Origin: Sinorhizobium mexicanum | GTDB lineage: Bacteria > Pseudomonadota > Alphaproteobacteria > Rhizobiales > Rhizobiaceae | Length of the DNA: 64,000 nucleotides | Direction of reading: 5' to 3' | Assembly: GCF_013488225.1 (NCBI RefSeq) | Contig: NZ_CP041238.1 | Span: 1,823,501-1,887,500, forward strand | Shown here: positions 1-64,000 of the stretch, one piece after another | Layout: every line of letters starts with the position of its first letter | Position numbering within the stretch: position 1 is the first letter of the stretch | Translations under genes and position numbers: made by a program | The notes under the pieces: model-generated | What the model was told of the DNA's origin: nothing | Seen by the model: the letters and a program-made list of their open reading frames with translations, nothing else | The model's database searches: none

Positions 1-360
1 GAGCAGTTCGTTGCCCTCGCGGGAAACGACGCCGACCTTGGGCGTGCCGATATGCTGCGAATTGGCAGCGTTGTGGAACGCGCCCCAGGCGACGACGCCG
101 ACTTTGACGTCCACTTCGTTCTCCACGCATTCGAGGAGAGGCTCGTTCGAACTCAGGACATTGTCGAACGCGGCCGTTTCGTCGCTCAGCGACGCCGGCA
201 GCCCCGAACCGTAGAAATACGGCGCGTCGAATGACATGTTCTTGAGTTCCTGCGGATGCTCGTCGACCAACGCCACCTCGTGGCCTGCCGCCCGGGCCGC
301 CAACGCGAACTCACATCCCAGTCGGCTCGCTCCGACGATCACGATACGCTTGCCACTCAT
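1..360 (-). CDS. FAD/NAD-dependent oxidoreductase, N-terminal part (runs off window)
   Basis: The first 120 codons of a minus-strand gene are present; the rest lies beyond the window edge. The start ATG at 358-360 is preceded by a purine-rich GAGGGA site. The protein opens with a nucleotide-binding Rossmann segment (IVIVGASRLGCEFALAARAA) followed by an acidic strand end (LVDEHP), which is the usual ADP-binding fingerprint of flavin oxidoreductases. The later VGVVAWGAF segment resembles the HcnB/SoxA-like group, but that subgroup is a guess. It lies downstream of etfB-etfA in the same orientation with 97 bases between, so it is probably co-transcribed and may exchange electrons with the ETF. 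Confidence 0.6.
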   Translation of the reverse strand, partial: MSGKRIVIVGASRLGCEFALAARAAGHEVALVDEHPQELKNMSFDAPYFYGSGLPASLSDETAAFDNVLSSNEPLLECVENEVDVKVGVVAWGAFHNAANSQHIGTPKVGVVSREGNELL

Positions 361-456
361 TTTGCGTTCCCTCTTGTGAACCGGCCCTAGCCTGGTCGTT
401 ATTCAGTTTGTTGAGCCGGCCCGGGAAGACGGCGAGACCATCCCCGGCCGCATAGG

Positions 457-1407
457 TTAGAGCTTCCGCATCGCGGCTGACAAAATCTGCTCGTAGTCAC
501 CCACGATACCGATATCCGCTACCTTGAAGATACCCGCTTCCGGATCCTTATTGATAGCGATGATCTTTTTCGCTCCGCCAATCCCGGCAAGGTGATGGAC
601 CGCTCCCGAGATGCCGACGGCAACGTAAACGTCCGGACTTACCTTTTGGCCGCTGAAGCCAACCTGGCGCGACGACGGAACCCAGCCCATCTCGACCGCG
701 GCGCGGCTTGCGCCGACCGCCGCACCCACCTTGGCAGCGAACTGCTCGATAACCTGCCACTTATCGGCGGAGCCGACGCCGAGACCGCCGGAAACGACCC
801 GGCTGGCTCCGCGGAGGGGAATCCCGCCCGTGTCCGGCAGCGCTTCCGAAGCGATGAACCGAGCGCGGCCCTGCTCGACGGCCGTCGAAGAGACCTGTGC
901 GTCGACATCGGTACCGGAAGAAGGAGCGAGGGCTTCGCCGCTGTACAGAAGGACCGCCTTTCGATCCCCGAGCGAGACGGACTTCTGCACCATTGCGCCC
1001 ATAACGGGGGCGGTAACGCGCAGGCCGCCATCGGCAGCCTCGATTGCCTCGCATGCAGTCAAATACTCGGCAGACAACGAAGCCGCGACCTGAGGTGCCC
1101 AGTTTCTGTTGGCGATGGTTCCAAGGCCGACTACGAGCGACATCGATGCATCCGCTACGGCTTTGCCCACGGCGTGCACCAGGAACTCGGCACCGTCGCC
1201 GACCGGACTTTCCGGAGCGATCGCCGACACGGCGCGGAAGACGTTGCCGTGCTTGATCGTCACGGAAGCCGATCCGGTGGTATTCAGGACGAGCAGATCG
1301 GAGGTGTAGCCTGCGCTGGCGACCGCAGAGGCAAGAGCGGCGAGGGTGGCGAACTCCGAGGCGCGGGTGTCGGGGGAATTATGAATGACAAAGAGAGCGT
1401 TCTTCAT
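457..1407 (-). CDS. etfA: Electron transfer flavoprotein alpha subunit
   Basis: This 316-residue protein has the normal length for ETF alpha. The N-terminal half is the Rossmann-like ETF domain; the C-terminal third carries the FAD-binding domain, visible as VGASRAAVEMGWVP, then GFSGQKVSPDVYVAVGISGA and AINKDPEAGIF, the classic ETF-alpha signature. It forms a heterodimer with the beta subunit encoded just upstream (10 bases between them) and carries electrons from acyl-CoA or N-methyl-amine dehydrogenases to the quinone pool through an ETF:quinone oxidoreductase. No acyl-CoA dehydrogenase is seen in the window, so the electron donor is probably the FAD oxidoreductase next to it or is encoded outside. 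Confidence 0.93.
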   Translation of the reverse strand: MKNALFVIHNSPDTRASEFATLAALASAVASAGYTSDLLVLNTTGSASVTIKHGNVFRAVSAIAPESPVGDGAEFLVHAVGKAVADASMSLVVGLGTIANRNWAPQVAASLSAEYLTACEAIEAADGGLRVTAPVMGAMVQKSVSLGDRKAVLLYSGEALAPSSGTDVDAQVSSTAVEQGRARFIASEALPDTGGIPLRGASRVVSGGLGVGSADKWQVIEQFAAKVGAAVGASRAAVEMGWVPSSRQVGFSGQKVSPDVYVAVGISGAVHHLAGIGGAKKIIAINKDPEAGIFKVADIGIVGDYEQILSAAMRKL

Positions 1408-1417
1408 TTCCCGTACC

Positions 1418-2185
1418 TCACTTGTCGAGCGCCGCGAGAAGGGCGGAAGCCTTGTCCTCGTCGGAACCTTCTATGAATCTCGTCGCCTGGACGGCACGCT
1501 GGCCTTTCTTCGGCGCGTACTTCGGCGGCACGGTCGAATGACCGCCGACGTCCGTTTGGATGACCTCGATAGTCGCCTTTTTGGACGCCATCACTCCTTT
1601 GAGTCCCGGTGTTCTCGGCTTGTTGATCTCGTTGGAGACAAGCAGCATCGCCGGAAGCGTCACCTCGTATTCATCGATCGTGGTGTCGGCCAGCTTGCCG
1701 ACAGTGATCGTCTGCTCGGAGGCCGCCTTGATCGAAACGATCGGGGCGAGCGCCGGAATGCCAAGGCCGTTGGCGACAAGATAAGGCACATATCCGGCAT
1801 CGGCATCGGACGACTGACGCCCGGCGATCAGGAGCGACGCGGCTTCTTTCTGCTTGAGGGCCGAAACGATAGCCTCGGCGGTCTTGAACGGATCGCGGCG
1901 CGACTGGCCGTCGAGTTCGACCCGAATCGCGTTATCGGCACCCATCGCGATTACGCGGCGAAGATACTGATCTGCTGACGCGTCATCGGCAGTGACCACG
2001 GTGACGGTCGCGCCCTGTGCTTCCTTCAAACCGACCGCGGCCTCGACCGCATTCAGATCGTACTGGTTGATCGTGTATTGCGAGGAAGCATGAAGCACTA
2101 TCTCGTCCTGAGACTCGGAGATCGACACGAGCTGCTCGGGAGTGTTCGGATCTGGAACCCTCTTGATTAAAACGACAATATTCAT
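1418..2185 (-). CDS. etfB: Electron transfer flavoprotein beta subunit
   Basis: This 255-residue ETF beta begins MNIVVLIKRVPDPNTPE, typical of the family, and keeps the ADP/AMP-binding region including GRQSSDADAGYVPYLVANGLG and the conserved LPAMLLVSNEINKPR stretch. It pairs with the alpha subunit whose start follows 10 bases after its stop. The operon order is MaoC hydratase, etfB, etfA, then the FAD oxidoreductase, all on the minus strand, so fatty-acyl-type or N-methyl substrate oxidation is the likely context. The ATG at 2185 is the natural start. Confidence 0.93.
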   Translation of the reverse strand: MNIVVLIKRVPDPNTPEQLVSISESQDEIVLHASSQYTINQYDLNAVEAAVGLKEAQGATVTVVTADDASADQYLRRVIAMGADNAIRVELDGQSRRDPFKTAEAIVSALKQKEAASLLIAGRQSSDADAGYVPYLVANGLGIPALAPIVSIKAASEQTITVGKLADTTIDEYEVTLPAMLLVSNEINKPRTPGLKGVMASKKATIEVIQTDVGGHSTVPPKYAPKKGQRAVQATRFIEGSDEDKASALLAALDK

Positions 2186-2283
2186 TCGACTTCAGCGCTC
2201 CTGCCGCTGGTAGCTCCGCACCATTTCGACACCGTTCGGATCGTCCAAACCTCAGAGCCGTAGACGGGCGGTTATTTTGACGT

Positions 2284-2772
2284 TCAAGCACCGGTTCGGG
2301 CATGGAACATGACCTTCCAGATGCCCTGCTGACAAACCTCGCCACGCTGGTTGCGGACTTCAAGCCAGAAATTCACGATCCCGCGGGAGGGATTGGACGT
2401 ACGACGGACTTCCTCGACACGCTGGTAAACGTGGATCGTATCGCCCATTTTCACCGGAGCCTTGAGGTCCCAGGTCATGCCGAGGAAGGCGATTGCCGTA
2501 CCTTCTTTAATGCCAAGGCGGAATTCGAGACCCGTGATAATCGCGAAGACGGCGGGTCCGTGAAGGATACGGGCACCGAAGGGCGTCTGGCTGGCGAAGA
2601 TTTCGTCCGTGTGTACCGGGTTATGGTCACCCGTAAGCGCAGCGAACATCACGATGTCCGTCTCGGTAATCGTGCGGCGCGGGGTGATCCACTCCTGTCC
2701 GACCTCGAAGTCATCGAAGTACATTGCGTTCGAACCAACCACGATTGCCTCTTGAGTGTTCGTCGCGTCCAT
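2284..2772 (-). CDS. MaoC-family (hotdog fold) dehydratase
   Basis: The 162-residue protein has the MaoC/R-hydratase layout: YFDDFEVGQEWITPRRTITETDIVMFAALTGD, then HNPVHTDEIFA with the catalytic Asp/His pair region, and GARILHGPAVFAIITG. The family hydrates enoyl-CoA esters to 3-hydroxyacyl-CoA or acts as a mesaconyl-type hydratase. It lies 98 bases upstream of etfB on the same strand and probably shares the promoter in 2773-2940, where a degenerate copy of the cluster operator lies at 2848-2861. An alternative start exists at the internal MYFDDFEVG methionine, which would remove about 16 residues. Confidence 0.85.
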   Translation of the reverse strand: MDATNTQEAIVVGSNAMYFDDFEVGQEWITPRRTITETDIVMFAALTGDHNPVHTDEIFASQTPFGARILHGPAVFAIITGLEFRLGIKEGTAIAFLGMTWDLKAPVKMGDTIHVYQRVEEVRRTSNPSRGIVNFWLEVRNQRGEVCQQGIWKVMFHARTGA

Positions 2773-2847
2773 TAAGTCCCTCCTAGTGCGCCTCTGCGCA
2801 TGGATTGCCGCGCCAGGCGCTGCAGTCGATGTGTGAATCTGATTTAC

Positions 2848-2861
2848 ATACTGTTGAGAAT
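2848..2861. promoter_or_regulatory. Degenerate copy of the RTAC-N6-GTAY operator
   Basis: The sequence reads ATAC-TGTTGA-GAAT, seven of eight fixed positions of the motif found at the other promoters in the first 20 kb. It lies in front of the MaoC-ETF operon and just downstream of the citrate-synthase-like gene's stop. On its own it would be unremarkable; it is listed because better copies occur in front of the neighbouring units. Confidence 0.3.
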
Positions 2862-2940
2862 GGATTTTCTACTAGCGAGTGCGTGCTGTCAAGCGAACAG
2901 TACGTCGCCGCTGGTCCGAGGCAGCGGGTTTCCGCTGGCC

Positions 2941-3756
2941 TTAGACCCAACCCGCTTCCCGAAGCGCTGTCGCCAGATCGCGCTGGGCAACCGAGTATTC
3001 AACGTGCGTGTCGGGGATCAGGCGGTTACGAATGCCGGACTGCATTTCCTCGGAGATGTGGGCGATCAGGCCGGGGAAGGTCGACAGAATGGCCAGGCCG
3101 CACATCTCCTGAGGAGTGAAGCCCATCTGCACCATAATCGCGGCAAGCATGCCGACGTCGTTTAGTACGAGATCGGGTTTGTTGCTGGCGACCTGGAACG
3201 CCCTGTGGACGGCTTCGTACCACTCGGTGGCTTCGCCCCAGACGCCTTCTGCTTTCGCGATGGCCTTCAGCCGCTCGGAACGGGGATCGACGCCACGGAA
3301 TACCTGATGTCCGAAGCCCGGTACCCGGCGTTTGACCGAACGCAGTTCCTCGACCAACGAAGCCGCAGCCTCGTCCATCGGTCGACCGCTTTGCTTCCAT
3401 GCGGCGAAGTTCTCGGAGATGAACCGCCCGGTATCCTCGGGAGAGAGGGCGTACTCACCAGCCGCGAGTACCGCAGCGCCCAAACCGGCCGTCATCACGG
3501 GATTTACCGACACGACCGCCCTTGCAGCCACGGTGCCTGATTTCTGAAGGCCGTAGTCCAGGATCGAAGAAAGAATGACGTCCATCATCTTAGCTTGACC
3601 CCGCGTGGGGAGCTCTCCGCGCACGAGAAGGTACGTGATTGCGGAGAAAGGCACGCTGCCCACCAACTCGCTCATCGCATATCCGCGGATATAGATGTCC
3701 TGAGGAGTTATCTGGCTCACACCAGTGATCCAATGCGACGGCGTTCCTTTGGTCAT
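2941..3756 (-). CDS. Small citrate-synthase-fold protein (citrate synthase / citryl-CoA lyase family)
   Basis: The 271-residue protein corresponds to the catalytic core of citrate synthase without the usual N-terminal part, a size seen in citryl-CoA-lyase-like relatives. Visible family marks are the opening ITGVSQITPQDIYIRGY, VPGFGHQVFRGVDPRSERL (the His-containing loop, usually GHRVY), and LNDVGMLAAIMVQMGF, where relatives commonly have an N-V-D-G order, so the catalytic Asp may be shifted or replaced. It could condense or cleave an acyl-CoA with an oxo-acid as part of this pathway. It is probably co-regulated with RidA from the operator-rich region 3757-4078. The exact reaction cannot be told. 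Confidence 0.8.
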   Translation of the reverse strand: MTKGTPSHWITGVSQITPQDIYIRGYAMSELVGSVPFSAITYLLVRGELPTRGQAKMMDVILSSILDYGLQKSGTVAARAVVSVNPVMTAGLGAAVLAAGEYALSPEDTGRFISENFAAWKQSGRPMDEAAASLVEELRSVKRRVPGFGHQVFRGVDPRSERLKAIAKAEGVWGEATEWYEAVHRAFQVASNKPDLVLNDVGMLAAIMVQMGFTPQEMCGLAILSTFPGLIAHISEEMQSGIRNRLIPDTHVEYSVAQRDLATALREAGWV

Positions 3757-4078
3757 TTTCTCCCCCGGGGTGTGGAATTTCGCGAAGTGCGGGCCATTCG
3801 TTGAGGAGGTCCCTTCGCCGTGCCGCCAGAAAGAGGGCGGGACGATCCGGAAACCGGCCGCAACGCCGTCCGATGCTGTCGCATACTAGATAATCCGTGG
3901 AACATACTCAAGGGTACAATTGAGGTTCTGTGAAAATCTCTAGTGTACGCATGGGGATAAAAATGGGTGCCGAAGGGAGTTTCGTACTTTCAAGTATGGA
4001 ATAAGGCGCTATTGGTATGTGGTGGCCCTCGGCCTCCGGGGCCCGGCATGGATCTTTTACAGTGGAAGGAATCGTTAA
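3757..4078. promoter_or_regulatory. Divergent promoter region with operator copies
   Basis: This 322-base spacer separates the citrate-synthase-like gene (leftward) from RidA (rightward). It contains two exact RTAC-N6-GTAY sites, ATAC-TCAAGG-GTAC at 3904-3917 and GTAC-TTTCAA-GTAT at 3984-3997, and a near copy GTAC-GCATGG-GGAT at 3945-3958. The three are spaced about 40 bases apart, compatible with cooperative binding on nearly the same helix face. No protein-coding segment is convincing here. Confidence 0.5.
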
Positions 4079-4465
4079 ATGTTGACGCCAGTGAATCCGC
4101 CCGAAGCCAAATGGCCGGGCCTTTCCCAGGGAATGGTTTTAAAGGGCAGCGGAATATTTGTTTCGGGAGGACATTGCGGCCTTGATGCGTCTGGCGAGCC
4201 AGTCACGACCTCGCTCGAGGACCAGATCGTCGCTATGTTCGAAGGCTTGAAGCTGACACTCGCCGAAGCGGGCCTCGGATTCGAGCACGTCGCCCGTACG
4301 ACGTGCTTCGTCACGGAGTTCCGGCCGGAACTGTTGGCGACTATCAAACAAGTACGTGCTCGTTACTACAACGGCGACTGCCCTCCGGCGAGCGTCATGG
4401 TCCAGGCTGGACTGTACGACGAGCGCCTCTACGCCGAGATCGAAGTGATCGCTGTCGTGCCGTAA
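4079..4465 (+). CDS. RidA/YjgF-family protein lacking the canonical arginine
   Basis: This 128-residue protein matches the length and fold of RidA trimers, with LSQGMVLKGSGIFVSGG near the start and a C-terminal EIEVIAVV. Canonical RidA imine deaminases carry an Arg in a P-A-R-S/T stretch at the subunit interface; here the equivalent is CPPASVMVQAG, so the Arg seems to be absent. That argues for another Rid subfamily, often linked to catabolic operons, and not for housekeeping enamine deaminase activity. The ATG at 4079 has an AGTGGAAGGA ribosome site 6-9 bases upstream. The gene ends at a strong hairpin shared with the convergent dehydrogenase. Confidence 0.85.
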   Translation: MLTPVNPPEAKWPGLSQGMVLKGSGIFVSGGHCGLDASGEPVTTSLEDQIVAMFEGLKLTLAEAGLGFEHVARTTCFVTEFRPELLATIKQVRARYYNGDCPPASVMVQAGLYDERLYAEIEVIAVVP

Positions 4466-4473
4466 TGCTCTCA

Positions 4474-4501
4474 GGCACGGGCGGCTCGAACCGCCCGTGC
4501 C
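4474..4501. terminator. Bidirectional hairpin terminator between convergent genes
   Basis: A perfect 11-base inverted repeat, GGCACGGGCGG / CCGCCCGTGCC with loop CTCGAA, sits between the stop of the RidA-like gene and the stop of the dehydrogenase. There is no long T-run, but the position between two converging genes makes a terminator the simplest reading. Confidence 0.65.
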
Positions 4502-4509
4502 GAACGCGC

Positions 4510-5559
4510 CTAAAGAGCGTTTGCGATCTCGCGGGCGAGGGAGAAAGTGTTCGAGGTCCCGCCGCAATCGGGTGTGAGCAGGAGGGTCCGGCGAGTGATC
4601 CGGGAGAGGGCGGCGAGGAGATCGGCGGAAGCTTCCCTCTCACCGAGGAAATCCAGCATCATCGCACCGCTCCATACCGTCGCGATCGGATTGGCCGCGC
4701 CGGTACCCGCAATATCGGGCGCAGACCCATGTACCGGTTCAAACATCGACGGGACGCCGCCAAGCGGATTTATGTTGGCGGATGCGGCAAACCCAAGGCC
4801 ACCTTGTATTGCCGCCCCGATATCGGTGAGGATGTCTCCGAACAGATTGGAGGCGACGACCACGTCCAGTGTCTCTGGATGCGTGATCATCCGAGCCGAC
4901 AAGGCATCGATATGGTAACGGGTAACTTCGACGTCCGGGTACGCCGGAGCGAGTTCTTCCGTAATCTCGTCCCACATTACCATCGTGTATTTCTGTGCGT
5001 TAGATTTCGTGGTTGACGCCAGTTTCCCGCGCCGTAGTCGCGCTTGCTCGAAGCCGAAGCGGAGAATGCGTTCGACCGAGTGCCGCGTGAAGATCGACGT
5101 CTCGACGGCGACTTCCTGAGGCGTGCCGACATGAACTCGCCCGCCTGCTCCCGAGTACTCTCCCTCCGTATTCTCTCGGATGCACAGGATATCGAAGTCG
5201 GATTTCGCCAGTGGTCCCGAAATGCCGGGCAACAGCCGATGGGGCCGGATGTTGGCATAGAGATCGAACTGCTTGCGGATGGGCAACAGCAGGCCATGTA
5301 GCGATACGCTGTCGGGTACCGTCTTCGGCCATCCAACCGCTCCAAGTAGTATGGAGTCAAAATCGCGAAGCGTATCGATGCCGTTCTCCGGCATCATCCG
5401 CCCCGTCTTCAAGTAGGTTTCGCAACTCCAGTCGAAAGAAGTCTCCGTCAGTTTGGCACCGTGCTTCGAGGCGGCTGCCCTGATAGGAATCAGTGCCGCT
5501 TCGATAACCTCTTTCCCGATACCGTCACCGGGGATGACTGCGATCTTGTAGTCCTTCAC
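4510..5559 (-). CDS. Tartrate/D-malate-type dehydrogenase (isocitrate/isopropylmalate dehydrogenase family)
   Basis: I place the start at the GTG at 5557-5559, preceded by AGGAG eight bases away, giving VKDYKIAVIPGDGIG and 349 residues; the open frame extends 43 codons upstream but that extension has no family resemblance. The substrate loop LLLPIRKQFDLYANIRP, CIRENTEGEYSGAGG, and the metal/NAD region DALSARMI...VASNLFGDILTDIGAA are those of NAD-dependent beta-decarboxylating dehydrogenases, closest in style to tartrate dehydrogenase/D-malate dehydrogenase. It would oxidise a 2-hydroxy-dicarboxylate with decarboxylation. Operator copies lie upstream at 5620-5633 and 5641-5654. Confidence 0.85.
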   Translation of the reverse strand: MKDYKIAVIPGDGIGKEVIEAALIPIRAAASKHGAKLTETSFDWSCETYLKTGRMMPENGIDTLRDFDSILLGAVGWPKTVPDSVSLHGLLLPIRKQFDLYANIRPHRLLPGISGPLAKSDFDILCIRENTEGEYSGAGGRVHVGTPQEVAVETSIFTRHSVERILRFGFEQARLRRGKLASTTKSNAQKYTMVMWDEITEELAPAYPDVEVTRYHIDALSARMITHPETLDVVVASNLFGDILTDIGAAIQGGLGFAASANINPLGGVPSMFEPVHGSAPDIAGTGAANPIATVWSGAMMLDFLGEREASADLLAALSRITRRTLLLTPDCGGTSNTFSLAREIANAL

Positions 5560-5619
5560 GTTGTTATCTCCTCTTGCGTTGCACCGTCGCCTCACCAGGC
5601 GGGGCAGAATGCGGCCTTC

Positions 5620-5745
5620 ATACCAATAAGTACGGTGAACATACGTATATGAATAATCGAGGGGCGCGCAAGCATGTGAAGCTTGCAATGCGCGCGCTTA
5701 ATGGATACACATACCGAATAGCATGTGTAACATACGTAACGGTAC
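5620..5745. promoter_or_regulatory. Divergent promoter region with two exact operator copies
   Basis: Between the dehydrogenase (leftward, start 5559) and the deacetylase (rightward, start 5798) lie exact RTAC-N6-GTAY sites ATAC-CAATAA-GTAC at 5620-5633 and ATAC-GTAACG-GTAC at 5732-5745, with near copies at 5641-5654 and 5711-5724. One exact copy lies near each gene, which fits separate control of the two divergent units. Confidence 0.5.
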
Positions 5746-5797
5746 ATCTTGGGTGCCCTGGATTGTGCGACTGAGGACGAGGGGCGATAGGCTGAAA

Positions 5798-6631
5798 ATG
5801 ACAAATGTCTGTCTCACGTTCGATTTCGACGCGGTCTCCCTCTGGATCACCACCATGCGGCAAACGAGCGCGACCCCTCTGTCGAGGGGCGAGTTCGGAG
5901 CGCTGGTAGGCGTCCCTCGAGTTCTTGCGCTACTCGCGGAAAAGGACATCCGCGCGACATTTTTCGTTCCCGCGCACACAGCGGCAGCGTTTCCCGCGGA
6001 AACGCTGCAAATCCGAGACGCCGGTCACGAAATCGCGCTTCACGGTTATTGCCACGAGACCCCTGTGGGGCTCTCCCGCGACGACGAAGGCCGGATGCTC
6101 GACCGCGCGCTGAAGAAGATGCGGAAGGTGCTGGGAGCCGATTTCAATCCCAAGGGCTATCGCTCGCCAGCATGGGATCTGACGGCTGATACCGTCTCGC
6201 TCCTCGCGGAAAGGGGACTTCTCTACGATTCCAGCATGATGGCCGACGACTATCGTCCATACCGAGCTCGGACGGGATACGTCGCCACCGAGGATCAGTA
6301 CGAGCGCGGAGAACCGAGCGACGTGATAGAGATTCCGGTTGCTTGGGAACTGGACGACTTTCCCCATTTCACGTTTTTGAACAAGCCCATGTATCTCGGC
6401 ATGCGGACCCCCGTGGAGGTGTTCGAACTATGGAAAGAGGAGTTCGATTTCTGTCACTCCCTCGGGGACGGCGTTTTCACGCTCACATTGCATCCTCAGG
6501 TCATCGGCCGCGGTCCAAGGATCGCGATGTTGTCGCGTCTGATCGATTACATGCGCCAAGCGCCAGGCGTCGAGATTCGGACAGTGGCGGAGGTCGCCGA
6601 GGAACGCGGCCGCCGCTTGCTCAGGACGTAG
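5798..6631 (+). CDS. Polysaccharide deacetylase (NodB-homology) family hydrolase
   Basis: The ATG at 5798 (GAGGGGCGATAG upstream) starts MTNVCLTFDFDAVS, giving 277 residues; the frame is open 25 codons further up without family similarity. The NodB fold marks are TFDFD (first catalytic Asp region), LHGYCHE (the H-x3-H metal site) and KGYRSPAWD. No signal peptide is visible, so it is probably cytosolic, more like the PuuE-type or amide-hydrolysing members of the fold than a wall deacetylase. Its place in front of a CoA ligase and an amidase suggests it hydrolyses a C-N bond of the pathway substrate. Confidence 0.8.
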   Translation: MTNVCLTFDFDAVSLWITTMRQTSATPLSRGEFGALVGVPRVLALLAEKDIRATFFVPAHTAAAFPAETLQIRDAGHEIALHGYCHETPVGLSRDDEGRMLDRALKKMRKVLGADFNPKGYRSPAWDLTADTVSLLAERGLLYDSSMMADDYRPYRARTGYVATEDQYERGEPSDVIEIPVAWELDDFPHFTFLNKPMYLGMRTPVEVFELWKEEFDFCHSLGDGVFTLTLHPQVIGRGPRIAMLSRLIDYMRQAPGVEIRTVAEVAEERGRRLLRT

Positions 6632-6682
6632 CAGGCCTTCCGAACCCCTGAAGAACACAGGATATAGAAACTGAGAACTCAC

Positions 6683-8203
6683 ATGGAAAATTTCGAGTCA
6701 CAAAAGGCGTCCGTCTATAATGTATTGCTGCGCGCTGCCCGGGACCGAATGGATAAGGTCGCGATCGTCTACGAAGATTCGGAGATCACGTACGCCGCAC
6801 TGCTTGAAAAGATTGAGCGAGTCATCGCGCGCCTACGATCGCTGAACATTCGTCGCGGCGATGTTTTCGCAGTCTACGGACAAAACCATCCGGAACAGCT
6901 GTTCTGCTACTACGCGGCCTCGAAGACCGGTGCTGTTTTCGTGCCGGTCAATCCCAACCTGACGGCAGCCGAAGTCGCCTACAACTTCGATCATAGCGGT
7001 GCCAAGGTCCTCTTCTACGACGATCACGTCGCCGACACCGCACGGGAGGCCGTCGCCGCGGACAAACTGGTCCATATTTCGGAACTCACGTCGCTTCCCG
7101 GGGAAGGCGAACACGTCGCCGCGGTTGCGTCGCCCGACGCCGATTTCATCATCACCTACTCGTCCGGGACTACCGGTAACCAGAAAGCGGTCGTCCTCGA
7201 CCAGCGTGCTCAAACCGATGTCGCGTCATCACTGGCGAGGATGTGGGGTATCAGCGAAACCGATACGACCTTGGTTGCCTTGCCGCTCGGATATCTTTTC
7301 GGTGTTTCAACAGCCGCGGCGACGGGACTTTCCGTCGGCGGTACCGTCGTTCTGCTCCGACGCTTTCACCCCCGCGACGTGCTTGAAGCGCTCGCGAGAT
7401 ACAGCGTTAGCGTCTACCACGGCGTCCCGACCATGTTTTCCATGATGATGGAATACTGCGAGCAACGAAATCTATCTTTCGACCTGTCACACACACGCCT
7501 ACTGATCTGCTCGGGTGCACCGCTCCCGGATGAGGTAGCCGAAAGGTTCGTCGCCAGGTTCGGCAAACCACTACAGAACTACTACGCACTGACCGAGGTC
7601 ACTCCGGTGTTCGGACGTTACTACGACGATCCCGTCGAGCTTCCGCGGGGTGCTATCGGCAAAGCGGCCCCCGGCGCGGTTATCAAGGTACTCGACGCGG
7701 ACGGCGCGGAATGCGGCACCGACGAACCCGGGGAGGCGTTCGTGCGCGGGGCCGCGACGCTCAAACGCTATGCTAAAGACCCGGAACTCACGGCTGCGAC
7801 GCTAAGGGACGGCCTTTTCCGTACCGGAGACCTGGTCAGTCGCGACAGTAACGGTTTCTACTACATCGTCGGCCGTATCAAGGACATCATCATCCGCGGC
7901 GGCCACAACATCTCCCCCGCCGAGGTCGAGAAGACGATTGTGAGCCATCCGGCTGTCCAGGATGTAGCGGTCGTCGGCGTGGCCGACGGCATATTCGGCG
8001 AGGTTCCGGTAGCGTTCGTCGTTCCGCGGGCCAACTCGAAATTGTCGCCGGACGAGTTGATCTCGTTCGTCGAAGAACGGATCGCGGACTTCAAGGTCCC
8101 CAGGACGATCCACTTCGAAAACGAGCTTCCGCAGGGAAAAACGGGAAAAACCGACAAGAAAGCGTTGAAGACATTGGCGGAGCGCCGGGCCTCCGGGACT
8201 TGA
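6683..8203 (+). CDS. AMP-forming acyl-CoA synthetase (copy 1)
   Basis: The 506-residue protein has the ANL superfamily core: P-loop motif TYSSGTTGNQKAV near residue 155, YYALTEVTP (A5 region), FRTGDLVSRD, GRIKDIIIRGGHNISPAEVE (A8) and PQGKTGKTDKKAL with the C-terminal catalytic lysine (A10). It activates a carboxylate as acyl-AMP and then forms the CoA thioester. It lies 51 bases after the deacetylase and 28 before the amidase in one operon. It is clearly paralogous to the protein at 9975-11501 of nearly equal length, so the cluster may activate two related acids. The substrate cannot be read from sequence. Confidence 0.92.
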   Translation: MENFESQKASVYNVLLRAARDRMDKVAIVYEDSEITYAALLEKIERVIARLRSLNIRRGDVFAVYGQNHPEQLFCYYAASKTGAVFVPVNPNLTAAEVAYNFDHSGAKVLFYDDHVADTAREAVAADKLVHISELTSLPGEGEHVAAVASPDADFIITYSSGTTGNQKAVVLDQRAQTDVASSLARMWGISETDTTLVALPLGYLFGVSTAAATGLSVGGTVVLLRRFHPRDVLEALARYSVSVYHGVPTMFSMMMEYCEQRNLSFDLSHTRLLICSGAPLPDEVAERFVARFGKPLQNYYALTEVTPVFGRYYDDPVELPRGAIGKAAPGAVIKVLDADGAECGTDEPGEAFVRGAATLKRYAKDPELTAATLRDGLFRTGDLVSRDSNGFYYIVGRIKDIIIRGGHNISPAEVEKTIVSHPAVQDVAVVGVADGIFGEVPVAFVVPRANSKLSPDELISFVEERIADFKVPRTIHFENELPQGKTGKTDKKALKTLAERRASGT

Positions 8204-8231
8204 GCCCCGAAAGAATGCGAAAGGCTGCCCA

Positions 8232-9662
8232 ATGAACAGAAATGACTACCGGAAGCGGGACGCGCTCGACCTGGCGAAAATGCTGCACAGCAAGGAGCTC
8301 ACGCCACTGGAGCTCATGGAATGCGCGATCGAACAGGCTGAAGACCTCAATCCCAAGATTAACGCGCTCTGCCACACCGAGTACGACCACGGGCGTGAAA
8401 TCGCACGGGAAGCGACGCTCAAGGGGCGGTTCGGTGCGCTTCCGTTTCTGCTGAAGGATTCGGGTCTTGCCTATCCGCCGCTCGCGAACTCCCTCGGCTC
8501 ACGCCTTTTCTCGGGCTTGAAGATCAATTTCAATTCGACTTTGACTGACCGTTTCCTTGGCGATGGCATGCTTCCGTTCGGAAGGACAACGGTGCCGGAA
8601 TTCAGCATGGCACCCACCACCGAAGCGGTTGCCAATGGCGGTCCCACGCGAAACCCGTGGGACCGGACGCGCTCTCCGGGGGGCTCAAGCGGAGGTGCGG
8701 CGGCGGCTGTCGCCGCCGGAATCATTCCTTTAGCCCACGGCAGTGACGGTGGCGGTTCAATCCGGATACCCGCGTCGTGCTGTGGCATCTTTGGCCTGAA
8801 GCCTTCCCGCGGTCTGATTCCTGCCGGTCCGGCGCGGGGCGAGGGGTGGGGCGGTCTAGCGACTGACGGCGTCCTCTCGCGATCCGTCCGTGACACTGCC
8901 GCGGCGCTTGACGGGATCGCCGGAATGGAAGTCGGCGCGCCGTATGCAGCGCCAGCACAGGACAGACCCTACTCGTTCGTGATGAACGAGGCGTTCGACA
9001 AGCCGCGCCGGATAGCGATGTGGTCCAAGGGATTCGAGGACATCGCGATCGACCCCGAATGCCTGGCCGCTCTGGCGACCGCGAAGAGCCTGCTGGAAAA
9101 GCTCGGACACGAAGTGGTGGATGCGCCGCTGCCACCCGTCCAGTTCTCGAAGTTCGTCGAGGCACAGGTCAACATAATGGCCGCCAACGTGACAGTGACG
9201 GTAAACGGCAAGGTGCGAAACAATCCGGACTCAGGCTGGGAGCAGATGCTGGAGCCTGCGATCCTGGATGCCTATAGTCGGGGCAAGTCTCTGAGCGCTG
9301 AAGCCTATGCATTGGCAATCACGCGGTTTCACACCATCGGTCGGCAGCTCGAAACGTACATTCAGGAGTACGACTTCATTCTGACGCCGACACTCATGGA
9401 ACCTCCTGCCAAGCTTGGGGCGATTTCGACGAATGACGATTTCATGGGGTTCAGAACGAAAGTGAGCCGCTACGCCACGTTCCTGGCGATCATAAACGCA
9501 TCGGGGCAACCTGCCGCCAGCCTGCCTCTTCACTGGTCTGCTTCGGGCCTTCCGATCGGAGTGCAACTTATCGCCCCGTTCGGGGGCGAGGCCGATCTTC
9601 TGAGAATGTCGGCCCGCATAGAGGAGGCCCAGCCATGGTTCGATAAGGTTCCCCAGCTATGA
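8232..9662 (+). CDS. Amidase-signature family hydrolase
   Basis: The 476-residue enzyme has the full Ser-cisSer-Lys triad of the amidase signature: Lys75 in LPFLLKDSG, the cis-Ser in PGGSSGGAAAAVAAG (residues 149-163) and the nucleophile Ser176 in HGSDGGGSIRIPAS. SLGSRLFSG after the lysine is reminiscent of the 6-aminohexanoate-cyclic-dimer hydrolase branch. The start ATG is 28 bases after the ligase stop. With the ligase it would free a carboxylic acid from an amide and activate it. No signal peptide is visible, so it should be cytosolic. Confidence 0.92.
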   Translation: MNRNDYRKRDALDLAKMLHSKELTPLELMECAIEQAEDLNPKINALCHTEYDHGREIAREATLKGRFGALPFLLKDSGLAYPPLANSLGSRLFSGLKINFNSTLTDRFLGDGMLPFGRTTVPEFSMAPTTEAVANGGPTRNPWDRTRSPGGSSGGAAAAVAAGIIPLAHGSDGGGSIRIPASCCGIFGLKPSRGLIPAGPARGEGWGGLATDGVLSRSVRDTAAALDGIAGMEVGAPYAAPAQDRPYSFVMNEAFDKPRRIAMWSKGFEDIAIDPECLAALATAKSLLEKLGHEVVDAPLPPVQFSKFVEAQVNIMAANVTVTVNGKVRNNPDSGWEQMLEPAILDAYSRGKSLSAEAYALAITRFHTIGRQLETYIQEYDFILTPTLMEPPAKLGAISTNDDFMGFRTKVSRYATFLAIINASGQPAASLPLHWSASGLPIGVQLIAPFGGEADLLRMSARIEEAQPWFDKVPQL

Positions 9663-9934
9663 CCCTGCGAGCGCTCTTTTCCCGGTTTTTCGAGAGGTAT
9701 CTCGCGGCTTTCGAGGGCGGAGAAACGAAGAAACATTTCACCGTCGCGCTGGGGGGAGGCTGCCTCATGGTCTGGCCGGACGGGTCTGACGCCGACAAGA
9801 AGTACGGCGAGCGCCGTCTACAAAGCGCGAGCGGCCGCCGCGATTCGTGGACAAGGTGACACTGTAAAATCTGGAACACGGTCGCCCTATAGTGGGATGA
9901 CATGCGACTTCTGCGCCGCGTCACGGCGCTCTTG
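9663..9934. other. Spacer after the amidase, no convincing gene
   Basis: About 270 bases between the amidase and the convergent CoA ligase. A 66-codon frame begins at an ATG overlapping the amidase stop, but it lacks a ribosome site and family features. I see no repeat other than the terminator that follows. Confidence 0.4.
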
Positions 9935-9968
9935 TTGCCAGAGGACACCGCATGATGTCCTCTGGCAA
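9935..9968. terminator. Strong bidirectional terminator hairpin
   Basis: A perfect 13-base inverted repeat, TTGCCAGAGGACA / TGTCCTCTGGCAA, with loop CCGCATGA, lies just before the stop of the leftward ligase and after the amidase operon. A short TTT run follows on the plus strand. It should end transcripts from both directions. Confidence 0.75.
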
Positions 9969-9974
9969 TTTCGT

Positions 9975-11501
9975 TTATGCAGGCTGCGCGGCCGCCGCTT
10001 CGTCCCAGATCGCCCGAAGGGCCTTCTTGTCGATCTTTCCGGTCTTGCCAAGCGGGAGCTTCGCTTCGAAGTAGACTGTCGCGGGGAGCTTGAACTTGGC
10101 AAGTGACTGCGAAGCGAACGTGATCAGTTCCTCGCCTGTCAGCGGGGAGTCATCCTTCTTGACGACATAGGCGACCGGTACTTCCGCAAAGATCCGGTCC
10201 GGCACGCCGACAACCGCGGCGCTCAGAACATCTGGATGCTTCAAGAGGACGTTCTCGATCTCGACGGGCGCGACATTCGCGCCGCCGCGCCGGATAAGGT
10301 CCTTGATCCGACCCGTGATATACACGTAGCCCTGTTCGTCTTCGTAGCCGATATCACCGGTCTTGAACCAGCCGTCCGCATACGACGCCGCCGTAAGTTC
10401 AGGGTCTTTGTGATAGCGCTTTACCATCGAAGGCGCTTTCAGGAGGAGTTCTCCGTGGGTTCCCTTGGGGCAATCGCGACCGTTTTCGTCAAGCACCCTG
10501 ACCGCTGCGCCGGGGGCGAGTTTGCCAACCGAACCACCCGGCGGCTCGACCGGATCGTCGGAGCGACGGCCAAACACCGGGTAGCATTCCGTCATGCCGA
10601 AATAGTTCTGGAGGTCCTTGCCGAAACGGTCCTTGAACCGCTTGCGAAGTTCATCGAGTAGGGGCGAGCCGGAGCAGATTAGCGCGCGCATCTGGGAGAG
10701 GTCGTATCTGGCATTCTGCTGTTCGGCATACTCGAGCATCATCGAGAACATCGTCGGCACGCCGTGGAATAGCGTAGCTTTGTGTTTGATCAGTGCGTCA
10801 AGGATTTCGGCCGGGTGGAAGCGGCGGTTCACGACGACCTTAGCACCAGCTAGAAGCGATACCATCGAGATCGTGGAAAGACCGAGAAGGAACCCGAGCG
10901 GCGCTCCGAGGACGGTCGTATCCTCGGGGGAAAGGCCGAACATTTCCTTGAAGGACGCGGCGGCGTTCAGCTGGGCGCGGTTGCTAAGTGCTACCGCCTT
11001 CGGTTGACCAGTCGATCCCGAGGTGTAGGCGATCAGCAAATCCTCGTCAATGTCGATGTCGACCTGCCCGGCGGACGAATCGACGCCCGACAGGTCCGCG
11101 AGGTCCTCGATTCGATGGCTCGTTCCTTCCGGCAGATTGAGTGCCTTGAGGTCCGCGACGTGCTCGTCGTGGAAGAGCAGCTTCGCCTCGCTGTGGTCAA
11201 GGATGTACTCGACCTCGGCCGTCGTCAGGTTAAAGTTTAGCGGTACGAATATACCGCCCAGTTTGGCGGTGGCGAAGTAGCAGAAAAGGAACTCGGGGCG
11301 GTTCTGGCTGAAGACAGCGACCGCGTCGCCCTTGGAGATGCCGAGAACTGCGAGTTTATCTGCGACGCCGTCGATGCGCTTCACGAGTTCGTCGTAGGTG
11401 TACTCGCGGCCGTTGAAGATGAGCGCCACCTTGTCGGGTTGCCTCTTACTGACTTCTCGAAGTGCCTGATAAATTGTGCTGTTGGTTGTCGGCGCGGACA
11501 T
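9975..11501 (-). CDS. AMP-forming acyl-CoA synthetase (copy 2)
   Basis: I place the start at the ATG at 11499-11501 (MSAPTTNSTIYQALREV), preceded by AAAGGGAACC; the frame stays open 80 codons further but that stretch is unrelated to the family. The 508-residue product carries the same ANL motifs as copy 1: AYTSGSTGQPKAV, YFGMTECYPVFGR, FKTGDIGYED, GRIKDLIRRGGANVAP and PLGKTGKIDKKAL with the catalytic lysine. It is convergent with the amidase operon and divergent from the MaoC-like gene at 11800, sharing an operator-bearing spacer with it. Two ligases in one cluster suggest two acid intermediates or overlapping substrate ranges. Confidence 0.92.
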   Translation of the reverse strand: MSAPTTNSTIYQALREVSKRQPDKVALIFNGREYTYDELVKRIDGVADKLAVLGISKGDAVAVFSQNRPEFLFCYFATAKLGGIFVPLNFNLTTAEVEYILDHSEAKLLFHDEHVADLKALNLPEGTSHRIEDLADLSGVDSSAGQVDIDIDEDLLIAYTSGSTGQPKAVALSNRAQLNAAASFKEMFGLSPEDTTVLGAPLGFLLGLSTISMVSLLAGAKVVVNRRFHPAEILDALIKHKATLFHGVPTMFSMMLEYAEQQNARYDLSQMRALICSGSPLLDELRKRFKDRFGKDLQNYFGMTECYPVFGRRSDDPVEPPGGSVGKLAPGAAVRVLDENGRDCPKGTHGELLLKAPSMVKRYHKDPELTAASYADGWFKTGDIGYEDEQGYVYITGRIKDLIRRGGANVAPVEIENVLLKHPDVLSAAVVGVPDRIFAEVPVAYVVKKDDSPLTGEELITFASQSLAKFKLPATVYFEAKLPLGKTGKIDKKALRAIWDEAAAAQPA

Positions 11502-11542
11502 GCCGTGGTTCCCTTTTTGCATCGTGGTAGGCCTGAAGGACT

Positions 11543-11695
11543 GTACCGAGTGGTTCTTTTTAGGTACGCATAAGTATAATAACAATGCGAGTCGCCGAGC
11601 AAGGGGAAACGGTTCGACAAGTCCAATCCAGCGGTAATGGCGGACGAAGCTTATTGACCGCATACTGTAGGGCACATTATTGTACTTAGTCGTAC
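11543..11695. promoter_or_regulatory. Divergent promoter region with two exact operator copies
   Basis: Exact RTAC-N6-GTAY sites are GTAC-GCATAA-GTAT at 11564-11577 and GTAC-TTAGTC-GTAC at 11682-11695. Near copies are GTAC-CGAGTG-GTTC at 11543-11556 and ATAC-TGTAGG-GCAC at 11662-11675. They lie between the leftward ligase and the rightward MaoC-like gene, so both could be controlled by one repressor. Confidence 0.5.
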
Positions 11696-11799
11696 CAATA
11701 GGTCGTGGCACTAACATAGGGTCGTCTGCCTGCGCGCTCATGCGTTCCGATCAAACCAGTGCCTCCTTCGAAACACTCATCAGCAAACGGACATCCGCC

Positions 11800-12228
11800 A
11801 TGAAGACCGGAGAAACCTTCAAGACCGAAACGCTTGAGGTGTCGAGCAAGGACATCATTGATTTTGCCGCTCTCTGGGACCCGCAGCCCTTCCATCTCTC
11901 GGCAGAAGCCGGGAAGGGGACTCAGTTCGGGGGATTGATCGGCAGTGGCCTGCAATCGCTCTGCTCGATGGTCAAGCTCGGAGTGGAATCGGGTTTTCTC
12001 ACGAAGAACGGCATCGCCGGGCTCTCGGTCGAGAACCTGCGCTTCCGGGCTCCGCTTAGGCCGGAGATGGTCGTGTATGCCGAATTCGAGGTGAAGAACG
12101 CCCGTCCGTCGAGCAAGGACCCTCAACGCATCATCGCGACCCTGGCCGCAACCTTGAAGGATGTTGCCGGGCCGACGATCATAACGGCCGATCTGGTGAA
12201 CCTGTACCACAACACAGAGGGAGTGTAG
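11800..12228 (+). CDS. MaoC-like hotdog-fold dehydratase
   Basis: I choose the ATG at 11800 (MKTGETFKTETLEV), giving 142 residues, because the family usually starts a few residues before the FxxxxxVx segment; no good ribosome site is seen, and an in-frame ATG at 11740 would add 20 residues. Visible MaoC features are SSKDIIDFAALWDPQPFHLSAEAG (Asp/His region) and GLIGSGLQSLCSMVKL. A C-terminal LVNLYHN replaces the second half seen in longer relatives. It would hydrate or dehydrate a CoA thioester made by the neighbouring ligase, and is only a distant paralogue of the MaoC protein at 2284-2772. Confidence 0.8.
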   Translation: MKTGETFKTETLEVSSKDIIDFAALWDPQPFHLSAEAGKGTQFGGLIGSGLQSLCSMVKLGVESGFLTKNGIAGLSVENLRFRAPLRPEMVVYAEFEVKNARPSSKDPQRIIATLAATLKDVAGPTIITADLVNLYHNTEGV

Positions 12229-12618
12229 CGGTTATCCGTCACCGGCCGATCACGAAAAAATTGGATGACGAGGAAAACCGCGCCGGAACTCCGTGGGTGA
12301 ACCTTCTGGATGACCGCGGGAAGTGCAAGTAGCCGGAACCGCGGAGTTGGACGGCTTGAAGCGGGATCTCAAGGCAGGCCCATCAAGCCGCTCGTCGATT
12401 GGGCAAGACGCCTGTGCAGCAGGCCTCAGGCCGATGATGCCCGACATGATGCCTCACGTTAAGCGGACCAGCGACACGAAGTCTTCTATAACACCCGGCA
12501 CGGCCGCGAAGGGTGGACCCTCTCGTCGGCGACTGCCCAGATCATAGCCCCCGCTGTCGAAGGACATGTGAAGGTGAAAGGAGGGAAAACGGCTGCGATG
12601 GGCAGCACTAAGACATCT
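12229..12618. other. 390-base spacer without a recognisable gene
   Basis: Short open frames exist on both strands but none has a ribosome site together with family similarity. One plus-strand frame around 12470-12640 reads protein-like (…GREGWTLSSATAQII…) yet has no start codon; it could be the tail of a lost gene, which I cannot prove. Confidence 0.3.
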
Positions 12619-13407
12619 TTATTTAAACAGGGGTTCGCGCTTCTCTAAGAATGCGCGCGCTCCCTCCCGTAGGTCTGATCCCGCGAAGAGTTCGGAATAC
12701 GTCGGTCTAAGGCGCTCGCAAAGCGACGAGGATGGCTCTATTAGGGAGTTGACGATGCTCTTTATGGCTTTCAACGATGCGGGCGAACGGCTGGCAAGTG
12801 TCTCAGCATAAGCCCTTACGCCGGATGCAAGTTCTCCGGGCGGGAATACCTGATCCACAAGGCCCCATGCCATGGCTTCGTCCACTCCGACGGTTCTAGC
12901 CGAGAAGAGCAGGTCTTTAGCACGAACAGGTCCGATCTTTTCGATGAGGCGGGCGGAGTCCTCCGCTCCATAGGCTATCCCCAACTTGGACGCCGTGATG
13001 GAGATCATCGCAGTTGAATCGGAGAACCTGAAATCAGCCGACAGCGCCAAGCCGAGACCACCCCCGAAACACGCACCCCGAACTTCGGCTATGACGGGGC
13101 AGGGAATACGACGGAGCGCGTCCTCCACATCCCGGTATCTTCCGTTGTATCGGTCAGCGGAAGCTTGGGAGCGGTAAGTGTCCGCGAACTCGGTTATGTC
13201 GGCCCCGGCGCAGAAATGCTTCCCCGCGCCGGAAAGCACCACAACCCTGGTCCCGTCGCTCTTCGAGATGAAGTCACAGGCGTCTAGCAGCGCGCTCCAC
13301 ATGGCTGCGTTGATGGCGTTACGTTTGTCTTGCCGATTGATCAAGACCTTCGCGACGCGTCCGGACTCCACCAGAATGGCTCCATCCGCAAAACTTGTCG
13401 TTTCCAT
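12619..13407 (-). CDS. Enoyl-CoA hydratase/isomerase (crotonase) family protein
   Basis: This 262-residue crotonase-fold protein shows both oxyanion-hole segments: AGKHFCAGADITEF (residues about 61-74) and IAEVRGACFGGGLGLALSADFRF (about 105-127). In true hydratases two glutamates do catalysis; here the segment after the second oxyanion loop reads ITASKLGIAYGAEDSARL, so the glutamate positions are not obviously conserved and an isomerase, hydrolase or lyase role is possible. The gene stands alone on the minus strand, divergent from the ABC importer operon. It fits beta-oxidation-like processing of the CoA esters made in this cluster. Confidence 0.85.
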   Translation of the reverse strand: METTSFADGAILVESGRVAKVLINRQDKRNAINAAMWSALLDACDFISKSDGTRVVVLSGAGKHFCAGADITEFADTYRSQASADRYNGRYRDVEDALRRIPCPVIAEVRGACFGGGLGLALSADFRFSDSTAMISITASKLGIAYGAEDSARLIEKIGPVRAKDLLFSARTVGVDEAMAWGLVDQVFPPGELASGVRAYAETLASRSPASLKAIKSIVNSLIEPSSSLCERLRPTYSELFAGSDLREGARAFLEKREPLFK

Positions 13408-13682
13408 GTCGAGTCCCTGTCTTATCCGTAGGATTGCGCTTGACCCGTTGATTCACGCCCCGCAAATCCAGCAAAGCGGGTGTCGTTCCCGATCCCGTCG
13501 GGTCTAACGACGGACCATTACCTACTGAGCACTACGCGGACTGACAAGTCTCCCCAGCGTACCGCACGGTCGGAAGGTCGTGGCCCGCAACAACCGCGCT
13601 GCCACAGGCTCGCGAGTGATATCCTCATTCGAACTAAAACATACCAAAAAGACAGTTGCAAGAACTAATCAGTAGTGGCAAC

Positions 13683-13696
13683 ATACTCATGGGTAG
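13683..13696. promoter_or_regulatory. Near-exact operator copy in front of the ABC importer
   Basis: ATAC-TCATGG-GTAG matches seven of eight fixed positions of the cluster motif and nearly repeats the site at 3904. It overlaps the region just upstream of the ribosome site of the ATPase gene (ATG 13706), a position where a bound repressor would block transcript elongation or initiation. Confidence 0.4.
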
Positions 13697-13705
13697 GAGA
13701 AACCA

Positions 13706-14872
13706 ATGAGCGTGCATGCCACTTTAGCAGCCAGTCACCCTCAAACGCGAAACACGTCCACGGACGCGTTGGATAAGACACCCGACCCCGATGGGTATGT
13801 CGTTTTCGACCGCGTCCAGAAAAGCTACGACGGTGTTTCCCTCGTCATTAAGGACCTCAATCTCTCCGTTTCGAAGGGCGAGTTCCTCACGATGCTCGGC
13901 CCCTCCGGGTCCGGCAAGACGACCTGCCTCATGATGCTGGCAGGTTTCGAGATCGCCACGCATGGCGAAATCCGCCTCTCGGGCCGGGACATCAACCTCG
14001 TGCCGCCTCACAAGCGCGGGATCGGCATGGTGTTCCAGAGTTACGCGCTTTTTCCCCACATGACGGTCGCGGAAAACCTGTCCTTTCCATTGGAGGTGAG
14101 GGGGATCGCTAAATCGCAACGCGAGGCCCAGGTAAAGCGGGCGCTGGACATGGTAAAGATGGGGTCGTTCGCCGACCGCCGCCCGGCACAGCTATCCGGC
14201 GGTCAGCAGCAGCGCATCGCATTGGCCCGTGCCCTCGTTTTCGACCCAGCGCTCGTTCTAATGGACGAACCGCTCGGCGCGCTGGACAAACACTTGCGCG
14301 AACACATGCAGCTGGAAATCAAAAGCCTTCACGAGCGGATCGGCATAACGGTCGTCTACGTCACCCACGACCAGGGTGAAGCCCTGACCATGTCGGACCG
14401 CATCGCCGTCTTCAACGACGGGAAAATCCAGCAGCTGGCCCCGCCCTCCGAGGTGTACGAGAAGCCGCAAAACAGCTTCGTCGCCCAGTTCATCGGAGCA
14501 AACAACAGCTTACGCGGCGTCGTGGAGCAAATCGCGAACGGGCGCGCCAACGTCCGACTCTCCAGCGGTGAACTTATCGACGCGACCGCTGTCGGCGTGA
14601 GCGAGAAAGGGCAGCCAACCTCGGTCTCGATCCGTCCGGAACGGGTCGAATTCAAACCCGACCTCATACCTCAAGGGGCCAATAGCATCGACGCGGAGGT
14701 CATCACGACCGTCTACATGGGTGACATCCTTCACTGCCGCCTGCGGGCGGCGGGCAGCGACAACTTCGTGGTGAAGATGCGCAACACGCTTGGTCAGGCC
14801 AGGTTGTCTCCCGGCGACCGCATCAAGATCGGATGGCATCCCGAGGACGCGCACGCGCTCGATCCCGCATAA
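13706..14872 (+). CDS. ABC transporter ATP-binding protein, spermidine/putrescine type
   Basis: The 388-residue ATPase has Walker [10 protein letters not shown] near residue 69, the Q-loop FQSYALFPHMTV, signature LSGGQQQRIALARAL, Walker B VLMDEPLGALD and the switch histidine in VTHDQGEA. The last ~110 residues form a TOBE regulatory domain (SIRPERVEF, HPEDAHAL), as in PotA. AGGAG precedes the ATG. It begins a four-gene operon ATPase - binding protein - permease - permease that imports a small organic cation or amide-like compound; polyamine is the family default, but the catabolic context suggests the pathway substrate. Confidence 0.93.
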   Translation: MSVHATLAASHPQTRNTSTDALDKTPDPDGYVVFDRVQKSYDGVSLVIKDLNLSVSKGEFLTMLGPSGSGKTTCLMMLAGFEIATHGEIRLSGRDINLVPPHKRGIGMVFQSYALFPHMTVAENLSFPLEVRGIAKSQREAQVKRALDMVKMGSFADRRPAQLSGGQQQRIALARALVFDPALVLMDEPLGALDKHLREHMQLEIKSLHERIGITVVYVTHDQGEALTMSDRIAVFNDGKIQQLAPPSEVYEKPQNSFVAQFIGANNSLRGVVEQIANGRANVRLSSGELIDATAVGVSEKGQPTSVSIRPERVEFKPDLIPQGANSIDAEVITTVYMGDILHCRLRAAGSDNFVVKMRNTLGQARLSPGDRIKIGWHPEDAHALDPA

Positions 14873-14961
14873 CGACCTGTTGGCTCGCCGACGGGAAAAA
14901 AGAGTGCCGCGAAGGCACCGACGACTGGGAACTATAACCTATCAAACTGGGAGAACTGCAC

Positions 14962-16032
14962 ATGAAGAAGTATCTTCTCGCGACCACGATGTTCATGGCG
15001 ATCGTGACCGGGGCAAAAGCCGACGTCGTTGTCATGTCGTGGGGCGGCGACTACGGTGCCGGACAGGTTGCCGCGTTCAATAAGCCTTTCACCGAGGCGA
15101 CCGGAATCAAGTCCAGCATGGTCGACTCCGACAATCCGACGGCGTTGATCAAGTCCATGGTGGAAGCCAACAACGTGACGGTCGATGTCGTCGAGGTCGA
15201 GTACCCGGACGCGATCCGCGGGTGCGACGAAGGACTGCTCGAACCGGTCGATCCGGCTATCCTCCCGGCGTCGGCGGATGGCGCGTCCGCGAAAGACGAT
15301 TTCATGGAAGGAGCCATCACCGAGTGCGGCGTGGCTACCGTTGTCTATTCGTGGGTGTTCGCGTACGACAACAAGAAGTTCCCGCAAGGCCCTGTTACGA
15401 TGGCGGATTTTTTCGACACGAAGAAGTTTCCCGGAAAGCGCGCCCTGCGCAAACAGCCTAAGTTCGCTCTTGAGATGGCGCTGATTGCCGACGGTGTTCC
15501 TGCCGCGGATGTCTACAAGGTTCTTGGCACGCCGGAGGGCATAGATCGTGCCTTTGCGAAGCTCGACAGCGTCAAAGGCGACCTCGTATGGTACCAGGCC
15601 AATGCCGAGGCCGCGCGCCTCCTCGCTGACGGCGAGGTGGCAATGTCCTCCGGTTCCGCGAACCGCTTCTTCAATGCTGCCGTGTCCGAAGGCAAACCGT
15701 TTACAACGGTCTGGGACGGCCAGATCTACGACTTCGCCATGTTCGTCATTCCCAAGGGCGCTCCTCACCTGGAAGACGCCAAGAAATATCTCGCGTTCGC
15801 GACAGATACGAAGCAACTGGCCGGGATGGCGACCGAACTACCCTTTGGTCCGGCGCGCAAGTCGGCCGTTCCGCTCGTCCACTTCTTCAAGGACGGGAAG
15901 ACTGACATTCGTCCGCACATGCCAACGAACCCGGACAACCTCAAAAACGCTCTGGCGGTGTCCTCCGACTTCTGGGCCGATCATGAGTCCGAGCTGACAG
16001 AACGCTTCAACACCTGGCTCACCTCCAACTGA
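14962..16032 (+). CDS. ABC transporter periplasmic substrate-binding protein, PotD-like
   Basis: The 356-residue protein starts with a Sec signal peptide (MKKYLLATTMFMAIVTGAKA, cleavage after AKA) and continues DVVVMSWGGDYGAGQ, typical of the PotD/Fe-type group. It lies 89 bases after the ATPase, and a GGAGAA ribosome site precedes the ATG. It captures the substrate in the periplasm and delivers it to the two permeases downstream. The binding residues cannot be assigned from sequence alone, so the ligand is unknown. Confidence 0.9.
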   Translation: MKKYLLATTMFMAIVTGAKADVVVMSWGGDYGAGQVAAFNKPFTEATGIKSSMVDSDNPTALIKSMVEANNVTVDVVEVEYPDAIRGCDEGLLEPVDPAILPASADGASAKDDFMEGAITECGVATVVYSWVFAYDNKKFPQGPVTMADFFDTKKFPGKRALRKQPKFALEMALIADGVPAADVYKVLGTPEGIDRAFAKLDSVKGDLVWYQANAEAARLLADGEVAMSSGSANRFFNAAVSEGKPFTTVWDGQIYDFAMFVIPKGAPHLEDAKKYLAFATDTKQLAGMATELPFGPARKSAVPLVHFFKDGKTDIRPHMPTNPDNLKNALAVSSDFWADHESELTERFNTWLTSN

Positions 16033-16041
16033 CCGTACGTC

Positions 16042-16066
16042 GGGGCGGGTCCGGAAGGGCCCGCCC
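16042..16066 (+). repeat. GC-rich hairpin between binding protein and permeases
   Basis: GGGCGGGTCC and GGCCCGCCC flank a short loop in the 61 bases between the binding-protein stop and the first permease start. No T-run follows. Such stems commonly protect or partly terminate mRNA so that more binding protein than permease is made; that role is inferred. Confidence 0.45.
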
Positions 16067-16093
16067 GTTCACTGTCGTAGGCGAGGAGGGGAC

Positions 16094-17338
16094 ATGAATA
16101 CGATCACTCAGTTAACCACGGCAGACGGCCGTCCGTTGACGCTGGCGCTTTCGACGGCGCGTCAGAAGGCTCGGCGGCGCGCCATGTTGCTCGTCGCGCC
16201 GCTTTTTCTCTTCATCGTTGTCACGTTCGTGGTGCCCATCGGACAGGTCCTCTTCCTTTCGGTCAACAACGACGGGTTTTCTCAGACCGCGCCCAAGCTC
16301 GGCGCGTGGTTCTTGGCCAATACCGATGGCACGGTCCCAGACGAAGCGGCTTACGCTGCGCTCGCGGCGGATCTCGACCAGATGCGGCGGGAGAAGACTG
16401 CTGGAGCAGCAGGGACGAGAATAAACGACGTTGTCCCAGGCTCCCGCTCACTCTTTACGTCTTCCGCGAGAGCGTCCCGCGACTTTAAGCCACCCTACAA
16501 GGAAGCCCTGATAGCGAAAGACGCGCGCTGGGCCGATCCTCGCGTATGGCACGCGATGCGAGCCGCCGCCAACCCGAACTCGCTGGACTACTACATCATC
16601 GCGGCTGATCGCCAGCGCGCCGAGGACGGCAGCATCCAGCAAGTTCCGCCAGAGCGCCGGCTTTATATCGGATTATTTGCCAGCACGTTCGCCCAGTCGG
16701 CGCTCATCACGTTTCTCTGTCTGATGCTGGCTTTTCCCATCGCGCATCTGATCGCACACGTGCGCCAGTCGACGGCAAACCTTTTGCTGATACTGGTCTT
16801 GCTGCCGTTCTGGACGTCGCTTCTGGTGCGGACTTCCAGCTGGATCGTGCTGCTCCAGCGGCAGGGAGTGGTCAATAACGTCCTTGTAGCCCTCGGGCTC
16901 GTCGACACGGATCGACGTCTCGAACTCATATACAACAATGTCGGCACGATTATCGTGATGACGCATGTATTGCTGCCCTTCATGATCCTCCCGATCTACT
17001 CCGTTATGCGCATGATCAATCCCGCGTATGTCCGGGCCGCCCGCAGTCTAGGTGCCACGAGCTGGACAGCGTTCCGTCGCATTTACGTGCCTCTTACGCT
17101 CCCGGGCGTCGCGGCCGGGTCACTGCTCGTGTTCATTCTGGCGGTCGGCTACTACATCACTCCGGCTCTGGTCGGCGGTGCGGACGGACAGCTCATTTCG
17201 AACATGATCCAGTACCACCTGAGCGCGTCGAACTGGTCGCTGGCCGCTGCGTTGGCTTTCATTTTGCTCGTCGGAGTTCTCGTTCTTTACTGGATTTACG
17301 ACCGCCTCGTCGGCGTCGAAAACCTCAAGCTGGGATAG
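16094..17338 (+). CDS. ABC transporter permease, PotB-like, with large periplasmic loop
   Basis: The 414-residue permease begins with one transmembrane helix (residues ~35-55), then a periplasmic insertion of about 130 residues before the remaining helices, and ends in the usual five-helix core with the EAA loop around ARSLGATSWTAFRRIYVPLTLPG. The long loop is the reason it exceeds the ~290 residues of PotB; related alphaproteobacterial permeases have it as well. GGAGGGG six bases before the ATG is a strong ribosome site. It pairs with the next permease to form the membrane channel. Confidence 0.9.
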   Translation: MNTITQLTTADGRPLTLALSTARQKARRRAMLLVAPLFLFIVVTFVVPIGQVLFLSVNNDGFSQTAPKLGAWFLANTDGTVPDEAAYAALAADLDQMRREKTAGAAGTRINDVVPGSRSLFTSSARASRDFKPPYKEALIAKDARWADPRVWHAMRAAANPNSLDYYIIAADRQRAEDGSIQQVPPERRLYIGLFASTFAQSALITFLCLMLAFPIAHLIAHVRQSTANLLLILVLLPFWTSLLVRTSSWIVLLQRQGVVNNVLVALGLVDTDRRLELIYNNVGTIIVMTHVLLPFMILPIYSVMRMINPAYVRAARSLGATSWTAFRRIYVPLTLPGVAAGSLLVFILAVGYYITPALVGGADGQLISNMIQYHLSASNWSLAAALAFILLVGVLVLYWIYDRLVGVENLKLG

Positions 17339-17377
17339 CACCCCCTCGTCGAAGCGGAACATCCACGGAGCAACAAG

Positions 17378-18313
17378 ATGAAGCTTCCCGCCCACGCAGA
17401 CCTGACCGAGAGAACCTGGCGTTGGATATACCTGGCGCTTTGCGTGGGCATCTTCGCCTTCCTCGTCGCCCCGGTTCTGATCGTGATCCCACTGAGTTTC
17501 AATGCCGAGCCCTACTTTTCGTTCACAGAGAAGATGCTCACTCTCGATCCCGACGGCTTCTCCTGGAGATGGTATGAATTGCTCGCAAAGTTCGGGATGC
17601 AGCAGCCCGAAGCCGCTTTCGGTATGGGTTGGCTTGCCGATCTCTGGAACAACTCGACATGGTTTAACGCCGCCAAGAACTCCATGTGGGTGGGCATTTG
17701 GTCCACGGTACTCGCGACCGTTCTCGGCACGCTGGCGGCTCTCGGCCTGACGCGGCCCGAAATGCCTTTCAAGCGCACGATCACCGCCATCCTGCTGGCT
17801 CCGATGATCGTTCCAATCGTCATCATCGCCACCGGGCTGTTCTTTTTCTACTCGAACCCTTGCGGGATTATCGGGCTCGATTGCGGTCGCCTTACCTCGA
17901 CGTTCACCGGACTGGTCCTCGCCCACACCGCCCTTGGCGTCCCCTTTGTAGTCATCACGGTGAAGGCGACGTTGACGGGCTTCGACCAGTCGCTGGCCCG
18001 CGCTGCCGCCAGCCTCGGAGCGTCCCCCACACAGACGTTCGTCAGGGTCGTTATGCCGCTTATTCTTCCGGGCATCGTGTCCGGCGCGCTGTTCGCGTTC
18101 GCGACCTCGTTCGACGAGGTCGTAACGGTGCTCTTCGTGGGCGGACCGCAGCAGGTAACGGTCCCGCGTCAGATGTGGGGCGGGCTCCGCGAGCAGGTTA
18201 GTCCCGCGATCCTCGCGGCCGCTACCATTCTCACTTTGGTGTCGGCGGGGCTGCTTGCTACGGTGGAGCTCCTGCGGCGGCGTTCCGAGCGGCTTCGCGG
18301 CATTAGGGCTTAG
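17378..18313 (+). CDS. ABC transporter permease, PotC-like
   Basis: The 311-residue permease has six predicted helices and the EAA loop ARAAASLGASPTQTFVRVVMPLILPG, the contact to the ATPase. It starts 39 bases after the first permease with GGAGCAAC upstream and ends the importer operon, which is closed by a hairpin at 18329-18356. It forms a heterodimer with the permease at 16094-17338. Confidence 0.92.
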   Translation: MKLPAHADLTERTWRWIYLALCVGIFAFLVAPVLIVIPLSFNAEPYFSFTEKMLTLDPDGFSWRWYELLAKFGMQQPEAAFGMGWLADLWNNSTWFNAAKNSMWVGIWSTVLATVLGTLAALGLTRPEMPFKRTITAILLAPMIVPIVIIATGLFFFYSNPCGIIGLDCGRLTSTFTGLVLAHTALGVPFVVITVKATLTGFDQSLARAAASLGASPTQTFVRVVMPLILPGIVSGALFAFATSFDEVVTVLFVGGPQQVTVPRQMWGGLREQVSPAILAAATILTLVSAGLLATVELLRRRSERLRGIRA

Positions 18314-18328
18314 CATCCGCGGACGGGA

Positions 18329-18356
18329 AGAGCTGGCGATCGTTGTCGCCAGCTCT
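18329..18356. terminator. Hairpin terminator between importer operon and enolase-family gene
   Basis: A perfect 11-base stem AGAGCTGGCGA / TCGCCAGCTCT with loop TCGTTG lies between two converging genes. It has no long T-run but its position suits a bidirectional terminator. Confidence 0.65.
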
Positions 18357-18378
18357 GTGCGCGTCCGTGATCACGGTG

Positions 18379-19482
18379 TTATTTGAAGACCGCTATCGGC
18401 GCTCCGAGAACTTCCATATCGGGTTCGACACCCAATCCGGGCAAGTTTGGGGGAGGCATGTGCCCGTTGATCGTGCGCGCACCGCGCTGCGGGGCGGGGT
18501 CGACGGTGATGTAATCCTGGCACGACCACGCGCCGTAGAAGCGGTTGGCCGGAATGGTCTGGGCGAAATGGGCCGCTACCGTGTCATTGATGACCGTGCC
18601 CGCCATGCACATCATGAAAAGGTTGATGTCGTACGCAAGGCAGAGGTCGCGGATCGCGCGTGCTTTCGTGAGGCCGCCAACACGAGCCAGCTTAATGCTA
18701 ACCAGTTCACAGCCGCGGTCTGAAAGCGCGCGCACGAAGTCCTTGAGTTCCACCATGCACTCGTCGAGCGAGATCGGCTGCCGGGTTCTCGTGCGCACGT
18801 CGAGGCACTCCTCGTATGTGAGGCAGGGCTGTTCGAAGGTGGTGTCCAGATGACTCACGGCGTTCATCAGGCGCGTAGCTTCGTGAGGGCTCCAGCCGCC
18901 GTTTGAATCGAAGATGAAGAACTCCCCGTCCTTCCGTTGCTCCATTACGGCCTTGATCGTTGCCACGTCCGATTCGAAACCCTGACCGACCTTGATCGAG
19001 TAGTTCTTATAGCCAGCGATCCTCTTCTGCTCGATTTCGGCTTTGGTCTCATCAAGGGAGTGAAGGTGGATCGATGCCATGCGCGGTACGGCGTTCTCTT
19101 CCTTTCCGCCGAGGAGTTCGTAGATGGGCTGCCCGGTGGCTTTGCCTATGATGTCGTAGAGCGCGAAATCCACGGCGGCCTTCGCATAGATGTGGCCGGC
19201 CAGGATGCGGTCCATGTACCGCACCAGAACATCAGGTCGCGTGGGGTCGCAACCGATCAACTGGGGAGCCATTTCCATGAGGGCTGCTCTTACCCCGCCG
19301 GGAAACGCGGGTAGATAAGAAGAGCCCCAGGGGCAGACCTCGCCCCATCCGGAAATGCCCGCGTCCGTGTCGATCCGGATAAACGTCGAGTGGAATTTGT
19401 CGAACACCCGGCCTCGGGAGAGCACCTGCGGTGTCTCGAGCGGAAGTTCCAGCGCGTACAGGGATATTCCGGATATTTTCAT
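18379..19482 (-). CDS. Mandelate racemase/muconate lactonizing enzyme family protein
   Basis: The 367-residue enzyme has the enolase-superfamily plan: N-terminal capping domain (residues 1-125) and barrel with a catalytic Lys164 in YSIKVG, metal ligands Asp192 (FDSNGGW), Glu217 (FEQP) and Asp240 (SLDEC), and a second lysine Lys264 (SIKLARVGG). A lysine on each side of the barrel is the pattern of racemases/epimerases and of cis-3-hydroxyproline dehydratase or proline-betaine epimerases, the latter often linked to such importers. It converges on the importer operon and shares the cluster operator upstream (19758-19781), so it probably acts first on the imported compound. Confidence 0.88.
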   Translation of the reverse strand: MKISGISLYALELPLETPQVLSRGRVFDKFHSTFIRIDTDAGISGWGEVCPWGSSYLPAFPGGVRAALMEMAPQLIGCDPTRPDVLVRYMDRILAGHIYAKAAVDFALYDIIGKATGQPIYELLGGKEENAVPRMASIHLHSLDETKAEIEQKRIAGYKNYSIKVGQGFESDVATIKAVMEQRKDGEFFIFDSNGGWSPHEATRLMNAVSHLDTTFEQPCLTYEECLDVRTRTRQPISLDECMVELKDFVRALSDRGCELVSIKLARVGGLTKARAIRDLCLAYDINLFMMCMAGTVINDTVAAHFAQTIPANRFYGAWSCQDYITVDPAPQRGARTINGHMPPPNLPGLGVEPDMEVLGAPIAVFK

Positions 19483-19926
19483 AGTTGTCCTCCACTTGTA
19501 ACGAATGATCTGAGTGCCTTAGTCCTCCGGCACAAGCGCGATTGGCGGACTTCAAATCTCCGAGAATCGCTTTCCACTTGGGGCGAACCGTTTCTACTCG
19601 GGGGCACACTCCGCTGCGCGCAGATTGGGATTGCGGATTCGGTCAGTCAAGCAAAAACATACGCCATGCCCCATTTTGCGAACGTATAAAGACGAGTGAA
19701 AAACCTTTGAGTATCTCGGGCCGCCGTGAGCTTCAAGGCAGTGTTCTCAGCCAAATTATACTACTAAGTATCTTTAGGTACCCGTCCGTTTAGCAGAACA
19801 TTAAGTTTGTAATCGTAATTTTTGCTCGTGTCCGCGGGCTGGGCGGGGATGCGGTTTCAGCGCTGAAAACAATGGGCATTTGATCAACGGCGCGGCAGCT
19901 TCGCGCTCTCCGAAGGATTCGAGAAT
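19483..19926. promoter_or_regulatory. 444-base divergent spacer with overlapping operator copies
   Basis: The spacer contains a perfect palindromic site ATAC-TACTAA-GTAT at 19758-19771, overlapped by GTAT-CTTTAG-GTAC at 19768-19781; the two are shifted by ten bases, one helical turn. It divides the enolase-family gene (leftward) from the chemoreceptor (rightward). No gene is seen in it. Confidence 0.5.
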
Positions 19927-22148
19927 ATGAGTAAACCTAGACAAGTTTCGCTGGCGACCAAACTTATGCTGGTCACGGGGGTGATCGTTTCAGGCGTGCT
20001 GATTGCGTCGAATGCCGCGCTGATCCTGGAGACGCGCGATCGCGTTTCGGATCTCGTCCGCGATAAAGCTGCTACCGAAGCCCGGGCGATCGCATCGCAG
20101 ATCGTGGGCGAGGTATCGCTGCTCACCGGGGCCGCGACAGCTACTGCGAAGTCGATCGCGCACAGCCACAGCGAGAAGACGATCGACAGGAGAGGTCTGA
20201 TCACCCTGCTCAAGGCGAACATGGACAATCCGCTCGCGCTCGGCAGCTACTTCGCGGAAGTCGATAAAGGCTTCGATGGTCAGCGAGACGAGGTGAAAGG
20301 CAGAACCGAACTCGGTGCGAACGAGGAGGGGCACATGAGTCCCTACTGGACCCGCAACAAGGCGGACTCTTCGCTAGGTCTCTCGACATTTCCCTATTCC
20401 GAGAGCGAGCCGTATTTCGCCACCGCGGCAAAAACCCTTCTTCCGCATATGAGCCTGCCGACGATCGGCACCGGTGATACCGAGGGCGTGCTAATGGTCA
20501 CCGTGGCCCATCCGGTCATCTCAGCTGGCAAGTTCATAGGCGTGGCAGGCATCGACGTTTCGCTTTCAAGCCTTTCCGAGCAGGTCGAGAAGGCGCAGCC
20601 TTTCGGCACGGGTAAGGTGATGCTGCTCTCCCAGGACATGAAATGGCTCGTGGCGGACCGTCCGGAAAACGCCATGAAGACCTATGAGGGCAGCCCGATC
20701 GACGGCGATGCAGGAGCGTCCGGAGAGGTGCAGCCGTTCGAAATCGGTACGGTGAGCGACGTCAACGGGGAGTTCATGCGGTTCGCATACCCGTTCAATC
20801 TTCCGGGCTTGAACGCCCAGTGGACGCTCCTGCTAGACGTGCCTACCTCCGCCATTCTCGCGCCCGTTCGAAACCAGACCTATTTGATGCTCGCGGCAGG
20901 CGTCTGCGTTATGCTGACGGTCATCCTCGGTCTTTACATGGCCGTCCGACACCTCGTTCAGCGTCCGCTCGACGGTCTGGTGGGTGCGGTTGGGAAGCTG
21001 GCGCGCGGCGACTTCGCGACCGAGGTGGAAGGACAGCATCGCGGCGACGAGATCGGCAAGGTCGCGCAGGCACTCGATGGCTTCAGGCACCGCCTTGCGG
21101 AGACGAAGACACTTGATTCTCGGCAACTCGCACGGCGAGCGAGTTGGAAAGGCAGCAACGTGAAACCGAACGCCAGGCTTCCGACGCAGCACAGCGCGAC
21201 GTCGTGAACTCCCTTGGCGAGGGGCTGCGGCACCTGTCTGCTGGCGATCTCACATTCCGCCTTTCCCAACGCTTTGAGGAAAACTACGACCAGCTTCGCG
21301 TCGACTTCAATTCGGCCGTCGATGGGCTTGTCGATATGGTCACGAAGGTCAACGCTTCGGTGGCCAACATAACGAACGGCTCGCGGGATATCAGTTCGGC
21401 TGTGAATAACCTGTCCCAGCGCACAGAACAGCAGGCCGCTAACCTCGAAGAGACCGCCGCCGCGCTTAGCGAACTGACCGCGCAGATCAACGCGAGCGCC
21501 GAGCATGCGAAGCAGGCTGCGATGACCGTCGGCGAAGCCAGCAAGGACGCCGAACGTTCGGCCAATGTTGTAGTCCAGGCCATCGAAGCGATGCATGATA
21601 TCGAGCGGTCCTCCGCCGAAGTTGGCCGGATTATCAGTGTCATTGACGAAATCGCATTCCAGACAAACCTCCTGGCCCTTAATGCCGGGGTAGAGGCAGC
21701 GCGGGCAGGGGAAGCCGGAAAGGGTTTCGCCGTCGTCGCGCAGGAGGTAAGAGAACTCGCACAGCGGTCAGCCGCCGCTGCAAAGGAAATCAAGACGCTC
21801 GTCCAGAACTCATCCTCGCAGGTAGCAACAGGAGCTGGGTTGGTCGGAACTGCGGGTGATGCCCTTCGCGGAATCTCTTCTCAGGTCCTCCAGATCAACG
21901 AGGTCATCCGTCACATTTCCGCTTCGGCATCCGAGCAGGCGACCGGACTTAGGGAAATCAATAACGCAGTTGGCCAGCTTGATGACTTTACCCAACGGAA
22001 TGCCGCGATGGTCGAGGAGACGTCTGCAGCAAGCGCCGGCTTGACTGACGAGGCATACTCGCTCAGCCATCTCATCGAGCAGTTCCGCATTTCGCCGTCG
22101 CCGGCCACCAACGTAGTGCGGTTCGCGGGCAAGGTGAGCGTCGGCTAG
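19927..22148 (+). pseudogene. Methyl-accepting chemotaxis protein split by a frameshift
   Basis: Two overlapping frames make one chemoreceptor. The first (19927-21207) encodes TM1 (residues ~11-34), a large Cache-type sensor domain, TM2 (~315-340) and the HAMP domain up to DEIGKVAQALDGFRHRLAETKTL. The second frame, open from just after a TGA near 21116, continues the HAMP-linker (…[16 protein letters not shown]), a second HAMP-like stretch and the signalling domain with the hairpin tip [27 protein letters not shown], ending 22148. The frames differ by one base, fitting a one-base loss between about 21117 and 21207. Repaired length would be about 740 residues. The full sensor is next to the catabolic cluster and could have sensed its substrate. 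It might also be a sequencing error. Confidence 0.85.
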
Positions 22149-22179
22149 GCATCGCAAGCGTCAGAGCCATGCCCCCCAG

Positions 22180-22205
22180 AGCCCGCCGCCTTCGCGCGGC
22201 GGGCT
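22180..22205 (+). terminator. Rho-independent terminator of the chemoreceptor gene
   Basis: AGCCCGCCGC / GCGGCGGGCT forms a 10-base GC-rich stem, followed by GTCGTTTT, 32 bases after the chemoreceptor stop. Stem, distance and T-rich tail fit an intrinsic terminator. Confidence 0.75.
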
Positions 22206-22347
22206 GTCGTTTTGGAACCGCTGTGCCGCACGACCCACCGACGCAAGCTAAATGGGTTGCGTGAGCATTCTTGTGGTAATTTTTTCTTGACCACCGGGTA
22301 TGTCGATGTGCTAACCGACGCCGCAAGCGCGAGCTGTGGAGGATAGC

Positions 22348-23808
22348 ATGGACGGATTCGCAACGAGGAATGTTTCTCGAGCTGTGCAGGAGGAGGCGGG
22401 CCGTCTCACCGGCAGATTGGGCACCTGGGACATCATTTTCACTGTCCTGGCCTTCAATGCCCCTCTGACTGTCGTGACCAACTTTACTGTCCTCGTCATT
22501 AGCATGGGGAATGGTCTCGGCACGCCCGTTACATACCTCGCCGGGGCGCTACTCCTTGCGCTATTCGCGGTCGGTTTCACGACGATGGCCAAGCACGTTC
22601 CCAATGCCGGGGCCTATTACGCCTACATCACCGTAGGTCTGGGCAAGCGTCTCGGGCTGGGGTCCGCGTTCCTTGCAATCCTATGCTACGTGCTCCTTCT
22701 CATGGGTATCTACCTTTTCACGGCGATTGTATGGGGGCAGCTCGCAAAGACGATACTCGGCTACGATGCACTGTCATGGTGGCAATGGGCATTAATCGTC
22801 TGGGTGCTTGTGTCGCTGTTTGGCTATTGCCGGATCACTCTTTCTGCTCACGTCCTCACCGTGGCATTGATAGCTGAGGTCCTCATTGTCGCGGTCTGGA
22901 TAGCAGTCGTGGTCTACACTGACGGCGGATCCAGCGTGCAGACGTCCTGGCTAACACCGCGCAATATCCTTTCGGGTAATATCGGGATCGGACTTCTTTT
23001 CGCGGTGACGTCTTATGCAGGCTTCGAGGCGACGGCCGTGTTCAGGGAGGAAGCGCGCGACCCCGACAAAACCGTACCGAGGGCGACGTATGGTGCAATC
23101 GCGGTCATGGCTACCATGTTCGCGGCGGGCAGCTTCTTCCTGATTAATGCAATCGGGGCGGGGAACGCGGTTTCGATAGCGTCCACCGATCCCGCGGGTG
23201 CTGCAGTCGCGACGTTCGGAAAGTACCTCGGCCATTTGGGCACGATGACCCTCGAGGTCCTCCTGTGTTCCAGCACGTTCGCCTGCGCGCTGGCGCTTCA
23301 CAATGTGCTCGCCCGTTACGTCTACTCGATGGGGATGGACGGCGTCTTCCTCAAGTCCTTTGCCGCGGTACATCCCAATCTAGGGTCGCCTTATAAAGCC
23401 TCGGTGCTGCTGAGCGCGGTCTTCCTTCTCTTTATCGGCGCGCTGATCTATTTCGACGCCGATCCCGTGGTTGGCTACGGCGCATTCGCAGGAGCGGGAG
23501 GGCTGGGCCTGCTATACCTCCTCATCTTGACGTCACTCTCCGTCATCTTTTTTTTCAATAGGCGCGGATCCAAGGCTTCGGTGTCCTCCTGGAAGATTCG
23601 ATACGCTCCTGCGGTCAGCCTAGTTGCGTTTGCGGTTTGTGCTGCACTGGCAACGGTGAACATCGATCTAATGACTGGGAGCGTTGAACTCGGCTATGCA
23701 TTGGTGGGCTTTATGGTCTTGGCGCTAGTGGGCGGCATGGTCTACGCAAGCCACCTCAGAAGGAGCTCGCCGGACGTCTTCGAGGCGATCGGGCGTCAAA
23801 AGGTCTAG
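22348..23808 (+). CDS. APC-family amino-acid permease
   Basis: I choose the ATG at 22348, with GGAGG five to six bases upstream; a GTG four codons earlier is in frame. The 486-residue protein has about twelve hydrophobic segments and the APC pattern: RLGTWDIIFTVLAFNAPLTVV at helix 1 and YAGFEATAVFREEARDPDKTVPRA at helix 6, which is the conserved F-E-A...A-R-P-xxTVP motif of amino-acid/cation symporters. It imports amino acids or amines with protons. It is followed 38 bases later by an MFS gene and may be co-transcribed. Confidence 0.88.
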   Translation: MDGFATRNVSRAVQEEAGRLTGRLGTWDIIFTVLAFNAPLTVVTNFTVLVISMGNGLGTPVTYLAGALLLALFAVGFTTMAKHVPNAGAYYAYITVGLGKRLGLGSAFLAILCYVLLLMGIYLFTAIVWGQLAKTILGYDALSWWQWALIVWVLVSLFGYCRITLSAHVLTVALIAEVLIVAVWIAVVVYTDGGSSVQTSWLTPRNILSGNIGIGLLFAVTSYAGFEATAVFREEARDPDKTVPRATYGAIAVMATMFAAGSFFLINAIGAGNAVSIASTDPAGAAVATFGKYLGHLGTMTLEVLLCSSTFACALALHNVLARYVYSMGMDGVFLKSFAAVHPNLGSPYKASVLLSAVFLLFIGALIYFDADPVVGYGAFAGAGGLGLLYLLILTSLSVIFFFNRRGSKASVSSWKIRYAPAVSLVAFAVCAALATVNIDLMTGSVELGYALVGFMVLALVGGMVYASHLRRSSPDVFEAIGRQKV

Positions 23809-23846
23809 TTAAGAGCCGCCAAAGCGGCGGCGGAGAATAGAAGATA

Positions 23847-25136
23847 GTGAAACTGCTGCCGCACCATCGGATATATGTCTGCTTCTTCCTGTTTGCGGTG
23901 ACCATGGGAGCCCTGATGGCAAGACTTCCGGATCTGCAGCAGAAGCTGGGGCTGAACGAGTCCGAGCTTGGACTGACCCTGACCGGCGCGGCGATCGGGG
24001 CGCTCCTGTCCCTGACGTTCGGGTCGTCGATCGTCGAAAGGCTCGGCCCGCGCAACACGGCGTTGCTGACTGTGCTCGGAATCCCTGCTGTGCTCGTCTT
24101 TGTGCCGTGGATGCCGAGCGCCCCTCACGTTTTCGGTCTGCTTGTCGTACAGGGACTCCTCGCTGGCCTTCTCGAAATCAACCTCAATGTGGAAATCGAC
24201 CGTATTGAAGCTCAGTTGGGCAGGAGCGTAATGAACCGCTCCCATGGGTTCTGGAGCGTCGGGTTCTTCGTTACCGCGCTCATATCTGCACCGATCCGAC
24301 AAGCCGAAGTCTCGATGCACGTCCACCTAGCCGCGATGCTTGGCGTGGCCCTTGTCGTCGGTAGCGTCGCGATCCTTGGAATGCGTAAAGCTCCGCCACG
24401 CCATACAAGCACTGCCGCTCACGCGCAGCGTATTGCGGTACCAACATTGGGCATGCTGCCGTTCTGCCTCATAGGGATCGCGGCACTACTCGTGGAAGGC
24501 GGCGGCATAGACTGGTCGGCGATTTACATGCGGGACGTCTTCGAAGTTGAGCCACTCGTTGGCGGGGCGGGGTTGACCCTCTTCGCGCTTTTCATGGCAG
24601 TCACGCGCCTCACTGCGGACCCCGTTGTCGACCGGTTCGGGGCGAGGGCGGTCGCTTCCGCTCTGCTGGTGGCAGCGGGAGCCGGGCTTGCCACGGTGTG
24701 GCTGGCTCCCACCCCACAGATCGCTCTCGTCGGCTTCGCTATGATGGGAGCGGGGTGTAGCGCGGTGTATCCTCTCGCCATTTCGGCCGTGGTGCAGAGG
24801 ACGGACAGGCCTGCCCACGTCAATGTTGCTGCCCTCGGGCAGGTGTCGTTTATCATCTTCTTTCTGGGGCCGCCTTTCCTCGGGCTCGTGGCGCATGGTT
24901 TCGGCATACGCAACGCCTTCCTCGTCTGCCTGCCTGTCATCTGCGCTGGATTGGTCTGCACCGCCGCCTTCCCGCAGCGAGGTCGGGAGTGCTTTGGGGT
25001 CAAAACGCAATCTTGCTGCCGCGCTCGCACGGCTGGGACGTATCGCACAAGCGCGCAAGGTGGGGAGGGAATTTCTTTCAGAATTTCCGAGTTTTTCGGC
25101 CCAGCATTGGGGCAAAACGCAGCCGTTCCGCGATAA
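23847..25136 (+). CDS. MFS transporter, C-terminus replaced by fused foreign frame
   Basis: The 429-residue reading frame starts at a GTG (GAGAATAGAAGA upstream) and encodes about twelve helices with the MFS pattern, including AIGALLSLTFGSSIVERLGPR and DPVVDRFGARAVAS between helices 2-3 and 8-9. The normal end should be near FPQRGRE (about residue 380). The following 45 residues are cysteine- and arginine-rich and result from reading the tail of another gene in the wrong frame, so the stop codon is accidental. Function may remain intact because all helices precede the junction. It could be a sugar- or drug-exporter type; the substrate is not readable. Confidence 0.8.
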   Translation: MKLLPHHRIYVCFFLFAVTMGALMARLPDLQQKLGLNESELGLTLTGAAIGALLSLTFGSSIVERLGPRNTALLTVLGIPAVLVFVPWMPSAPHVFGLLVVQGLLAGLLEINLNVEIDRIEAQLGRSVMNRSHGFWSVGFFVTALISAPIRQAEVSMHVHLAAMLGVALVVGSVAILGMRKAPPRHTSTAAHAQRIAVPTLGMLPFCLIGIAALLVEGGGIDWSAIYMRDVFEVEPLVGGAGLTLFALFMAVTRLTADPVVDRFGARAVASALLVAAGAGLATVWLAPTPQIALVGFAMMGAGCSAVYPLAISAVVQRTDRPAHVNVAALGQVSFIIFFLGPPFLGLVAHGFGIRNAFLVCLPVICAGLVCTAAFPQRGRECFGVKTQSCCRARTAGTYRTSAQGGEGISFRISEFFGPALGQNAAVPR

Positions 25137-25191
25137 TGCCGATCGTCAGCACTTTATCCAGGGCTATCTCAAGGCAGGTCTGCCGGAGTGA
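24994..25191 (+). pseudogene. C-terminal remnant of a TPR-containing adenylate/guanylate cyclase-type protein
   Basis: In a frame different from the MFS gene, 65 codons read …RNLAAALARLGRIAQA… then SEFPSFSAQHWGKTQPFRDN and end HFIQGYLKAGLPE before a TGA. This is the characteristic last TPR and tail of rhizobial class III cyclases with TPR repeats. The cyclase domain and most TPRs are missing, so a deletion fused this tail to the 3' end of the MFS gene, with the junction near 24985-24995. Confidence 0.7.
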
Positions 25192-25383
25192 GCAGCAGAC
25201 CGATGTACGTGATGAATAACTCCCACAATCCGCTAGAGAGATGCCTCGGCTAAATCCATTTCTGCGCGAGACCTGTAGGCTCATATACACGGCTACGTAG
25301 TTGTGCTTATCTTTGAGCGCACTAATGGCCGTCGAAGGCTGCGATTAGTTCAGCGAAGATTCGTTTTCGGTCTGGGGGACGAA

Positions 25384-26484
25384 ATGCGTCTGGTTATCGG
25401 CCTAGCGACCACATGGCTCGCGGCGTCTTCTGTGATGGCGCAGCCCATCACCATTGTTTCTTACAACGCTGAAAACCTGTTCGACACGGAAGACGACCTT
25501 TCGAACCCGCGGGATGACACGTACCTGCCTCTGGCGGTCAAAGATCAGAACCGGCAGGCCCACGACGCCCGGTGCGAGCAGTTCAACGGGACGTCCGGGT
25601 TCTACGTCAACGAATGCAAGACGTTGAATTGGGATAGCGCGACATATGCCACCAAGCTAAAGCGCTACGCGGACGTGCTCTTGGCCATGCCGGTTCTGCC
25701 GGATATCGTTGTTATTCCCGAGACCGAGAACAAAAAAGTGCTGGATGATCTCGTTTCCCAGCACCTGGGAAGCGCAGGCTACAACGTCGTGCAACTCGAC
25801 ACGAGCGACGAGCCAGCAAGTCGCGGTATCGATGTCGGCATGCTGACGAAGCTGCCGCTCGTGGGCACTCCCCAGGCGCATGTCGTCGATTTCGGCAGTG
25901 CGGCTCAAACGTGTGGCAAGACCCGCGATATTCTTCAGGTCACCGTCAAGCTCCCCGATGGGGAGAACTTGACGATCTTCGGGGTTCATTTTCCGTCGGG
26001 CGCAAGCCCATTCGAGTGCCGCGTCCGCGCACTGAAGCAGGTGAGCAGTCTCTCAGCTGCCTTGCCTGCGGGAAGTCTTGCCATTGCTGCCGGTGATTTC
26101 AACGTGAACTGCGGCGAGTCTCCGACTGAGGGTTTTTCGCGGCTCCTACAGCGCGGGAACTGGTATGTGTCGCCCTTGGTCACCCATGGCTGCAACGCTC
26201 CTGGCTCTACCAAGTTCGTGGATCGCGTTATGGATAATTGGAACACCTGGTCTTTCCTCGACATGATCCTGGTGAACCCTGAACTCAGCGCGACCCGCCC
26301 GTCTGAAAAGAACTGGTTTGCCGATCTGGGCAGCTTCGGGACTGTCGTCGTGCACCCGGAGCAGACCATGGTAGACGAGGACAACAAGGGATTCATCGAA
26401 CCCCGCCGCTTTGATGCGACGACGGGCCGTGGCGTCAGCGATCATTGGCCGGTTATGATGCGGTTACTCCCTCGTCGCAGTTAA
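25384..26484 (+). CDS. Secreted endonuclease/exonuclease/phosphatase-fold hydrolase
   Basis: I start at the ATG at 25384, with GGGGGAC upstream, because it begins a Sec signal peptide (MRLVIGLATTWLAASSVMAQ) directly followed by the DNase-I-fold strand ITIVSYNAENLFDTEDD. Later motifs are VVIPETENKK (metal-binding Glu), AAGDFNVNCGE (Asp/Asn pair) and the C-terminal SDHWPVMMRL (catalytic Asp-His). The 366-residue product should be periplasmic or secreted and could cleave extracellular DNA, a phosphodiester or a phospholipid. It is a single-gene unit. Confidence 0.85.
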   Translation: MRLVIGLATTWLAASSVMAQPITIVSYNAENLFDTEDDLSNPRDDTYLPLAVKDQNRQAHDARCEQFNGTSGFYVNECKTLNWDSATYATKLKRYADVLLAMPVLPDIVVIPETENKKVLDDLVSQHLGSAGYNVVQLDTSDEPASRGIDVGMLTKLPLVGTPQAHVVDFGSAAQTCGKTRDILQVTVKLPDGENLTIFGVHFPSGASPFECRVRALKQVSSLSAALPAGSLAIAAGDFNVNCGESPTEGFSRLLQRGNWYVSPLVTHGCNAPGSTKFVDRVMDNWNTWSFLDMILVNPELSATRPSEKNWFADLGSFGTVVVHPEQTMVDEDNKGFIEPRRFDATTGRGVSDHWPVMMRLLPRRS

Positions 26485-26571
26485 CCCCATTAGGGCGGCA
26501 GGAAACCAAGAGGACGACTGGGGGGCGAAATCCAGGATATCCTACAACGTGACGAACAGGCGAGGGTCAAT

Positions 26572-26775
26572 ATGCCGACTGGCAAGGTGACGTTTTTCAA
26601 CGTCGACAAGGGCTTCGGTTTCATAACGCCAGATTCAGGCGGAACTGACGTTTTCGTTCATGTCTCAGCCCTGCAATATGGAGACGTGCTGAGAGAAGGG
26701 CAGACGGTGTCATACGACTTAGGACAAGATCACAAGACTGGAAAATCGAAGGCTGAAAACGTTAGGCCGTCCTGA
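26572..26775 (+). CDS. Cold-shock-domain protein
   Basis: The 67-residue protein is a single cold-shock OB fold with both RNA-binding motifs, KGFGFITP (RNP1) and VFVHVSAL (RNP2), and the usual start [10 protein letters not shown]. It binds single-stranded nucleic acid and acts as an RNA chaperone. GCGAGGGT lies upstream of the ATG. It is a single gene; which cold-shock paralogue it is cannot be told. Confidence 0.92.
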
Positions 26776-26827
26776 CACCGAAATTCCTGGCGTGAGGCCC
26801 CGACTACGCCGGAGCCTCATTAATCCA

Positions 26828-26931
26828 TTACTTGTTGAGCGCATCCTTGAGCGCCTTCGCCGGCGAGAAATTGAGCTTCTTCGCAGCCGCGACTTTTATC
26901 GTCTGTCCCGTTGAGGGACCAAGGGTTCGAC
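26828..26931 (-). pseudogene. 3' remnant of an HU-like histone gene
   Basis: The last ~30 codons of a minus-strand gene read PSTGQTIKVAAAKKLNFSP then AKALKDALNK and a TAA, which is the C-terminal beta-arm exit and last helix of HU-family DNA-binding proteins. Upstream of about 26931 the similarity stops abruptly where the TatD-like gene begins on the other strand. The dimerisation helices and start are missing, so it is a deletion scar. Confidence 0.65.
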
Positions 26932-26933
26932 GT

Positions 26934-27692
26934 GTGATCGACTTCCACTGCCATCTGGACCTGTTTCCGTCGCCCGAACGGACGGCCGATGCCATCGAGC
27001 GGGCAGGGACGTATCTGCTCTCCGTCACCAACACTCCGAAGGCCTTCCCCAAGACCGCGCAATCGGCCAAAGGAAGAAAGCGCATCCGGACTGCGCTCGG
27101 GCTGCACCCCCAGCTGGTAAAAGAGCGGCACAACGAAGTTGCCTTGTTCAAACGCCTGCTTGGTGAAACCCGGTATGTGGGAGAGGTTGGAATCGACGGA
27201 GGCGACGATTGCGCTCCGTTTCTCGACCTCCAAAGGGAAGTTTTTGACGAATTGCTGGAGGCGTGCTCGTCGGTCGGTGGCCGCTTCCTATCAATTCACA
27301 GCCGGCATGCAAGCGGCGAGGTCGTGGAAGCTCTGACGAAACATCGAGCAGCTGGCGTGCCGATCCTTCACTGGTATTCAGGTTCGCAGTCTCACGCCGA
27401 CAAGGCCGTCGAAATAGGTGCATGGTTTTCCGTCTGCCTGCCGATGTTGAGAAGTCGCCGGGCAGGCTCCTTGATCAGACGGCTTCCGCGCGATCGTATT
27501 CTGACCGAGACCGACGCGCCGTTCGTTTCGACCCCGGATATAGACTACCCAGTTCGAGCGGTGTCCGATGCGGAAAACGCGTTAGCACGACACTGGGAAT
27601 GCGATGTTACCGAGGTTCGTCGTCAGCTTCACGCTAACCTAGCCTCGTTGGTCGAAAAGTCGTCAAAGTTTCCTCTTTCGAACGCAGGATGA
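26934..27692 (+). CDS. qatD: TatD-family metal-dependent nuclease, QatD-like, orphan
   Basis: Translation from the GTG at 26934 gives 252 residues starting with the metal site DFHCHLD, then ALGLHPQL, a metal-ligand strand RYVGEVGIDGG, LSIHSRHASGEVV, ILHWYSG and LTETDAPFV, the full set of TatD-type metal ligands. The sequence style (LSVTNTPKAFPKTA…RIRTALGLHPQLVKER) fits the TatD protein QatD of the Qat anti-phage system, not housekeeping TatD; this assignment is from memory of the family. QatA, QatB and QatC are not next to it. The start coincides with a deletion junction (HU remnant) and has no clear ribosome site, so expression is doubtful. Confidence 0.7.
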   Translation: MIDFHCHLDLFPSPERTADAIERAGTYLLSVTNTPKAFPKTAQSAKGRKRIRTALGLHPQLVKERHNEVALFKRLLGETRYVGEVGIDGGDDCAPFLDLQREVFDELLEACSSVGGRFLSIHSRHASGEVVEALTKHRAAGVPILHWYSGSQSHADKAVEIGAWFSVCLPMLRSRRAGSLIRRLPRDRILTETDAPFVSTPDIDYPVRAVSDAENALARHWECDVTEVRRQLHANLASLVEKSSKFPLSNAG

Positions 27693-27713
27693 TTACCAGC
27701 AATTAAAATGGAA

Positions 27714-27742
27714 AAAGGCCGCCTCCGAAAGGGGCGGCCTTT
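27714..27742 (-). terminator. Rho-independent terminator
   Basis: AAAGGCCGCC / GGCGGCCTTT forms a perfect 10-base stem around a nine-base loop. Read on the minus strand it is followed by a run of five T, so it should terminate the transcript of the small ORF and the unknown gene upstream of it; it may also stop the TatD transcript on the plus strand. Confidence 0.8.
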
Positions 27743-27761
27743 GCGTCCTAGCAAGCCAAGC

Positions 27762-27836
27762 TTAGCTCCAGGGCTGTTCCGGCTTTCCGTCGGTGCCCTC
27801 GATGAGCAGGATGGGTTTGCCTCCGACCATTCTCAT
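27762..27836 (-). CDS. 24-residue small ORF with strong ribosome-binding site
   Basis: An ATG at 27834-27836 is preceded by GAGAGGAG with five bases spacing, one of the best ribosome sites in the window. The 24-codon frame starts MRMVGGKPILLIEG and ends KPEQPWS with TAA; an intrinsic terminator follows 20 bases later. It lies 55 bases downstream of the unknown gene at 27892-29004 on the same strand, so both may be in one transcript. I do not recognise the peptide. Its Gly/Pro-rich, non-hydrophobic composition speaks against a membrane toxin. It could be a regulatory, antitoxin-like or precursor peptide. Confidence 0.5.
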   Translation of the reverse strand: MRMVGGKPILLIEGTDGKPEQPWS

Positions 27837-27891
27837 GTGCACTCCTCTCGTTTAACTGAGCTTGAACTTAGCGCACTTTCGTCGGCAAGTC

Positions 27892-29004
27892 TTACCGGAT
27901 GGACGCACTTCGTGTAGGAGCTGGCTTTTTGAAAATCTCTCGAAGGTTCAGTTCTTTAATGAGGATTGGATGCGTTTTCTCAAAGTAATCCTTCAAGATT
28001 TTTTGGTCTTTCAGCGGCTTCTCGTCTTCGAAAAGGGGCGCGCGGTAATTGATAACCGGGTGAGAACGGTTGAACGTGCCTTTGTTGAGGGCACAATGCA
28101 GCGCGACTGCGACTGCCTTCAAGGCGAGAGCGCCGAATTGACTCAATAGCTGCGGGTCGTTTCCGGTATGGGCGGCAATTATGAGGGCCTGCGTCGGCTC
28201 CTCGATCCGCCACGGAAACAACTGGTTGAACCACAGCACTCTCTCGAAGTATTTGGTTTGGTCTGCCCGGTCCTTGATTGCCGACGGCTTGACCGCGCCG
28301 AGCGAAGCCAGCTCGGCAAGGATATCCATCTCGTTCGTCAGATTTTGGAAGTGGAAGAGCGTGGCCAAAGGAGACCGAGTAGGCACTTCCATCTTCTGTA
28401 GTGTGGCCAATTGTTCTCGCGCAGCTGACTTCAGGTTCGCCCGTTCCTTCGCTACGGATTTGCTGTCATCACCGCGATGAATGCGCCCGTAAATGTATGA
28501 ATTCCAGAAATGGTAGTGGCATACGATCGCCTGGGAATCCACCGTCCTACTGCCGAACGGCAGGTAGGTCAGAAGGTCGACGATCCCGCCATAATGGTTC
28601 CGGAACGAGAGAAGCGTCTCGGGGTCGGAAGCTCCTTTGCCATCGACATAGAGCTCCATTTCCGCGAGAGCCCTCGACGTCATCGACTTAAAGATCGGCT
28701 GATATGTCTCCTGCACGAAAGAGATAACCGCGTTTGTCAGAGGAGGCGGTGCTTTGTCTACGCCCGAGATGCCATACGGGTTCGCCGGAAAGCGGTACAG
28801 ATGGGTATCCGTGATGTCGGTATCAGGAAGGCGTCTGAAGACCTCCGGGAGCGTCAGCTCCCTTTCACGAAACCCGGTAGCCTCCAAGTCCTTTGCGTCA
28901 TCGCGGAAGCGACGGAGCACACCGAGGCGTATTGCCGCTAGGACAACATGCGGAGATTTCTCTTTCGGTTCCCAGAAATCGAATTCGTCATCGACGTCAT
29001 CCAC
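27892..29004 (-). CDS. Protein of unknown function (island gene)
   Basis: The start is set at the GTG at 29004, seven bases after GGAGGG; a GTG six codons earlier is also possible. The product has 370 residues, an acidic start (DDVDDEFDFWEPKE), no signal peptide and no clear membrane helix, and looks mostly helical. Segments such as RNHYGGIVDLLTYLPFGSR and CHYHFWNSYIYGRIHRGDD are rich in His, Trp and Tyr but do not form a motif I know. It is followed by a small ORF and a terminator. The setting, between a QatD-like nuclease and a STAND protein, suggests an accessory or defence role; that is only context. Confidence 0.6.
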   Translation of the reverse strand: MDDVDDEFDFWEPKEKSPHVVLAAIRLGVLRRFRDDAKDLEATGFRERELTLPEVFRRLPDTDITDTHLYRFPANPYGISGVDKAPPPLTNAVISFVQETYQPIFKSMTSRALAEMELYVDGKGASDPETLLSFRNHYGGIVDLLTYLPFGSRTVDSQAIVCHYHFWNSYIYGRIHRGDDSKSVAKERANLKSAAREQLATLQKMEVPTRSPLATLFHFQNLTNEMDILAELASLGAVKPSAIKDRADQTKYFERVLWFNQLFPWRIEEPTQALIIAAHTGNDPQLLSQFGALALKAVAVALHCALNKGTFNRSHPVINYRAPLFEDEKPLKDQKILKDYFEKTHPILIKELNLREIFKKPAPTRSASIR

Positions 29005-29201
29005 TGGCAGCCCTCCATCCACCCGAGCTTAACAGAGTACACGAAGCGCTTCTCCACGAAAGGGGCGTCCAGTGTAGGACGCTTCAGTGAAGTTCGGTAC
29101 AGTGTACACGCTATGCGGTAATCAGAGAAATTTTACAACCATGTTCAGCTTGCCTCGATCGGAGCCCATCCGTGCTGGCTCCCAACCGTGGGTAAAAAGA
29201 C

Positions 29202-29879
29202 ATGGCCGCGAAAGTCATCGAATCGTTCGGCAGCTTCATGAAGATGCTGGCGACAGCGAGCGTGATCGCGATCGTCGCCGTACATGGGGAATCCATGCGG
29301 CACAATACTCAAGTCAACTCCGGGGCAGCCTGCGTGGAAGTCGCGCCGGAAGCGCTCAATACCCTGACGCTGAGCCGCCAGGATATCGTCGACCTCAAAA
29401 AGGTCGCCACCACCGAAGTGGTCGGGTCGCTGAAAAGCCCGGCCTTCGAGAACCAGGTCCACGGCGTTGTCGACACCATTTTGAACCGGACGCGTTCTGG
29501 GCACTGGGGCTCGCTCAAGGATGTCGTCAACGCCAAGAACCAGTTCTCCGCGATCGCCGGTCCGCGATCCCTGAAGCCGTACGGTAACGTCGACAACATG
29601 CCGACCCGCGCCATCTCCTCCAAGATTGCCGAAGAGGTCGACCGCTGGCTTGAGATGCGGGCGCGGGGCGTTCCATCGGGCGTCGGCGACAATTTAAACT
29701 ATCTCAATCCGCTGTACTCGTCGCAGAGCAGCCTCCGCGGTTGGGGCTGGTCGGTGGTCGCACAGGCCAAGAAGTCCGGCTACGTCATGGGTGCGGGTAA
29801 GGCAACGCATTACCATGGCACCTCGCGCGATCTCGTAAAGTACAAGCCTGGTGCCTTCCGCGTGGTCATCCACGACTAA
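29202..29879 (+). CDS. SleB-type cell wall hydrolase
   Basis: The 225-residue protein has a short hydrophobic N-terminal segment (MKMLATASVIAIVAVHG region) that could be a signal anchor, then the SleB/CwlJ hydrolase domain: VVDTILNRTRSGHWGSLKDV, NQFSAIAG and, at the end, a paired aromatic-His stretch THYHGTSRDLV. The family cleaves peptidoglycan amide or glycosidic bonds; in Rhizobiales such proteins occur both as housekeeping and as prophage lysis enzymes. The ATG at 29202 has AAAAAGAC upstream. It is a single-gene unit closed by a terminator at 29899-29923. Confidence 0.8.
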   Translation: MAAKVIESFGSFMKMLATASVIAIVAVHGESMRHNTQVNSGAACVEVAPEALNTLTLSRQDIVDLKKVATTEVVGSLKSPAFENQVHGVVDTILNRTRSGHWGSLKDVVNAKNQFSAIAGPRSLKPYGNVDNMPTRAISSKIAEEVDRWLEMRARGVPSGVGDNLNYLNPLYSSQSSLRGWGWSVVAQAKKSGYVMGAGKATHYHGTSRDLVKYKPGAFRVVIHD

Positions 29880-29898
29880 AGCTTCCGGACTACCGCGC

Positions 29899-29923
29899 GA
29901 AGCCGCTCTTTTGGAGCGGCTTC
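29899..29923. terminator. Terminator hairpin
   Basis: GAAGCCGCTC / GAGCGGCTTC forms a 10-base perfect stem with a five-base loop, followed by GTTTGCG, 20 bases after the SleB gene stop and before the stop of the converging STAND gene. Confidence 0.75.
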
Positions 29924-29999
29924 GTTTGCGTTCGGACGAGGGCGCGTCAGTCGCTTGACGCGTAGTCAGAACTCGGTCCGCGTCGCCCGCGATCCACGT

Positions 30000-32900
30000 T
30001 TATGAGATCGTCTGCCTGACCAATGAGACGATCTTGGGCCTGATTTCCTCGTGATCGACCTGGCCCCGGAAGCACCGATAGATGATCTCGATTAGAGTGA
30101 GGCCAAACAGCGTCTGCATCGATCCGCTCACGCCTTCACCCACCGTGGCCTCCTCGAGGAAGGTGCGATCCAAGAACACGAACGTCGGCGTTTCGCCGCT
30201 GAAGTCGTCCGTACGGCTAACAGCACAGGCTAGCTTTGCAAGCGTTCCCGCCAAGTCGAACCGCTGTGTCGACATTTCTCGAATATCCTGTGGCATTTCC
30301 TCGAAGTTCGCCACCTGAAGGGAAAGCTCATGGACTTCGGTGTTGCCTATCAGTGCACCGATCTCGTTTTCGAAGGCTTTAAAAAAGTACGCCAGGCATT
30401 GTATCGCCGCGGCGGTTGTCGGAGTGTCGTCCATCGCCAGAAGGCTGATGGTTACAGGCTCGCGCAGTTCCAAAGTGACCGTCCAGATGCAATCGTCGTT
30501 TTGCGCGTATCTGACATCCAGACCTGGGACCGATCTCGTCGTTGCCGCTGCAAACCTGCTGAACACCGACAGCCCACGGTTATCTTGGGAAAGGAAGGGC
30601 AGCAGGAAACCGGGGTAGAGGAGTCGCCACCTTTCCCCGGCGTCCTTTACGTCAATCGAGAGCGCCTCGATGGCGTCGCAAACCACCTCAAGCAAAACTG
30701 GTCTTACCAATGGCGGCAAATTGCTGCGAAGACTTTCGAAATGGCGACCAAGCATCCGAGTGAAGAAATCTCGCGGTGCCTGCCGGAGCATCGGCTCGAC
30801 GAGCTCGATAAACAGATCGCCCAATGCTTCATCACGAGGCGGCGGCAGCCCATACGCCTTGCACATCTGCTCGGCGTAGAAGGCTTCCTCGAAATCGAGA
30901 GCCAGCTCCGACGCGCGAACGATCGCGTGGTCGTATCCCTCGGTATCGGGGACTAGGAGGAATTGCGAGGCGGCGTTGAAATACGCGACCGCGGCAGCGG
31001 CGACATTTCCCATATCTCTTTCCGCGGATGCCAATTCGACATACGACCGGGCAAGCCCCTCGTGGTAGATGGTGTCGGTCAACAACCCGATAGCATGCAA
31101 CGCAAATACCTTGGCTTCCTCGAAGCGATCAGCCACGACATCCTTGCTCTCTTCGAGGTCGTTGAGGACACCGGCTCGCAGGCGCGAACCGTCCGCCTCT
31201 ATATCGCGGCGGGCGCAACGCTGAGCCATTCGCCCAGCCAGGTCGTAAGCCTCTAGGGCCTTGGCGACCTCTTTCTTGTCGCGGTAGACGTTTCCGAGGT
31301 TAATGTAGTTCAGTGCCGCGAGCTGCTCTTCGCCTATCTCCAAGCTGAGCTCGACGGTCTCCTTGGTCACCCGCTCAGCGTCGTCCAGCCGTCCCGAGGT
31401 CCTGTAACGACGACTGAGGATGTTGTTGTGCCACGCCCGCTGACGACGCGGATCGATAGTGGCGCTTGCCCGGATCGTGATTCGCTCGATAATCTGGTCG
31501 ACCTCGACGTCGTTTCCGGGAATGCCTGCCAACGCCGCCGCGAGATTGCGCTCGGTAAGCTCGACGCCGTAGTCGTCTTCAATTTCGTGGAACTCTGCCA
31601 AGGTCGGGCGCAAAACCTCGACGGCCCGTTCAAACGACTTGCTGGAGATATAAAGCGCGCTGAGCTCCAGGCCAATTCGCGCGTGATCCCAGGTGAGGCC
31701 GAGTTCGGCGTAGCTCCCCCAGATTTCAAGGAGACCCTCGACATCGGCCGCCGACAACGTACGCCGTGCTTGCGATGCCAACTTAACCTCGGCAACCCGT
31801 GCAACCTGCTCTTCACCAAGGAGTTTAGCCAGCGCCTCCGCCTGCTGCAGCAGACTGGAGGCGCGTACTGCGTCTCCCATGAGGTCCATCGGATAGATGA
31901 GCATCAGCATCAAATCGAGCGCGTCATCTCCGCGGTCGTGGTCGGTGGCATCTTTCAGCAGGCTCTCTACAATCCGCCGTCCAGTGCGGTTGTCGCCGAC
32001 CATTGCCGATTGCCGCAGCGCCGATTTGCTGAACTTTTCGGCTTCCTGCGCACCTAATAGTTCGGCGACCAAATATGCCGAGCGGAAGTCCGATGCCTCC
32101 TCGAAGTGCTGCTCCAGGCGCGTCACGTAGAACCGCAAGCGTTGTGGCGTCGAAATCACGGCGTTCTTGAGTTGCTGTGAAATATCGTCCCGAGCGAGCC
32201 GGAAGCCCACCGGACTGTCGTCGACCAGCCGGCTGACCGAACGAAGCTCCGCATAGAGCTTCTCTATCCCAGCCGTACCGTCGCCAATGAGGGCTAGAAG
32301 ATCGTCTGCCGCCAAAGGTATCGGGCTGAGCACCATATAGTTGAGCGCCTCTTGAGCCACGACCGTCGCGTTCGATCGCAGCCACAAATCGATCGGCTCG
32401 CCTTTCGACCCCAAGAAGAGAAGTAGTGAGCCGCTTGCGCCCGCACGTGCGCCAATGGTCTCCGCCTCGGCACTGGAAAACTCGGGTATCTCGAGGAAGG
32501 GAAGGTCGGGTAGTGGATCGCGTGACGTGACTATTACCCGCCTCGCCGGAGACGTGTCCCCGCCCAACGCCAGGGCCCTCAGCAATTCGTCGGGGAACTC
32601 GCACTCGTCGATGACGAGCGTCACATTGTCGGCATCCGCCCAAGCAGAGGAAAACGCCAACATGGCACCCTGCAGCGTAGACGGCGTTTTGCCCGCTTCA
32701 GACCCATTGAGTGCTTGGGCGCAAACACCGAACAACTCGAAGGGCGTCAGGCCGTTAACGCGGACGTACTTCGCGCCGTGCTTCGCCGCGAACTGTGCCG
32801 TCAGCGTCGTTTTACCGATACCTGCTCGACCGACGACAACCAACGTCGGGTCTTGCTCCGATCGACGCTTCAGCTCTTCAATAAGGGCTTCCCGATCAAG

Positions 32901-33467
32901 GAGGGTTCCCTGTCTGCTGGTCGCACGATTGAGCAACTCGGCGGGCGAGTTTTCCAAAACGCCACGGGCGAGCTCCGGCCGAAGCACGGATCGTGTGATC
33001 TCGGCGGTGACATCGTCCCGGATTCGGTTCTCCAGCTCCTGCGGCTCGCCGTAAAACGAGATGACCAGATCGGAGGAAGTGCCTTCGATCATCTTCTTGA
33101 GCCGCTCCTCGCGGCCCGTATCGTCGCGCAATACGTAGAGCAGGGTAGGGATGCCGTGGTCGCGAGCATATCTCAGCTCGTCTTCAAGGCCCGAGATTGT
33201 CATCCCGCCCTGGACATCGATGTAACCGTATCCCAGGCGGTATATCGCCACCATGATCTGGGAGTCGCGAAGACGCGACAGGTACATCGACCGCGGGCTC
33301 ATCGATCGCGCGCCGATGTGCTCGAACAGGATGGGGTTATGGTTGATGCCCTGGATCGCATTCCGGGCGACAGTTCGCTCTGCTCTGCACTCCTGCAGGC
33401 GCGAGCTTACGAAAATGTCCAGCTTGTCGCGGGTGATTACCCGATCGAGGTCCTCAACCCCCACCAT
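30000..33467 (-). CDS. DUF4062 - STAND NTPase - TPR protein, candidate defence sensor/effector
   Basis: The 1155-residue protein has three parts. Residues ~15-130 match the DUF4062 pattern (KLDIFVSSRLQECRAER, then …ARSMSPRSMYLSRLRDSQIMVAIYRLGYG and DELRYARDHGIPTLLYV), a TIR-like alpha/beta domain often at the N-terminus of STAND proteins. Residues ~205-330 are an NTPase with Walker A GRAGIGKTT (213-221), Walker B TLVIDECE (283-290) and a VIVTSRD sensor (311-317). About residues 450-850 are TPR-like helical repeats (for example NYINLGNVYRDKKEVAKALE), followed by a C-terminal region of ~300 residues I cannot assign. This layout resembles NLR-like bacterial anti-phage sensors. Its start overlaps the preceding gene by 14 bases, so the two are translationally coupled. 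Confidence 0.85.
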   Translation of the reverse strand: MVGVEDLDRVITRDKLDIFVSSRLQECRAERTVARNAIQGINHNPILFEHIGARSMSPRSMYLSRLRDSQIMVAIYRLGYGYIDVQGGMTISGLEDELRYARDHGIPTLLYVLRDDTGREERLKKMIEGTSSDLVISFYGEPQELENRIRDDVTAEITRSVLRPELARGVLENSPAELLNRATSRQGTLLDREALIEELKRRSEQDPTLVVVGRAGIGKTTLTAQFAAKHGAKYVRVNGLTPFELFGVCAQALNGSEAGKTPSTLQGAMLAFSSAWADADNVTLVIDECEFPDELLRALALGGDTSPARRVIVTSRDPLPDLPFLEIPEFSSAEAETIGARAGASGSLLLFLGSKGEPIDLWLRSNATVVAQEALNYMVLSPIPLAADDLLALIGDGTAGIEKLYAELRSVSRLVDDSPVGFRLARDDISQQLKNAVISTPQRLRFYVTRLEQHFEEASDFRSAYLVAELLGAQEAEKFSKSALRQSAMVGDNRTGRRIVESLLKDATDHDRGDDALDLMLMLIYPMDLMGDAVRASSLLQQAEALAKLLGEEQVARVAEVKLASQARRTLSAADVEGLLEIWGSYAELGLTWDHARIGLELSALYISSKSFERAVEVLRPTLAEFHEIEDDYGVELTERNLAAALAGIPGNDVEVDQIIERITIRASATIDPRRQRAWHNNILSRRYRTSGRLDDAERVTKETVELSLEIGEEQLAALNYINLGNVYRDKKEVAKALEAYDLAGRMAQRCARRDIEADGSRLRAGVLNDLEESKDVVADRFEEAKVFALHAIGLLTDTIYHEGLARSYVELASAERDMGNVAAAAVAYFNAASQFLLVPDTEGYDHAIVRASELALDFEEAFYAEQMCKAYGLPPPRDEALGDLFIELVEPMLRQAPRDFFTRMLGRHFESLRSNLPPLVRPVLLEVVCDAIEALSIDVKDAGERWRLLYPGFLLPFLSQDNRGLSVFSRFAAATTRSVPGLDVRYAQNDDCIWTVTLELREPVTISLLAMDDTPTTAAAIQCLAYFFKAFENEIGALIGNTEVHELSLQVANFEEMPQDIREMSTQRFDLAGTLAKLACAVSRTDDFSGETPTFVFLDRTFLEEATVGEGVSGSMQTLFGLTLIEIIYRCFRGQVDHEEIRPKIVSLVRQTIS

Positions 33468-34560
33468 AACCGAGCCTCACGAACTGCCGCTGATTGATAT
33501 TGAATTTGGTGGATACCTCCGCGCCGTGGCCCCGGAGAACCGCTGCCACGTCCAGCTCCAGCTGGCGAGTCACGACGGCAATCTCGATCTTGCCGATCGT
33601 GTCGGGAAGCGTCGTCATCTCCACCCTGAAAAAGGTGCGATCCCACCATGTTTCCGCCGAGAAGTCTTCCATCGGATAATGGTCCAGTCCGCACCACTCG
33701 CGACTGAGCTGCACATTGATTGCGGCCTGAGTCGCCTGGGCGATAGTAATATCGTCGACCTTGAGATGGTCCACGAGCTGCTCATGGAGTTTCAGTCGGC
33801 GGACGCGGTCCCGCGATACCGCAAAGGCAATGTCTATCACGCGCTGGCGACGCTGTGCGATCTCTCGGGGTTTCGCGATTTTTGGTTTGCCAAGAGATGG
33901 CTTTCGACCGTCTACGATATCGAGCAGCAAGTGATTTGGATTTTCTTCCTCGGAAGCGATCTTGAGGTCGAACTTGACGAAGGTCAGTGCGCCGGGCACG
34001 CGCTTGATCGTGTCTATCTGCGGAATCCCAAACTTGGACTGCGCGGTCGCTAGGCTGACCAAAACCGGAGATAGCTTGGAACGTGTGTCGTCCTTCCATT
34101 GCAGGAGGATCGGATTGGTGGAGTCGATCTTCTTGATCCAGGTTGCACCGAAAAAAATGACGTCCTGCAGGTCCTGATCCTTGGACATACGGTACATTCC
34201 GCGACGAAGATTCGGCTGCATACCGAAAAGGTAGCTGCCATCACGGCGCAGAACGACCTCAATATCGACTGCATCACCGTCGTCCTCACATCCCCATTCC
34301 TTGAGGATTTCAGAGGCCGCAAGCAATTTGTCGGCTTTCTCTCCCACGATCGTCAGGGCAGGCACTGGAAACGGATATCCCGCAGCCGTGTCGTATCCAT
34401 ATGCGCAAGCGAAGACCTTGGCGTCGACCATATGTTGGTTGAACGCAATGCTCGACGTATGCGCGAAGAGGGATTTTCTCAGATGGCCGAATTCGAAGCC
34501 CCGAACCTTCATCGACGATTGTTCAGTCTTTGCTTTGCGTTGATGCCTGCGCTTTCCCAT
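33454..34560 (-). CDS. Unknown partner protein of the DUF4062-STAND gene
   Basis: The ATG at 34558-34560 gives 368 residues; a GTG/TTG start two codons earlier or the ATG at 34512 are alternatives and none has a good ribosome site. The sequence is of mixed alpha/beta type without signal peptide or membrane helix. I do not recognise the family; visible marks are KVRGFEFGHLRKSLFAHTSS near the start, an MYRMSKDQDLQDVIFFGATW segment and a basic helix AQRRQRVIDIAFAVSRDRVRR. Its stop overlaps the start of the STAND gene by 14 bases, indicating an obligate two-gene unit. It may be the effector, the sensor-loading factor or a regulator of the STAND protein. Confidence 0.65.
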   Translation of the reverse strand: MGKRRHQRKAKTEQSSMKVRGFEFGHLRKSLFAHTSSIAFNQHMVDAKVFACAYGYDTAAGYPFPVPALTIVGEKADKLLAASEILKEWGCEDDGDAVDIEVVLRRDGSYLFGMQPNLRRGMYRMSKDQDLQDVIFFGATWIKKIDSTNPILLQWKDDTRSKLSPVLVSLATAQSKFGIPQIDTIKRVPGALTFVKFDLKIASEEENPNHLLLDIVDGRKPSLGKPKIAKPREIAQRRQRVIDIAFAVSRDRVRRLKLHEQLVDHLKVDDITIAQATQAAINVQLSREWCGLDHYPMEDFSAETWWDRTFFRVEMTTLPDTIGKIEIAVVTRQLELDVAAVLRGHGAEVSTKFNINQRQFVRLGYGGG

Positions 34561-34605
34561 GCGCAAACAATAAGTTGTAGAGTGCGTGTTTCACAGGGGA
34601 ACAGC

Positions 34606-34982
34606 TCAAGGACCTTCTTGGGATAAACGATATTCACAAATATTTTGCAGAGCTCGCCTGATCATTGCAAGCAGCTCTCTTGGCTTGATATTGACGCTCT
34701 TTGCCTTGGAGATAGGGATCTTCAGGTCCCCGGAGGGCATGACGGCCGTCACCGAGCGGCAGCGCTCGACGACCTCTGAAACCTGCTTTCGGGAGTATCT
34801 CGACCCATATGTTCCGCCCGTCGGCATATGTGCGTACTCGGCCACAAGACCAGCTTTGACAAGGAAGCCGAACTCGTGGCCGGGAATTCCAGTGATTCGA
34901 TCGTCGTGCCGTACCACGGCCAGCTTCGACCGCCCGCGAAAGTCCGAGGGTCTTTCGGGTAGAGCACCTTCAACACTTCCTC
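34606..34982 (-). pseudogene. Possible remnant of a DNA-binding or transposition-type protein
   Basis: A minus-strand frame open from a TGA near 34990 reads protein-like: …SKLAVVRHDDRITGIPGHEF then GFLVKAGLVAEY and, further on, SRYSRKQVSEVVERCRSV. The pattern of a helix, a loop and RYSRKQVSEVVE resembles the winged-helix end of TniQ-like or other helix-turn-helix proteins, but I am not certain. No ATG with a ribosome site exists, so it is either a 5'-truncated remnant or uses an unusual start. It fills much of the 582-base spacer between the STAND operon and the molybdoenzyme genes. Confidence 0.3.
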
Positions 34983-35142
34983 CCTTTGTTCAAGAAAATT
35001 GACCTCAGATGTCCATTCTGACGGCGTTGGAGCGCGGCGCTGAGCTCGCTATGTCTCCTCCGAACGCGACCAGTCCGGTTCGCACGCGACCGACGGTTGC
35101 TCAGGGCGGTCGTGCTGGCTGTCAAATAGGGAAGATGGACGA

Positions 35143-35622
35143 ATGGCCTACAACCTCAACGTCAATGGTCGCAGCATGACCGTGGAATCGGACGGCGATA
35201 CGCCGCTGCTTTGGGCTCTGCGTGACATCCTCGGTTTCAAAGGCACTAAGTTCGGGTGCGGCGTGGGTCTCTGCGGTTGCTGCACCGTGCATATCGATGG
35301 TGTCGCGACGCGGGCTTGCCAGACGCCGATCGACAGCGTCGGGACATCCGAGATAGCAACGATCGAAGGGCTGGCGACCTCAGACCCCGGACGTCGTATT
35401 CAGAAGGCATGGCTCGATTTCGAGGTCGTCCAATGCGGGTATTGCCAGCCTGGTCAGCTGATGTCGGCAGCCGCATTGCTGACCGAAACCCCTGATCCGA
35501 CAGATGAAGACATAGACGCGGCGATGTCCGGAAATCTGTGTCGTTGCGGAACCTACAACCGCATTCGCGACGCGATCAAGTATGCCGCTCACCTCGATGC
35601 GACGATGGAGAACGCACAATGA
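35143..35622 (+). CDS. iorA: Molybdenum hydroxylase small subunit, 2 x [2Fe-2S] (IorA-type)
   Basis: The 159-residue protein holds both clusters of the xanthine-oxidase family small subunit: the plant-type cluster CGVGLCGCCTVHIDG (with the third Cys spacing GCGVGLCGCC…C) and the C-terminal cluster QCGYCQPGQ…GNLCRCGTYNRIR. It passes electrons from the molybdopterin subunit to an acceptor, here probably the cytochrome c encoded downstream. The ATG lies 8 bases after GGAAGA. The gene overlaps the next start (ATGA at 35619-35622). The lack of an FAD subunit supports the isoquinoline 1-oxidoreductase-like branch. Confidence 0.9.
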   Translation: MAYNLNVNGRSMTVESDGDTPLLWALRDILGFKGTKFGCGVGLCGCCTVHIDGVATRACQTPIDSVGTSEIATIEGLATSDPGRRIQKAWLDFEVVQCGYCQPGQLMSAAALLTETPDPTDEDIDAAMSGNLCRCGTYNRIRDAIKYAAHLDATMENAQ

Positions 35623-37781
35623 AACACGTCTCCGATCGGCCACACGCCGGACTGTCGCGTCGTTCCTTCCTCCTGGCCAGTGCCGCGGCCGGAGGAGGTT
35701 TTCTGATCGGCGTTTCCTTCGACCCGGCTTCCGCGAAGGAAGCTGCCCAACAGGCCTTCATCCCGAATGCCTTCATCAGGATCGAAACTGACGGCACCAT
35801 TATCCTTACGATGCCGTACGTCGAGATGGGGCAGGGCACGTACACCTCCGTTCCCATGTTGATCGCTGAAGAACTCGAGGTCGGTCTCGACGCCGTGCAA
35901 CTCGAGCACGCGCCGGCCAATGATGGGCTTTATGCTCATCCGATTATGGGCGCGCAGGAAACAGACGGGTCGCTCTCGATGCGGGCTGCATGGGAGCCCA
36001 TGCGTCAGGCAGGTGCCGCTGCCCGGATGATGCTCGTCGCCGCCGCGGCCATCCGCTGGGGCGTGGACGCCGCCGAGTGCCACGCTGACCGTGGCTTCGT
36101 GGTGCACGGCAAGTCTGCTCGACGCATCGGTTACGGTGACCTTGCGGCGGACGCCGCGACGATGCCCGTGCCCAAGCAGGTCGTCCTCAAAGACCCGTCA
36201 TCGTACAAACTGATCGGCACACCACAGAAGCGACTCGACGCACCGCAGAAGGTGGCGGCGACAGCGCAATACGGGATCGACGTCAGCCTACCTGGCATGA
36301 AGATCGCCGCAGTGATTGCGTCGCCAGTACTTGGCGGCCAGGTATCTAGCGTCGACGACAGTGCCACGCGAAAGATCGCGGGCGTGCGCGATGTCATACG
36401 CATCCATGACGCCGTTGCTGTCATCGCGGATCACTGGGCCGCCGCAAAGAAGGGGCTGGATGCCCTTGTGGTGACCTGGGATGGCGGGCCGAATGCCCAG
36501 TTCTCGACAACTCAGCACATGGCCAATCTTGAAAATGGGGCAGAACGCGATGGTGTCGTCGCTGTCCAGAAAGGCGACGTCGCCGGCGTCTTTTCACGGG
36601 CTGAGCGTCGCCTGGAGGCGGACTACCGGCTTCCGATCTTGGCGCACGCGCCAATGGAGCCGTTGAACTGCACGGCACACATTCACGATGGCAGGTGCGA
36701 CGTCTGGCTCGGAACGCAAGCGGCAACGCGGGCGCAAAAGGCGGCGGCTGCCGCCGCCGGCCTACCGCTGGACCGCGTCGAAATCCATAACCAGTACCTT
36801 GGGGGTTCGTTCGGTCGGCGGGCCGAGGCAGACAATGTCACCCAGGCGGTACTGATCGCACGGCAGGTGGATTATCCGGTCAAGGTTATCTGGAGTCGGG
36901 AAGAGGATACCCAACACGACTTCTATCGCCCCGCCTACTTCAATAGGCTGAAGGCTAGCCTCGACACCGAGGGCCACATCACGAGTTGGTTTCACCGTGT
37001 CGTCGGTCCGTCGCCCCTGGCGCGGTGGCTGCCGGTAGCCGTGCAGAACGGTCTCGATCCCGATGCGGTCACCAGTGCGACCGGGCCGTATGAACTGTCG
37101 GACATCCATGTCGACTACGTCCGCCACGAGGATCACTCGTTCCAATCCGGTTTCTGGCGGGGAGTGGGCACCACTCACAACGTCTTCATCGTCGAAGGCT
37201 TCGTCGACGAACTTGCAGCCCTCTCCGGGAAAGACCCGCTCGAGTTCCGGCGCGCGCACGTTAAGAACAATCCCCGTGCGCTAGCAGTCCTCGATAAGGC
37301 CGCGGAAGAATCCGGCTGGGGCACGCCGCTACCCGAGGGCACCGGCCGAGGTATCTCGCTTCTCCAAGACTTTGGCGGAACGATCCTCGTGCACATCGCC
37401 GAAGCCACTGTTGACAAGGCAGGGGCGGTGAGAGTGTCGAAGGTCACCTCGGTGGTCGACTGCGGAAAAATCATCAATCCCGACACTGTCAAAGCCCAGA
37501 TACAGGGCGGGGCGATATTCGGGCTCTCAGCGACTCTGTACGGGGAAATAACCTTCACCGACGGACGTGTCGACCAGGGCAACTTCGACACGTATGCAGC
37601 AGTCAGGATGGACGAGGCCCCGCGTGTGACGGTCCATCTGATCGATAGTGGTGACAAGCCCTTCGGCGTCGGCGAATCCGGCACCTCTGGTATCGGCCCG
37701 GCTGTCGCGAACGCGGTCTACGCTGCAACCGGGAAGCGGGTCAGACAGCTTCCGATCACGCCCGAACTGCTCAAGTCATAA
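35619..37781 (+). CDS. iorB: Molybdopterin-binding large subunit, isoquinoline 1-oxidoreductase-like, TAT-exported
   Basis: The ATG at 35619 overlaps the iorA stop and gives 720 residues beginning with a twin-arginine signal (LSRRSFLLASAAAGG). Family marks of the cytosine-dinucleotide molybdopterin subunit are MPYVEMGQGTYTSVPMLIAEEL, GSFGRRAEADNVTQA, GFWRGVGTTHNVF and the near-C-terminal GVGESGTSGIGPAVANAVYA, which holds the catalytic Glu (E in GESGT). It should act in the periplasm, carried there with the iron-sulfur subunit, and hydroxylate an aldehyde or N-heterocycle. Cytochrome c 63 bases downstream is the likely acceptor. Confidence 0.9.
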   Translation: MKHVSDRPHAGLSRRSFLLASAAAGGGFLIGVSFDPASAKEAAQQAFIPNAFIRIETDGTIILTMPYVEMGQGTYTSVPMLIAEELEVGLDAVQLEHAPANDGLYAHPIMGAQETDGSLSMRAAWEPMRQAGAAARMMLVAAAAIRWGVDAAECHADRGFVVHGKSARRIGYGDLAADAATMPVPKQVVLKDPSSYKLIGTPQKRLDAPQKVAATAQYGIDVSLPGMKIAAVIASPVLGGQVSSVDDSATRKIAGVRDVIRIHDAVAVIADHWAAAKKGLDALVVTWDGGPNAQFSTTQHMANLENGAERDGVVAVQKGDVAGVFSRAERRLEADYRLPILAHAPMEPLNCTAHIHDGRCDVWLGTQAATRAQKAAAAAAGLPLDRVEIHNQYLGGSFGRRAEADNVTQAVLIARQVDYPVKVIWSREEDTQHDFYRPAYFNRLKASLDTEGHITSWFHRVVGPSPLARWLPVAVQNGLDPDAVTSATGPYELSDIHVDYVRHEDHSFQSGFWRGVGTTHNVFIVEGFVDELAALSGKDPLEFRRAHVKNNPRALAVLDKAAEESGWGTPLPEGTGRGISLLQDFGGTILVHIAEATVDKAGAVRVSKVTSVVDCGKIINPDTVKAQIQGGAIFGLSATLYGEITFTDGRVDQGNFDTYAAVRMDEAPRVTVHLIDSGDKPFGVGESGTSGIGPAVANAVYAATGKRVRQLPITPELLKS

Positions 37782-37844
37782 CCCACCGAACTCGCTCGCT
37801 TACACCGGATCGTCGCATCGATCGGCCCAGTAAAGGAGGCTACA

Positions 37845-38225
37845 ATGTATCGCTCGTTTAAAATTGCCTTGGCCATGGTCTTGGTCATGCCGATCCACCT
37901 GTCTGCCGCACTGGCGGAAGGCAGCCTGGAGCAGGGAGAGAAAGTATTCAAACGTTGCGCTGCATGTCACGCAGCGACGGATCAGAACAAGACGGGCCCG
38001 GGACTTGCGGGGATCGTAGGAAGGACGGCCGGGAAAGCCGCCGACTACAACTATTCTCCCGGTTTGGCGTCCTCGACCCTGGTTTGGGATGAGAAGACCC
38101 TGGACAGCTTCCTTCAGGGCCCGCGAAAGCTCGTACCTGGGACCAAGATGACCCTCAGCGTTCCAAAGCCCGACGAACGTCAGAGCGTCATCTTGTACCT
38201 CAAGTCCTTGGCCGCGGGGAACTGA
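37845..38225 (+). CDS. Periplasmic class I cytochrome c
   Basis: The 126-residue protein has a Sec signal peptide (MYRSFKIALAMVLVMPIHLSAALA), one heme site CAACH near residue 42 and a distal Met in GTKMTLSV near residue 105, the usual small soluble class I type (cytochrome c2/c550-like). GGAGG precedes the ATG. It follows iorB by 63 bases and is probably the electron acceptor of the molybdenum hydroxylase, as is common for such clusters. The operon ends in a hairpin at 38260-38287. Confidence 0.9.
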   Translation: MYRSFKIALAMVLVMPIHLSAALAEGSLEQGEKVFKRCAACHAATDQNKTGPGLAGIVGRTAGKAADYNYSPGLASSTLVWDEKTLDSFLQGPRKLVPGTKMTLSVPKPDERQSVILYLKSLAAGN

Positions 38226-38259
38226 CGCGCATCGGCGCGAACCTTGCATGTGTTTGGAA

Positions 38260-38287
38260 GCGCCGGCCCCCTTCCAGAGGCCGGCGC
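38260..38287. terminator. Hairpin terminator after the molybdoenzyme operon
   Basis: GCGCCGGCC / GGCCGGCGC makes a 9-base GC-rich stem with a ten-base loop, between the cytochrome c stop and the stop of the converging SnoaL-like gene. Confidence 0.65.
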
Positions 38288-38327
38288 GCGCAACCGAGGC
38301 ATCAACTCTGACAGAGCGAACGGGCCC

Positions 38328-38771
38328 TTACTGTGCTTTCAGTTGCCTGACCGCTCCCGCCCAGTCCTCCACATGATAGGAGTGCGCGATCTTGCCATCG
38401 CGGATCGTCTGGATGTCGATGGACATGATCGTGAAGGATTTGCCGGTCGGAGAGACTCCGAAAAAGTCCTTCACAGGCGTCCCGCTTGCCTGACCACGCA
38501 CGATGACTTTGTCGCCGGCCACGGCCACGTCGCGGATTTCCCACTGTAGGTCGGGGATTGTCTCGCCCCGCGCCTTGAAAGCAGGGACCAATTGCTCCCG
38601 GTTCAGGCATGAGCCTTCTCCCCTACAAGTGATCCAATCGTCGGTGGTCGCCCTCGCGAGCAACGCCGCCACGTCCTTCTTCGCAGGCTGATTCAGGGCG
38701 TCGTAGAACGGCGCGATGATCTCCTTCGCCTGGTCGACACTAAGGTCGTCGGATTTCGCGGGCGCGGCGGG
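38328..38771 (-). pseudogene. SnoaL/nuclear-transport-factor-2-like protein, 5' truncated
   Basis: The frame encodes an NTF2-like (SnoaL-type ester cyclase) domain: LSVDQAKEIIAPFYDALNQP, then WEIRDVAVAGDKVIVRG and a FFGVSPTGKSFTIMSID loop. In-frame coding runs up to about 38771 with no ATG, GTG or TTG until the GTG at 38672, which would lose the first helix. A normal member would begin with a signal peptide. The upstream part seems to have been removed in the deletion that also truncated the divergent LysR gene. It may still be made from the internal GTG as a 114-residue protein. Confidence 0.6.
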
Positions 38772-39403
38772 TTCGACCCAAAGACGTCTACGCGGCTCTT
38801 CCAGGTGACCACCGTCGACTACGTCGCCGCACTGCTCGCCCCTGCGCTACGCGCCGCGTTGGCGGACGAGGCTCCAGGAGTTCGGTTTTCTCTGCGGTTC
38901 GGTACTGGGCAGGCTGCACTGGATCACGTGCGCACAGACGACGTGGACCTCGCCATCGGGCGATTTGACCTCCTGCCGGATGGCTATCGGGCGTCCTCCC
39001 TGTCCGAAGACAGCTACTCGGTCGTCATGAGGAAAGGACACGTGTTTGCCGAGCAACCAGACCTGGAGCGCTATCTGGAAGCCGAACATCTGCTCGTGTC
39101 TTTCTCCGGCGAACATTACGGATCAGCCGACCGGGCGCTGCTGACGGCTGGGCGAAAGCGCCGTGTTGTAGCATCCGTGCCGCTCTTCATGGCCGCTCTG
39201 AGTACGGTTGCGAATACCGATCTATTTCTACCGTTCCCAAGAGGCTGGCAGATACTTATGCGGGCACCTTCAATTTGGAAAAGGTCCCGCCGCCGTTCCC
39301 GATGGAGACGTTCAGTCTCAATGTCGTGACCCACTCGCGCGCGAAGGATGCTGGCCTGATCTGGTTCGCCGACTTGCTACATCGTGTCTGGCAGGAAGTG
39401 TAG
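38772..39403 (+). pseudogene. LysR-type regulator, N-terminus deleted and frameshifted
   Basis: From 38772 the plus strand reads FDPKTSTRLFQVTTVDYVAA, the start of a LysR effector domain, through …DDVDLAIGRFDLLPDGYRAS… to NTDL near 39220. There a one-base loss shifts the frame; the other frame continues TVPKRLADTYAGTFNLEKVP… and ends HRVWQEV with TAG at 39401-39403. The DNA-binding helix-turn-helix (about 90 codons) is absent; the sequence begins at the junction with the SnoaL-like remnant. It cannot act as a regulator any more. Confidence 0.75.
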
Positions 39404-39504
39404 CCACGGCGGCAAGCATCCCCTTCAACGATCCCTGACGTCATACAAGACAACGGGACAAGCGTCGCGAAACTACGAGCCTCCCCAAGACGGAGCAACT
39501 CTCG

Positions 39505-40956
39505 ATGACGAACGACGCAAAAGAGAAATCACTGACCACTGCCTCCGGAACTCCGGTCGTGGACAACCTCAACATCCAGACCGCAGGCCCCCGCGGTCCA
39601 GCGCTGCTGCAGGACGTCTGGCTGATCGAAAAGCTGGCACACTTCGACCGCGAGGTTATCCCGGAGCGCCGTATGCATGCCAAGGGCGCGGGCGCGTACG
39701 GGACCTTTACCGTCACCCACGACATCACCCGTTACACCCGCGCAAAGCTCTTCTCCGAGGTCGGCAAGACGACGCCCATGTTCGTGCGCTTCTCGACAGT
39801 CGCCGGAGAACGCGGCGCAGCGGACGCCGAGCGCGATATCCGCGGCTTCGCCATGAAATTCTACACCGAGGAAGGCAATTGGGACCTCGTTGGTAACAAC
39901 ACGCCCGTGTTCTTTTTCCGCGACCCGTTGCGCTTCCCCGACCTAAACCACGCCATCAAGCGCGATCCGCGAACTGGCATGCGCAGCGCCCACAACAACT
40001 GGGACTTCTGGTCGTTGCTCCCGGAAGCGCTTCACCAGGTGACTATCGTGATGAGCGACCGCGGTATCCCGCGAAGCTTCAGACACATGCACGGCTTCGG
40101 TAGCCACACTTTCAGCTTCATCAATGCCGAAAACCAGCGGTTCTGGGTGAAATTCACCTTGAAGACGCAACAGGGCATCGAAAATCTGACGGACGCCGAG
40201 GCGGAGGCGATCATCGCGAAGGACAGGGAAAGCAATCAGCGGGACCTCTTCTACAGCATCGAAAGCGGAGACCTCCCGCGGTGGACGATGTATGTGCAGA
40301 TAATGCCGGAAGCCGACGCGGCGCGCTATCGTCTCAACCCATTCGATCTCACCAAGGTTTGGCCTCACGCCGACTACCCGTTGATCGAAGTCGGGGTCAT
40401 GGAGTTGAACCGGAACCCCGAGAACTTCTTCGCGGAAGTCGAACAGGCGGCATTTTCGCCGGCGAATGTCGTGCCGGGTATCGGCTTCTCCCCCGATAAG
40501 ATGTTGCAGGCCCGCCTGTTTTCTTACGCAGACACTCAGCGATACCGTCTGGGGGTCAATTTCAACCACATCCCCGTCAACGCTGCGCGGTGCCCCGTAC
40601 ACAGCTACCATCGCGACGGACAGATGAGGGTGGACGGCAACCTCGGCCGAACACCTTCGTACTTTCCGAACAGCGCAGGGGAGTGGCAGGATCAGCCCGA
40701 CTTCTCGGAGCCACCGCTTTCCGTCGACGGTCCCGCGGCGCATTGGGACCACCGCGTGGACGAGGACTACTATTCGCAGCCGGGCAACCTCTTCCGGATG
40801 ATGACCCCCTCGCAGAAACAGGTCCTGTTCGAAAACACGGCCCGAGCGATCGACGGAGCGAGCCAGGAGGGCATACGGCGACACATCGAGAACTGCCGGC
40901 GCGCCGATCCGGCGTACGGGGAAGGGGTGGCGAAAGCAGTCGGGTTCTCGCTCTAG
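39505..40956 (+). CDS. katA: Monofunctional heme catalase (small-subunit, clade 3 type)
   Basis: The 483-residue enzyme has all catalase marks: His58 in [12 protein letters not shown], the distal Asn131 in [12 protein letters not shown], and the proximal heme Tyr in [14 protein letters not shown] near residue 340. Its length fits NADPH-binding small-subunit catalases. It degrades hydrogen peroxide in the cytoplasm. It is followed 141 bases later by a flavoprotein disulphide reductase on the same strand, which suggests a stress-protection unit. The gene symbol is the usual name for the class and not a proven orthologue. Confidence 0.93.
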
Positions 40957-41097
40957 CAGACCGCAGTCCCGAGCCGCGGTTTTGTCAGCTCCGCGATCGA
41001 TCCAGGCGACACGTTTCGCCGTGAACGCCTGGACGCAATGTTCAATATCCGCCGCTACCGTGAGATTCTGCCGCGCAGCGCCCAAAGGAACCAATCC

Positions 41098-42480
41098 ATG
41101 ACTAACGTAGAAAAGTATGACCTCGTCGTCTTCGGTGGCGGTAAAGCGGGAAAAACGCTTGCCATGGACGAAGCCCGCGCGGGAAGGAAAGTGGCAATGA
41201 TCGAGGCCGGGATGATAGGCGGCTCATGTATCAACGTCGCGTGCATTCCGAGTAAGACGTTCATCCGTAGTGCCGAGATCGCTCATACGCTCGGGCAGGC
41301 GGCGCAGTTCGGCTTCCCCGAAGCAACAGCCGAACCGGATATGGGAGTTGTCGCCGCCCGTACCGCGAACGTGGTGGGCGAGATGGTCAGGACAAACCAA
41401 TCGGGGTTCGACGCCAGCGGCCTCGAGCTGTTGTTGGGGTGGGGCGCGTTCGTGGCACCCAGAATCATCGCGGTGGCGGGCACCGCTGGTCCGCGGCACG
41501 TGACAGCCGACAGTATTTTCATCAACCTCGGCACGCTCGCCGAAATCCCGGACCTCCCCGGACTCAAAGACGCCAATCCCCTCACACATGTTGAAGCGTT
41601 GCGCATCGGCGAACCTGTCCGCAAGCTGCTGATCCTCGGTGGCGGCTTCATCGCGCTTGAGCTTGGTCAGGCCTTTAAAAGACTGGGTACCGAGGTGACG
41701 ATCATCGAGCGTGGCCAACGTCTCCTGCCGCGGGAGGACGCGGACGTCGCCGACAGTATACTGGCGGCGATGAAGACCGAGGGCTTGGAAGTGGTGCTCG
41801 GGTGCGACGTGGCTGCAGTTGAAGGGAAGTCCGGCTTAGCCGTCACGGTGACGGCTGCTGATGGGAGACGCTTTGACGGCACGCACCTGCTTGTCGCCAC
41901 CGGCCGCCGGCCGCGGACCAAGGATATCGGCCTGGAGATCGCCGGCGTAGCGACCGACGAGCGCGGCTTCATTGAGGTCGACGATCATCTCAGAACCACG
42001 GCGAATGGTATTTGGGCCATGGGGGAGGTCGCCGGAACGCCGATGTTTACCCACGCGTCGCTCGACGACTACCGGATCGTCAAAAGTGACCTTAACGGCG
42101 GGACCCGACGCACGACCGACAGAACCATTCCATATTGTGTTTTCATCGATCCGGAATATGCCCGCATCGGGCTCAATGAAGAGGACGCTCGTCGGGAAGG
42201 TTTGGCCTACCGTGTTGCAAAGCTGCCGATGGACGTCATCCCACGCGCTCGAACGTTATCCCGCCGGGAAGGGTTCATGAATGCCATCGTTGCAGGACAC
42301 ACCGATGAGATACTTGGATTCAGCATGCTCGGCGAGAACGCCGGCGAGGTGATGAGCGTCGTCCAAATGGCGATGCTCGGGAAACTTCCCTATACGGCTC
42401 TGCGAGACTGCATCTTCGCGCACCCGACCATTTCGGAAGGCCTGAATATGCTTTTCGCGAACGTCCGCGCCCCGGATTGA
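41098..42480 (+). CDS. Pyridine nucleotide-disulphide oxidoreductase (mercuric reductase-like)
   Basis: I place the start at the ATG at 41098 (AAAGGAACC upstream), giving 460 residues. It has FAD-binding KYDLVVFGGGKAGKTLA, the redox disulphide GGSCINVACIPSK (Cys44, Cys49), the NAD site LLILGGGFIALELGQAF, a second FAD segment GIWAMGEVAGTPMFTHAS and the dimer-interface HPTISEGL with the catalytic His. The spacing of the cysteines and lack of an N-terminal metal-binding domain point to a MerA- or lipoamide-dehydrogenase-like enzyme of uncertain substrate. It lies after katA and may reduce oxidised thiols or quinones. Confidence 0.88.
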   Translation: MTNVEKYDLVVFGGGKAGKTLAMDEARAGRKVAMIEAGMIGGSCINVACIPSKTFIRSAEIAHTLGQAAQFGFPEATAEPDMGVVAARTANVVGEMVRTNQSGFDASGLELLLGWGAFVAPRIIAVAGTAGPRHVTADSIFINLGTLAEIPDLPGLKDANPLTHVEALRIGEPVRKLLILGGGFIALELGQAFKRLGTEVTIIERGQRLLPREDADVADSILAAMKTEGLEVVLGCDVAAVEGKSGLAVTVTAADGRRFDGTHLLVATGRRPRTKDIGLEIAGVATDERGFIEVDDHLRTTANGIWAMGEVAGTPMFTHASLDDYRIVKSDLNGGTRRTTDRTIPYCVFIDPEYARIGLNEEDARREGLAYRVAKLPMDVIPRARTLSRREGFMNAIVAGHTDEILGFSMLGENAGEVMSVVQMAMLGKLPYTALRDCIFAHPTISEGLNMLFANVRAPD

Positions 42481-42667
42481 GCGGAAATATGTAGCATCTC
42501 TGCAACAACCTGGGGAAAACCGGGACTTCAATAGTCGTACAACTTATACGCAGGTATGGTTGCGCCTTTCGCGACTTGCTGACGATTGACTCACAGCCAC
42601 CCTGACGTGTTGTTTCGCACAGGACGCGTTAGATAAATCATGACCCCATAGCGTGCACGGAGTTGGA

Positions 42668-44074
42668 ATGAAGGTCCTCGGTTCGCCCCGCCCCACGGAT
42701 GAGCAGCTCAAGATAATTGCGGAGGTTCGGACCGGAACGGAAATTATCCGTGGCGCGGCCGGCAGCGGGAAAACGACCACGGCGTTGCTCCGCCTACGCA
42801 ATCTGAGCGATATGTTCAAATCACGGCACGCTCGGCTGGAAATCCAGACCCCGGTCAGGGCGTTGGTTCTCACTTACAACCGTACGCTTTGCGGTTACGT
42901 TGAAGCTCTGGCTCAGCAACAGGCGTCCTCGGGCGGAGGCGTGGAACTCGAGGTTGCCACCTTCGCTCAATGGGCCATGAGGTTCACTCACAACAACGAC
43001 GTGATCGGCCGCGACGCGCGCGAATACGCGCTGGCGAAACTTTCGGCAGTTCATGACCTCAAACTATCCTCGACCTTCCTCGCATCTGAGGTTGAATACC
43101 TCCGCGGCCGCTTTTCGCCCGCCGACTACAAAAGCTACTTGGATACGGAGCGGACTGGGCGGGGAATCTCGCCCCGTGTCGAGAAGGCCACCCGCGAAAA
43201 GATACTATCGGTCATAGATGCCTACAACGCGGAACTGATCGCCAAGAGACAGGTCGATTGGGAGGACATCACGGCCGCCGCGGCTAACGCAGCCAGCATG
43301 GGATATCAGATCATCGTTGTCGACGAGGCGCAGGATTTCTCCGCAAACCAAATCCGCGCGTTGCGCAAGCACCTCGCAGACGACGCCCATGCATTTACGC
43401 TCGTTGTCGATACCGCGCAGCGTCTCTACCCGCGGGGCTATACGTGGAAGGAAGCGGGCATCGACGCCGGTCAAGCCCAGTTTCACCGCCTGTCCAAAAA
43501 CCACCGAAACACGGTGGAGATCGCGGCATTCGCAAGCGGAATCGTCGCCGGTCTCAAGCTTGACGACGATGGGACGATGCCTGACCTGAAAATGGCGACA
43601 AGCCATGGCCCCAAGCCCGCCGTCCTCAAGGGCAAGTACAACAAGCAACTGTCCGCGGCCATCGGCTATATCAAGGGCAATGTCGATCTGGCCAATGAGA
43701 CGGTTGCGTTTCTAAAGCCGCAGGGCGGTGGATGGTTTGCAGACATCAGGGATCGCCTCGACGCGGAAGGACTGCCCTATGAGGACATCACACGCGAGCG
43801 CACGTGGGCAAACAACGACGTCAACATCGTTCTCAGCACGATGCACAGCGCCAAAGGCCTGGAATTCGACCACGTCATCATCATTGGTCTCAATCAGGAA
43901 AACACCCCCCACGACGAGGACGCTGATGACGACCAGCATCAGGTGCTTCGCCGACTTCTCGCGATGGCCGTCGCACGCGCGCGCAAAAGCGTCGTCATCG
44001 GTTACAAGCCCTCCGAGGCTTCGGGTCTGGTGAAGTATTTCGTCCCGACGACGATCGATGAAAGCGAACTGTAA
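42668..44074 (+). CDS. Small SF1 (UvrD/Rep-like) helicase or ATPase of an ADP-ribosylation module
   Basis: The ATG at 42668 (GGAG five bases upstream) gives 468 residues. SF1 motifs run in order: motif I RGAAGSGKTT (28-37), Ia LVLTYNRTL, motif II VVDEAQDFS (218-225), motif IV-like KNHRNT (277-282), motif V STMHSAKGLEFDHVIIIG (390-407) and motif VI LLAMAVARARKSVVIGY (431-446). In common helicases motif VI reads …YVAMTRARK; here one residue differs but the Arg finger remains. The 1B/2B inserts are very short, so it is smaller than UvrD (~720 residues). Its stop overlaps the DarT-like gene start (TAATG), which makes it the first gene of the module and links DNA unwinding or DNA-end sensing to DNA ADP-ribosylation. 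Confidence 0.85.
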   Translation: MKVLGSPRPTDEQLKIIAEVRTGTEIIRGAAGSGKTTTALLRLRNLSDMFKSRHARLEIQTPVRALVLTYNRTLCGYVEALAQQQASSGGGVELEVATFAQWAMRFTHNNDVIGRDAREYALAKLSAVHDLKLSSTFLASEVEYLRGRFSPADYKSYLDTERTGRGISPRVEKATREKILSVIDAYNAELIAKRQVDWEDITAAAANAASMGYQIIVVDEAQDFSANQIRALRKHLADDAHAFTLVVDTAQRLYPRGYTWKEAGIDAGQAQFHRLSKNHRNTVEIAAFASGIVAGLKLDDDGTMPDLKMATSHGPKPAVLKGKYNKQLSAAIGYIKGNVDLANETVAFLKPQGGGWFADIRDRLDAEGLPYEDITRERTWANNDVNIVLSTMHSAKGLEFDHVIIIGLNQENTPHDEDADDDQHQVLRRLLAMAVARARKSVVIGYKPSEASGLVKYFVPTTIDESEL

Positions 44075-44736
44075 TGGGCGAAATCAGAGACTTCGCCGTC
44101 GGCCGTGGAATCACGGAAATCCTCCATTTTACGACAAACAAAGGCCTTACTGGATGCCTTCACACCAACGCTTTGCTTTCACGTCATCGTCTGAAAGACG
44201 AGGATAGCCTTGTTCATATCCTGACGTTGAATTCCAAGTTCAGAAAGGAAGAGGAGAGCACGTTCAATCAGCACGAGAATTGGATCGACTACGTCAATCT
44301 GAGCGTATCGGAAATCACAACAAACCTATTCAGGGCGTCACTGAGATGGCACGCGGGAAAGGATTTGTTCTGGGTCATTATGGCTTTCGACCCGGCCATC
44401 CTGGATGATGAAGGCGTATATTTCTCGACGACCAACAACATCTACAGCGGGACGCAACGCCAGAAGGGCCTTGCAGGGTTCAAGGCGCTATTCGCCGCGT
44501 CGGTCTCGCGATGGTGGAATAACACCGTTCTCCGCAAAGACAGACCCGACCACCTCACGACCTGTGAACAGGCTGAGGTTCTTTACCCGGGGCAGATTGA
44601 CATGCGGAACCTCAAGCGTGTCTACGTAGCCGACGGCGACCTCGCCGACCGGATTGCAGCGTACCTCGGCACCTATAATCGTGCGGATGTGGAGGTAGTT
44701 GTGGCCCCGGCAAAATTCGAGGGTCAAGGCAATTGA
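44074..44736 (+). CDS. darT: DarT-family DNA ADP-ribosyltransferase (DUF4433)
   Basis: The 220-residue protein has the DUF4433/DarT pattern: ITEILHFTTNKGLTGCLHTN with the NAD-binding His18, SRHRLKD (an Arg position), the HENWIDYVNLSVS segment (67-79), DLFWVIMAFDPAIL with EGVYFSTTN, and TTCEQAEVLYPGQI (162-175), whose Glu matches the catalytic Glu of DarT. Known DarT enzymes attach ADP-ribose to thymidine or guanosine bases of single-stranded DNA and stop replication; here the base is unknown. It starts within the helicase stop codon and ends at the start region of the ADP-ribosylglycohydrolase, so all three are made together. Confidence 0.82.
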   Translation: MGEIRDFAVGRGITEILHFTTNKGLTGCLHTNALLSRHRLKDEDSLVHILTLNSKFRKEEESTFNQHENWIDYVNLSVSEITTNLFRASLRWHAGKDLFWVIMAFDPAILDDEGVYFSTTNNIYSGTQRQKGLAGFKALFAASVSRWWNNTVLRKDRPDHLTTCEQAEVLYPGQIDMRNLKRVYVADGDLADRIAAYLGTYNRADVEVVVAPAKFEGQGN

Positions 44737-44750
44737 CGGAGGTTGAAGCT

Positions 44751-46421
44751 GTGACGTCCAGAGACCGACAAGCAGCCGTGATCGGATCGGCTCTTTGGGC
44801 CGCGGCCGGCGATGCTCTGGGCTGGATCACCGAGCTCGGGGACGAGGGAACAGTGCGCCATCGCACAGGTTCTTCGTCCGTATCTCGTACCGTTGAATGG
44901 CGACGCCGCATCGGCGGAAAGTTCGGCCCGACTGTAAGGCTGCCTGCCGGAACCTATTCCGATGACACCCAACTCAGGTTGGCTGTGGGAAGAGCTACAG
45001 GCCCTACGGGTGTATTCGATGCCGAAGCCTTCGCTAAGATCGAACTGCCTGTTTGGAGCAGCTACTCACTGGGCGCAGGACGCGGAACCTCGGCCGCAGC
45101 CTCAAATCTCGCGAAGACGAGCGTAAGCTGGTTTAATAACTTCTTCGGTCAGGCCGACGGCCGTAACTACTTCGTTGCCGGCGGAAACGGTGCCGCGATG
45201 AGGATACAGCCCCACGTATGGAAATCTGATCCCTCGCGGCCTGATACATTTCTGCCCGACGTCCTTCGTGATTCCGTGATCACGCACGGCGCTCCCAAAG
45301 GCATCGGCGGTGCCGTGTTCCATTCGCTTTGTGTTGCCTACGCGCTGAACGAAGGACGGGCTCCCGAACTCAATGAATGGCGCAATTTCATACAGCATCT
45401 GGAATACTGCGAAGCCATCATCAAGTCGGATGACAAGTTGGGGCTTTTCTGGCTCAAAGCCTGGGAGAGCAAAGCTGGCCGTTCCTTGGGTGATGCGTTC
45501 AAGGACGAAATTACGCAGGCGCAACGGGCTATCGGCGAGATAGCCGAATTTGCCGACAGCCCCGCAAGATATGAGGATGTGCTGCAGGCACTTGGCTGCC
45601 TTGACGAAGCCACGAGAGGGGCAGGCATCGGGACCGCTTTGGCAGCCGCAGTGGTCGCGAACTACGTGGGGAAAGTGGGAGAGGAAGACGCGCTGCTCAT
45701 AGCTGCCAACGCACTCCATAGTGATACCGACACAATTGCATCGATGGCCGGGGCTATTTTCGGATGCTTCGCGTCGGTCGACATGACTTGGGATATCCAG
45801 GATAAGGATTACATCGCGAGCGAAGCCAGACGCATGGCTGCTTTGTCCAGCGGCCAGAAGGTCCCCTCATTTCACTACCCCGACCTCCTGTCATGGACTC
45901 CCCCAACAACGCAGAGCGATGGCGTCGGTCTTCTCAACGGCACGCTGTTCATGGCGGGCTTGGGCGGACTGAAGGAAATCGGCGAGGAATACGAGACCAA
46001 CGACGCCATCTGGCAGTGGGCCTCGCTTCCCTTCGGACAGACTGTTCTAACAAAACGGAGGCGTAAACCCCGGTTGCTCGGCCCCGCCGATGCACCTCTA
46101 GTGCCGGTGCCAGCGAAACAGGCATCGCAACGATCGCCAGCACCATCTCCACCCAAATCTCGGCAACCCGACTTCTTCGCGGGAAGCCAATCCAGTTTCG
46201 TAACGGGTGGGAATGTCGAAGCTCGGCGCGTCGTCGAACCCGATCTGGAGAAGTTGGACTTGGACGCCCTGACGTCCCTGGTCATCGATAGTGGTTTTCC
46301 GGCTGCGCTGATTGGGCGAATACTTCTCGCGTTGGCCACTCGCGAAAACGGTGTCGAGGCCGCGATTGCTTTCTCGGCAATCGTAGCCAAGGCAGTAAGG
46401 TCGCGACGCAAAAGGGTTTAA
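44751..46421 (+). CDS. ADP-ribosylglycohydrolase with extra C-terminal domain, proposed antitoxin
   Basis: I choose the GTG at 44751 because ACGGAGG lies eight bases upstream; a TTG at 44733 overlapping the DarT stop is less likely. The 556-residue product has an N-terminal ARH/DraG-fold domain with the metal-binding motifs TYSDDTQL (~69-75), AGGNGAAMRIQP (~143-154), THGAPKG (~178-184) and HSDTDTIASMAGAIFG (~323-338). After residue ~375 come a linker rich in Pro/Ser/Lys (PAPSPPKSRQP) and a ~60-residue helical end with the basic tail RSRRKRV. It would remove ADP-ribose placed by the DarT-like enzyme, the role played by the macrodomain DarG in DarTG. The tail may hold the toxin or bind DNA. Confidence 0.85.
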   Translation: MTSRDRQAAVIGSALWAAAGDALGWITELGDEGTVRHRTGSSSVSRTVEWRRRIGGKFGPTVRLPAGTYSDDTQLRLAVGRATGPTGVFDAEAFAKIELPVWSSYSLGAGRGTSAAASNLAKTSVSWFNNFFGQADGRNYFVAGGNGAAMRIQPHVWKSDPSRPDTFLPDVLRDSVITHGAPKGIGGAVFHSLCVAYALNEGRAPELNEWRNFIQHLEYCEAIIKSDDKLGLFWLKAWESKAGRSLGDAFKDEITQAQRAIGEIAEFADSPARYEDVLQALGCLDEATRGAGIGTALAAAVVANYVGKVGEEDALLIAANALHSDTDTIASMAGAIFGCFASVDMTWDIQDKDYIASEARRMAALSSGQKVPSFHYPDLLSWTPPTTQSDGVGLLNGTLFMAGLGGLKEIGEEYETNDAIWQWASLPFGQTVLTKRRRKPRLLGPADAPLVPVPAKQASQRSPAPSPPKSRQPDFFAGSQSSFVTGGNVEARRVVEPDLEKLDLDALTSLVIDSGFPAALIGRILLALATRENGVEAAIAFSAIVAKAVRSRRKRV

Positions 46422-46428
46422 GTGTGCG

Positions 46429-46794
46429 TTAGAGACGCATGGAGTCCGCTAGAGCGCCAACGGAATGGCGATAACCGCCGCGCACAAGGGCGGTGGCACT
46501 GAGAGCGGCATCGGACCATGCCTGGCGAGTCTCCGGTAAAACCGTCGTCCAAACGTCGTCAGCCTCCTCGACGGTTACGCGCTCGGGATAGACCCTCGCG
46601 ACATACCTAAGCTGGGATGCATGGATTTCGCCGTCGCGGTGGAAAACGTCATTCAGGACAGAGGCTGCGGCCTCCCAATACGAACGAGAGTCGCGATCTG
46701 TAACTGATTCATGGAATATGGCTTCGTAGTCAGGCGGGTCAAGGCGATCGCTGGTGTGGGTCGAGAGGCAGTAGGCTGAAGCGGCGTCGATCAT
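46429..46794 (-). CDS. Conserved-looking hypothetical protein
   Basis: The 121-residue frame converges on the ADP-ribosylglycohydrolase with seven bases between the stops. ATG 46794 has GGAGATT seven bases upstream. The product is acidic and helical (RDSRSYWEAAASVLNDVF, RYVARVYPERVTVEEADDVW) with no signal peptide. I do not know its family. The close fit and the ribosome site make it a real gene more likely than not. Confidence 0.5.
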   Translation of the reverse strand: MIDAASAYCLSTHTSDRLDPPDYEAIFHESVTDRDSRSYWEAAASVLNDVFHRDGEIHASQLRYVARVYPERVTVEEADDVWTTVLPETRQAWSDAALSATALVRGGYRHSVGALADSMRL

Positions 46795-46916
46795 TGGGCA
46801 ATCTCCATGGGGTTATTCTCCATGGTCAATCGATTGCTTGCCTCAGACAAGCGCCGGCGGAAGGTTGATCTGCGCATCTGAAGGCGGTGTCGGCGGCTCC
46901 CGACCCCGCCAGCAAG

Positions 46917-47390
46917 TCACCTCGCGAGGGCGACTTCGATAAAATGAATGAGGCAGTCGACTTCTACGGGCTTGGCGAGGAACGCCAAAGCGCCGCCATC
47001 CATCGCTGAACTGCGGGTTTTCTCGTCTCGATACGATGTCATGAAAATGATGGGCGGCTTGGGCGGTTGGTGATTTAGGCGGTCCTGAAGTTCCAAACCG
47101 CTGAGACCCGGCATTTTGACGTCCAGGAGGATGCAGCCGATCCCTTCCCTGTCGCCATGAGCCAGAAAGTCCTCTGCGGATGCAAAGACCTGGCTTGTGT
47201 ACCCGCAAGACTTCACAAGGCTGTCAAGAGCTTCTCGGATGGCGTCATCGTCGTCAACGATGGCTACGGTCAAGGGCGAGGACACGGACGTGGAGCTTTC
47301 GTGGGTCTGGTTCAGGGTTGACGATATCCCGGAACCGGAGGCCGCGGTATCATACGTCGGTGTGAGGCTGATTGGCTTCCAGCATTTCAA
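46917..47390 (-). CDS. Receiver-only response regulator (start uncertain)
   Basis: The protein is a single CheY-like receiver: VAIVDDDDAIREALDSL with acidic pocket, LLDVKMPGLSGLE with the phospho-Asp, FMTSYRDEKTRSSAMDGGA and the lysine in FLAKPVE. No output domain follows the receiver, which ends at residue 157. The frame begins with a TTG at 47390 inside the upstream regulator gene; a GTG at 47285 would give 122 residues and a compact receiver, and neither has a good ribosome site. It probably shares the phosphorelay of the kinase at 47997-49574 and could sequester phosphate. Confidence 0.75.
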   Translation of the reverse strand: MKCWKPISLTPTYDTAASGSGISSTLNQTHESSTSVSSPLTVAIVDDDDAIREALDSLVKSCGYTSQVFASAEDFLAHGDREGIGCILLDVKMPGLSGLELQDRLNHQPPKPPIIFMTSYRDEKTRSSAMDGGALAFLAKPVEVDCLIHFIEVALAR

Positions 47391-48000
47391 ACTTCTTGAC
47401 GAGATCGGTGACGGACTTTGCCTCCATTTTCCTCATGCCGTTCCCGCGATGAATCTTCACCGTAATCTCGCTAATGCCGAGGTTGAACGCGATCTGCTTG
47501 TTCATGAGCCCCTTCACGACCTCCTGCATTACCTCACGTTCGCGCTGCGTGAGGCTCCTGTATCTTGCCGCAAGTGCGCCGATCAATTCGGATTGTTGCT
47601 GTCGCTTGGCGTTTACTTCGAAGGCCTCGCGGACGGCGTCGAGCACGTCCCGGTCTCCGAACGGCTTCGCGAGGAAATCCAGAGCACCCGCCTTCATCGC
47701 TCTCACGCTCATCGGAATGTCTCCGTAGCCCGTCATGAAGATAATCGGCATGCGGATTCCGGTTCGTTCGAGCTCACTCTGAAAGTCGAGGCCATTTACC
47801 CCAGGCAGGCGGACGTCCAGCAGTAGGCAGCCGGGTCCCCGGAGACCTGCAGAGTTCAGGAAGTCCGCTGTGTTCGGGTAGGTTACAACTGCGATATCGG
47901 CGGAGCGGAAAAGGTCAGTCAGCGATTCACGAAAAGCCTCATCGTCCTCGATAATGTGGACGGTGGGCACTGCTTCGGGAGATGTCTGCTGCGGGCTCAC
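47350..48000 (-). CDS. FixJ-type response regulator with LuxR output
   Basis: The 216-residue protein has a receiver domain (TVHIIEDDEAFRESL, LLDVRLPGVNGLD, FMTGYGDIPMSVRAMKAGA, FLAKPF) followed by a GerE/LuxR helix-turn-helix: SLTQREREVMQEVVKGLMNKQIAFNLGISEITVKIHRG. It overlaps the kinase gene by four bases, so the kinase-regulator pair is translated together. It should activate transcription after phosphorylation of the receiver Asp. Confidence 0.9.
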   Translation of the reverse strand: MSPQQTSPEAVPTVHIIEDDEAFRESLTDLFRSADIAVVTYPNTADFLNSAGLRGPGCLLLDVRLPGVNGLDFQSELERTGIRMPIIFMTGYGDIPMSVRAMKAGALDFLAKPFGDRDVLDAVREAFEVNAKRQQQSELIGALAARYRSLTQREREVMQEVVKGLMNKQIAFNLGISEITVKIHRGNGMRKMEAKSVTDLVKKFEMLEANQPHTDV

Positions 48001-49574
48001 TGCGTCGCCCTGAGAGGTATCGTCATTTCGAACAATGCTCCATTGGTTGCATTCATTCCGGTCAGACTTCCTCCCATTCCCTCCATCGTGGCGCGGCTGA
48101 TAGAAAGACCGATTCCCATCCCGTTCGGTTTGGTGGTGAAAAAGGGGGCAAAAAGCTTCTCCTTTATGTCGTCGCTCATCCCCGGACCAAAGTCTCTCAC
48201 TTTCAGCGACAGCGCCTCACTGCCCTTTCGCCCCAGTGACAGCTGGATGAGTCGATCGCTCTCAGGAACACCCGAGACCGCGTGGATGCCATTTGAAATT
48301 AGATTGATCAGGACCTGTTGCAGCTCTATCCGGACCGCGTACACGGTCGGCAGACTTTCTTCGACCTCCAACGTCAACTGCACTGAGTCCCGCTGGAGCT
48401 CGTGATCCATGAGGGCACGAGTTTCCTCGACAAGGTCCGTTATCGAGACTTCCTCGAACTTCCGCCTCTTCTGTTTGATGAAATTGCGAGTGTTCAGAAT
48501 AATGTCGCTCGCCCTTTGACTGTCTCGGATCATACGCTCGGCTGAGCCTCTCACCGCGACCAGATCGGGCGGGTTTTTGTCGAGCCATCGCACCAAGGTC
48601 TGAGCATTTACGACAAGCGCTCCCAGAGGCTGGTTCAACTCATGAGCAAGGGAGGCCGACATTGCTCCCATGGTGGCTGCACGGGCGGCGTTTGTGAGCT
48701 CCGCTTGGGCGTCACGTAACGCCCGATGGGTCTTTTCACGATGTGTGATGTCGAACATGGCAACGGCTACGCGCCTGAAAGCAGCAGGATCGTCTGGAAA
48801 CCTCAGGCTCAACAGGACCTCGCGTTCGCTCCCATCGTAAGCGACGATGGTGCACTTGCCCTCGAAACGGTTGCCACCGCGGAAGATGCAGTCGAGAATC
48901 TCGGCCATCGACTCCATGTTAGTCGGAAGAAGCGACTGCAACGTAGCCGGAATCTGTTGTCCAGGAGGGAGTCCAATGAGCTCTCTAGCCGCGTCGTTGG
49001 CCGCGATCGTTCGAATTCGTGAGACCGCTTCTGCCATGACGTGCGGATTGGCGGAGGCGTGGGTGCGGAAATCATGAACACCTGCCGCCTTCAGCGAAAG
49101 GAGAAACTCCCGGACCAATGAGTAGTCCCGTTCCCAAAGCGCCACTCGGCTTTCTTCGAAGATCGAGCGGTAGCGACTCTCGCTTTCTGACAGCGCGCTG
49201 TTTGCTTGGATCAGCTGATTGTGGGCCGCATCGTTGCGGAGGATCAGGGCGCACGTGATAGAAAGCGCCGCCAGCGAAACGACGAGTCGCAAGGAACTGG
49301 CGAAATCAAGGCCGTCGCTATGACCTATGGCGAAGGCGAGAAAGGCTAGAACGCCACATATACTAGCTGCCGCGATCGTTGCGACCCGCGAGAGGACGGG
49401 AGCCGCGAGAAGAAGAGCGACCACGTACAGCACCGCGATTGCGCTTTCAATCGTCGTGAAGGCGTCAATGTAGAAGACCGCGCCCGTGAGCGGGAGCGCA
49501 AACATCGCTGTGCGGAGTTCCTGAGCTACGTCTTGGCCCGAGAGCCCATCTTTCATCCATCCACTCGTCGTCAC
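47997..49574 (-). CDS. Membrane histidine kinase with PAS-like region
   Basis: The 525-residue kinase begins with about four hydrophobic segments (residues ~25-110, e.g. IESAIAVLYVVALLLAAPVL), then a PAS-like region (~130-280), a HisKA dimerisation helix with phospho-His in SLAHELNQPLGALVVN, and the ATPase boxes LINLISNGIHAV (N), VRDFGPGMSDDIKEKLFAPFFTTK (G1/F) and GMGIGLSISRATMEGMGG (G2). It resembles the FixL-like kinases abundant in rhizobia but I see no heme-binding PAS. It phosphorylates the regulator encoded just downstream. Confidence 0.9.
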   Translation of the reverse strand: MTTSGWMKDGLSGQDVAQELRTAMFALPLTGAVFYIDAFTTIESAIAVLYVVALLLAAPVLSRVATIAAASICGVLAFLAFAIGHSDGLDFASSLRLVVSLAALSITCALILRNDAAHNQLIQANSALSESESRYRSIFEESRVALWERDYSLVREFLLSLKAAGVHDFRTHASANPHVMAEAVSRIRTIAANDAARELIGLPPGQQIPATLQSLLPTNMESMAEILDCIFRGGNRFEGKCTIVAYDGSEREVLLSLRFPDDPAAFRRVAVAMFDITHREKTHRALRDAQAELTNAARAATMGAMSASLAHELNQPLGALVVNAQTLVRWLDKNPPDLVAVRGSAERMIRDSQRASDIILNTRNFIKQKRRKFEEVSITDLVEETRALMDHELQRDSVQLTLEVEESLPTVYAVRIELQQVLINLISNGIHAVSGVPESDRLIQLSLGRKGSEALSLKVRDFGPGMSDDIKEKLFAPFFTTKPNGMGIGLSISRATMEGMGGSLTGMNATNGALFEMTIPLRATQ

Positions 49575-50091
49575 CCGAGCACTCCCGCATTCGACGAAGT
49601 CGACAGTTACGTTGAGGACTCTTCAGCTCGCACGACAGCAGACTTTAGCAAGCCCCGTCGCGCCTCATCGAGCTTCCCACGAATACGGGTGGAAATTACC
49701 ACAGGCCATCAGGTGGGATAGATTATACTCGAGCATAGTCACCACTACGGGACGACGTGGTTCAGGAAAGATAGCTGAAATGGAGGCCGTCCCCAGCGGC
49801 ATGGGGACGGCCTCGGCGGACCTACTGTCCGCGCTGCCTCGGCGGGAGGGGAGACCGAAGCAGGCAACGCGCCTGCGCGCGTGGTCCGCTCTATTAGAGG
49901 AGGGGAGCTCTTTCGCTGCGGACAAGAACAGAACTACCATCGACGGCTGTGCTTTTAAATTATACTCAGGTTTGACCACGGATACTTTCCTGCATTGGAA
50001 GTGCCATTGGCATCCATCTCCAAGACTTCTCGAATTGAATAATGCAGGTTCACCGCATACATCATCCTTCATTTGAAAGACGAAGGAGGTC
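49575..50091. other. 517-base spacer with a perfect hairpin
   Basis: This region lies between the kinase start (leftward) and the LysR start (rightward) and should hold both promoters. The striking element is GAGGCCGTCCCC / GGGGACGGCCTC at 49784-49795 and 49804-49815, a perfect 12-base stem with loop AGCGGCAT and no following T-run. Antisense frames here have no family similarity. The hairpin is a possible terminator or regulatory RNA structure. Confidence 0.4.
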
Positions 50092-51027
50092 ATGACCGTG
50101 GATCGTTTGAAAACCATGGAAGTCTTTGTGAGGGTGGTAGAGGCTGGCAGCCTCTCCAAAGCAGCCGCAACGCTCTCCGCACCTCGTTCGTCGGTCACGA
50201 TGGCGATGAACCGCCTCGAAAAACACCTCGGCGTCCGGTTGCTGCAGCGGACCACGAGAAATCTCAGTCTTACAGCCGATGGTGAAGCGTACTATGCGGA
50301 ATGCCGCCGGATTTTACACGACATCGACGCTGTCGAGGCAAGCCTTCGACGGGACCTCAAGTCTCTTGAAGGGAGGCTCCGTGTAGACATGCCGGTGTCG
50401 ATCGCGACGTCGGTGGTCATACCTAAGCTGGACCTCTTTAGAAGCCGTCATCCAGGAATTCGGATCGCGATCGGAGCAAACGACCGCCGCCTGGACCTGG
50501 TTCAGGAGGGCATCGACTGCGTAATTAGAACCGGCGAATTGGCCGACTCTGCTTTGGTCGGCAAGCGCATTGGCAGATTCAACTGGATCACATGCGCAAC
50601 TCCGGAATATCTCTCCGCAAACGCTGCGCCGAAAACGCCGGCCGACCTCGAGGCACACAAGCTCATTGGGTACTTTCATGGCAACGGTACCGCCGAAAAA
50701 TGGACTTACATGAATCGCGGAAAACCGGAAACTATCCAAGTGGACAGCGAAGTCTCAGTCAACGAGACGTCCGCTTATCTTTCGTTGGGGCTAGGCCATC
50801 ATGGGATTGTGAGACTGGCGGACTACATCGTACAGCCTTTTCTCGACAAAGGTCAGCTTGTGGAGCTACTGGCCGAATACCGACCTGTATCCACGCCAGT
50901 TTCGATCTTGTACCCGACATCCCGGCATCTATCACCGCTGGTTCGCGCGTTTGTAGACTGGGCTGCCACCCTCTTCGAACCAGCGGTTCCTGGCCTAGTC
51001 GAAAAATTCGACGGGCAGCAGGAGTGA
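50092..51027 (+). CDS. LysR-family transcriptional regulator
   Basis: The 311-residue protein starts at an ATG after a very good ribosome site (AAGGAGGT). Residues ~7-66 are the LysR helix-turn-helix: MEVFVRVVEAGSLSKAAATL and SVTMAMNRLEKHLGVRLLQRTTR. The effector domain includes GRLRVDMPVSIATSVVIPKL. The sequence (RTTRNLSLTADGEAYYAECRRIL) places it in the common DmlR/YafC-like branch. Target genes are not apparent; the neighbours are AraC regulators on the other strand. Confidence 0.92.
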   Translation: MTVDRLKTMEVFVRVVEAGSLSKAAATLSAPRSSVTMAMNRLEKHLGVRLLQRTTRNLSLTADGEAYYAECRRILHDIDAVEASLRRDLKSLEGRLRVDMPVSIATSVVIPKLDLFRSRHPGIRIAIGANDRRLDLVQEGIDCVIRTGELADSALVGKRIGRFNWITCATPEYLSANAAPKTPADLEAHKLIGYFHGNGTAEKWTYMNRGKPETIQVDSEVSVNETSAYLSLGLGHHGIVRLADYIVQPFLDKGQLVELLAEYRPVSTPVSILYPTSRHLSPLVRAFVDWAATLFEPAVPGLVEKFDGQQE

Positions 51028-51044
51028 CCGCTTCGCTTCCCCTT

Positions 51045-52007
51045 TCAAGCCTGCTCTATCAGCGCGTCTTGGTACTGGTCGGCACTGTTGTGCCGCGTCA
51101 TTTGGGATCGGTAGCTCCCCGGCGTGGTTCCGTAAACGCGGGTGAAAACGCGTGTCAGATGCGCCTGGTCGGTGAAACCGCATTCGTAGGCGATGCCGGC
51201 GATGGGCTCTTTTGATTCCGAAAGGAGGCGAGCCGCTTTCTCAACGCGCCGGTTGCGTAACCACTGATGAACAGCGAAACCCGTCGTCTCCTTGAACGCC
51301 TTCGTGAACGTGCTGACCGGCATCTCACAGAGGGCAGCAACGGCTTCGAGGGAATGGTCGTTCGTCAAATCGGCGAGCAGGTACTCTTCGATTTTGTTCA
51401 TCTGCGATCGCGTGAGATTGCTGGAGCGAGCCAACGGCCTGGAACCGCCTCGATAGTTATCGAGCAAGTAGGCGGCGAGCGCTATGCCGACATGATCGAA
51501 GAACAGTCTGCCAGCTCCCGCGGGGTCGTCCAGTGCGGGAAGCAATGACCGACAAAGGTGCGCGGCGACGGGGTCGACACGCGCCTCCCGTCCTTCGAGC
51601 CCGTGGAACGCCGGGAGCTCCTCTTGTTCGCAGAGCTCGCGCAGCACAAGATCGGGAATGTGGAACATCAAGCAGTCATAGCTGGTGGGGAGGTGCGCCC
51701 GCGGCTCTTCCTCCAGGTGGACCATGCTTATCGTATCCTTCTCGAAGCCTCCAGAATAGAAGAGACGGTCGAACTTCCAAAGCTCGTGGTGCCGAAGCGT
51801 CTTCAGCTGAAAGCTGACCACGGATGCCTTCTCGACGGGGATGTTCGCCGTCATCTCTTTCGAGCCTTCGTCGGTCCACAATCTGGTGACCGTGATCTGA
51901 GATGACCTGAGGGAAGAGGTTTTCAGTGTCTGGTAGTTCGAAATCCCAAAAAGATGGGCGATCTGAGCGCCGGCTGCCGCTCGTGGACTTCGTCTCTCTT
52001 TACTCAT
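51045..52007 (-). CDS. AraC-family transcriptional regulator (downstream copy)
   Basis: The 320-residue protein has a cupin-like N-terminal effector region and the AraC double helix-turn-helix at the C-terminus: LEAVAALCEMPVSTFTKAFKETTGFAVHQWLRNRRVEKAARLL and GIAYECGFTDQAHLTRVFTRVYGTTPGSYR. Its ATG overlaps the stop of the upstream AraC gene by four bases (ATGA at 52004-52007). The effector region is similar in layout to that of its neighbour (for example DTISMVHLEEEPR against DSINIVHLAEEPR), so they arose by duplication. Confidence 0.9.
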   Translation of the reverse strand: MSKERRSPRAAAGAQIAHLFGISNYQTLKTSSLRSSQITVTRLWTDEGSKEMTANIPVEKASVVSFQLKTLRHHELWKFDRLFYSGGFEKDTISMVHLEEEPRAHLPTSYDCLMFHIPDLVLRELCEQEELPAFHGLEGREARVDPVAAHLCRSLLPALDDPAGAGRLFFDHVGIALAAYLLDNYRGGSRPLARSSNLTRSQMNKIEEYLLADLTNDHSLEAVAALCEMPVSTFTKAFKETTGFAVHQWLRNRRVEKAARLLSESKEPIAGIAYECGFTDQAHLTRVFTRVYGTTPGSYRSQMTRHNSADQYQDALIEQA

Positions 52008-52891
52008 CTGTTCCGTCTCCAGACGCTGGGCGTCATTCCGACGCCGGCGCTAAACGTCCTAGTCAGGTGTGCCTGGTCTGCGAAGCCGCATCTGGCGGCG
52101 ATGTCCCTAAGGGCGAGTTGTGTGGTGAGAAGCAGTTCTTGCGCCAGGTCTATTCGGTAGCGGCGGACCCACTGACTCGGGCTCATTCCAGTGGCCGCCT
52201 GGAAAGCCGTCGTGAAGCTGGCTAGGGGAATCTGAAACTCACGCGCGAGGTCGACGAGACCGACGTCGCCGCGCTCGGAGACCAGCATCTCCTGCGCGGC
52301 CCGTATTTGCGCCGGCGACAGGTCCACATCGTTGCAGCGGGCGGGTACTTGGTCGCCATAGCGCGTTGTCAACTCGCTGAGCATGCCGAAGATGAGCTGG
52401 TCCACGTAAAGGCCAGATGCGGTATTCGACCGGGCGAGTGCTGGGAGCAAGGCTCTTCCGAGGTTTGCGATTACTTCGTTGATCTCGCCCGGTGTCACAT
52501 GGAAGCCGGTGATATGTCGATCATGATTGTCTTCTGCAAAAGACTTCAGCGCTGCGCCTGTCAGGTGAAGCTGGAGACAATCGAAGGGGTTGGGAAGGAG
52601 GATGCGTGGCTCTTCGGCCAGGTGGACGATATTGATCGAGTCCCGTTCGTAGGGAAGGGCATTTGAGAGTTTCCCTCCCTTCCAAAGCTCGTGGCGGCCG
52701 ATGCGCTCGATTTGGAGGCTTACGATGTAGGTATCTTCCACCGGAATTGGCGCGGTCATCTCCGCACCCAGGCCGCTCGAGATGAGGCGTACTGCTGTAA
52801 CAGCTGTAGATTTAGGGTGCCCGGCGAGACGTTGCGATGCTCTCGTGGCACCGACGTACTTCTCCATCTGCAAGCCGTGCTCGGACGACAT
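52004..52891 (-). CDS. AraC-family transcriptional regulator (upstream copy)
   Basis: The 295-residue paralogue of the downstream gene keeps the same plan: effector region with RHELWKGGKLSNALPYERDS, and the C-terminal AraC domain DLAREFQIPLASFTTAFQAATGMSPSQWVRRYRIDLAQELL and IAARCGFADQAHLTRTFSAGVGMTPSVWRR. The two form one bicistronic unit with an ATGA overlap. An upstream hairpin-like palindrome (52978-53003) lies between this promoter and the divergent small DNA-binding protein. Confidence 0.9.
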   Translation of the reverse strand: MSSEHGLQMEKYVGATRASQRLAGHPKSTAVTAVRLISSGLGAEMTAPIPVEDTYIVSLQIERIGRHELWKGGKLSNALPYERDSINIVHLAEEPRILLPNPFDCLQLHLTGAALKSFAEDNHDRHITGFHVTPGEINEVIANLGRALLPALARSNTASGLYVDQLIFGMLSELTTRYGDQVPARCNDVDLSPAQIRAAQEMLVSERGDVGLVDLAREFQIPLASFTTAFQAATGMSPSQWVRRYRIDLAQELLLTTQLALRDIAARCGFADQAHLTRTFSAGVGMTPSVWRRNR

Positions 52892-52977
52892 CGTTCCCTT
52901 CGCCTCTTTTGAAAACCGCGACGCAGCAGCACGATACCTTGGGGTCGCTCCCGGAAACTATTGGACGGGAAGTAGGG

Positions 52978-53003
52978 ATACCCCCTACGATCGGAGGGGG
53001 TAT
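52978..53003. repeat. Perfect inverted repeat in divergent spacer
   Basis: ATACCCCCT / AGGGGGTAT (nine bases each) with an eight-base spacer lies 87 bases upstream of the AraC start and 91 upstream of the small HTH gene. It could be an operator for either, or a terminator-like stem. No regulator assignment can be made. Confidence 0.4.
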
Positions 53004-53093
53004 TTGCCGAGCGCAGTAGAGTTCCCTACAGCAGCTCGTTGGCGCAGTTGTCGACCCCGCGCTATTTCGTCTCGTCGGCAGAAGGAGATGCTA

Positions 53094-53525
53094 ATGAACA
53101 GCCGAACCGGGATTGAATACGAATGCCTCAAGCCGGAACTCGTCCAAGAAGCGCGACATGTGCTGCAAGAGCTATCTGCAGGCGGCCGAGTCACCGTTAG
53201 TCTCTCTTCTGAGCTCGCCCGCATAGTGGCCAAGTTTCTCACAGCTTCGTCGGAAGAAGGAGCAATCGGCTTCGGACCGATCAATCCAGAGCTCACGCCT
53301 GAGCAAGCGGCGATAATCCTCGACATCGACCTCGTACTCCTGGAAAGGCGAATCGGGGCAGGAGTGCTTCCTTGCCGGGAGCTCGGAGGTCAAACGACGA
53401 TTAATCTTGTTGATGTGCTTGACTTGAAGAGAAACGAAGAGGCGCGAAACAATCTGCTGGTCGAAATAAACCGGGCGATGGAAAACAGTGATGCCGCAGG
53501 GTCGCACCCTCCGATTCGAGAATGA
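53094..53525 (+). CDS. Excisionase/antitoxin-type small DNA-binding protein
   Basis: ATG 53094 follows AAGGAGATGC, a strong ribosome site, and gives 143 residues. The C-terminal half, ELTPEQAAIILDIDLVLLERRIGAGVLPCRELGGQTTINLVDVLDLK, has the form of excisionase-type winged-helix domains found in antitoxins of PIN-domain toxin systems. No toxin gene lies immediately downstream. It may be an orphan antitoxin or a stand-alone regulator. Confidence 0.6.
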   Translation: MNSRTGIEYECLKPELVQEARHVLQELSAGGRVTVSLSSELARIVAKFLTASSEEGAIGFGPINPELTPEQAAIILDIDLVLLERRIGAGVLPCRELGGQTTINLVDVLDLKRNEEARNNLLVEINRAMENSDAAGSHPPIRE

Positions 53526-54025
53526 CTGCTGCCGGCGGATAATGTCTTGTTCCGCGGGTTCAGCAGCCAGACACCCCACGATACAGGGCCTTCGCATTTT
53601 CGGTATTAGGTAGGAGATGCCACTAGCGGCCGCTTTCGGCCCAGTGCAGTCTTTCGCCGACAGCGAATGGAATTTCCGTTGCTGGGGTGAAAGTGGACTC
53701 CAGAGCGGTGCAGGAGTTTTGGCGGAGACCGATCACCTACAGCATCTGCGAGAACGCAGTCATAGATGCTCCCAGCTTTGGCATTAAACGAACGTCGAAG
53801 TGTGTCTGAGAATCGACCGTGTCGCGCGACCGCTGCCCTTGACCGAATACCGCTTCGGATAAGAAACGGCGACAGACAGGGGATATCGCTCGACAGCAAC
53901 TCCGACATTGACTGCGGACATTTCCGCAATATCTTCCCGAGCCGGGAACCGGTATTCGATGGACGCGTGAATTTGCGCCATGCATGACGGGCGTCGACAT
54001 CCTTGGCAATCCATTCGAGGTCCTC
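53526..54025. other. 500-base spacer without a recognisable gene
   Basis: Downstream of the antitoxin-like gene and before kup, no frame on either strand has a ribosome site plus family similarity. A toxin gene that should accompany the antitoxin-like protein is not found here. The right end should carry the kup promoter. Confidence 0.4.
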
Positions 54026-55921
54026 ATGACAGCAACACAAGCCGGCCATCCGGACAAAGATCACGGCCGCTTCGCTACGCTCGTGCTAGGCTCGATCGGT
54101 GTTGTCTATGGCGACATCGGTACCAGCCCGCTTTATGCTTTTCGCGAGGCGTTACGGCCTTTCGCGCACGATGGCGTACACGAAAACGAAGTCATCGGGC
54201 TGATCTCGTTGATGATCTGGACGCTGACGATCATCGTGACCCTGAAATACGTGCTTTTCCTTCTTCGCGCCGACAATGACGGCGAAGGCGGGACTCTCTC
54301 TTTGCTCGCTCTTCTGATGAAGAAAGCAAAAGGCAGAACGGCGCTCCTGTTTCTGGCTGGCCTGACGGGCGCGGCCCTCTTCATTGGCGACGCCATGATC
54401 ACGCCGGCGCTTTCCGTGCTTTCGGCCGTGGAGGGATTAAAGCTCGTTACGCCCGCTCTCGCGGACTACGTCCTGCCGATCTCGGTGACGATCCTGGTGC
54501 TGCTTTTTGTCGTGCAGTCGAGGGGCACCGCGGCCGTATCCAAGTTCTTCGGCCCGATCACGCTCGTCTGGTTCATCGTCATGGGGCTCGGCGGCCTCGC
54601 TCACATCAGTGACGATCTCTCGATCCTCAACGCATTCAATCCGATTTACGCGCTCGACTTCATTACCCATGCGGGTCTGGTTGGTCTGGTCGTTCTTGGT
54701 GCGGTGTTCCTAACCGTCACCGGCGCGGAAGCACTTTACGCGGACCTCGGTCATTTCGGGCGCGTACCCATTCAAACAGCATGGTTTCTGGTGGTTTTCC
54801 CGGCCCTTGCGCTGAACTATCTCGGACAGGGCGCACTGGTGCTCACTCACCCGACGGCGGTCGAGGATCCGTTCTTCCTGATGTTTCCCAAATGGGCGCT
54901 CCTGCCGGTGGTGATCCTGGCCACATTCGCGACGATCATCGCCAGTCAGGCGGTCATCACCGGTGCTTTCTCCCTGGCCCGCCAGGCGATCCATCTCGGT
55001 TTTCTGCCGCGCCTCGAGATACGCTTCACGTCCGAAACGACGACCGGCCAGATCTATGTGCCATCTGTCAACTCGCTGCTCTTCTTCGGCGTGCTTGCCC
55101 TCGTCATTATCTTTGGAAGTTCAGAGGCGCTTGCCACCGCTTACGGCATCTCGGTTACAGGGGCTATGGTGGTGACCACCTTGCTGGCATTCCCTTTCCT
55201 GACATGGATATGGGGGTGGTCAAGGCTCTTTACCCTAAGCGTACTCCTGCCTCTGTTCGTTCTCGAGTGCATTTTCCTCGCAGCCAACCTCTTGAAGGTC
55301 CACGATGGTGGCTACGTGCCCATCATGATCGCCGGCACGATCATGATGATGATGTGGACCTGGCAGAAGGGCACACGCTTCGTAAAGGAGAAGATTGGCC
55401 GCAACGACATGCCGCTGGAGGCGTTCATCAGACTAATCGAGCGAGAATCTGAACACGCTCCCTCGGACGTTCCCGGGACAGCCGTATTTCTGGCGAGCGT
55501 GCCGGACAAGGCTCCTGCGGTGCTGCTTCATAATCTCAAGCACAATCATGTGCTGCATGCGCAAAACATCATCCTTCACGTTAACACCCGTCGCATTCCG
55601 TTCGTGCCTGAGGCTGACCGGATCGAACTGACGAGGCTTTCAGATCGGTTCAGCAAGCTCACAATCAGCTTTGGCTTCATGGACGATCAGAATGTCTCCA
55701 AGGCCTTCGCAATGTGCAGGAAAGCGGGGCTGAAATTCGAGATCATGTCGACGTCCTTCTTTCTTGGGCGGCGCAAGCTGGTGTCAGACCCCACCACGGG
55801 CCTGCCGGGATGGCAGGACCGGCTGTTCATTGCGATGTCGCATGCGGCGATCGACCCTTCCGACTATTTCAGCCTGCCGCCCAACCGTGTGGTCGAGATT
55901 GGCGAGCAGGTGCTCGTCTGA
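54026..55921 (+). CDS. kup: Kup-type low-affinity potassium transporter
   Basis: The ATG at 54026 with GAGG six bases upstream gives 631 residues, the usual Kup length; an earlier ATG at 53984 adds 14 residues without family similarity. The hallmark start is [23 protein letters not shown], and later [18 protein letters not shown] and [11 protein letters not shown] are conserved Kup segments. Twelve hydrophobic helices are followed by a ~170-residue cytoplasmic domain. It takes up potassium with protons. Rhizobiales often have several kup copies. Confidence 0.95.
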
Positions 55922-56383
55922 GACCCCTGGCTCACGAAAGCGCGCCAAACGTGATTGGTGTTCGCAGCGGAAATCTCGACCTACGCAGCTAACGTGCGCA
56001 AACCCTTAGCTTGCGATTTCTGGCGTTATCATTCCCCGGTACTCAACATGCGGATCAGTCTTCCCAGTCTCGAAGTGCCCTGGCTTCGAAAGGAGCCCCG
56101 GAACCGCATGGTAAGGTTGCTCATCGCCGCGAAATCCGGCAACACCTGCTTCAGGGCATCCACCTGGCCTGGTCTGCTGAGAGCATTCCCCTCGGAGGGA
56201 GAAAGCATGACATCGACGCAGCGGGGAGGGCTATGTTATTCGCGTCTATCGCCCTGCGGTTCCGTTGTTCTTTGGTCAGAATGATTGAGTCAATCATGTG
56301 ACGCCGAGCGCCAATCCGAAACCCGGAATGACGCTCGGCTGCCGAAACTGCCATCGCCTGCTGCTGCGAAAGGCCATGAAATA
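55922..56383. other. 462-base spacer with a palindrome and a hairpin
   Basis: No gene is convincing here. ATGATTGA-G-TCAATCAT at 56281-56297 is a perfect palindrome with an eight-base arm. Nearer the sulfate-binding-protein stop, GCCGAGCG … CGCTCGGC (about 56303-56342) could form the terminator of that minus-strand transcript, although its loop is long. Confidence 0.35.
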
Positions 56384-57409
56384 TTATTGTCCCGGCTTGT
56401 AGATCTGGTCGAAAATTCCGCCGTCGGCGAAGAACTTCGGCTGAGCTTCCTTCCAACCGCCGAATTCGTCAATAGTGACTAGCTTCACATCCGCAAAGCG
56501 CGCCGTGTCCTTGGGGTCCGCGAGCTCCGGCTTGAAGGGCCGATAGTAGTGCTTGGCGGCCAGCTTCTGGCCGACATCGCTGTAGAGGTAATTCAGATAG
56601 GCTTCGGCCACTTTTCGCGTGCCCTTGCTGTCGACGTTGCCGTCCACAAGCGCCACCGGCGGCTCGGCCTTGATCGAGATCGATGGCGTTACGATCTCGA
56701 AATTGTCAGGCCCGAGTTCTTCCAGCGAGAGGTAGGCTTCATTTTCCCAGGCGAGCAGCACGTCGCCGAGGCCCCGCTGGACGAAGGTTGTCGTCGCGCC
56801 GCGTGCGCCGGTGTCGAGAACCGGCACGTGCTTGAACAACTGCGCCACATACTCCTGCGCCTTGGCATCGTCGCCGCCATTGGCAGCCCGTGCCCAGGCC
56901 CAGGCTGCAAGGAAGTTCCAGCGCGCACCACCCGAGGTCTTTGGGTTGGGCGTGATCACCTGGATGTCTTCCTTGACGAGATCGCCCCAGTCCTTGATGC
57001 CTTTGGGATTGCCCTTGCGAACGAGGAAAACGATGGTCGAGGTGTAGGGAGAGCTGTTGTTTGCGAAGCGCGTCTTCCAGTCGGCCGGAATTTTCCCGCT
57101 CTCCTTGGCAATCGCGTCGATATCGGCTTCAAGCGCCAGCGTCACGACGTCTGCCTCGAGGCCGTCGATCACCGACCGCGCCTGTTTGCCGGAGCCCCCA
57201 TGAGAGGTCTGGATCGTCACCGTCTCGCCGGTATCGGCCTTCCATTTTTCGGCGAAGGCCGCATTGACTTCCTTGTAGAGCTCCCGAGTGGGATCATAGG
57301 AAACGTTCAGGATCGTTGTATCCGCTTGAGCGAGGCCAATGGAGCCAAGCTGCAGGCTGCCGACCACAAGCGCTAGTTTCATCATTCCGGTAAGTCTATT
57401 CGAGCCCAT
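56384..57409 (-). CDS. sbp: Sulfate-binding periplasmic protein (copy 1)
   Basis: The ATG at 57407-57409 with GGAGGG six bases upstream starts MGSNRLTGMMKLALVVGS, a signal peptide ending near AQA, followed by DTTILNVSYDPTRELYKEVNAAF, the sulfate/thiosulfate-binding protein signature, and SHGGSGKQARSVIDGLEADVVTLAL. The 341-residue protein is intact. It binds sulfate in the periplasm. It is the last gene of a minus-strand unit after cysA, an unusual order because no permease genes are present. Confidence 0.93.
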   Translation of the reverse strand: MGSNRLTGMMKLALVVGSLQLGSIGLAQADTTILNVSYDPTRELYKEVNAAFAEKWKADTGETVTIQTSHGGSGKQARSVIDGLEADVVTLALEADIDAIAKESGKIPADWKTRFANNSSPYTSTIVFLVRKGNPKGIKDWGDLVKEDIQVITPNPKTSGGARWNFLAAWAWARAANGGDDAKAQEYVAQLFKHVPVLDTGARGATTTFVQRGLGDVLLAWENEAYLSLEELGPDNFEIVTPSISIKAEPPVALVDGNVDSKGTRKVAEAYLNYLYSDVGQKLAAKHYYRPFKPELADPKDTARFADVKLVTIDEFGGWKEAQPKFFADGGIFDQIYKPGQ

Positions 57410-57611
57410 ATCGCCCTCCATCCTTTGCCGGATAAAACTATCAATTTAATCGACTACTACAACGCAAACTTATGACGCGGCGGACGTGATCTTGGGAATG
57501 ACCTATTCTCTTTGGCCTCCATCCGGGAATTTCTTGCCCACCTTGGAACCCAGTCTCTGAACGCGGACACTGGATGGTTTGAAATCGACGTCGTGAACCG
57601 ATGACCGCAGG

Positions 57612-58655
57612 CTACTCCTCGCGAAACAGCTTCCACTTGGTAGGTCGGAAGGCGATATGGGTGCGGTCAGCCGAGGAAGCGCGCTCGGGCGACAACTCGA
57701 TCTCGACCGAAGAGTGTTCCTTGCTGATATCCAATTCCAGGTGGCGCGTGCCTGCCACGCGCCGGCTTGCAGTAACGCGACCCGCGAGACAGCCACCAGA
57801 TCCTTCGATGAGCTCGACATCGTGCGGGCGAAAATAGAGGGTTGCTGACCCATCCTGTTCGTTTGCCGCGCGCAGGCCGATCGGCCGATCTTCGAACCGG
57901 ATCTCGCCGCTCGCAAGCGTGACGTTCAGGCAGTTCGACTGGCCAATGAAGCCGTAGACGAAGGGAGAAATCGGGTCGTCATAAATCTCGTCCGGCGTGC
58001 CCACCTGTTCAATCGCGCCTTTGCTCATCACAACGACGCGATCGGCAAGCTCGAGCGCTTCTTCCTGATCGTGGGTGACGAAGACCGTCGTGTAGCCGGT
58101 GCGGTCGTGAATTTCGCGCAGCCACCGGCGGAGCTCCTTGCGCACCTGTGCGTCGAGCGCACCGAAGGGTTCGTCGAGCAGCAGCACGCTCGGTTTGACC
58201 GCCATGGCACGAGCCAACGCCACCCGCTGTCGCTGACCGCCGGAAAGCTGGGCTGGGTAGCGTTTTTCAAGGCCCGAGAGCTGCACCAGTTCGATGAGGT
58301 CGAGCGCCCGACGGCGGATCTCGTCGGCCGGCGGCCGCTTCTTGCCCGGCCGCACCTTCAAACCGAAGGCAACGTTGTCGAGCACGGTCATGTGTCGGAA
58401 GAGGGCGTAATGTTGGAAGACGAAGCCGATGTTTCTTTCCTGCACCGTTCTTTTCGATGCGTCCTCGTCATCGAAGAAGATCATGCCTTCGGTCGGGCTT
58501 TCGAGGCCGGCGATCAGCCTGAGCAACGTGGTCTTGCCCGAGCCAGACGGACCAAGCAACGCGATCAGTTCGCCGGAGTGAATATCGAGGCTGACATCGA
58601 CGAGCGCCGGAAAACGGCCGAATTCCTTGCGTAGGTTCTGGACGCGGACTTCCAT
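57612..58655 (-). CDS. cysA: Sulfate/thiosulfate ABC importer ATP-binding protein
   Basis: I place the start at the ATG at 58655 ([18 protein letters not shown]), giving 347 residues. It has Walker [11 protein letters not shown]-loop [12 protein letters not shown], signature [15 protein letters not shown], Walker [12 protein letters not shown] and His in VTHDQEEA, plus a C-terminal TOBE region. It energises CysT/CysW, which are missing both up- and downstream in this window, so it depends on permeases encoded elsewhere or is a leftover. Confidence 0.92.
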
Positions 58656-58736
58656 GAATGTCTCGTCCTTTACAGCCTGCGGCTGGCAGCATCGCGTCGC
58701 GGCGGAACTCAACGCGCGACTGCCCAGGGCTTAACC

Positions 58737-59761
58737 CTATCGACCCGGCACATAGATCTGGTCGAAAATCCCGCCAATGTCGAAAAAGTTCCGTTGAGCT
58801 TCCTTCCAACCTCCGAATTCGTCAATCGTGACCAGCTTGAGATCGGCGAAGCGGGCTATGTCTTCGGGATCGGCAAGTTCGGGCTTATAGGGCCGGTAGT
58901 AATGCTTGGCGACGATCTTCTGCCCGACATCGCTGTAGAATAGTCAAGATAGGCTTCTGCCACCTTGCGCGTGCCCTTGCTGTCGACATTGCCATCGATG
59001 AGCGCCACAGGCGGTTCGGCCTTGATCGAAATCGACGGAGTGACGATCTCGAAATTGTCAGGCCCGAGTTCCTCGAGCGCCAGGTAGGCCTCGTTTTCCC
59101 AGGCGAGCAGCACGTCGCCGAAACCGCGCTGGACAAAGGTGGTCATTGCGCCCCAGGCACCAGTGTCCAGGACGAGAACATGCTTGAAGAGTTGCGCTAC
59201 ATATTCCCGGGCCTTGGCCTCGTTGCCGTTGTTAGCGGCACGTGCCCAGGCCCAGGCTGCAAGGAAGTTCCAGCGCGCACCACCCGAGGTCTTCGGGTTG
59301 GGGGCAATGATCTGAATGCCTTCCTTTGTCAGGTCTCCCCAGTTCTTGATGCCTTTGGGATTGCCCTTGCGAACGAGGAAAACGATGGTCGAGGTATAGG
59401 GAGCGCTATTGTTCGGTAGGTGGCTTTTCCAATTGGCCGGGATCTTGCCGGTCGCCTGCGCAATCGCATCGATATCGGCCTCGAGCGCCAGTGTTACCAC
59501 GTCCGCTTCGAGGCCATCGATCACCAATCGCGCCTGTTTTCCGGAGCCGCCATGAGAGGTCTGGATCGTCACCGTTTCTCCAGTATCTCTCTCCCATTTT
59601 TCGGCGAAGGCGGCATTGAATTCCTTATAAAGCGTCCGCGTCGAGTCATACGACACGTTCAGGATCGTCGTGTCCGCGAGAACGATGCCGATAGAGCCAA
59701 ACTCAAGGATTCCGACCACGAAGGCGCGCTTCGCGACGCCGGCAAGTCCATCCGTTCGCAT
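58737..59761 (-). pseudogene. Sulfate-binding periplasmic protein (copy 2), frameshifted
   Basis: This copy is almost identical in plan to the gene at 56384-57409, including SHGGSGKQARLVIDGLEADVV and NPKTSGGARWNFLAAWAWAR. Near 58940 a single base is lost compared with copy 1 (TACCTCTACAGC in copy 1, TATTCTACAGC here), after which the frame ends in an early stop at 58856. The original frame resumes and ends IYVPGR and TAG at 58737-58739. So the last ~70 residues are lost. A truncated product lacking the C-terminal lobe end is unlikely to bind sulfate. Confidence 0.85.
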
Positions 59762-60483
59762 CTCGACCTCCATGCTTAACCGGATGAAACTACCTCCCGA
59801 ACGCCGTGCGGGAAAGCCAAGAAAGGGAGCGGTGCCCGTGCGCAATCAAGAATGCGCTGCACCGAAGGAGCGACAATCGCGCTTTCCTGCCGCAATGATT
59901 TCAGGGGTGGAATGGTTTTCGGAAGTCGCTAGACCAAGCGTTCAGTGCAGTCCGAACGCGCTCAGCAGCTGAAACCCGACCAAGCCGCCGCGTTCTTCAG
60001 GGAGCAGGGCTTCACAGTTCTGAAATAGCTGCGAAATCCGAAGCAGAGCAATTCTCTCCGAACGGACTGTCCAGCGGGTCGACAAGCCGATCGCACCCAG
60101 CGGCACTCCCTCGAGCAAGTCGGTTCCCAGTGTCGACTATGGCCGCTCTATGGTCATTCGTGCTGTGCGCGGCGGGCGACCGCATTCCACCCAATGCGGC
60201 CCGTACTATCCTGAGGTGCAAGGTCCGCCTCGGGTCGAGAGCAGCCATCGATCAGCCAGCCGCAAGCTTCCGCTTCTGGCGCAAAGCGGCCACCGCGCAC
60301 GATCACCGGCTGGTGGCATTTGCTACATGATTCCGCGCTCTTTCGAGGAAATCGGCGACCGGTGTCGCGGCGAGCGCGACCAACAGACGGCTCTCTGCTG
60401 CCGACCCATTAATCCTTCCTACAATATGCAGTTGAAATCGGGCGGTCAGGTGCTCTACGGTTTTCGCGATTGTGGGGGCGAGA
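59762..60483. other. 722-base spacer, no gene recognised
   Basis: The region between the sulfate-binding-protein pseudogene and the protease holds short frames only. Around 59955-60028 a frame reads ERAQQLKPDQAAAFFREQG and ends VLK, perhaps the tail of a lost gene. A plus-strand frame near 60280 contains FRFWRKAA, a translation seen in repetitive intergenic sequence of rhizobia; this is from memory. I see no clear promoter. Confidence 0.3.
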
Positions 60484-61692
60484 ATGAAACTTGCGGGGCG
60501 CGCATTCTTGGCGGCTCTTCTTATTTTGGCGGCGGCAAAGCACGCGCTTGCGGAAGAGCCCAAATCGTCGGGCACGGGTTTCACGGTTACAGCCGACGGA
60601 TGGCTGATGACCAACGCCCACGTCGTTGAGGGATGCGAGCGTATCGAGGTCAAGGGCAGGGGGATCGCCACCGATCCGCGTATCGATTCCACCAATGACC
60701 TCGCGTTGATCAAGGTATCATCGGATAAACCGTGGACGGCATTGACATTCCGCCGGGCACCGACGCGGCTCGGCGAGGACATCGTCGCCATAGGTTATCC
60801 CCTTGCCGACCTCCTATCTGATTCGGTCAAGATCACCACGGGCAACGTGAACGCGCTGGCGGGCCTGAAGAACGACACCCGATACATCCAGATATCGACT
60901 CCGATCCAGCCCGGCAATTCGGGTGGACCCGTCGTGGATCGTGACGGCTTTCTGCTCGGCATAACAAGCGCCACGTTTTCGAAGAAGGCCGCGGATGAAA
61001 TTGGCATCACCGCTCAGAACGTGAATTTTGCTATAAGAGCGTCGGTTGCCGACCTCTTCATGCAGTCGCAAAGCGTTATCAGCCTTTCCGGCGATAAGGC
61101 GACCGGGCAACCCGTCCTATCCACCGCCGACCTGGCGGATAAGATTGCGCCCTCGGTTCATCAGGTCCTGTGTTACGGCAAGTTGGAGCCGCAGGCGTCG
61201 GTGCAGCGCGAGGAGACTGTTACCAGCTTGCCGCGACCGGCGGTTTCCGGGACGCTGCTGGATGCCACAGGTTATGACGCCATCGGCTTCGACTACGCGA
61301 CCCTCAAGGACGTCAGCTATCAAGACTGTCGGAACGCTTGCGACAGTGACGGCCAGTGCAAAGCGATGACGTACAACGCCAAGCACCGTTTCTGCTTCCT
61401 GAAGAATGATGTCGTCGCCCTCATCAGGAACCGGGATGCCATGGCCGCATATTCGTCGTCGAAGGCCGCCGAGATCATCATGTCGGACTTCACCAGCTAC
61501 TCGGGCATGGACATCCCGGGAGGCGACTACAAGCGGATCAGGCAGACGAACTACCTGGAGTGCTTTGTATCCTGCATCGGTGACAATGCTTGCAAGGCCT
61601 TCGCTTACGTCGCGAAGAAGAAGGAATGTTGGCTGAAGGACGTTTTGGGGCGGCCGAAAGCAACGAAGGGCATAGAGCTGGGTGTGAAGTGA
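60484..61692 (+). CDS. Secreted trypsin-like (DegP-type) serine protease with two PAN/Apple-like domains
   Basis: The ATG at 60484 (GGGGCGAG upstream) starts a signal peptide (MKLAGRAFLAALLILAAAK…HALA), then a protease domain with His in TNAHVVEGC, Asp in STNDLALIKV and Ser in QPGNSGGPVV, the complete HtrA-type triad. No PDZ domain follows. After residue ~250 come two Cys-rich segments, QDCRNACDSDGQCKAMTYN…FCFLK and LECFVSCIGDNACKAFAYV…ECWLK, matching the PAN/Apple fold. The 402-residue product should act in the periplasm or outside; PAN domains bind proteins or glycans and may target the protease. Confidence 0.85.
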   Translation: MKLAGRAFLAALLILAAAKHALAEEPKSSGTGFTVTADGWLMTNAHVVEGCERIEVKGRGIATDPRIDSTNDLALIKVSSDKPWTALTFRRAPTRLGEDIVAIGYPLADLLSDSVKITTGNVNALAGLKNDTRYIQISTPIQPGNSGGPVVDRDGFLLGITSATFSKKAADEIGITAQNVNFAIRASVADLFMQSQSVISLSGDKATGQPVLSTADLADKIAPSVHQVLCYGKLEPQASVQREETVTSLPRPAVSGTLLDATGYDAIGFDYATLKDVSYQDCRNACDSDGQCKAMTYNAKHRFCFLKNDVVALIRNRDAMAAYSSSKAAEIIMSDFTSYSGMDIPGGDYKRIRQTNYLECFVSCIGDNACKAFAYVAKKKECWLKDVLGRPKATKGIELGVK

Positions 61693-61726
61693 TCTGGATC
61701 GCTCTGCCACGTCCTCGGGCATTGAG

Positions 61727-62353
61727 CTAAGCCTTACTCGGGCCTTCGACATCAAGTTCGCGGGCGAAACGAACGAGATCGGGTAGCGACTGCATGTTGA
61801 GCTTCTTCATCACTTGGCCCCGGTGCGCTTTGACCGTGGGCTCGCTGATGCCGAGCAGAATGGCCGTTTGTTTGTTTCCATGGCCAGCCACGATGAGTGA
61901 CATGACATCCTTTTCCCTGGGCGTGAGACCATTGTAGAGCCTCTGCGAAGCATTCGTCGCGGCGAACCGTGCTCGCCGCTGCGAGTCGCTCTCCAAGGCA
62001 GCATGAATCGCATCGATCAGGTCTTGGGGCCGTACAGGCTTGGTCAGGAACTCCGCAGCGCCGGCTTTTATGGCCTTGACCGCCATCGGGATGTCGCCGT
62101 GCCCGCTGATGAAGATGATAGGTATCTCGTTCCCCATCCGGTTCAAATGGTTCTGAAGAGCTATCCCGCTTTGCCCCGTCAACCTGACGTCGAGCACCAG
62201 ACATCCGGGTTTGTCGAGATCGACGCGAGACAGAAACTCCTCTGCAGAACTGAAAGTCGTGACCTGAAAACCAATCGAGTCGAGGAGGGCTTCCAGAGCT
62301 ATCCGGATATCCTCGTCGTCATCAACGATGTAGACGGACCGCGAATGAGGCAT
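61727..62353 (-). CDS. FixJ-type response regulator with LuxR output
   Basis: I choose the ATG at 62353 (MPHSRSVYIVDDDEDIRIAL), 208 residues; an ATG at 62377 lies inside the upstream kinase gene. The receiver shows LVLDVRLTGQSGIA and FISGHGDIPMAVKAIKAGA and FLTKPV, and the output domain reads LTPREKDVMSLIVAGHGNKQTAI then GISEPTVKAHRGQVMKK. It is the partner of the kinase that starts at 63851, which ends only four bases before this start. Confidence 0.9.
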   Translation of the reverse strand: MPHSRSVYIVDDDEDIRIALEALLDSIGFQVTTFSSAEEFLSRVDLDKPGCLVLDVRLTGQSGIALQNHLNRMGNEIPIIFISGHGDIPMAVKAIKAGAAEFLTKPVRPQDLIDAIHAALESDSQRRARFAATNASQRLYNGLTPREKDVMSLIVAGHGNKQTAILLGISEPTVKAHRGQVMKKLNMQSLPDLVRFARELDVEGPSKA

Positions 62354-62357
62354 GGCG

Positions 62358-63851
62358 CTACTTAGCAAGGTTCCCATTGGCTAGTGGAAGGCTGAAACGG
62401 AAGGTGGCTCCCGGTTCAGAGTGAGAGATATCCGCTCTGATCGTGCCACCATGAGCTTCGATGATCGAACGGCATATTGAGAGCCCGAGGCCCATGCCTT
62501 CTCTTTTGGTCGTGAACATCGCATCGAACACTCGCTCCCCGTCGACCGGCCCGAGACCGGGGCCAGTGTCCGAGACGAAAAGCTCGATTTCGCTGTCCTC
62601 CGGGCGATGCGATCCGATAGAGATTGTCCTGGTTGATACCGCTGCCGCTGACATTGCCTCGAGGGCATTCATCACGAGGTTCAGGATTACCTGCTGAAGC
62701 TGGACGCGGTCCCCCTGAACGAGTGAAGGTGCAGGCGTCAGGGACGTTTCCACGCTCGCGCCGTGCCTTTTAATCTCACCCCGCAGCAGACCGACCACCT
62801 CCATCACCACCTCGTTCAGATCGATTTCGGTGAATTTGTCCGGAGCATTGCCTGCGAGGCTGCGGATGCTCCTGACAACCTCGCCAGCACGATGGCTATT
62901 CTGCGACATCCGCTCGGCAGCGGCCTTGGCCTGCTCGAGAAAGCGCAGGCAGGTCTCTGCATTCGAAACGATGGCTGTGAGCGGCTGGTTGACTTCGTGT
63001 GCGATAGAGGCGGCGAGTTCTCCTAGTCTGGTCAGGCGACCGACAAGCGCAAGGTCGGCCTGTGCCTGGCGCAAAGCATCGTCCATCTGCTTTCGGTGGC
63101 CAATGTCGCGGAAGACGAGCACGGCCCCGGAGATTTCGCCGTGGTCGTCGATAATCGGGGCACCACTGTCATCAATATGGATTTCGGTACCGTCCTTGGC
63201 GATGAGCAGCGTGTGGTTGGCGAGCCCGACGATCGTCCCGAGGCGCAGAACTTTGGCCACGGGGTCTTCCACTGTCTGTCGGCTGTCCTCGTTGATGATC
63301 CGAAAGATATTGACGACAGGTTGACCAACGGCCTCTGCCATCTTCCATTTGGTCAGCCCCTCCGCCACTGGGTTCATGAACGTGATCAGGCCGGCGGAGT
63401 CGGTCGCGATGACGGCGTCGCCAATGCTGGAGAGGGTGGTTGCATAGCGACGTTCGCTCTCATGAAGGCGCTTCTCGGCGGCGTGCTTGTAGAGCGCCAT
63501 CTCGATGGCCGCTCTCAGCTGGGTTTCTTCGAACGGCTTGAGAAGGTAGCCGAAGGGCTCGGACTCTCCGGCCCTGCGAACTGTTTCATCGTCCGCGTAG
63601 GCAGTCAGATAGACGATCGGTACCCGCATCCGTTCGCGGATCGCAGTTGCCGCCTGAATGCCGTCCATATCGCCCTCCAGCCTGATGTCCATAAGGACCA
63701 GATCAGGCTTCTGACTAGCAGCCATGGCGATCGCCTGTTCACCGGAGACTGCCGCGCCCGCGACGTCGTAGCCAATATTGCGAAGCTGGAGTTGAATGTC
63801 GCGGGATACGACACGATCGTCTTCCACGACGAGGATTGACTTGCGGCTCAC
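62358..63851 (-). CDS. Hybrid sensor kinase: N-terminal receiver, PAS, HisKA, ATPase
   Basis: The 497-residue protein starts at a GTG after GAGGACAACGA. Residues ~1-125 are a receiver (SILVVEDDRVVSRDIQLQL, LVLMDIRLEGDMDG, YLTAYADDETVRRA, YLLKPFEE), ~130-255 a PAS domain, then HisKA with AASIAHEVNQPLTAIVSNAE, and ATPase boxes LNLVMNALEAM, FVSDTGPGLGPVDGERVFDAM, MGLGLSICRSIIEAHGG. A receiver in front of the sensor means it can be controlled by another kinase, likely the one encoded upstream at 63861-64000. It lacks membrane segments, so it is cytosolic. Confidence 0.9.
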   Translation of the reverse strand: MSRKSILVVEDDRVVSRDIQLQLRNIGYDVAGAAVSGEQAIAMAASQKPDLVLMDIRLEGDMDGIQAATAIRERMRVPIVYLTAYADDETVRRAGESEPFGYLLKPFEETQLRAAIEMALYKHAAEKRLHESERRYATTLSSIGDAVIATDSAGLITFMNPVAEGLTKWKMAEAVGQPVVNIFRIINEDSRQTVEDPVAKVLRLGTIVGLANHTLLIAKDGTEIHIDDSGAPIIDDHGEISGAVLVFRDIGHRKQMDDALRQAQADLALVGRLTRLGELAASIAHEVNQPLTAIVSNAETCLRFLEQAKAAAERMSQNSHRAGEVVRSIRSLAGNAPDKFTEIDLNEVVMEVVGLLRGEIKRHGASVETSLTPAPSLVQGDRVQLQQVILNLVMNALEAMSAAAVSTRTISIGSHRPEDSEIELFVSDTGPGLGPVDGERVFDAMFTTKREGMGLGLSICRSIIEAHGGTIRADISHSEPGATFRFSLPLANGNLAK

Positions 63852-63860
63852 TCGTTGTCC

Positions 63861-64000
63861 TCAGGCCTGTGCTATCTTGAAGGTGATAAGAAATCTCGTT
63901 CCGACGCCTGTGTCGACCGTCATACTTCCGCGTAACTGGTCGACAAGGTCCTTTACGAGCTGTAAGCCAAGGGTTTCAGCGCTCTCCCAGCCCTCTCTAA
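63861..64000 (-). CDS. HWE/HisKA_2-type sensor kinase, C-terminal end only (runs off window)
   Basis: The last 46 codons, ending IAQA and TGA at 63861, read LGLQLVKDLVDQLRGSM and GVGTRFLITF, the G2 box and end strand of the ATPase domain of HWE or HisKA_2 kinases common in rhizobia. The rest lies outside. It is nine bases before the hybrid kinase start on the same strand, so the three signalling genes form one operon. Confidence 0.7.
   Translation of the reverse strand, partial: REGWESAETLGLQLVKDLVDQLRGSMTVDTGVGTRFLITFKIAQA

Follow-up and report, generated by a model that had tools for sequence, protein, structure and literature searches.

A helicase, a DarT-family ADP-ribosyltransferase and an ADP-ribosylhydrolase of the ARH/DraG fold are encoded one after the other in the window (the whole 64,000-nucleotide stretch of DNA that was analysed) and form a conserved unit that is spread over nine phyla. 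The transferase is predicted to modify a base of single-stranded DNA, likely guanine, while the ARH protein would erase the mark and the helicase would supply the single-stranded DNA, probably against phage; the case for this reading as a whole is evenly balanced. The initial annotation had described the three genes as overlapping or abutting, and open reading frames with Pfam matches to UvrD, PF14487 and PF03747 were found where it had placed them (Table 1). The helicase stop and the DarT start have one base in common (TAATG), and GTG 44751, the most likely start of the ARH gene, lies 14 bases past the DarT stop with a GGAGG in the gap; the alternative start, TTG 44733, would give a protein of 562 aa. 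A search for RNA families at 41000-48500 found none, and the signal of a promoter and terminator scan fell inside the range of shuffles.

Table 1. Features of the three-gene locus, in window positions; residues of the ARH protein are counted from TTG 44733.
Feature	Positions	Strand	Description or basis
Segment without counterpart in the same-genus genome G322; contains the whole unit	42475..46875	.	blastn
Helicase gene	42668..44074	+	compact UvrD-like SF1 helicase, 468 aa
DarT-family ADP-ribosyltransferase gene	44074..44736	+	220 aa
GGAGG, likely ribosome-binding site for the ARH gene	44738..44742	+	sequence
ARH/DraG-fold ADP-ribosylhydrolase gene	44751..46421	+	556 aa from GTG 44751
ARH catalytic core	44757..45857	+	residues 9-375
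Extra beta-rich part of ARH	45912..46061	+	residues 394-443; model strands and pLDDT
Pro-rich linker of ARH, predicted disordered	46107..46235	+	residues 459-501; pLDDT <50
Conserved helical tail of ARH with basic end	46248..46418	+	residues 506-562; model helices

A profile search with the ARH protein alone found 166 loci, and among the 80 best at species level the helicase, DarT and ARH genes stand in the same order and on the same strand in 77. The three loci not counted are L066, which has only short helicase and DarT remnants, L014, where a remnant of DarT accompanies the ARH gene, and L004, whose DarT runs into the edge of the contig; among those counted, the helicase is interrupted in L042 and L053 and cut by the contig end in L039. 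Co-divergence was assessed in a somewhat different set of 77 sequences, made up of 74 genome loci, the window (L002) and the viral loci L085 and L086, from which L066, L042, L053, L039, L087 and L003 were left out for broken, decayed or cut genes and L001, L088 and L089 as repeats. In this set the three proteins diverge together, with Mantel r of 0.795-0.819 against permutation maxima of 0.095-0.130. Three independent single-protein searches of plasmids returned the same four records, the ARH search adding one record more. These neighbourhoods, shared plasmid records and correlations rule out that the genes meet only by chance, an outcome that the initial annotation had named as fatal to its proposal of a three-gene unit; the unit stands, and the place of the helicase within it is borne out by the conserved gene order and the co-divergence. 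The ARH and helicase searches yielded at least 2,963 and at least 2,905 candidate proteins respectively and the DarT search 347, which leaves room for relatives that lack this DarT.

The unit is patchily distributed. Of 33 genomes in the genus, 1 carries it, a survey of the order with the ARH protein gave matches in 2 of 297, and among 5,426 E. coli genomes 21 have a match, in every case over 80% or more of the three-gene query; copies exist in E. coli and on plasmids as well as in environmental sequence. In viral contigs the ARH profile identified four loci, three with all genes and one (L084) cut at the contig end, and the DarT profile two, both on contigs shared with the ARH loci; phage records gave no DarT match.

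In the window the unit lies within a 4.4-kb segment whose flanks are 25 bases apart in G322, as shown by blastn of L095, which aligns with 41001-42474 at 89.8% and with 46876-51057 at 87.3%. A 121-aa open reading frame in the segment (46429-46794) has no match in the fetched loci, 72,556 plasmids or 99 other genomes. Flanking genes were collected from 78 loci by taking, to either side, the nearest open reading frame with a minimum length of 130 aa, a crude choice that gave 141; of these, 133 were compared with PADLOC and Pfam (the 25 commonest families listed) and five long ones with Pfam alone, two of L066 and one of L067 being left out. The commonest flanking Pfam family accounts for 5 and the commonest PADLOC family for 4 of the 133, so there is no constant fourth gene over these loci. 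Since plasmids, genomic islands and viral contigs all carry copies, and presence within the genus is so uneven, it could be argued that the main task of the unit is addiction, keeping islands and plasmids stable, and that defence comes second. This is quite unlikely for two reasons: first, the small segment in the window holds no recognised mobility gene; second, defence-like neighbours are present at some other loci, as seen in a neighbour scan without matched control.

The protein between helicase and hydrolase has the DarT fold (PF14487, 78.9 bits, cut-off 22.5) and is the only PF14487 match in a profile search of the 7.14-Mb genome. Its nearest solved relative is DarT1 (8baq), with whose H17, R52, N104, Q150 and E152 its H18, R57, N121, Q166 and E168 align, so that the DarT1 essential residues R52, N104 and E152 are all matched; E168 and N121 are conserved in 77/77 sequences and R57 in 74. 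Against the reading, M71 is variable and DarT1 D54, K74 and Y75 are not kept in an alignment of 11 close-family rows. A tree of 29 DarTs, for which 20 of the 77 close-trio DarTs were hand-picked across phyla and fusion proteins trimmed to DarT, places the close-trio DarTs in a clade apart from DarT1; two distant trios and the DarT of the genome G610 lack a resolved placement, and long branches meet there. The DarT1-like residues point to guanine rather than thymidine as the predicted base, a choice on which the initial annotation had not committed itself.

When 398 genomes of the phylum were surveyed for DarT, G610 was the only one besides that of the window to give more than a weak match (the weak one, G532, is a DarT1-NADAR locus). 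Here a related helicase-DarT pair is accompanied by a NADAR antidote where ARH would stand, a substitution that supports an antidote role for ARH. The DarT of G610 has no match in viral contigs, and its helicase has three more distant matches among genomes of its order, in longer proteins. The initial annotation had proposed that the ARH protein is a swapped antitoxin, and this holds as far as position goes, ARH occupying the antidote position of DarT operons and NADAR taking that place in G610; the antidote activity is a prediction. The exchange also bears on a different possibility, namely that the transferase modifies protein or RNA and ARH reverses this, in the manner of DraT-DraG or Tre1-Tri1, the helicase being a target or regulator. 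This scenario is unlikely, given that in sequence, in fold and at its active site the enzyme is a DarT and not a DraT or Tre1, and that NADAR, which passages of PMC11543638 describe as reversing guanine ADP-ribosylation, replaces ARH in G610.

The third protein has the ARH fold (PF03747, 98.9 bits, cut-off 26.2), and as it is the only PF03747 match of a profile search, the sole DarT and the sole ARH of the genome adjoin each other. Its motifs YSDDTQ and SDTDTI align with YTDDTA and GDTDTI of ARH3; such Asp-rich motifs form the metal site of ARH/DraG enzymes. In the set of 77, the extra beta-rich part is conserved, the Pro-rich linker poorly so, and the helical tail has an occupancy of 0.97. 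Linker and tail had both been noticed in the initial annotation, and the model agrees, with very low confidence at 459-501 and helices at 510-519, 524-535 and 540-560. The C-terminal part has no Pfam or PDB sequence match, and no new fold is claimed since the fold search barely tested it. Chemically, removal of ADP-ribose from guanine by an ARH is plausible because the N2 amine of guanine is part of a guanidine-like group, like that of arginine, from which some ARHs remove ADP-ribose. Counting against an eraser, those ARHs for which results have been reported were ineffective on base-linked ADP-ribose: according to passages of the respective papers, human ARH3 is unable to clear genomic DNA of the DarT mark (PMC9967889) and the ARH3-like SCO5809 is inactive on guanosine-ADP-ribosylated RNA (PMC11833690). 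Also counting against it, the viral contig L087 has an ARH in two pieces, frameshifted after residue 346, beside an open DarT. In its favour, in the decayed genome loci L014 and L066 it is the ARH that is long and the DarT that is only a remnant. The ARH protein might instead neutralise DarT by binding, or act on free ADP-ribose derivatives or phage-made ADP-ribosylation, which would fit the conservation of its additional parts, the glyoxalase-like domain that replaces the tail in distant trios, and the hydrolase systems against virus-made ADP-ribosylation discussed in part of PMC9503650. However, E34, D77, D78, D331, T332 and D333 are invariant in 77/77 sequences, which argues that activity is needed, and G610 has a known base eraser at the same position; a non-erasing ARH is thus very unlikely.

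The helicase matches PF13361 (UvrD_C, 51.6 bits) and PF00580 (UvrD-helicase, 33 bits) and has the Walker A, DEAQ and C-terminal motifs of an SF1 UvrD-like enzyme, with Walker A at residue 29, DEAQD at 219 and the motif V-like TMHSAKGLEF at 391. Rather than supplying substrate the helicase may be a sensor of phage replication ends or single-stranded DNA, or a repair arm that clears modified DNA, either of which is compatible with an ARH antidote. A NERD+UvrD protein, at 72.1 bits, and Gabija GajB, at 70.3 bits, provide the nearest PADLOC models, which is in keeping with this, as is the title of PMC7003065, according to which RecF-mediated recombination and nucleotide excision repair reverse DarT lesions; a four-base overlap with DarT, seen in 54/77 loci, argues for co-expression only. 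We regard a sensor or repair helicase as a real possibility, though the less probable one. A point against the supplier role is that 7/8 NADAR-DarT1 loci have no such helicase within ~4 kb, so that DarT1 can act without one. The fixed presence of the helicase here suggests that some DarT systems make or seek single-stranded DNA instead of awaiting it.

Returning to the helicase as supplier, the transferase would attach ADP-ribose to single-stranded DNA, with guanine as the most probable base; this DNA the helicase would expose or deliver, and at rest ARH would clear the ADP-ribose from host DNA. Upon infection, the abundant single-stranded DNA of phage replication, opened or scanned by the helicase, may allow modification to outrun removal, and replication would stop. 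Binding of DarT, the helicase or DNA may fall to the two added elements of ARH, its beta-rich part and its helical tail. We infer toxicity, the DNA target, guanine, ARH as eraser, the helicase role and phage defence alike. In the literature considered here, DarT operons undo the ADP-ribosylation of bases with enzymes of two folds, the macrodomain and NADAR; an ARH antidote, if true, would be a third and unrelated one, and a dedicated helicase would turn a single-strand-only modifier towards replicating or duplex phage DNA. This raises the possibility, which we put forward tentatively and at slightly less than even confidence, of a third DarT class across the nine phyla, with the first ARH-fold eraser of nucleobase ADP-ribose and a dedicated helicase that directs it to duplex or replicating phage DNA, in which the helicase-DarT pairing is combined with unrelated erasers, ARH or NADAR.

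Among known systems, DarTG1 (DarT1-NADAR; PMC11543638) is close in its aligned catalytic H, R, base-holding N, Q and E and in the hydrolase gene that adjoins DarT. It differs from the window unit in having NADAR and not an ARH fold, in lacking the fixed helicase, in the DarT1 residues that the close family does not keep and in the separate DarT clade; the unit is not a DarTG1, its neighbouring hydrolase being ARH and the genome having no match to the DarT1-type NADAR (PF22397). Nor is it a DarTG2 (DarT2-DarG macrodomain): the transferase has Asn at the base-holding His of DarT2 and matches the DarT2 structure 7omu weakly (12.8 bits), the NCBIfam equivalog toxin_DarT reaches 17.5 bits, under its cut-off of 150, and the antidote candidate next to DarT is an ARH, with no macrodomain match. 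Gabija GajB and NERD-UvrD likewise have compact UvrD-like helicases, but membership of Gabija fails, since no GajA-type nuclease stands beside the helicase, whose partners are DarT and ARH, and GajB-type models score at most 70.3 bits. Tre1-Tri1 and the Listeria ART-ARH pair are toxin-immunity pairs of another ART type that are not known to include a helicase. By their entry titles (6drh, 8za7) they too combine an ADP-ribosyltransferase with an ARH-fold neutraliser, whereas the ART of the window is a DarT. CmdTAC has an mRNA target and works with an antitoxin and a chaperone, in contrast to the putative eraser and the helicase of the window unit. It is an anti-phage system with an ADP-ribosyltransferase at its centre (PMC11618068), as the unit probably is. 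A literature search gave no description of the helicase-DarT-ARH trio, although an earlier mention is possible; the nearest gene set, in some SGI1-related elements, differs from it in comprising a helicase, a macro-domain protein and two DUF4433 proteins, according to part of PMC9035990.

The initial annotation described the helicase, DarT-family and ARH-fold genes of the window as overlapping or abutting, and this arrangement was borne out: the helicase and DarT genes have one base in common (TAATG), and 14 bases separate the DarT stop from the most likely ARH start, a GTG preceded by GGAGG (ARH residues are counted from TTG 44733). The best UvrD_C stretch of the helicase is limited to positions 285-347 of the 350 in the Pfam profile, and its 468 aa compare with 647-724 aa in UvrD and PcrA chains. 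Given this partial coverage and shorter length, the helicase seems to be without the large insertion of UvrD/PcrA-type helicases, the 2B domain. A profile search of the whole genome identified one PF03747 match and one PF14487 match, both in the trio, and no DarT1-type NADAR.

Features of the window, with Pfam profile matches
Feature	Position	Strand	Profile match
UvrD-like superfamily 1 helicase, 468 aa	42668-44074	+	PF13361, 51.6 bits; PF00580, 33 bits
DarT-family protein, 220 aa	44074-44736	+	PF14487, 78.9 bits
ARH-fold protein	likely start GTG 44751	+	PF03747, 98.9 bits
121-aa ORF	46429-46794	-	
Two adjoining ORFs, AraC-type by eye	51045-52891	-	

A search with the ARH profile alone, in a collection where a single genome represents each of 84,980 species, gave 329 stretches with one of two exact peptide patterns; relatives were encoded in 166 and the best 80 of these were kept. 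When the ORFs of these best 80 were searched with profiles, 77 loci showed helicase, DarT and ARH with a common order and strand. Of the other three, L004 meets a contig edge within DarT, L014 has an ARH and what remains of a DarT, and in L066 both helicase and DarT are reduced to short remnants. By record title, several titles being metagenome bins, the 77 loci represent nine phyla: Pseudomonadota (45), Actinomycetota (16), Thermodesulfobacteriota (6), Acidobacteriota (4), Chloroflexota (2) and one each of Myxococcota, Bacteroidota, Verrucomicrobiota and Planctomycetota. A four-base overlap joins the helicase and DarT genes in 54 of the 77. In a set of 77 sequences, made up of the window, two viral loci and 74 of the loci above, the distance matrices of the three proteins correlate pairwise with r of 0.795, 0.809 and 0.819, against permutation maxima of 0.095, 0.116 and 0.130. 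Separate searches of 72,556 plasmid records with helicase (E 1e-40), DarT (1e-6) and ARH (1e-30) returned the same four records, ARH alone adding a partial one in Nostoc. The proposal that the genes are together beyond chance is therefore upheld by gene order, co-divergence and common plasmid records. Nevertheless, protein searches gave at least 2,963 ARH and at least 2,905 helicase relatives versus 347 for DarT, so ARH or helicase relatives without this DarT may exist outside the sampled loci.

Two more distant trios, on Streptomyces (L125:5624-7411) and Shinella (L130:7078-8808) plasmids, have an ARH ending in a glyoxalase-like domain, not the helical tail. A similar UvrD-like helicase domain was also seen inside longer proteins (L126, L131, E. 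coli and Klebsiella plasmid matches) directly downstream of a large protein, in L126 a DEAD/DEAH helicase; DarT, ARH and NADAR profiles had no match in the stretches retrieved around them.

Within the genus, this DarT occurs in the window's genome alone (1 of 33). In G322, the closest relative, 25 bases separate the flanks 41001-42474 and 46876-51057, indicating either a gain of about 4.4 kb in the window lineage or its loss in that of G322. The 121-aa ORF lies within the segment absent from G322 and has no match in Pfam, plasmids or relatives; the AraC-like pair is perhaps a tandem duplication. Copies of the trio are found on a conjugative Cereibacter plasmid and in three viral contigs, and a DNA search detected it in 21 of 5,426 E. 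coli genomes, every match spanning 80% or more of the query. The E. coli copy occupies an island behind ychF that also holds an integrase and a P-loop NTPase gene, and RADAR rdrB follows about 13 kb further along. A Salmonella plasmid (L092, CP101356.1, 142345-167739) carries prs, dauA, ychH, pth, ychF, integrase and trio in the order of that island, which looks like the capture of a piece of the chromosome. In one viral contig (L087:5989-7619, IMGVR_UViG_2690315689_000004) the ARH is frameshifted after residue 346, beyond its catalytic motifs, with helicase and DarT open. Flanking genes differ between loci: among 133 scanned neighbours, PADLOC models matched in small numbers included RmrA (4), capP (3) and singly methylase, DpdF, JetD, BREX, Olokun and PsyrT, and mobility genes included integrases (4), resolvases (3) and transposases, counts which, without a matched control, give context and not an enrichment test. 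Five long neighbours included one HsdR-type subunit and one TrwC relaxase.

When 398 genomes of the phylum were surveyed with DarT as the seed, one was identified, G610 (L121/L142, contig 116, 525-3334), in which a helicase gene (216.7 bits against the helicase profile of the trio) overlaps a DarT gene (60.6 bits against its DarT profile) and the convergent gene that follows is a DarT1-linked NADAR (299.4 bits). This locus is a helicase-bearing, DarTG1-like one with NADAR where ARH would be. A second survey, of 398 genomes, found such a NADAR in eight; a trio-type helicase within about 4 kb of it was absent in all except G610, and three of the seven others had no DarT profile match. A known DarT1 antidote thus occupies the place of the ARH, and this exchange, seen in one genome, gives the strongest support for the ARH as antidote and for a guanine-type mark.

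The observations comprise the composition and gene order of the trio, its co-inheritance, conserved catalytic residues, the segment missing from a relative and one antidote exchange. DarT would mark single-stranded DNA, blocking replication, the ARH would remove the mark from host DNA and the helicase would open or scan DNA for DarT; plentiful phage single-stranded DNA would shift the balance toward modification. This proposal, with phage defence as its probable role, has in our judgement an even chance of being correct, and the reading of a third DarT class, with an ARH eraser of a nucleobase mark and a helicase aiming DarT at replicating or duplex phage DNA, is offered more tentatively, both given that the antidote exchange is known from one genome. 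Against the proposal, the available texts report that human ARH3 failed to clear genomic DNA of the DarT mark (PMC9967889) and that ARH3-like SCO5809 was inactive on guanosine-ADP-ribosylated RNA (PMC11833690); as far as these two go, activity on bases would be novel for the ARH fold.

The trio was not recognised in full-text literature searches, whose coverage excludes de Souza and Aravind, cited as reference 30 of PMC11543638 for DarTs in operons with varied hydrolases. NAD/ADP-ribose systems have been surveyed in PMC9503650, whose available text names the couples DraG-DraT, DarT-Macro/NADAR and Macro-sirtuin and does not describe DarT with ARH and a helicase. Among PADLOC 2.0 models, the highest-scoring one for the helicase reached 72.1 bits and the DarT model 35.6 bits, and none matched the ARH at E 0.1. 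DarTG1 and DarTG2 are distinguished by antidote, NADAR in the former and macrodomain in the latter (available text of PMC11543638), whereas the candidate antidote of the window trio is an ARH and, relative to both, a helicase is added; the trio would be a DarT system with a third, predicted, type of antidote and a helicase.
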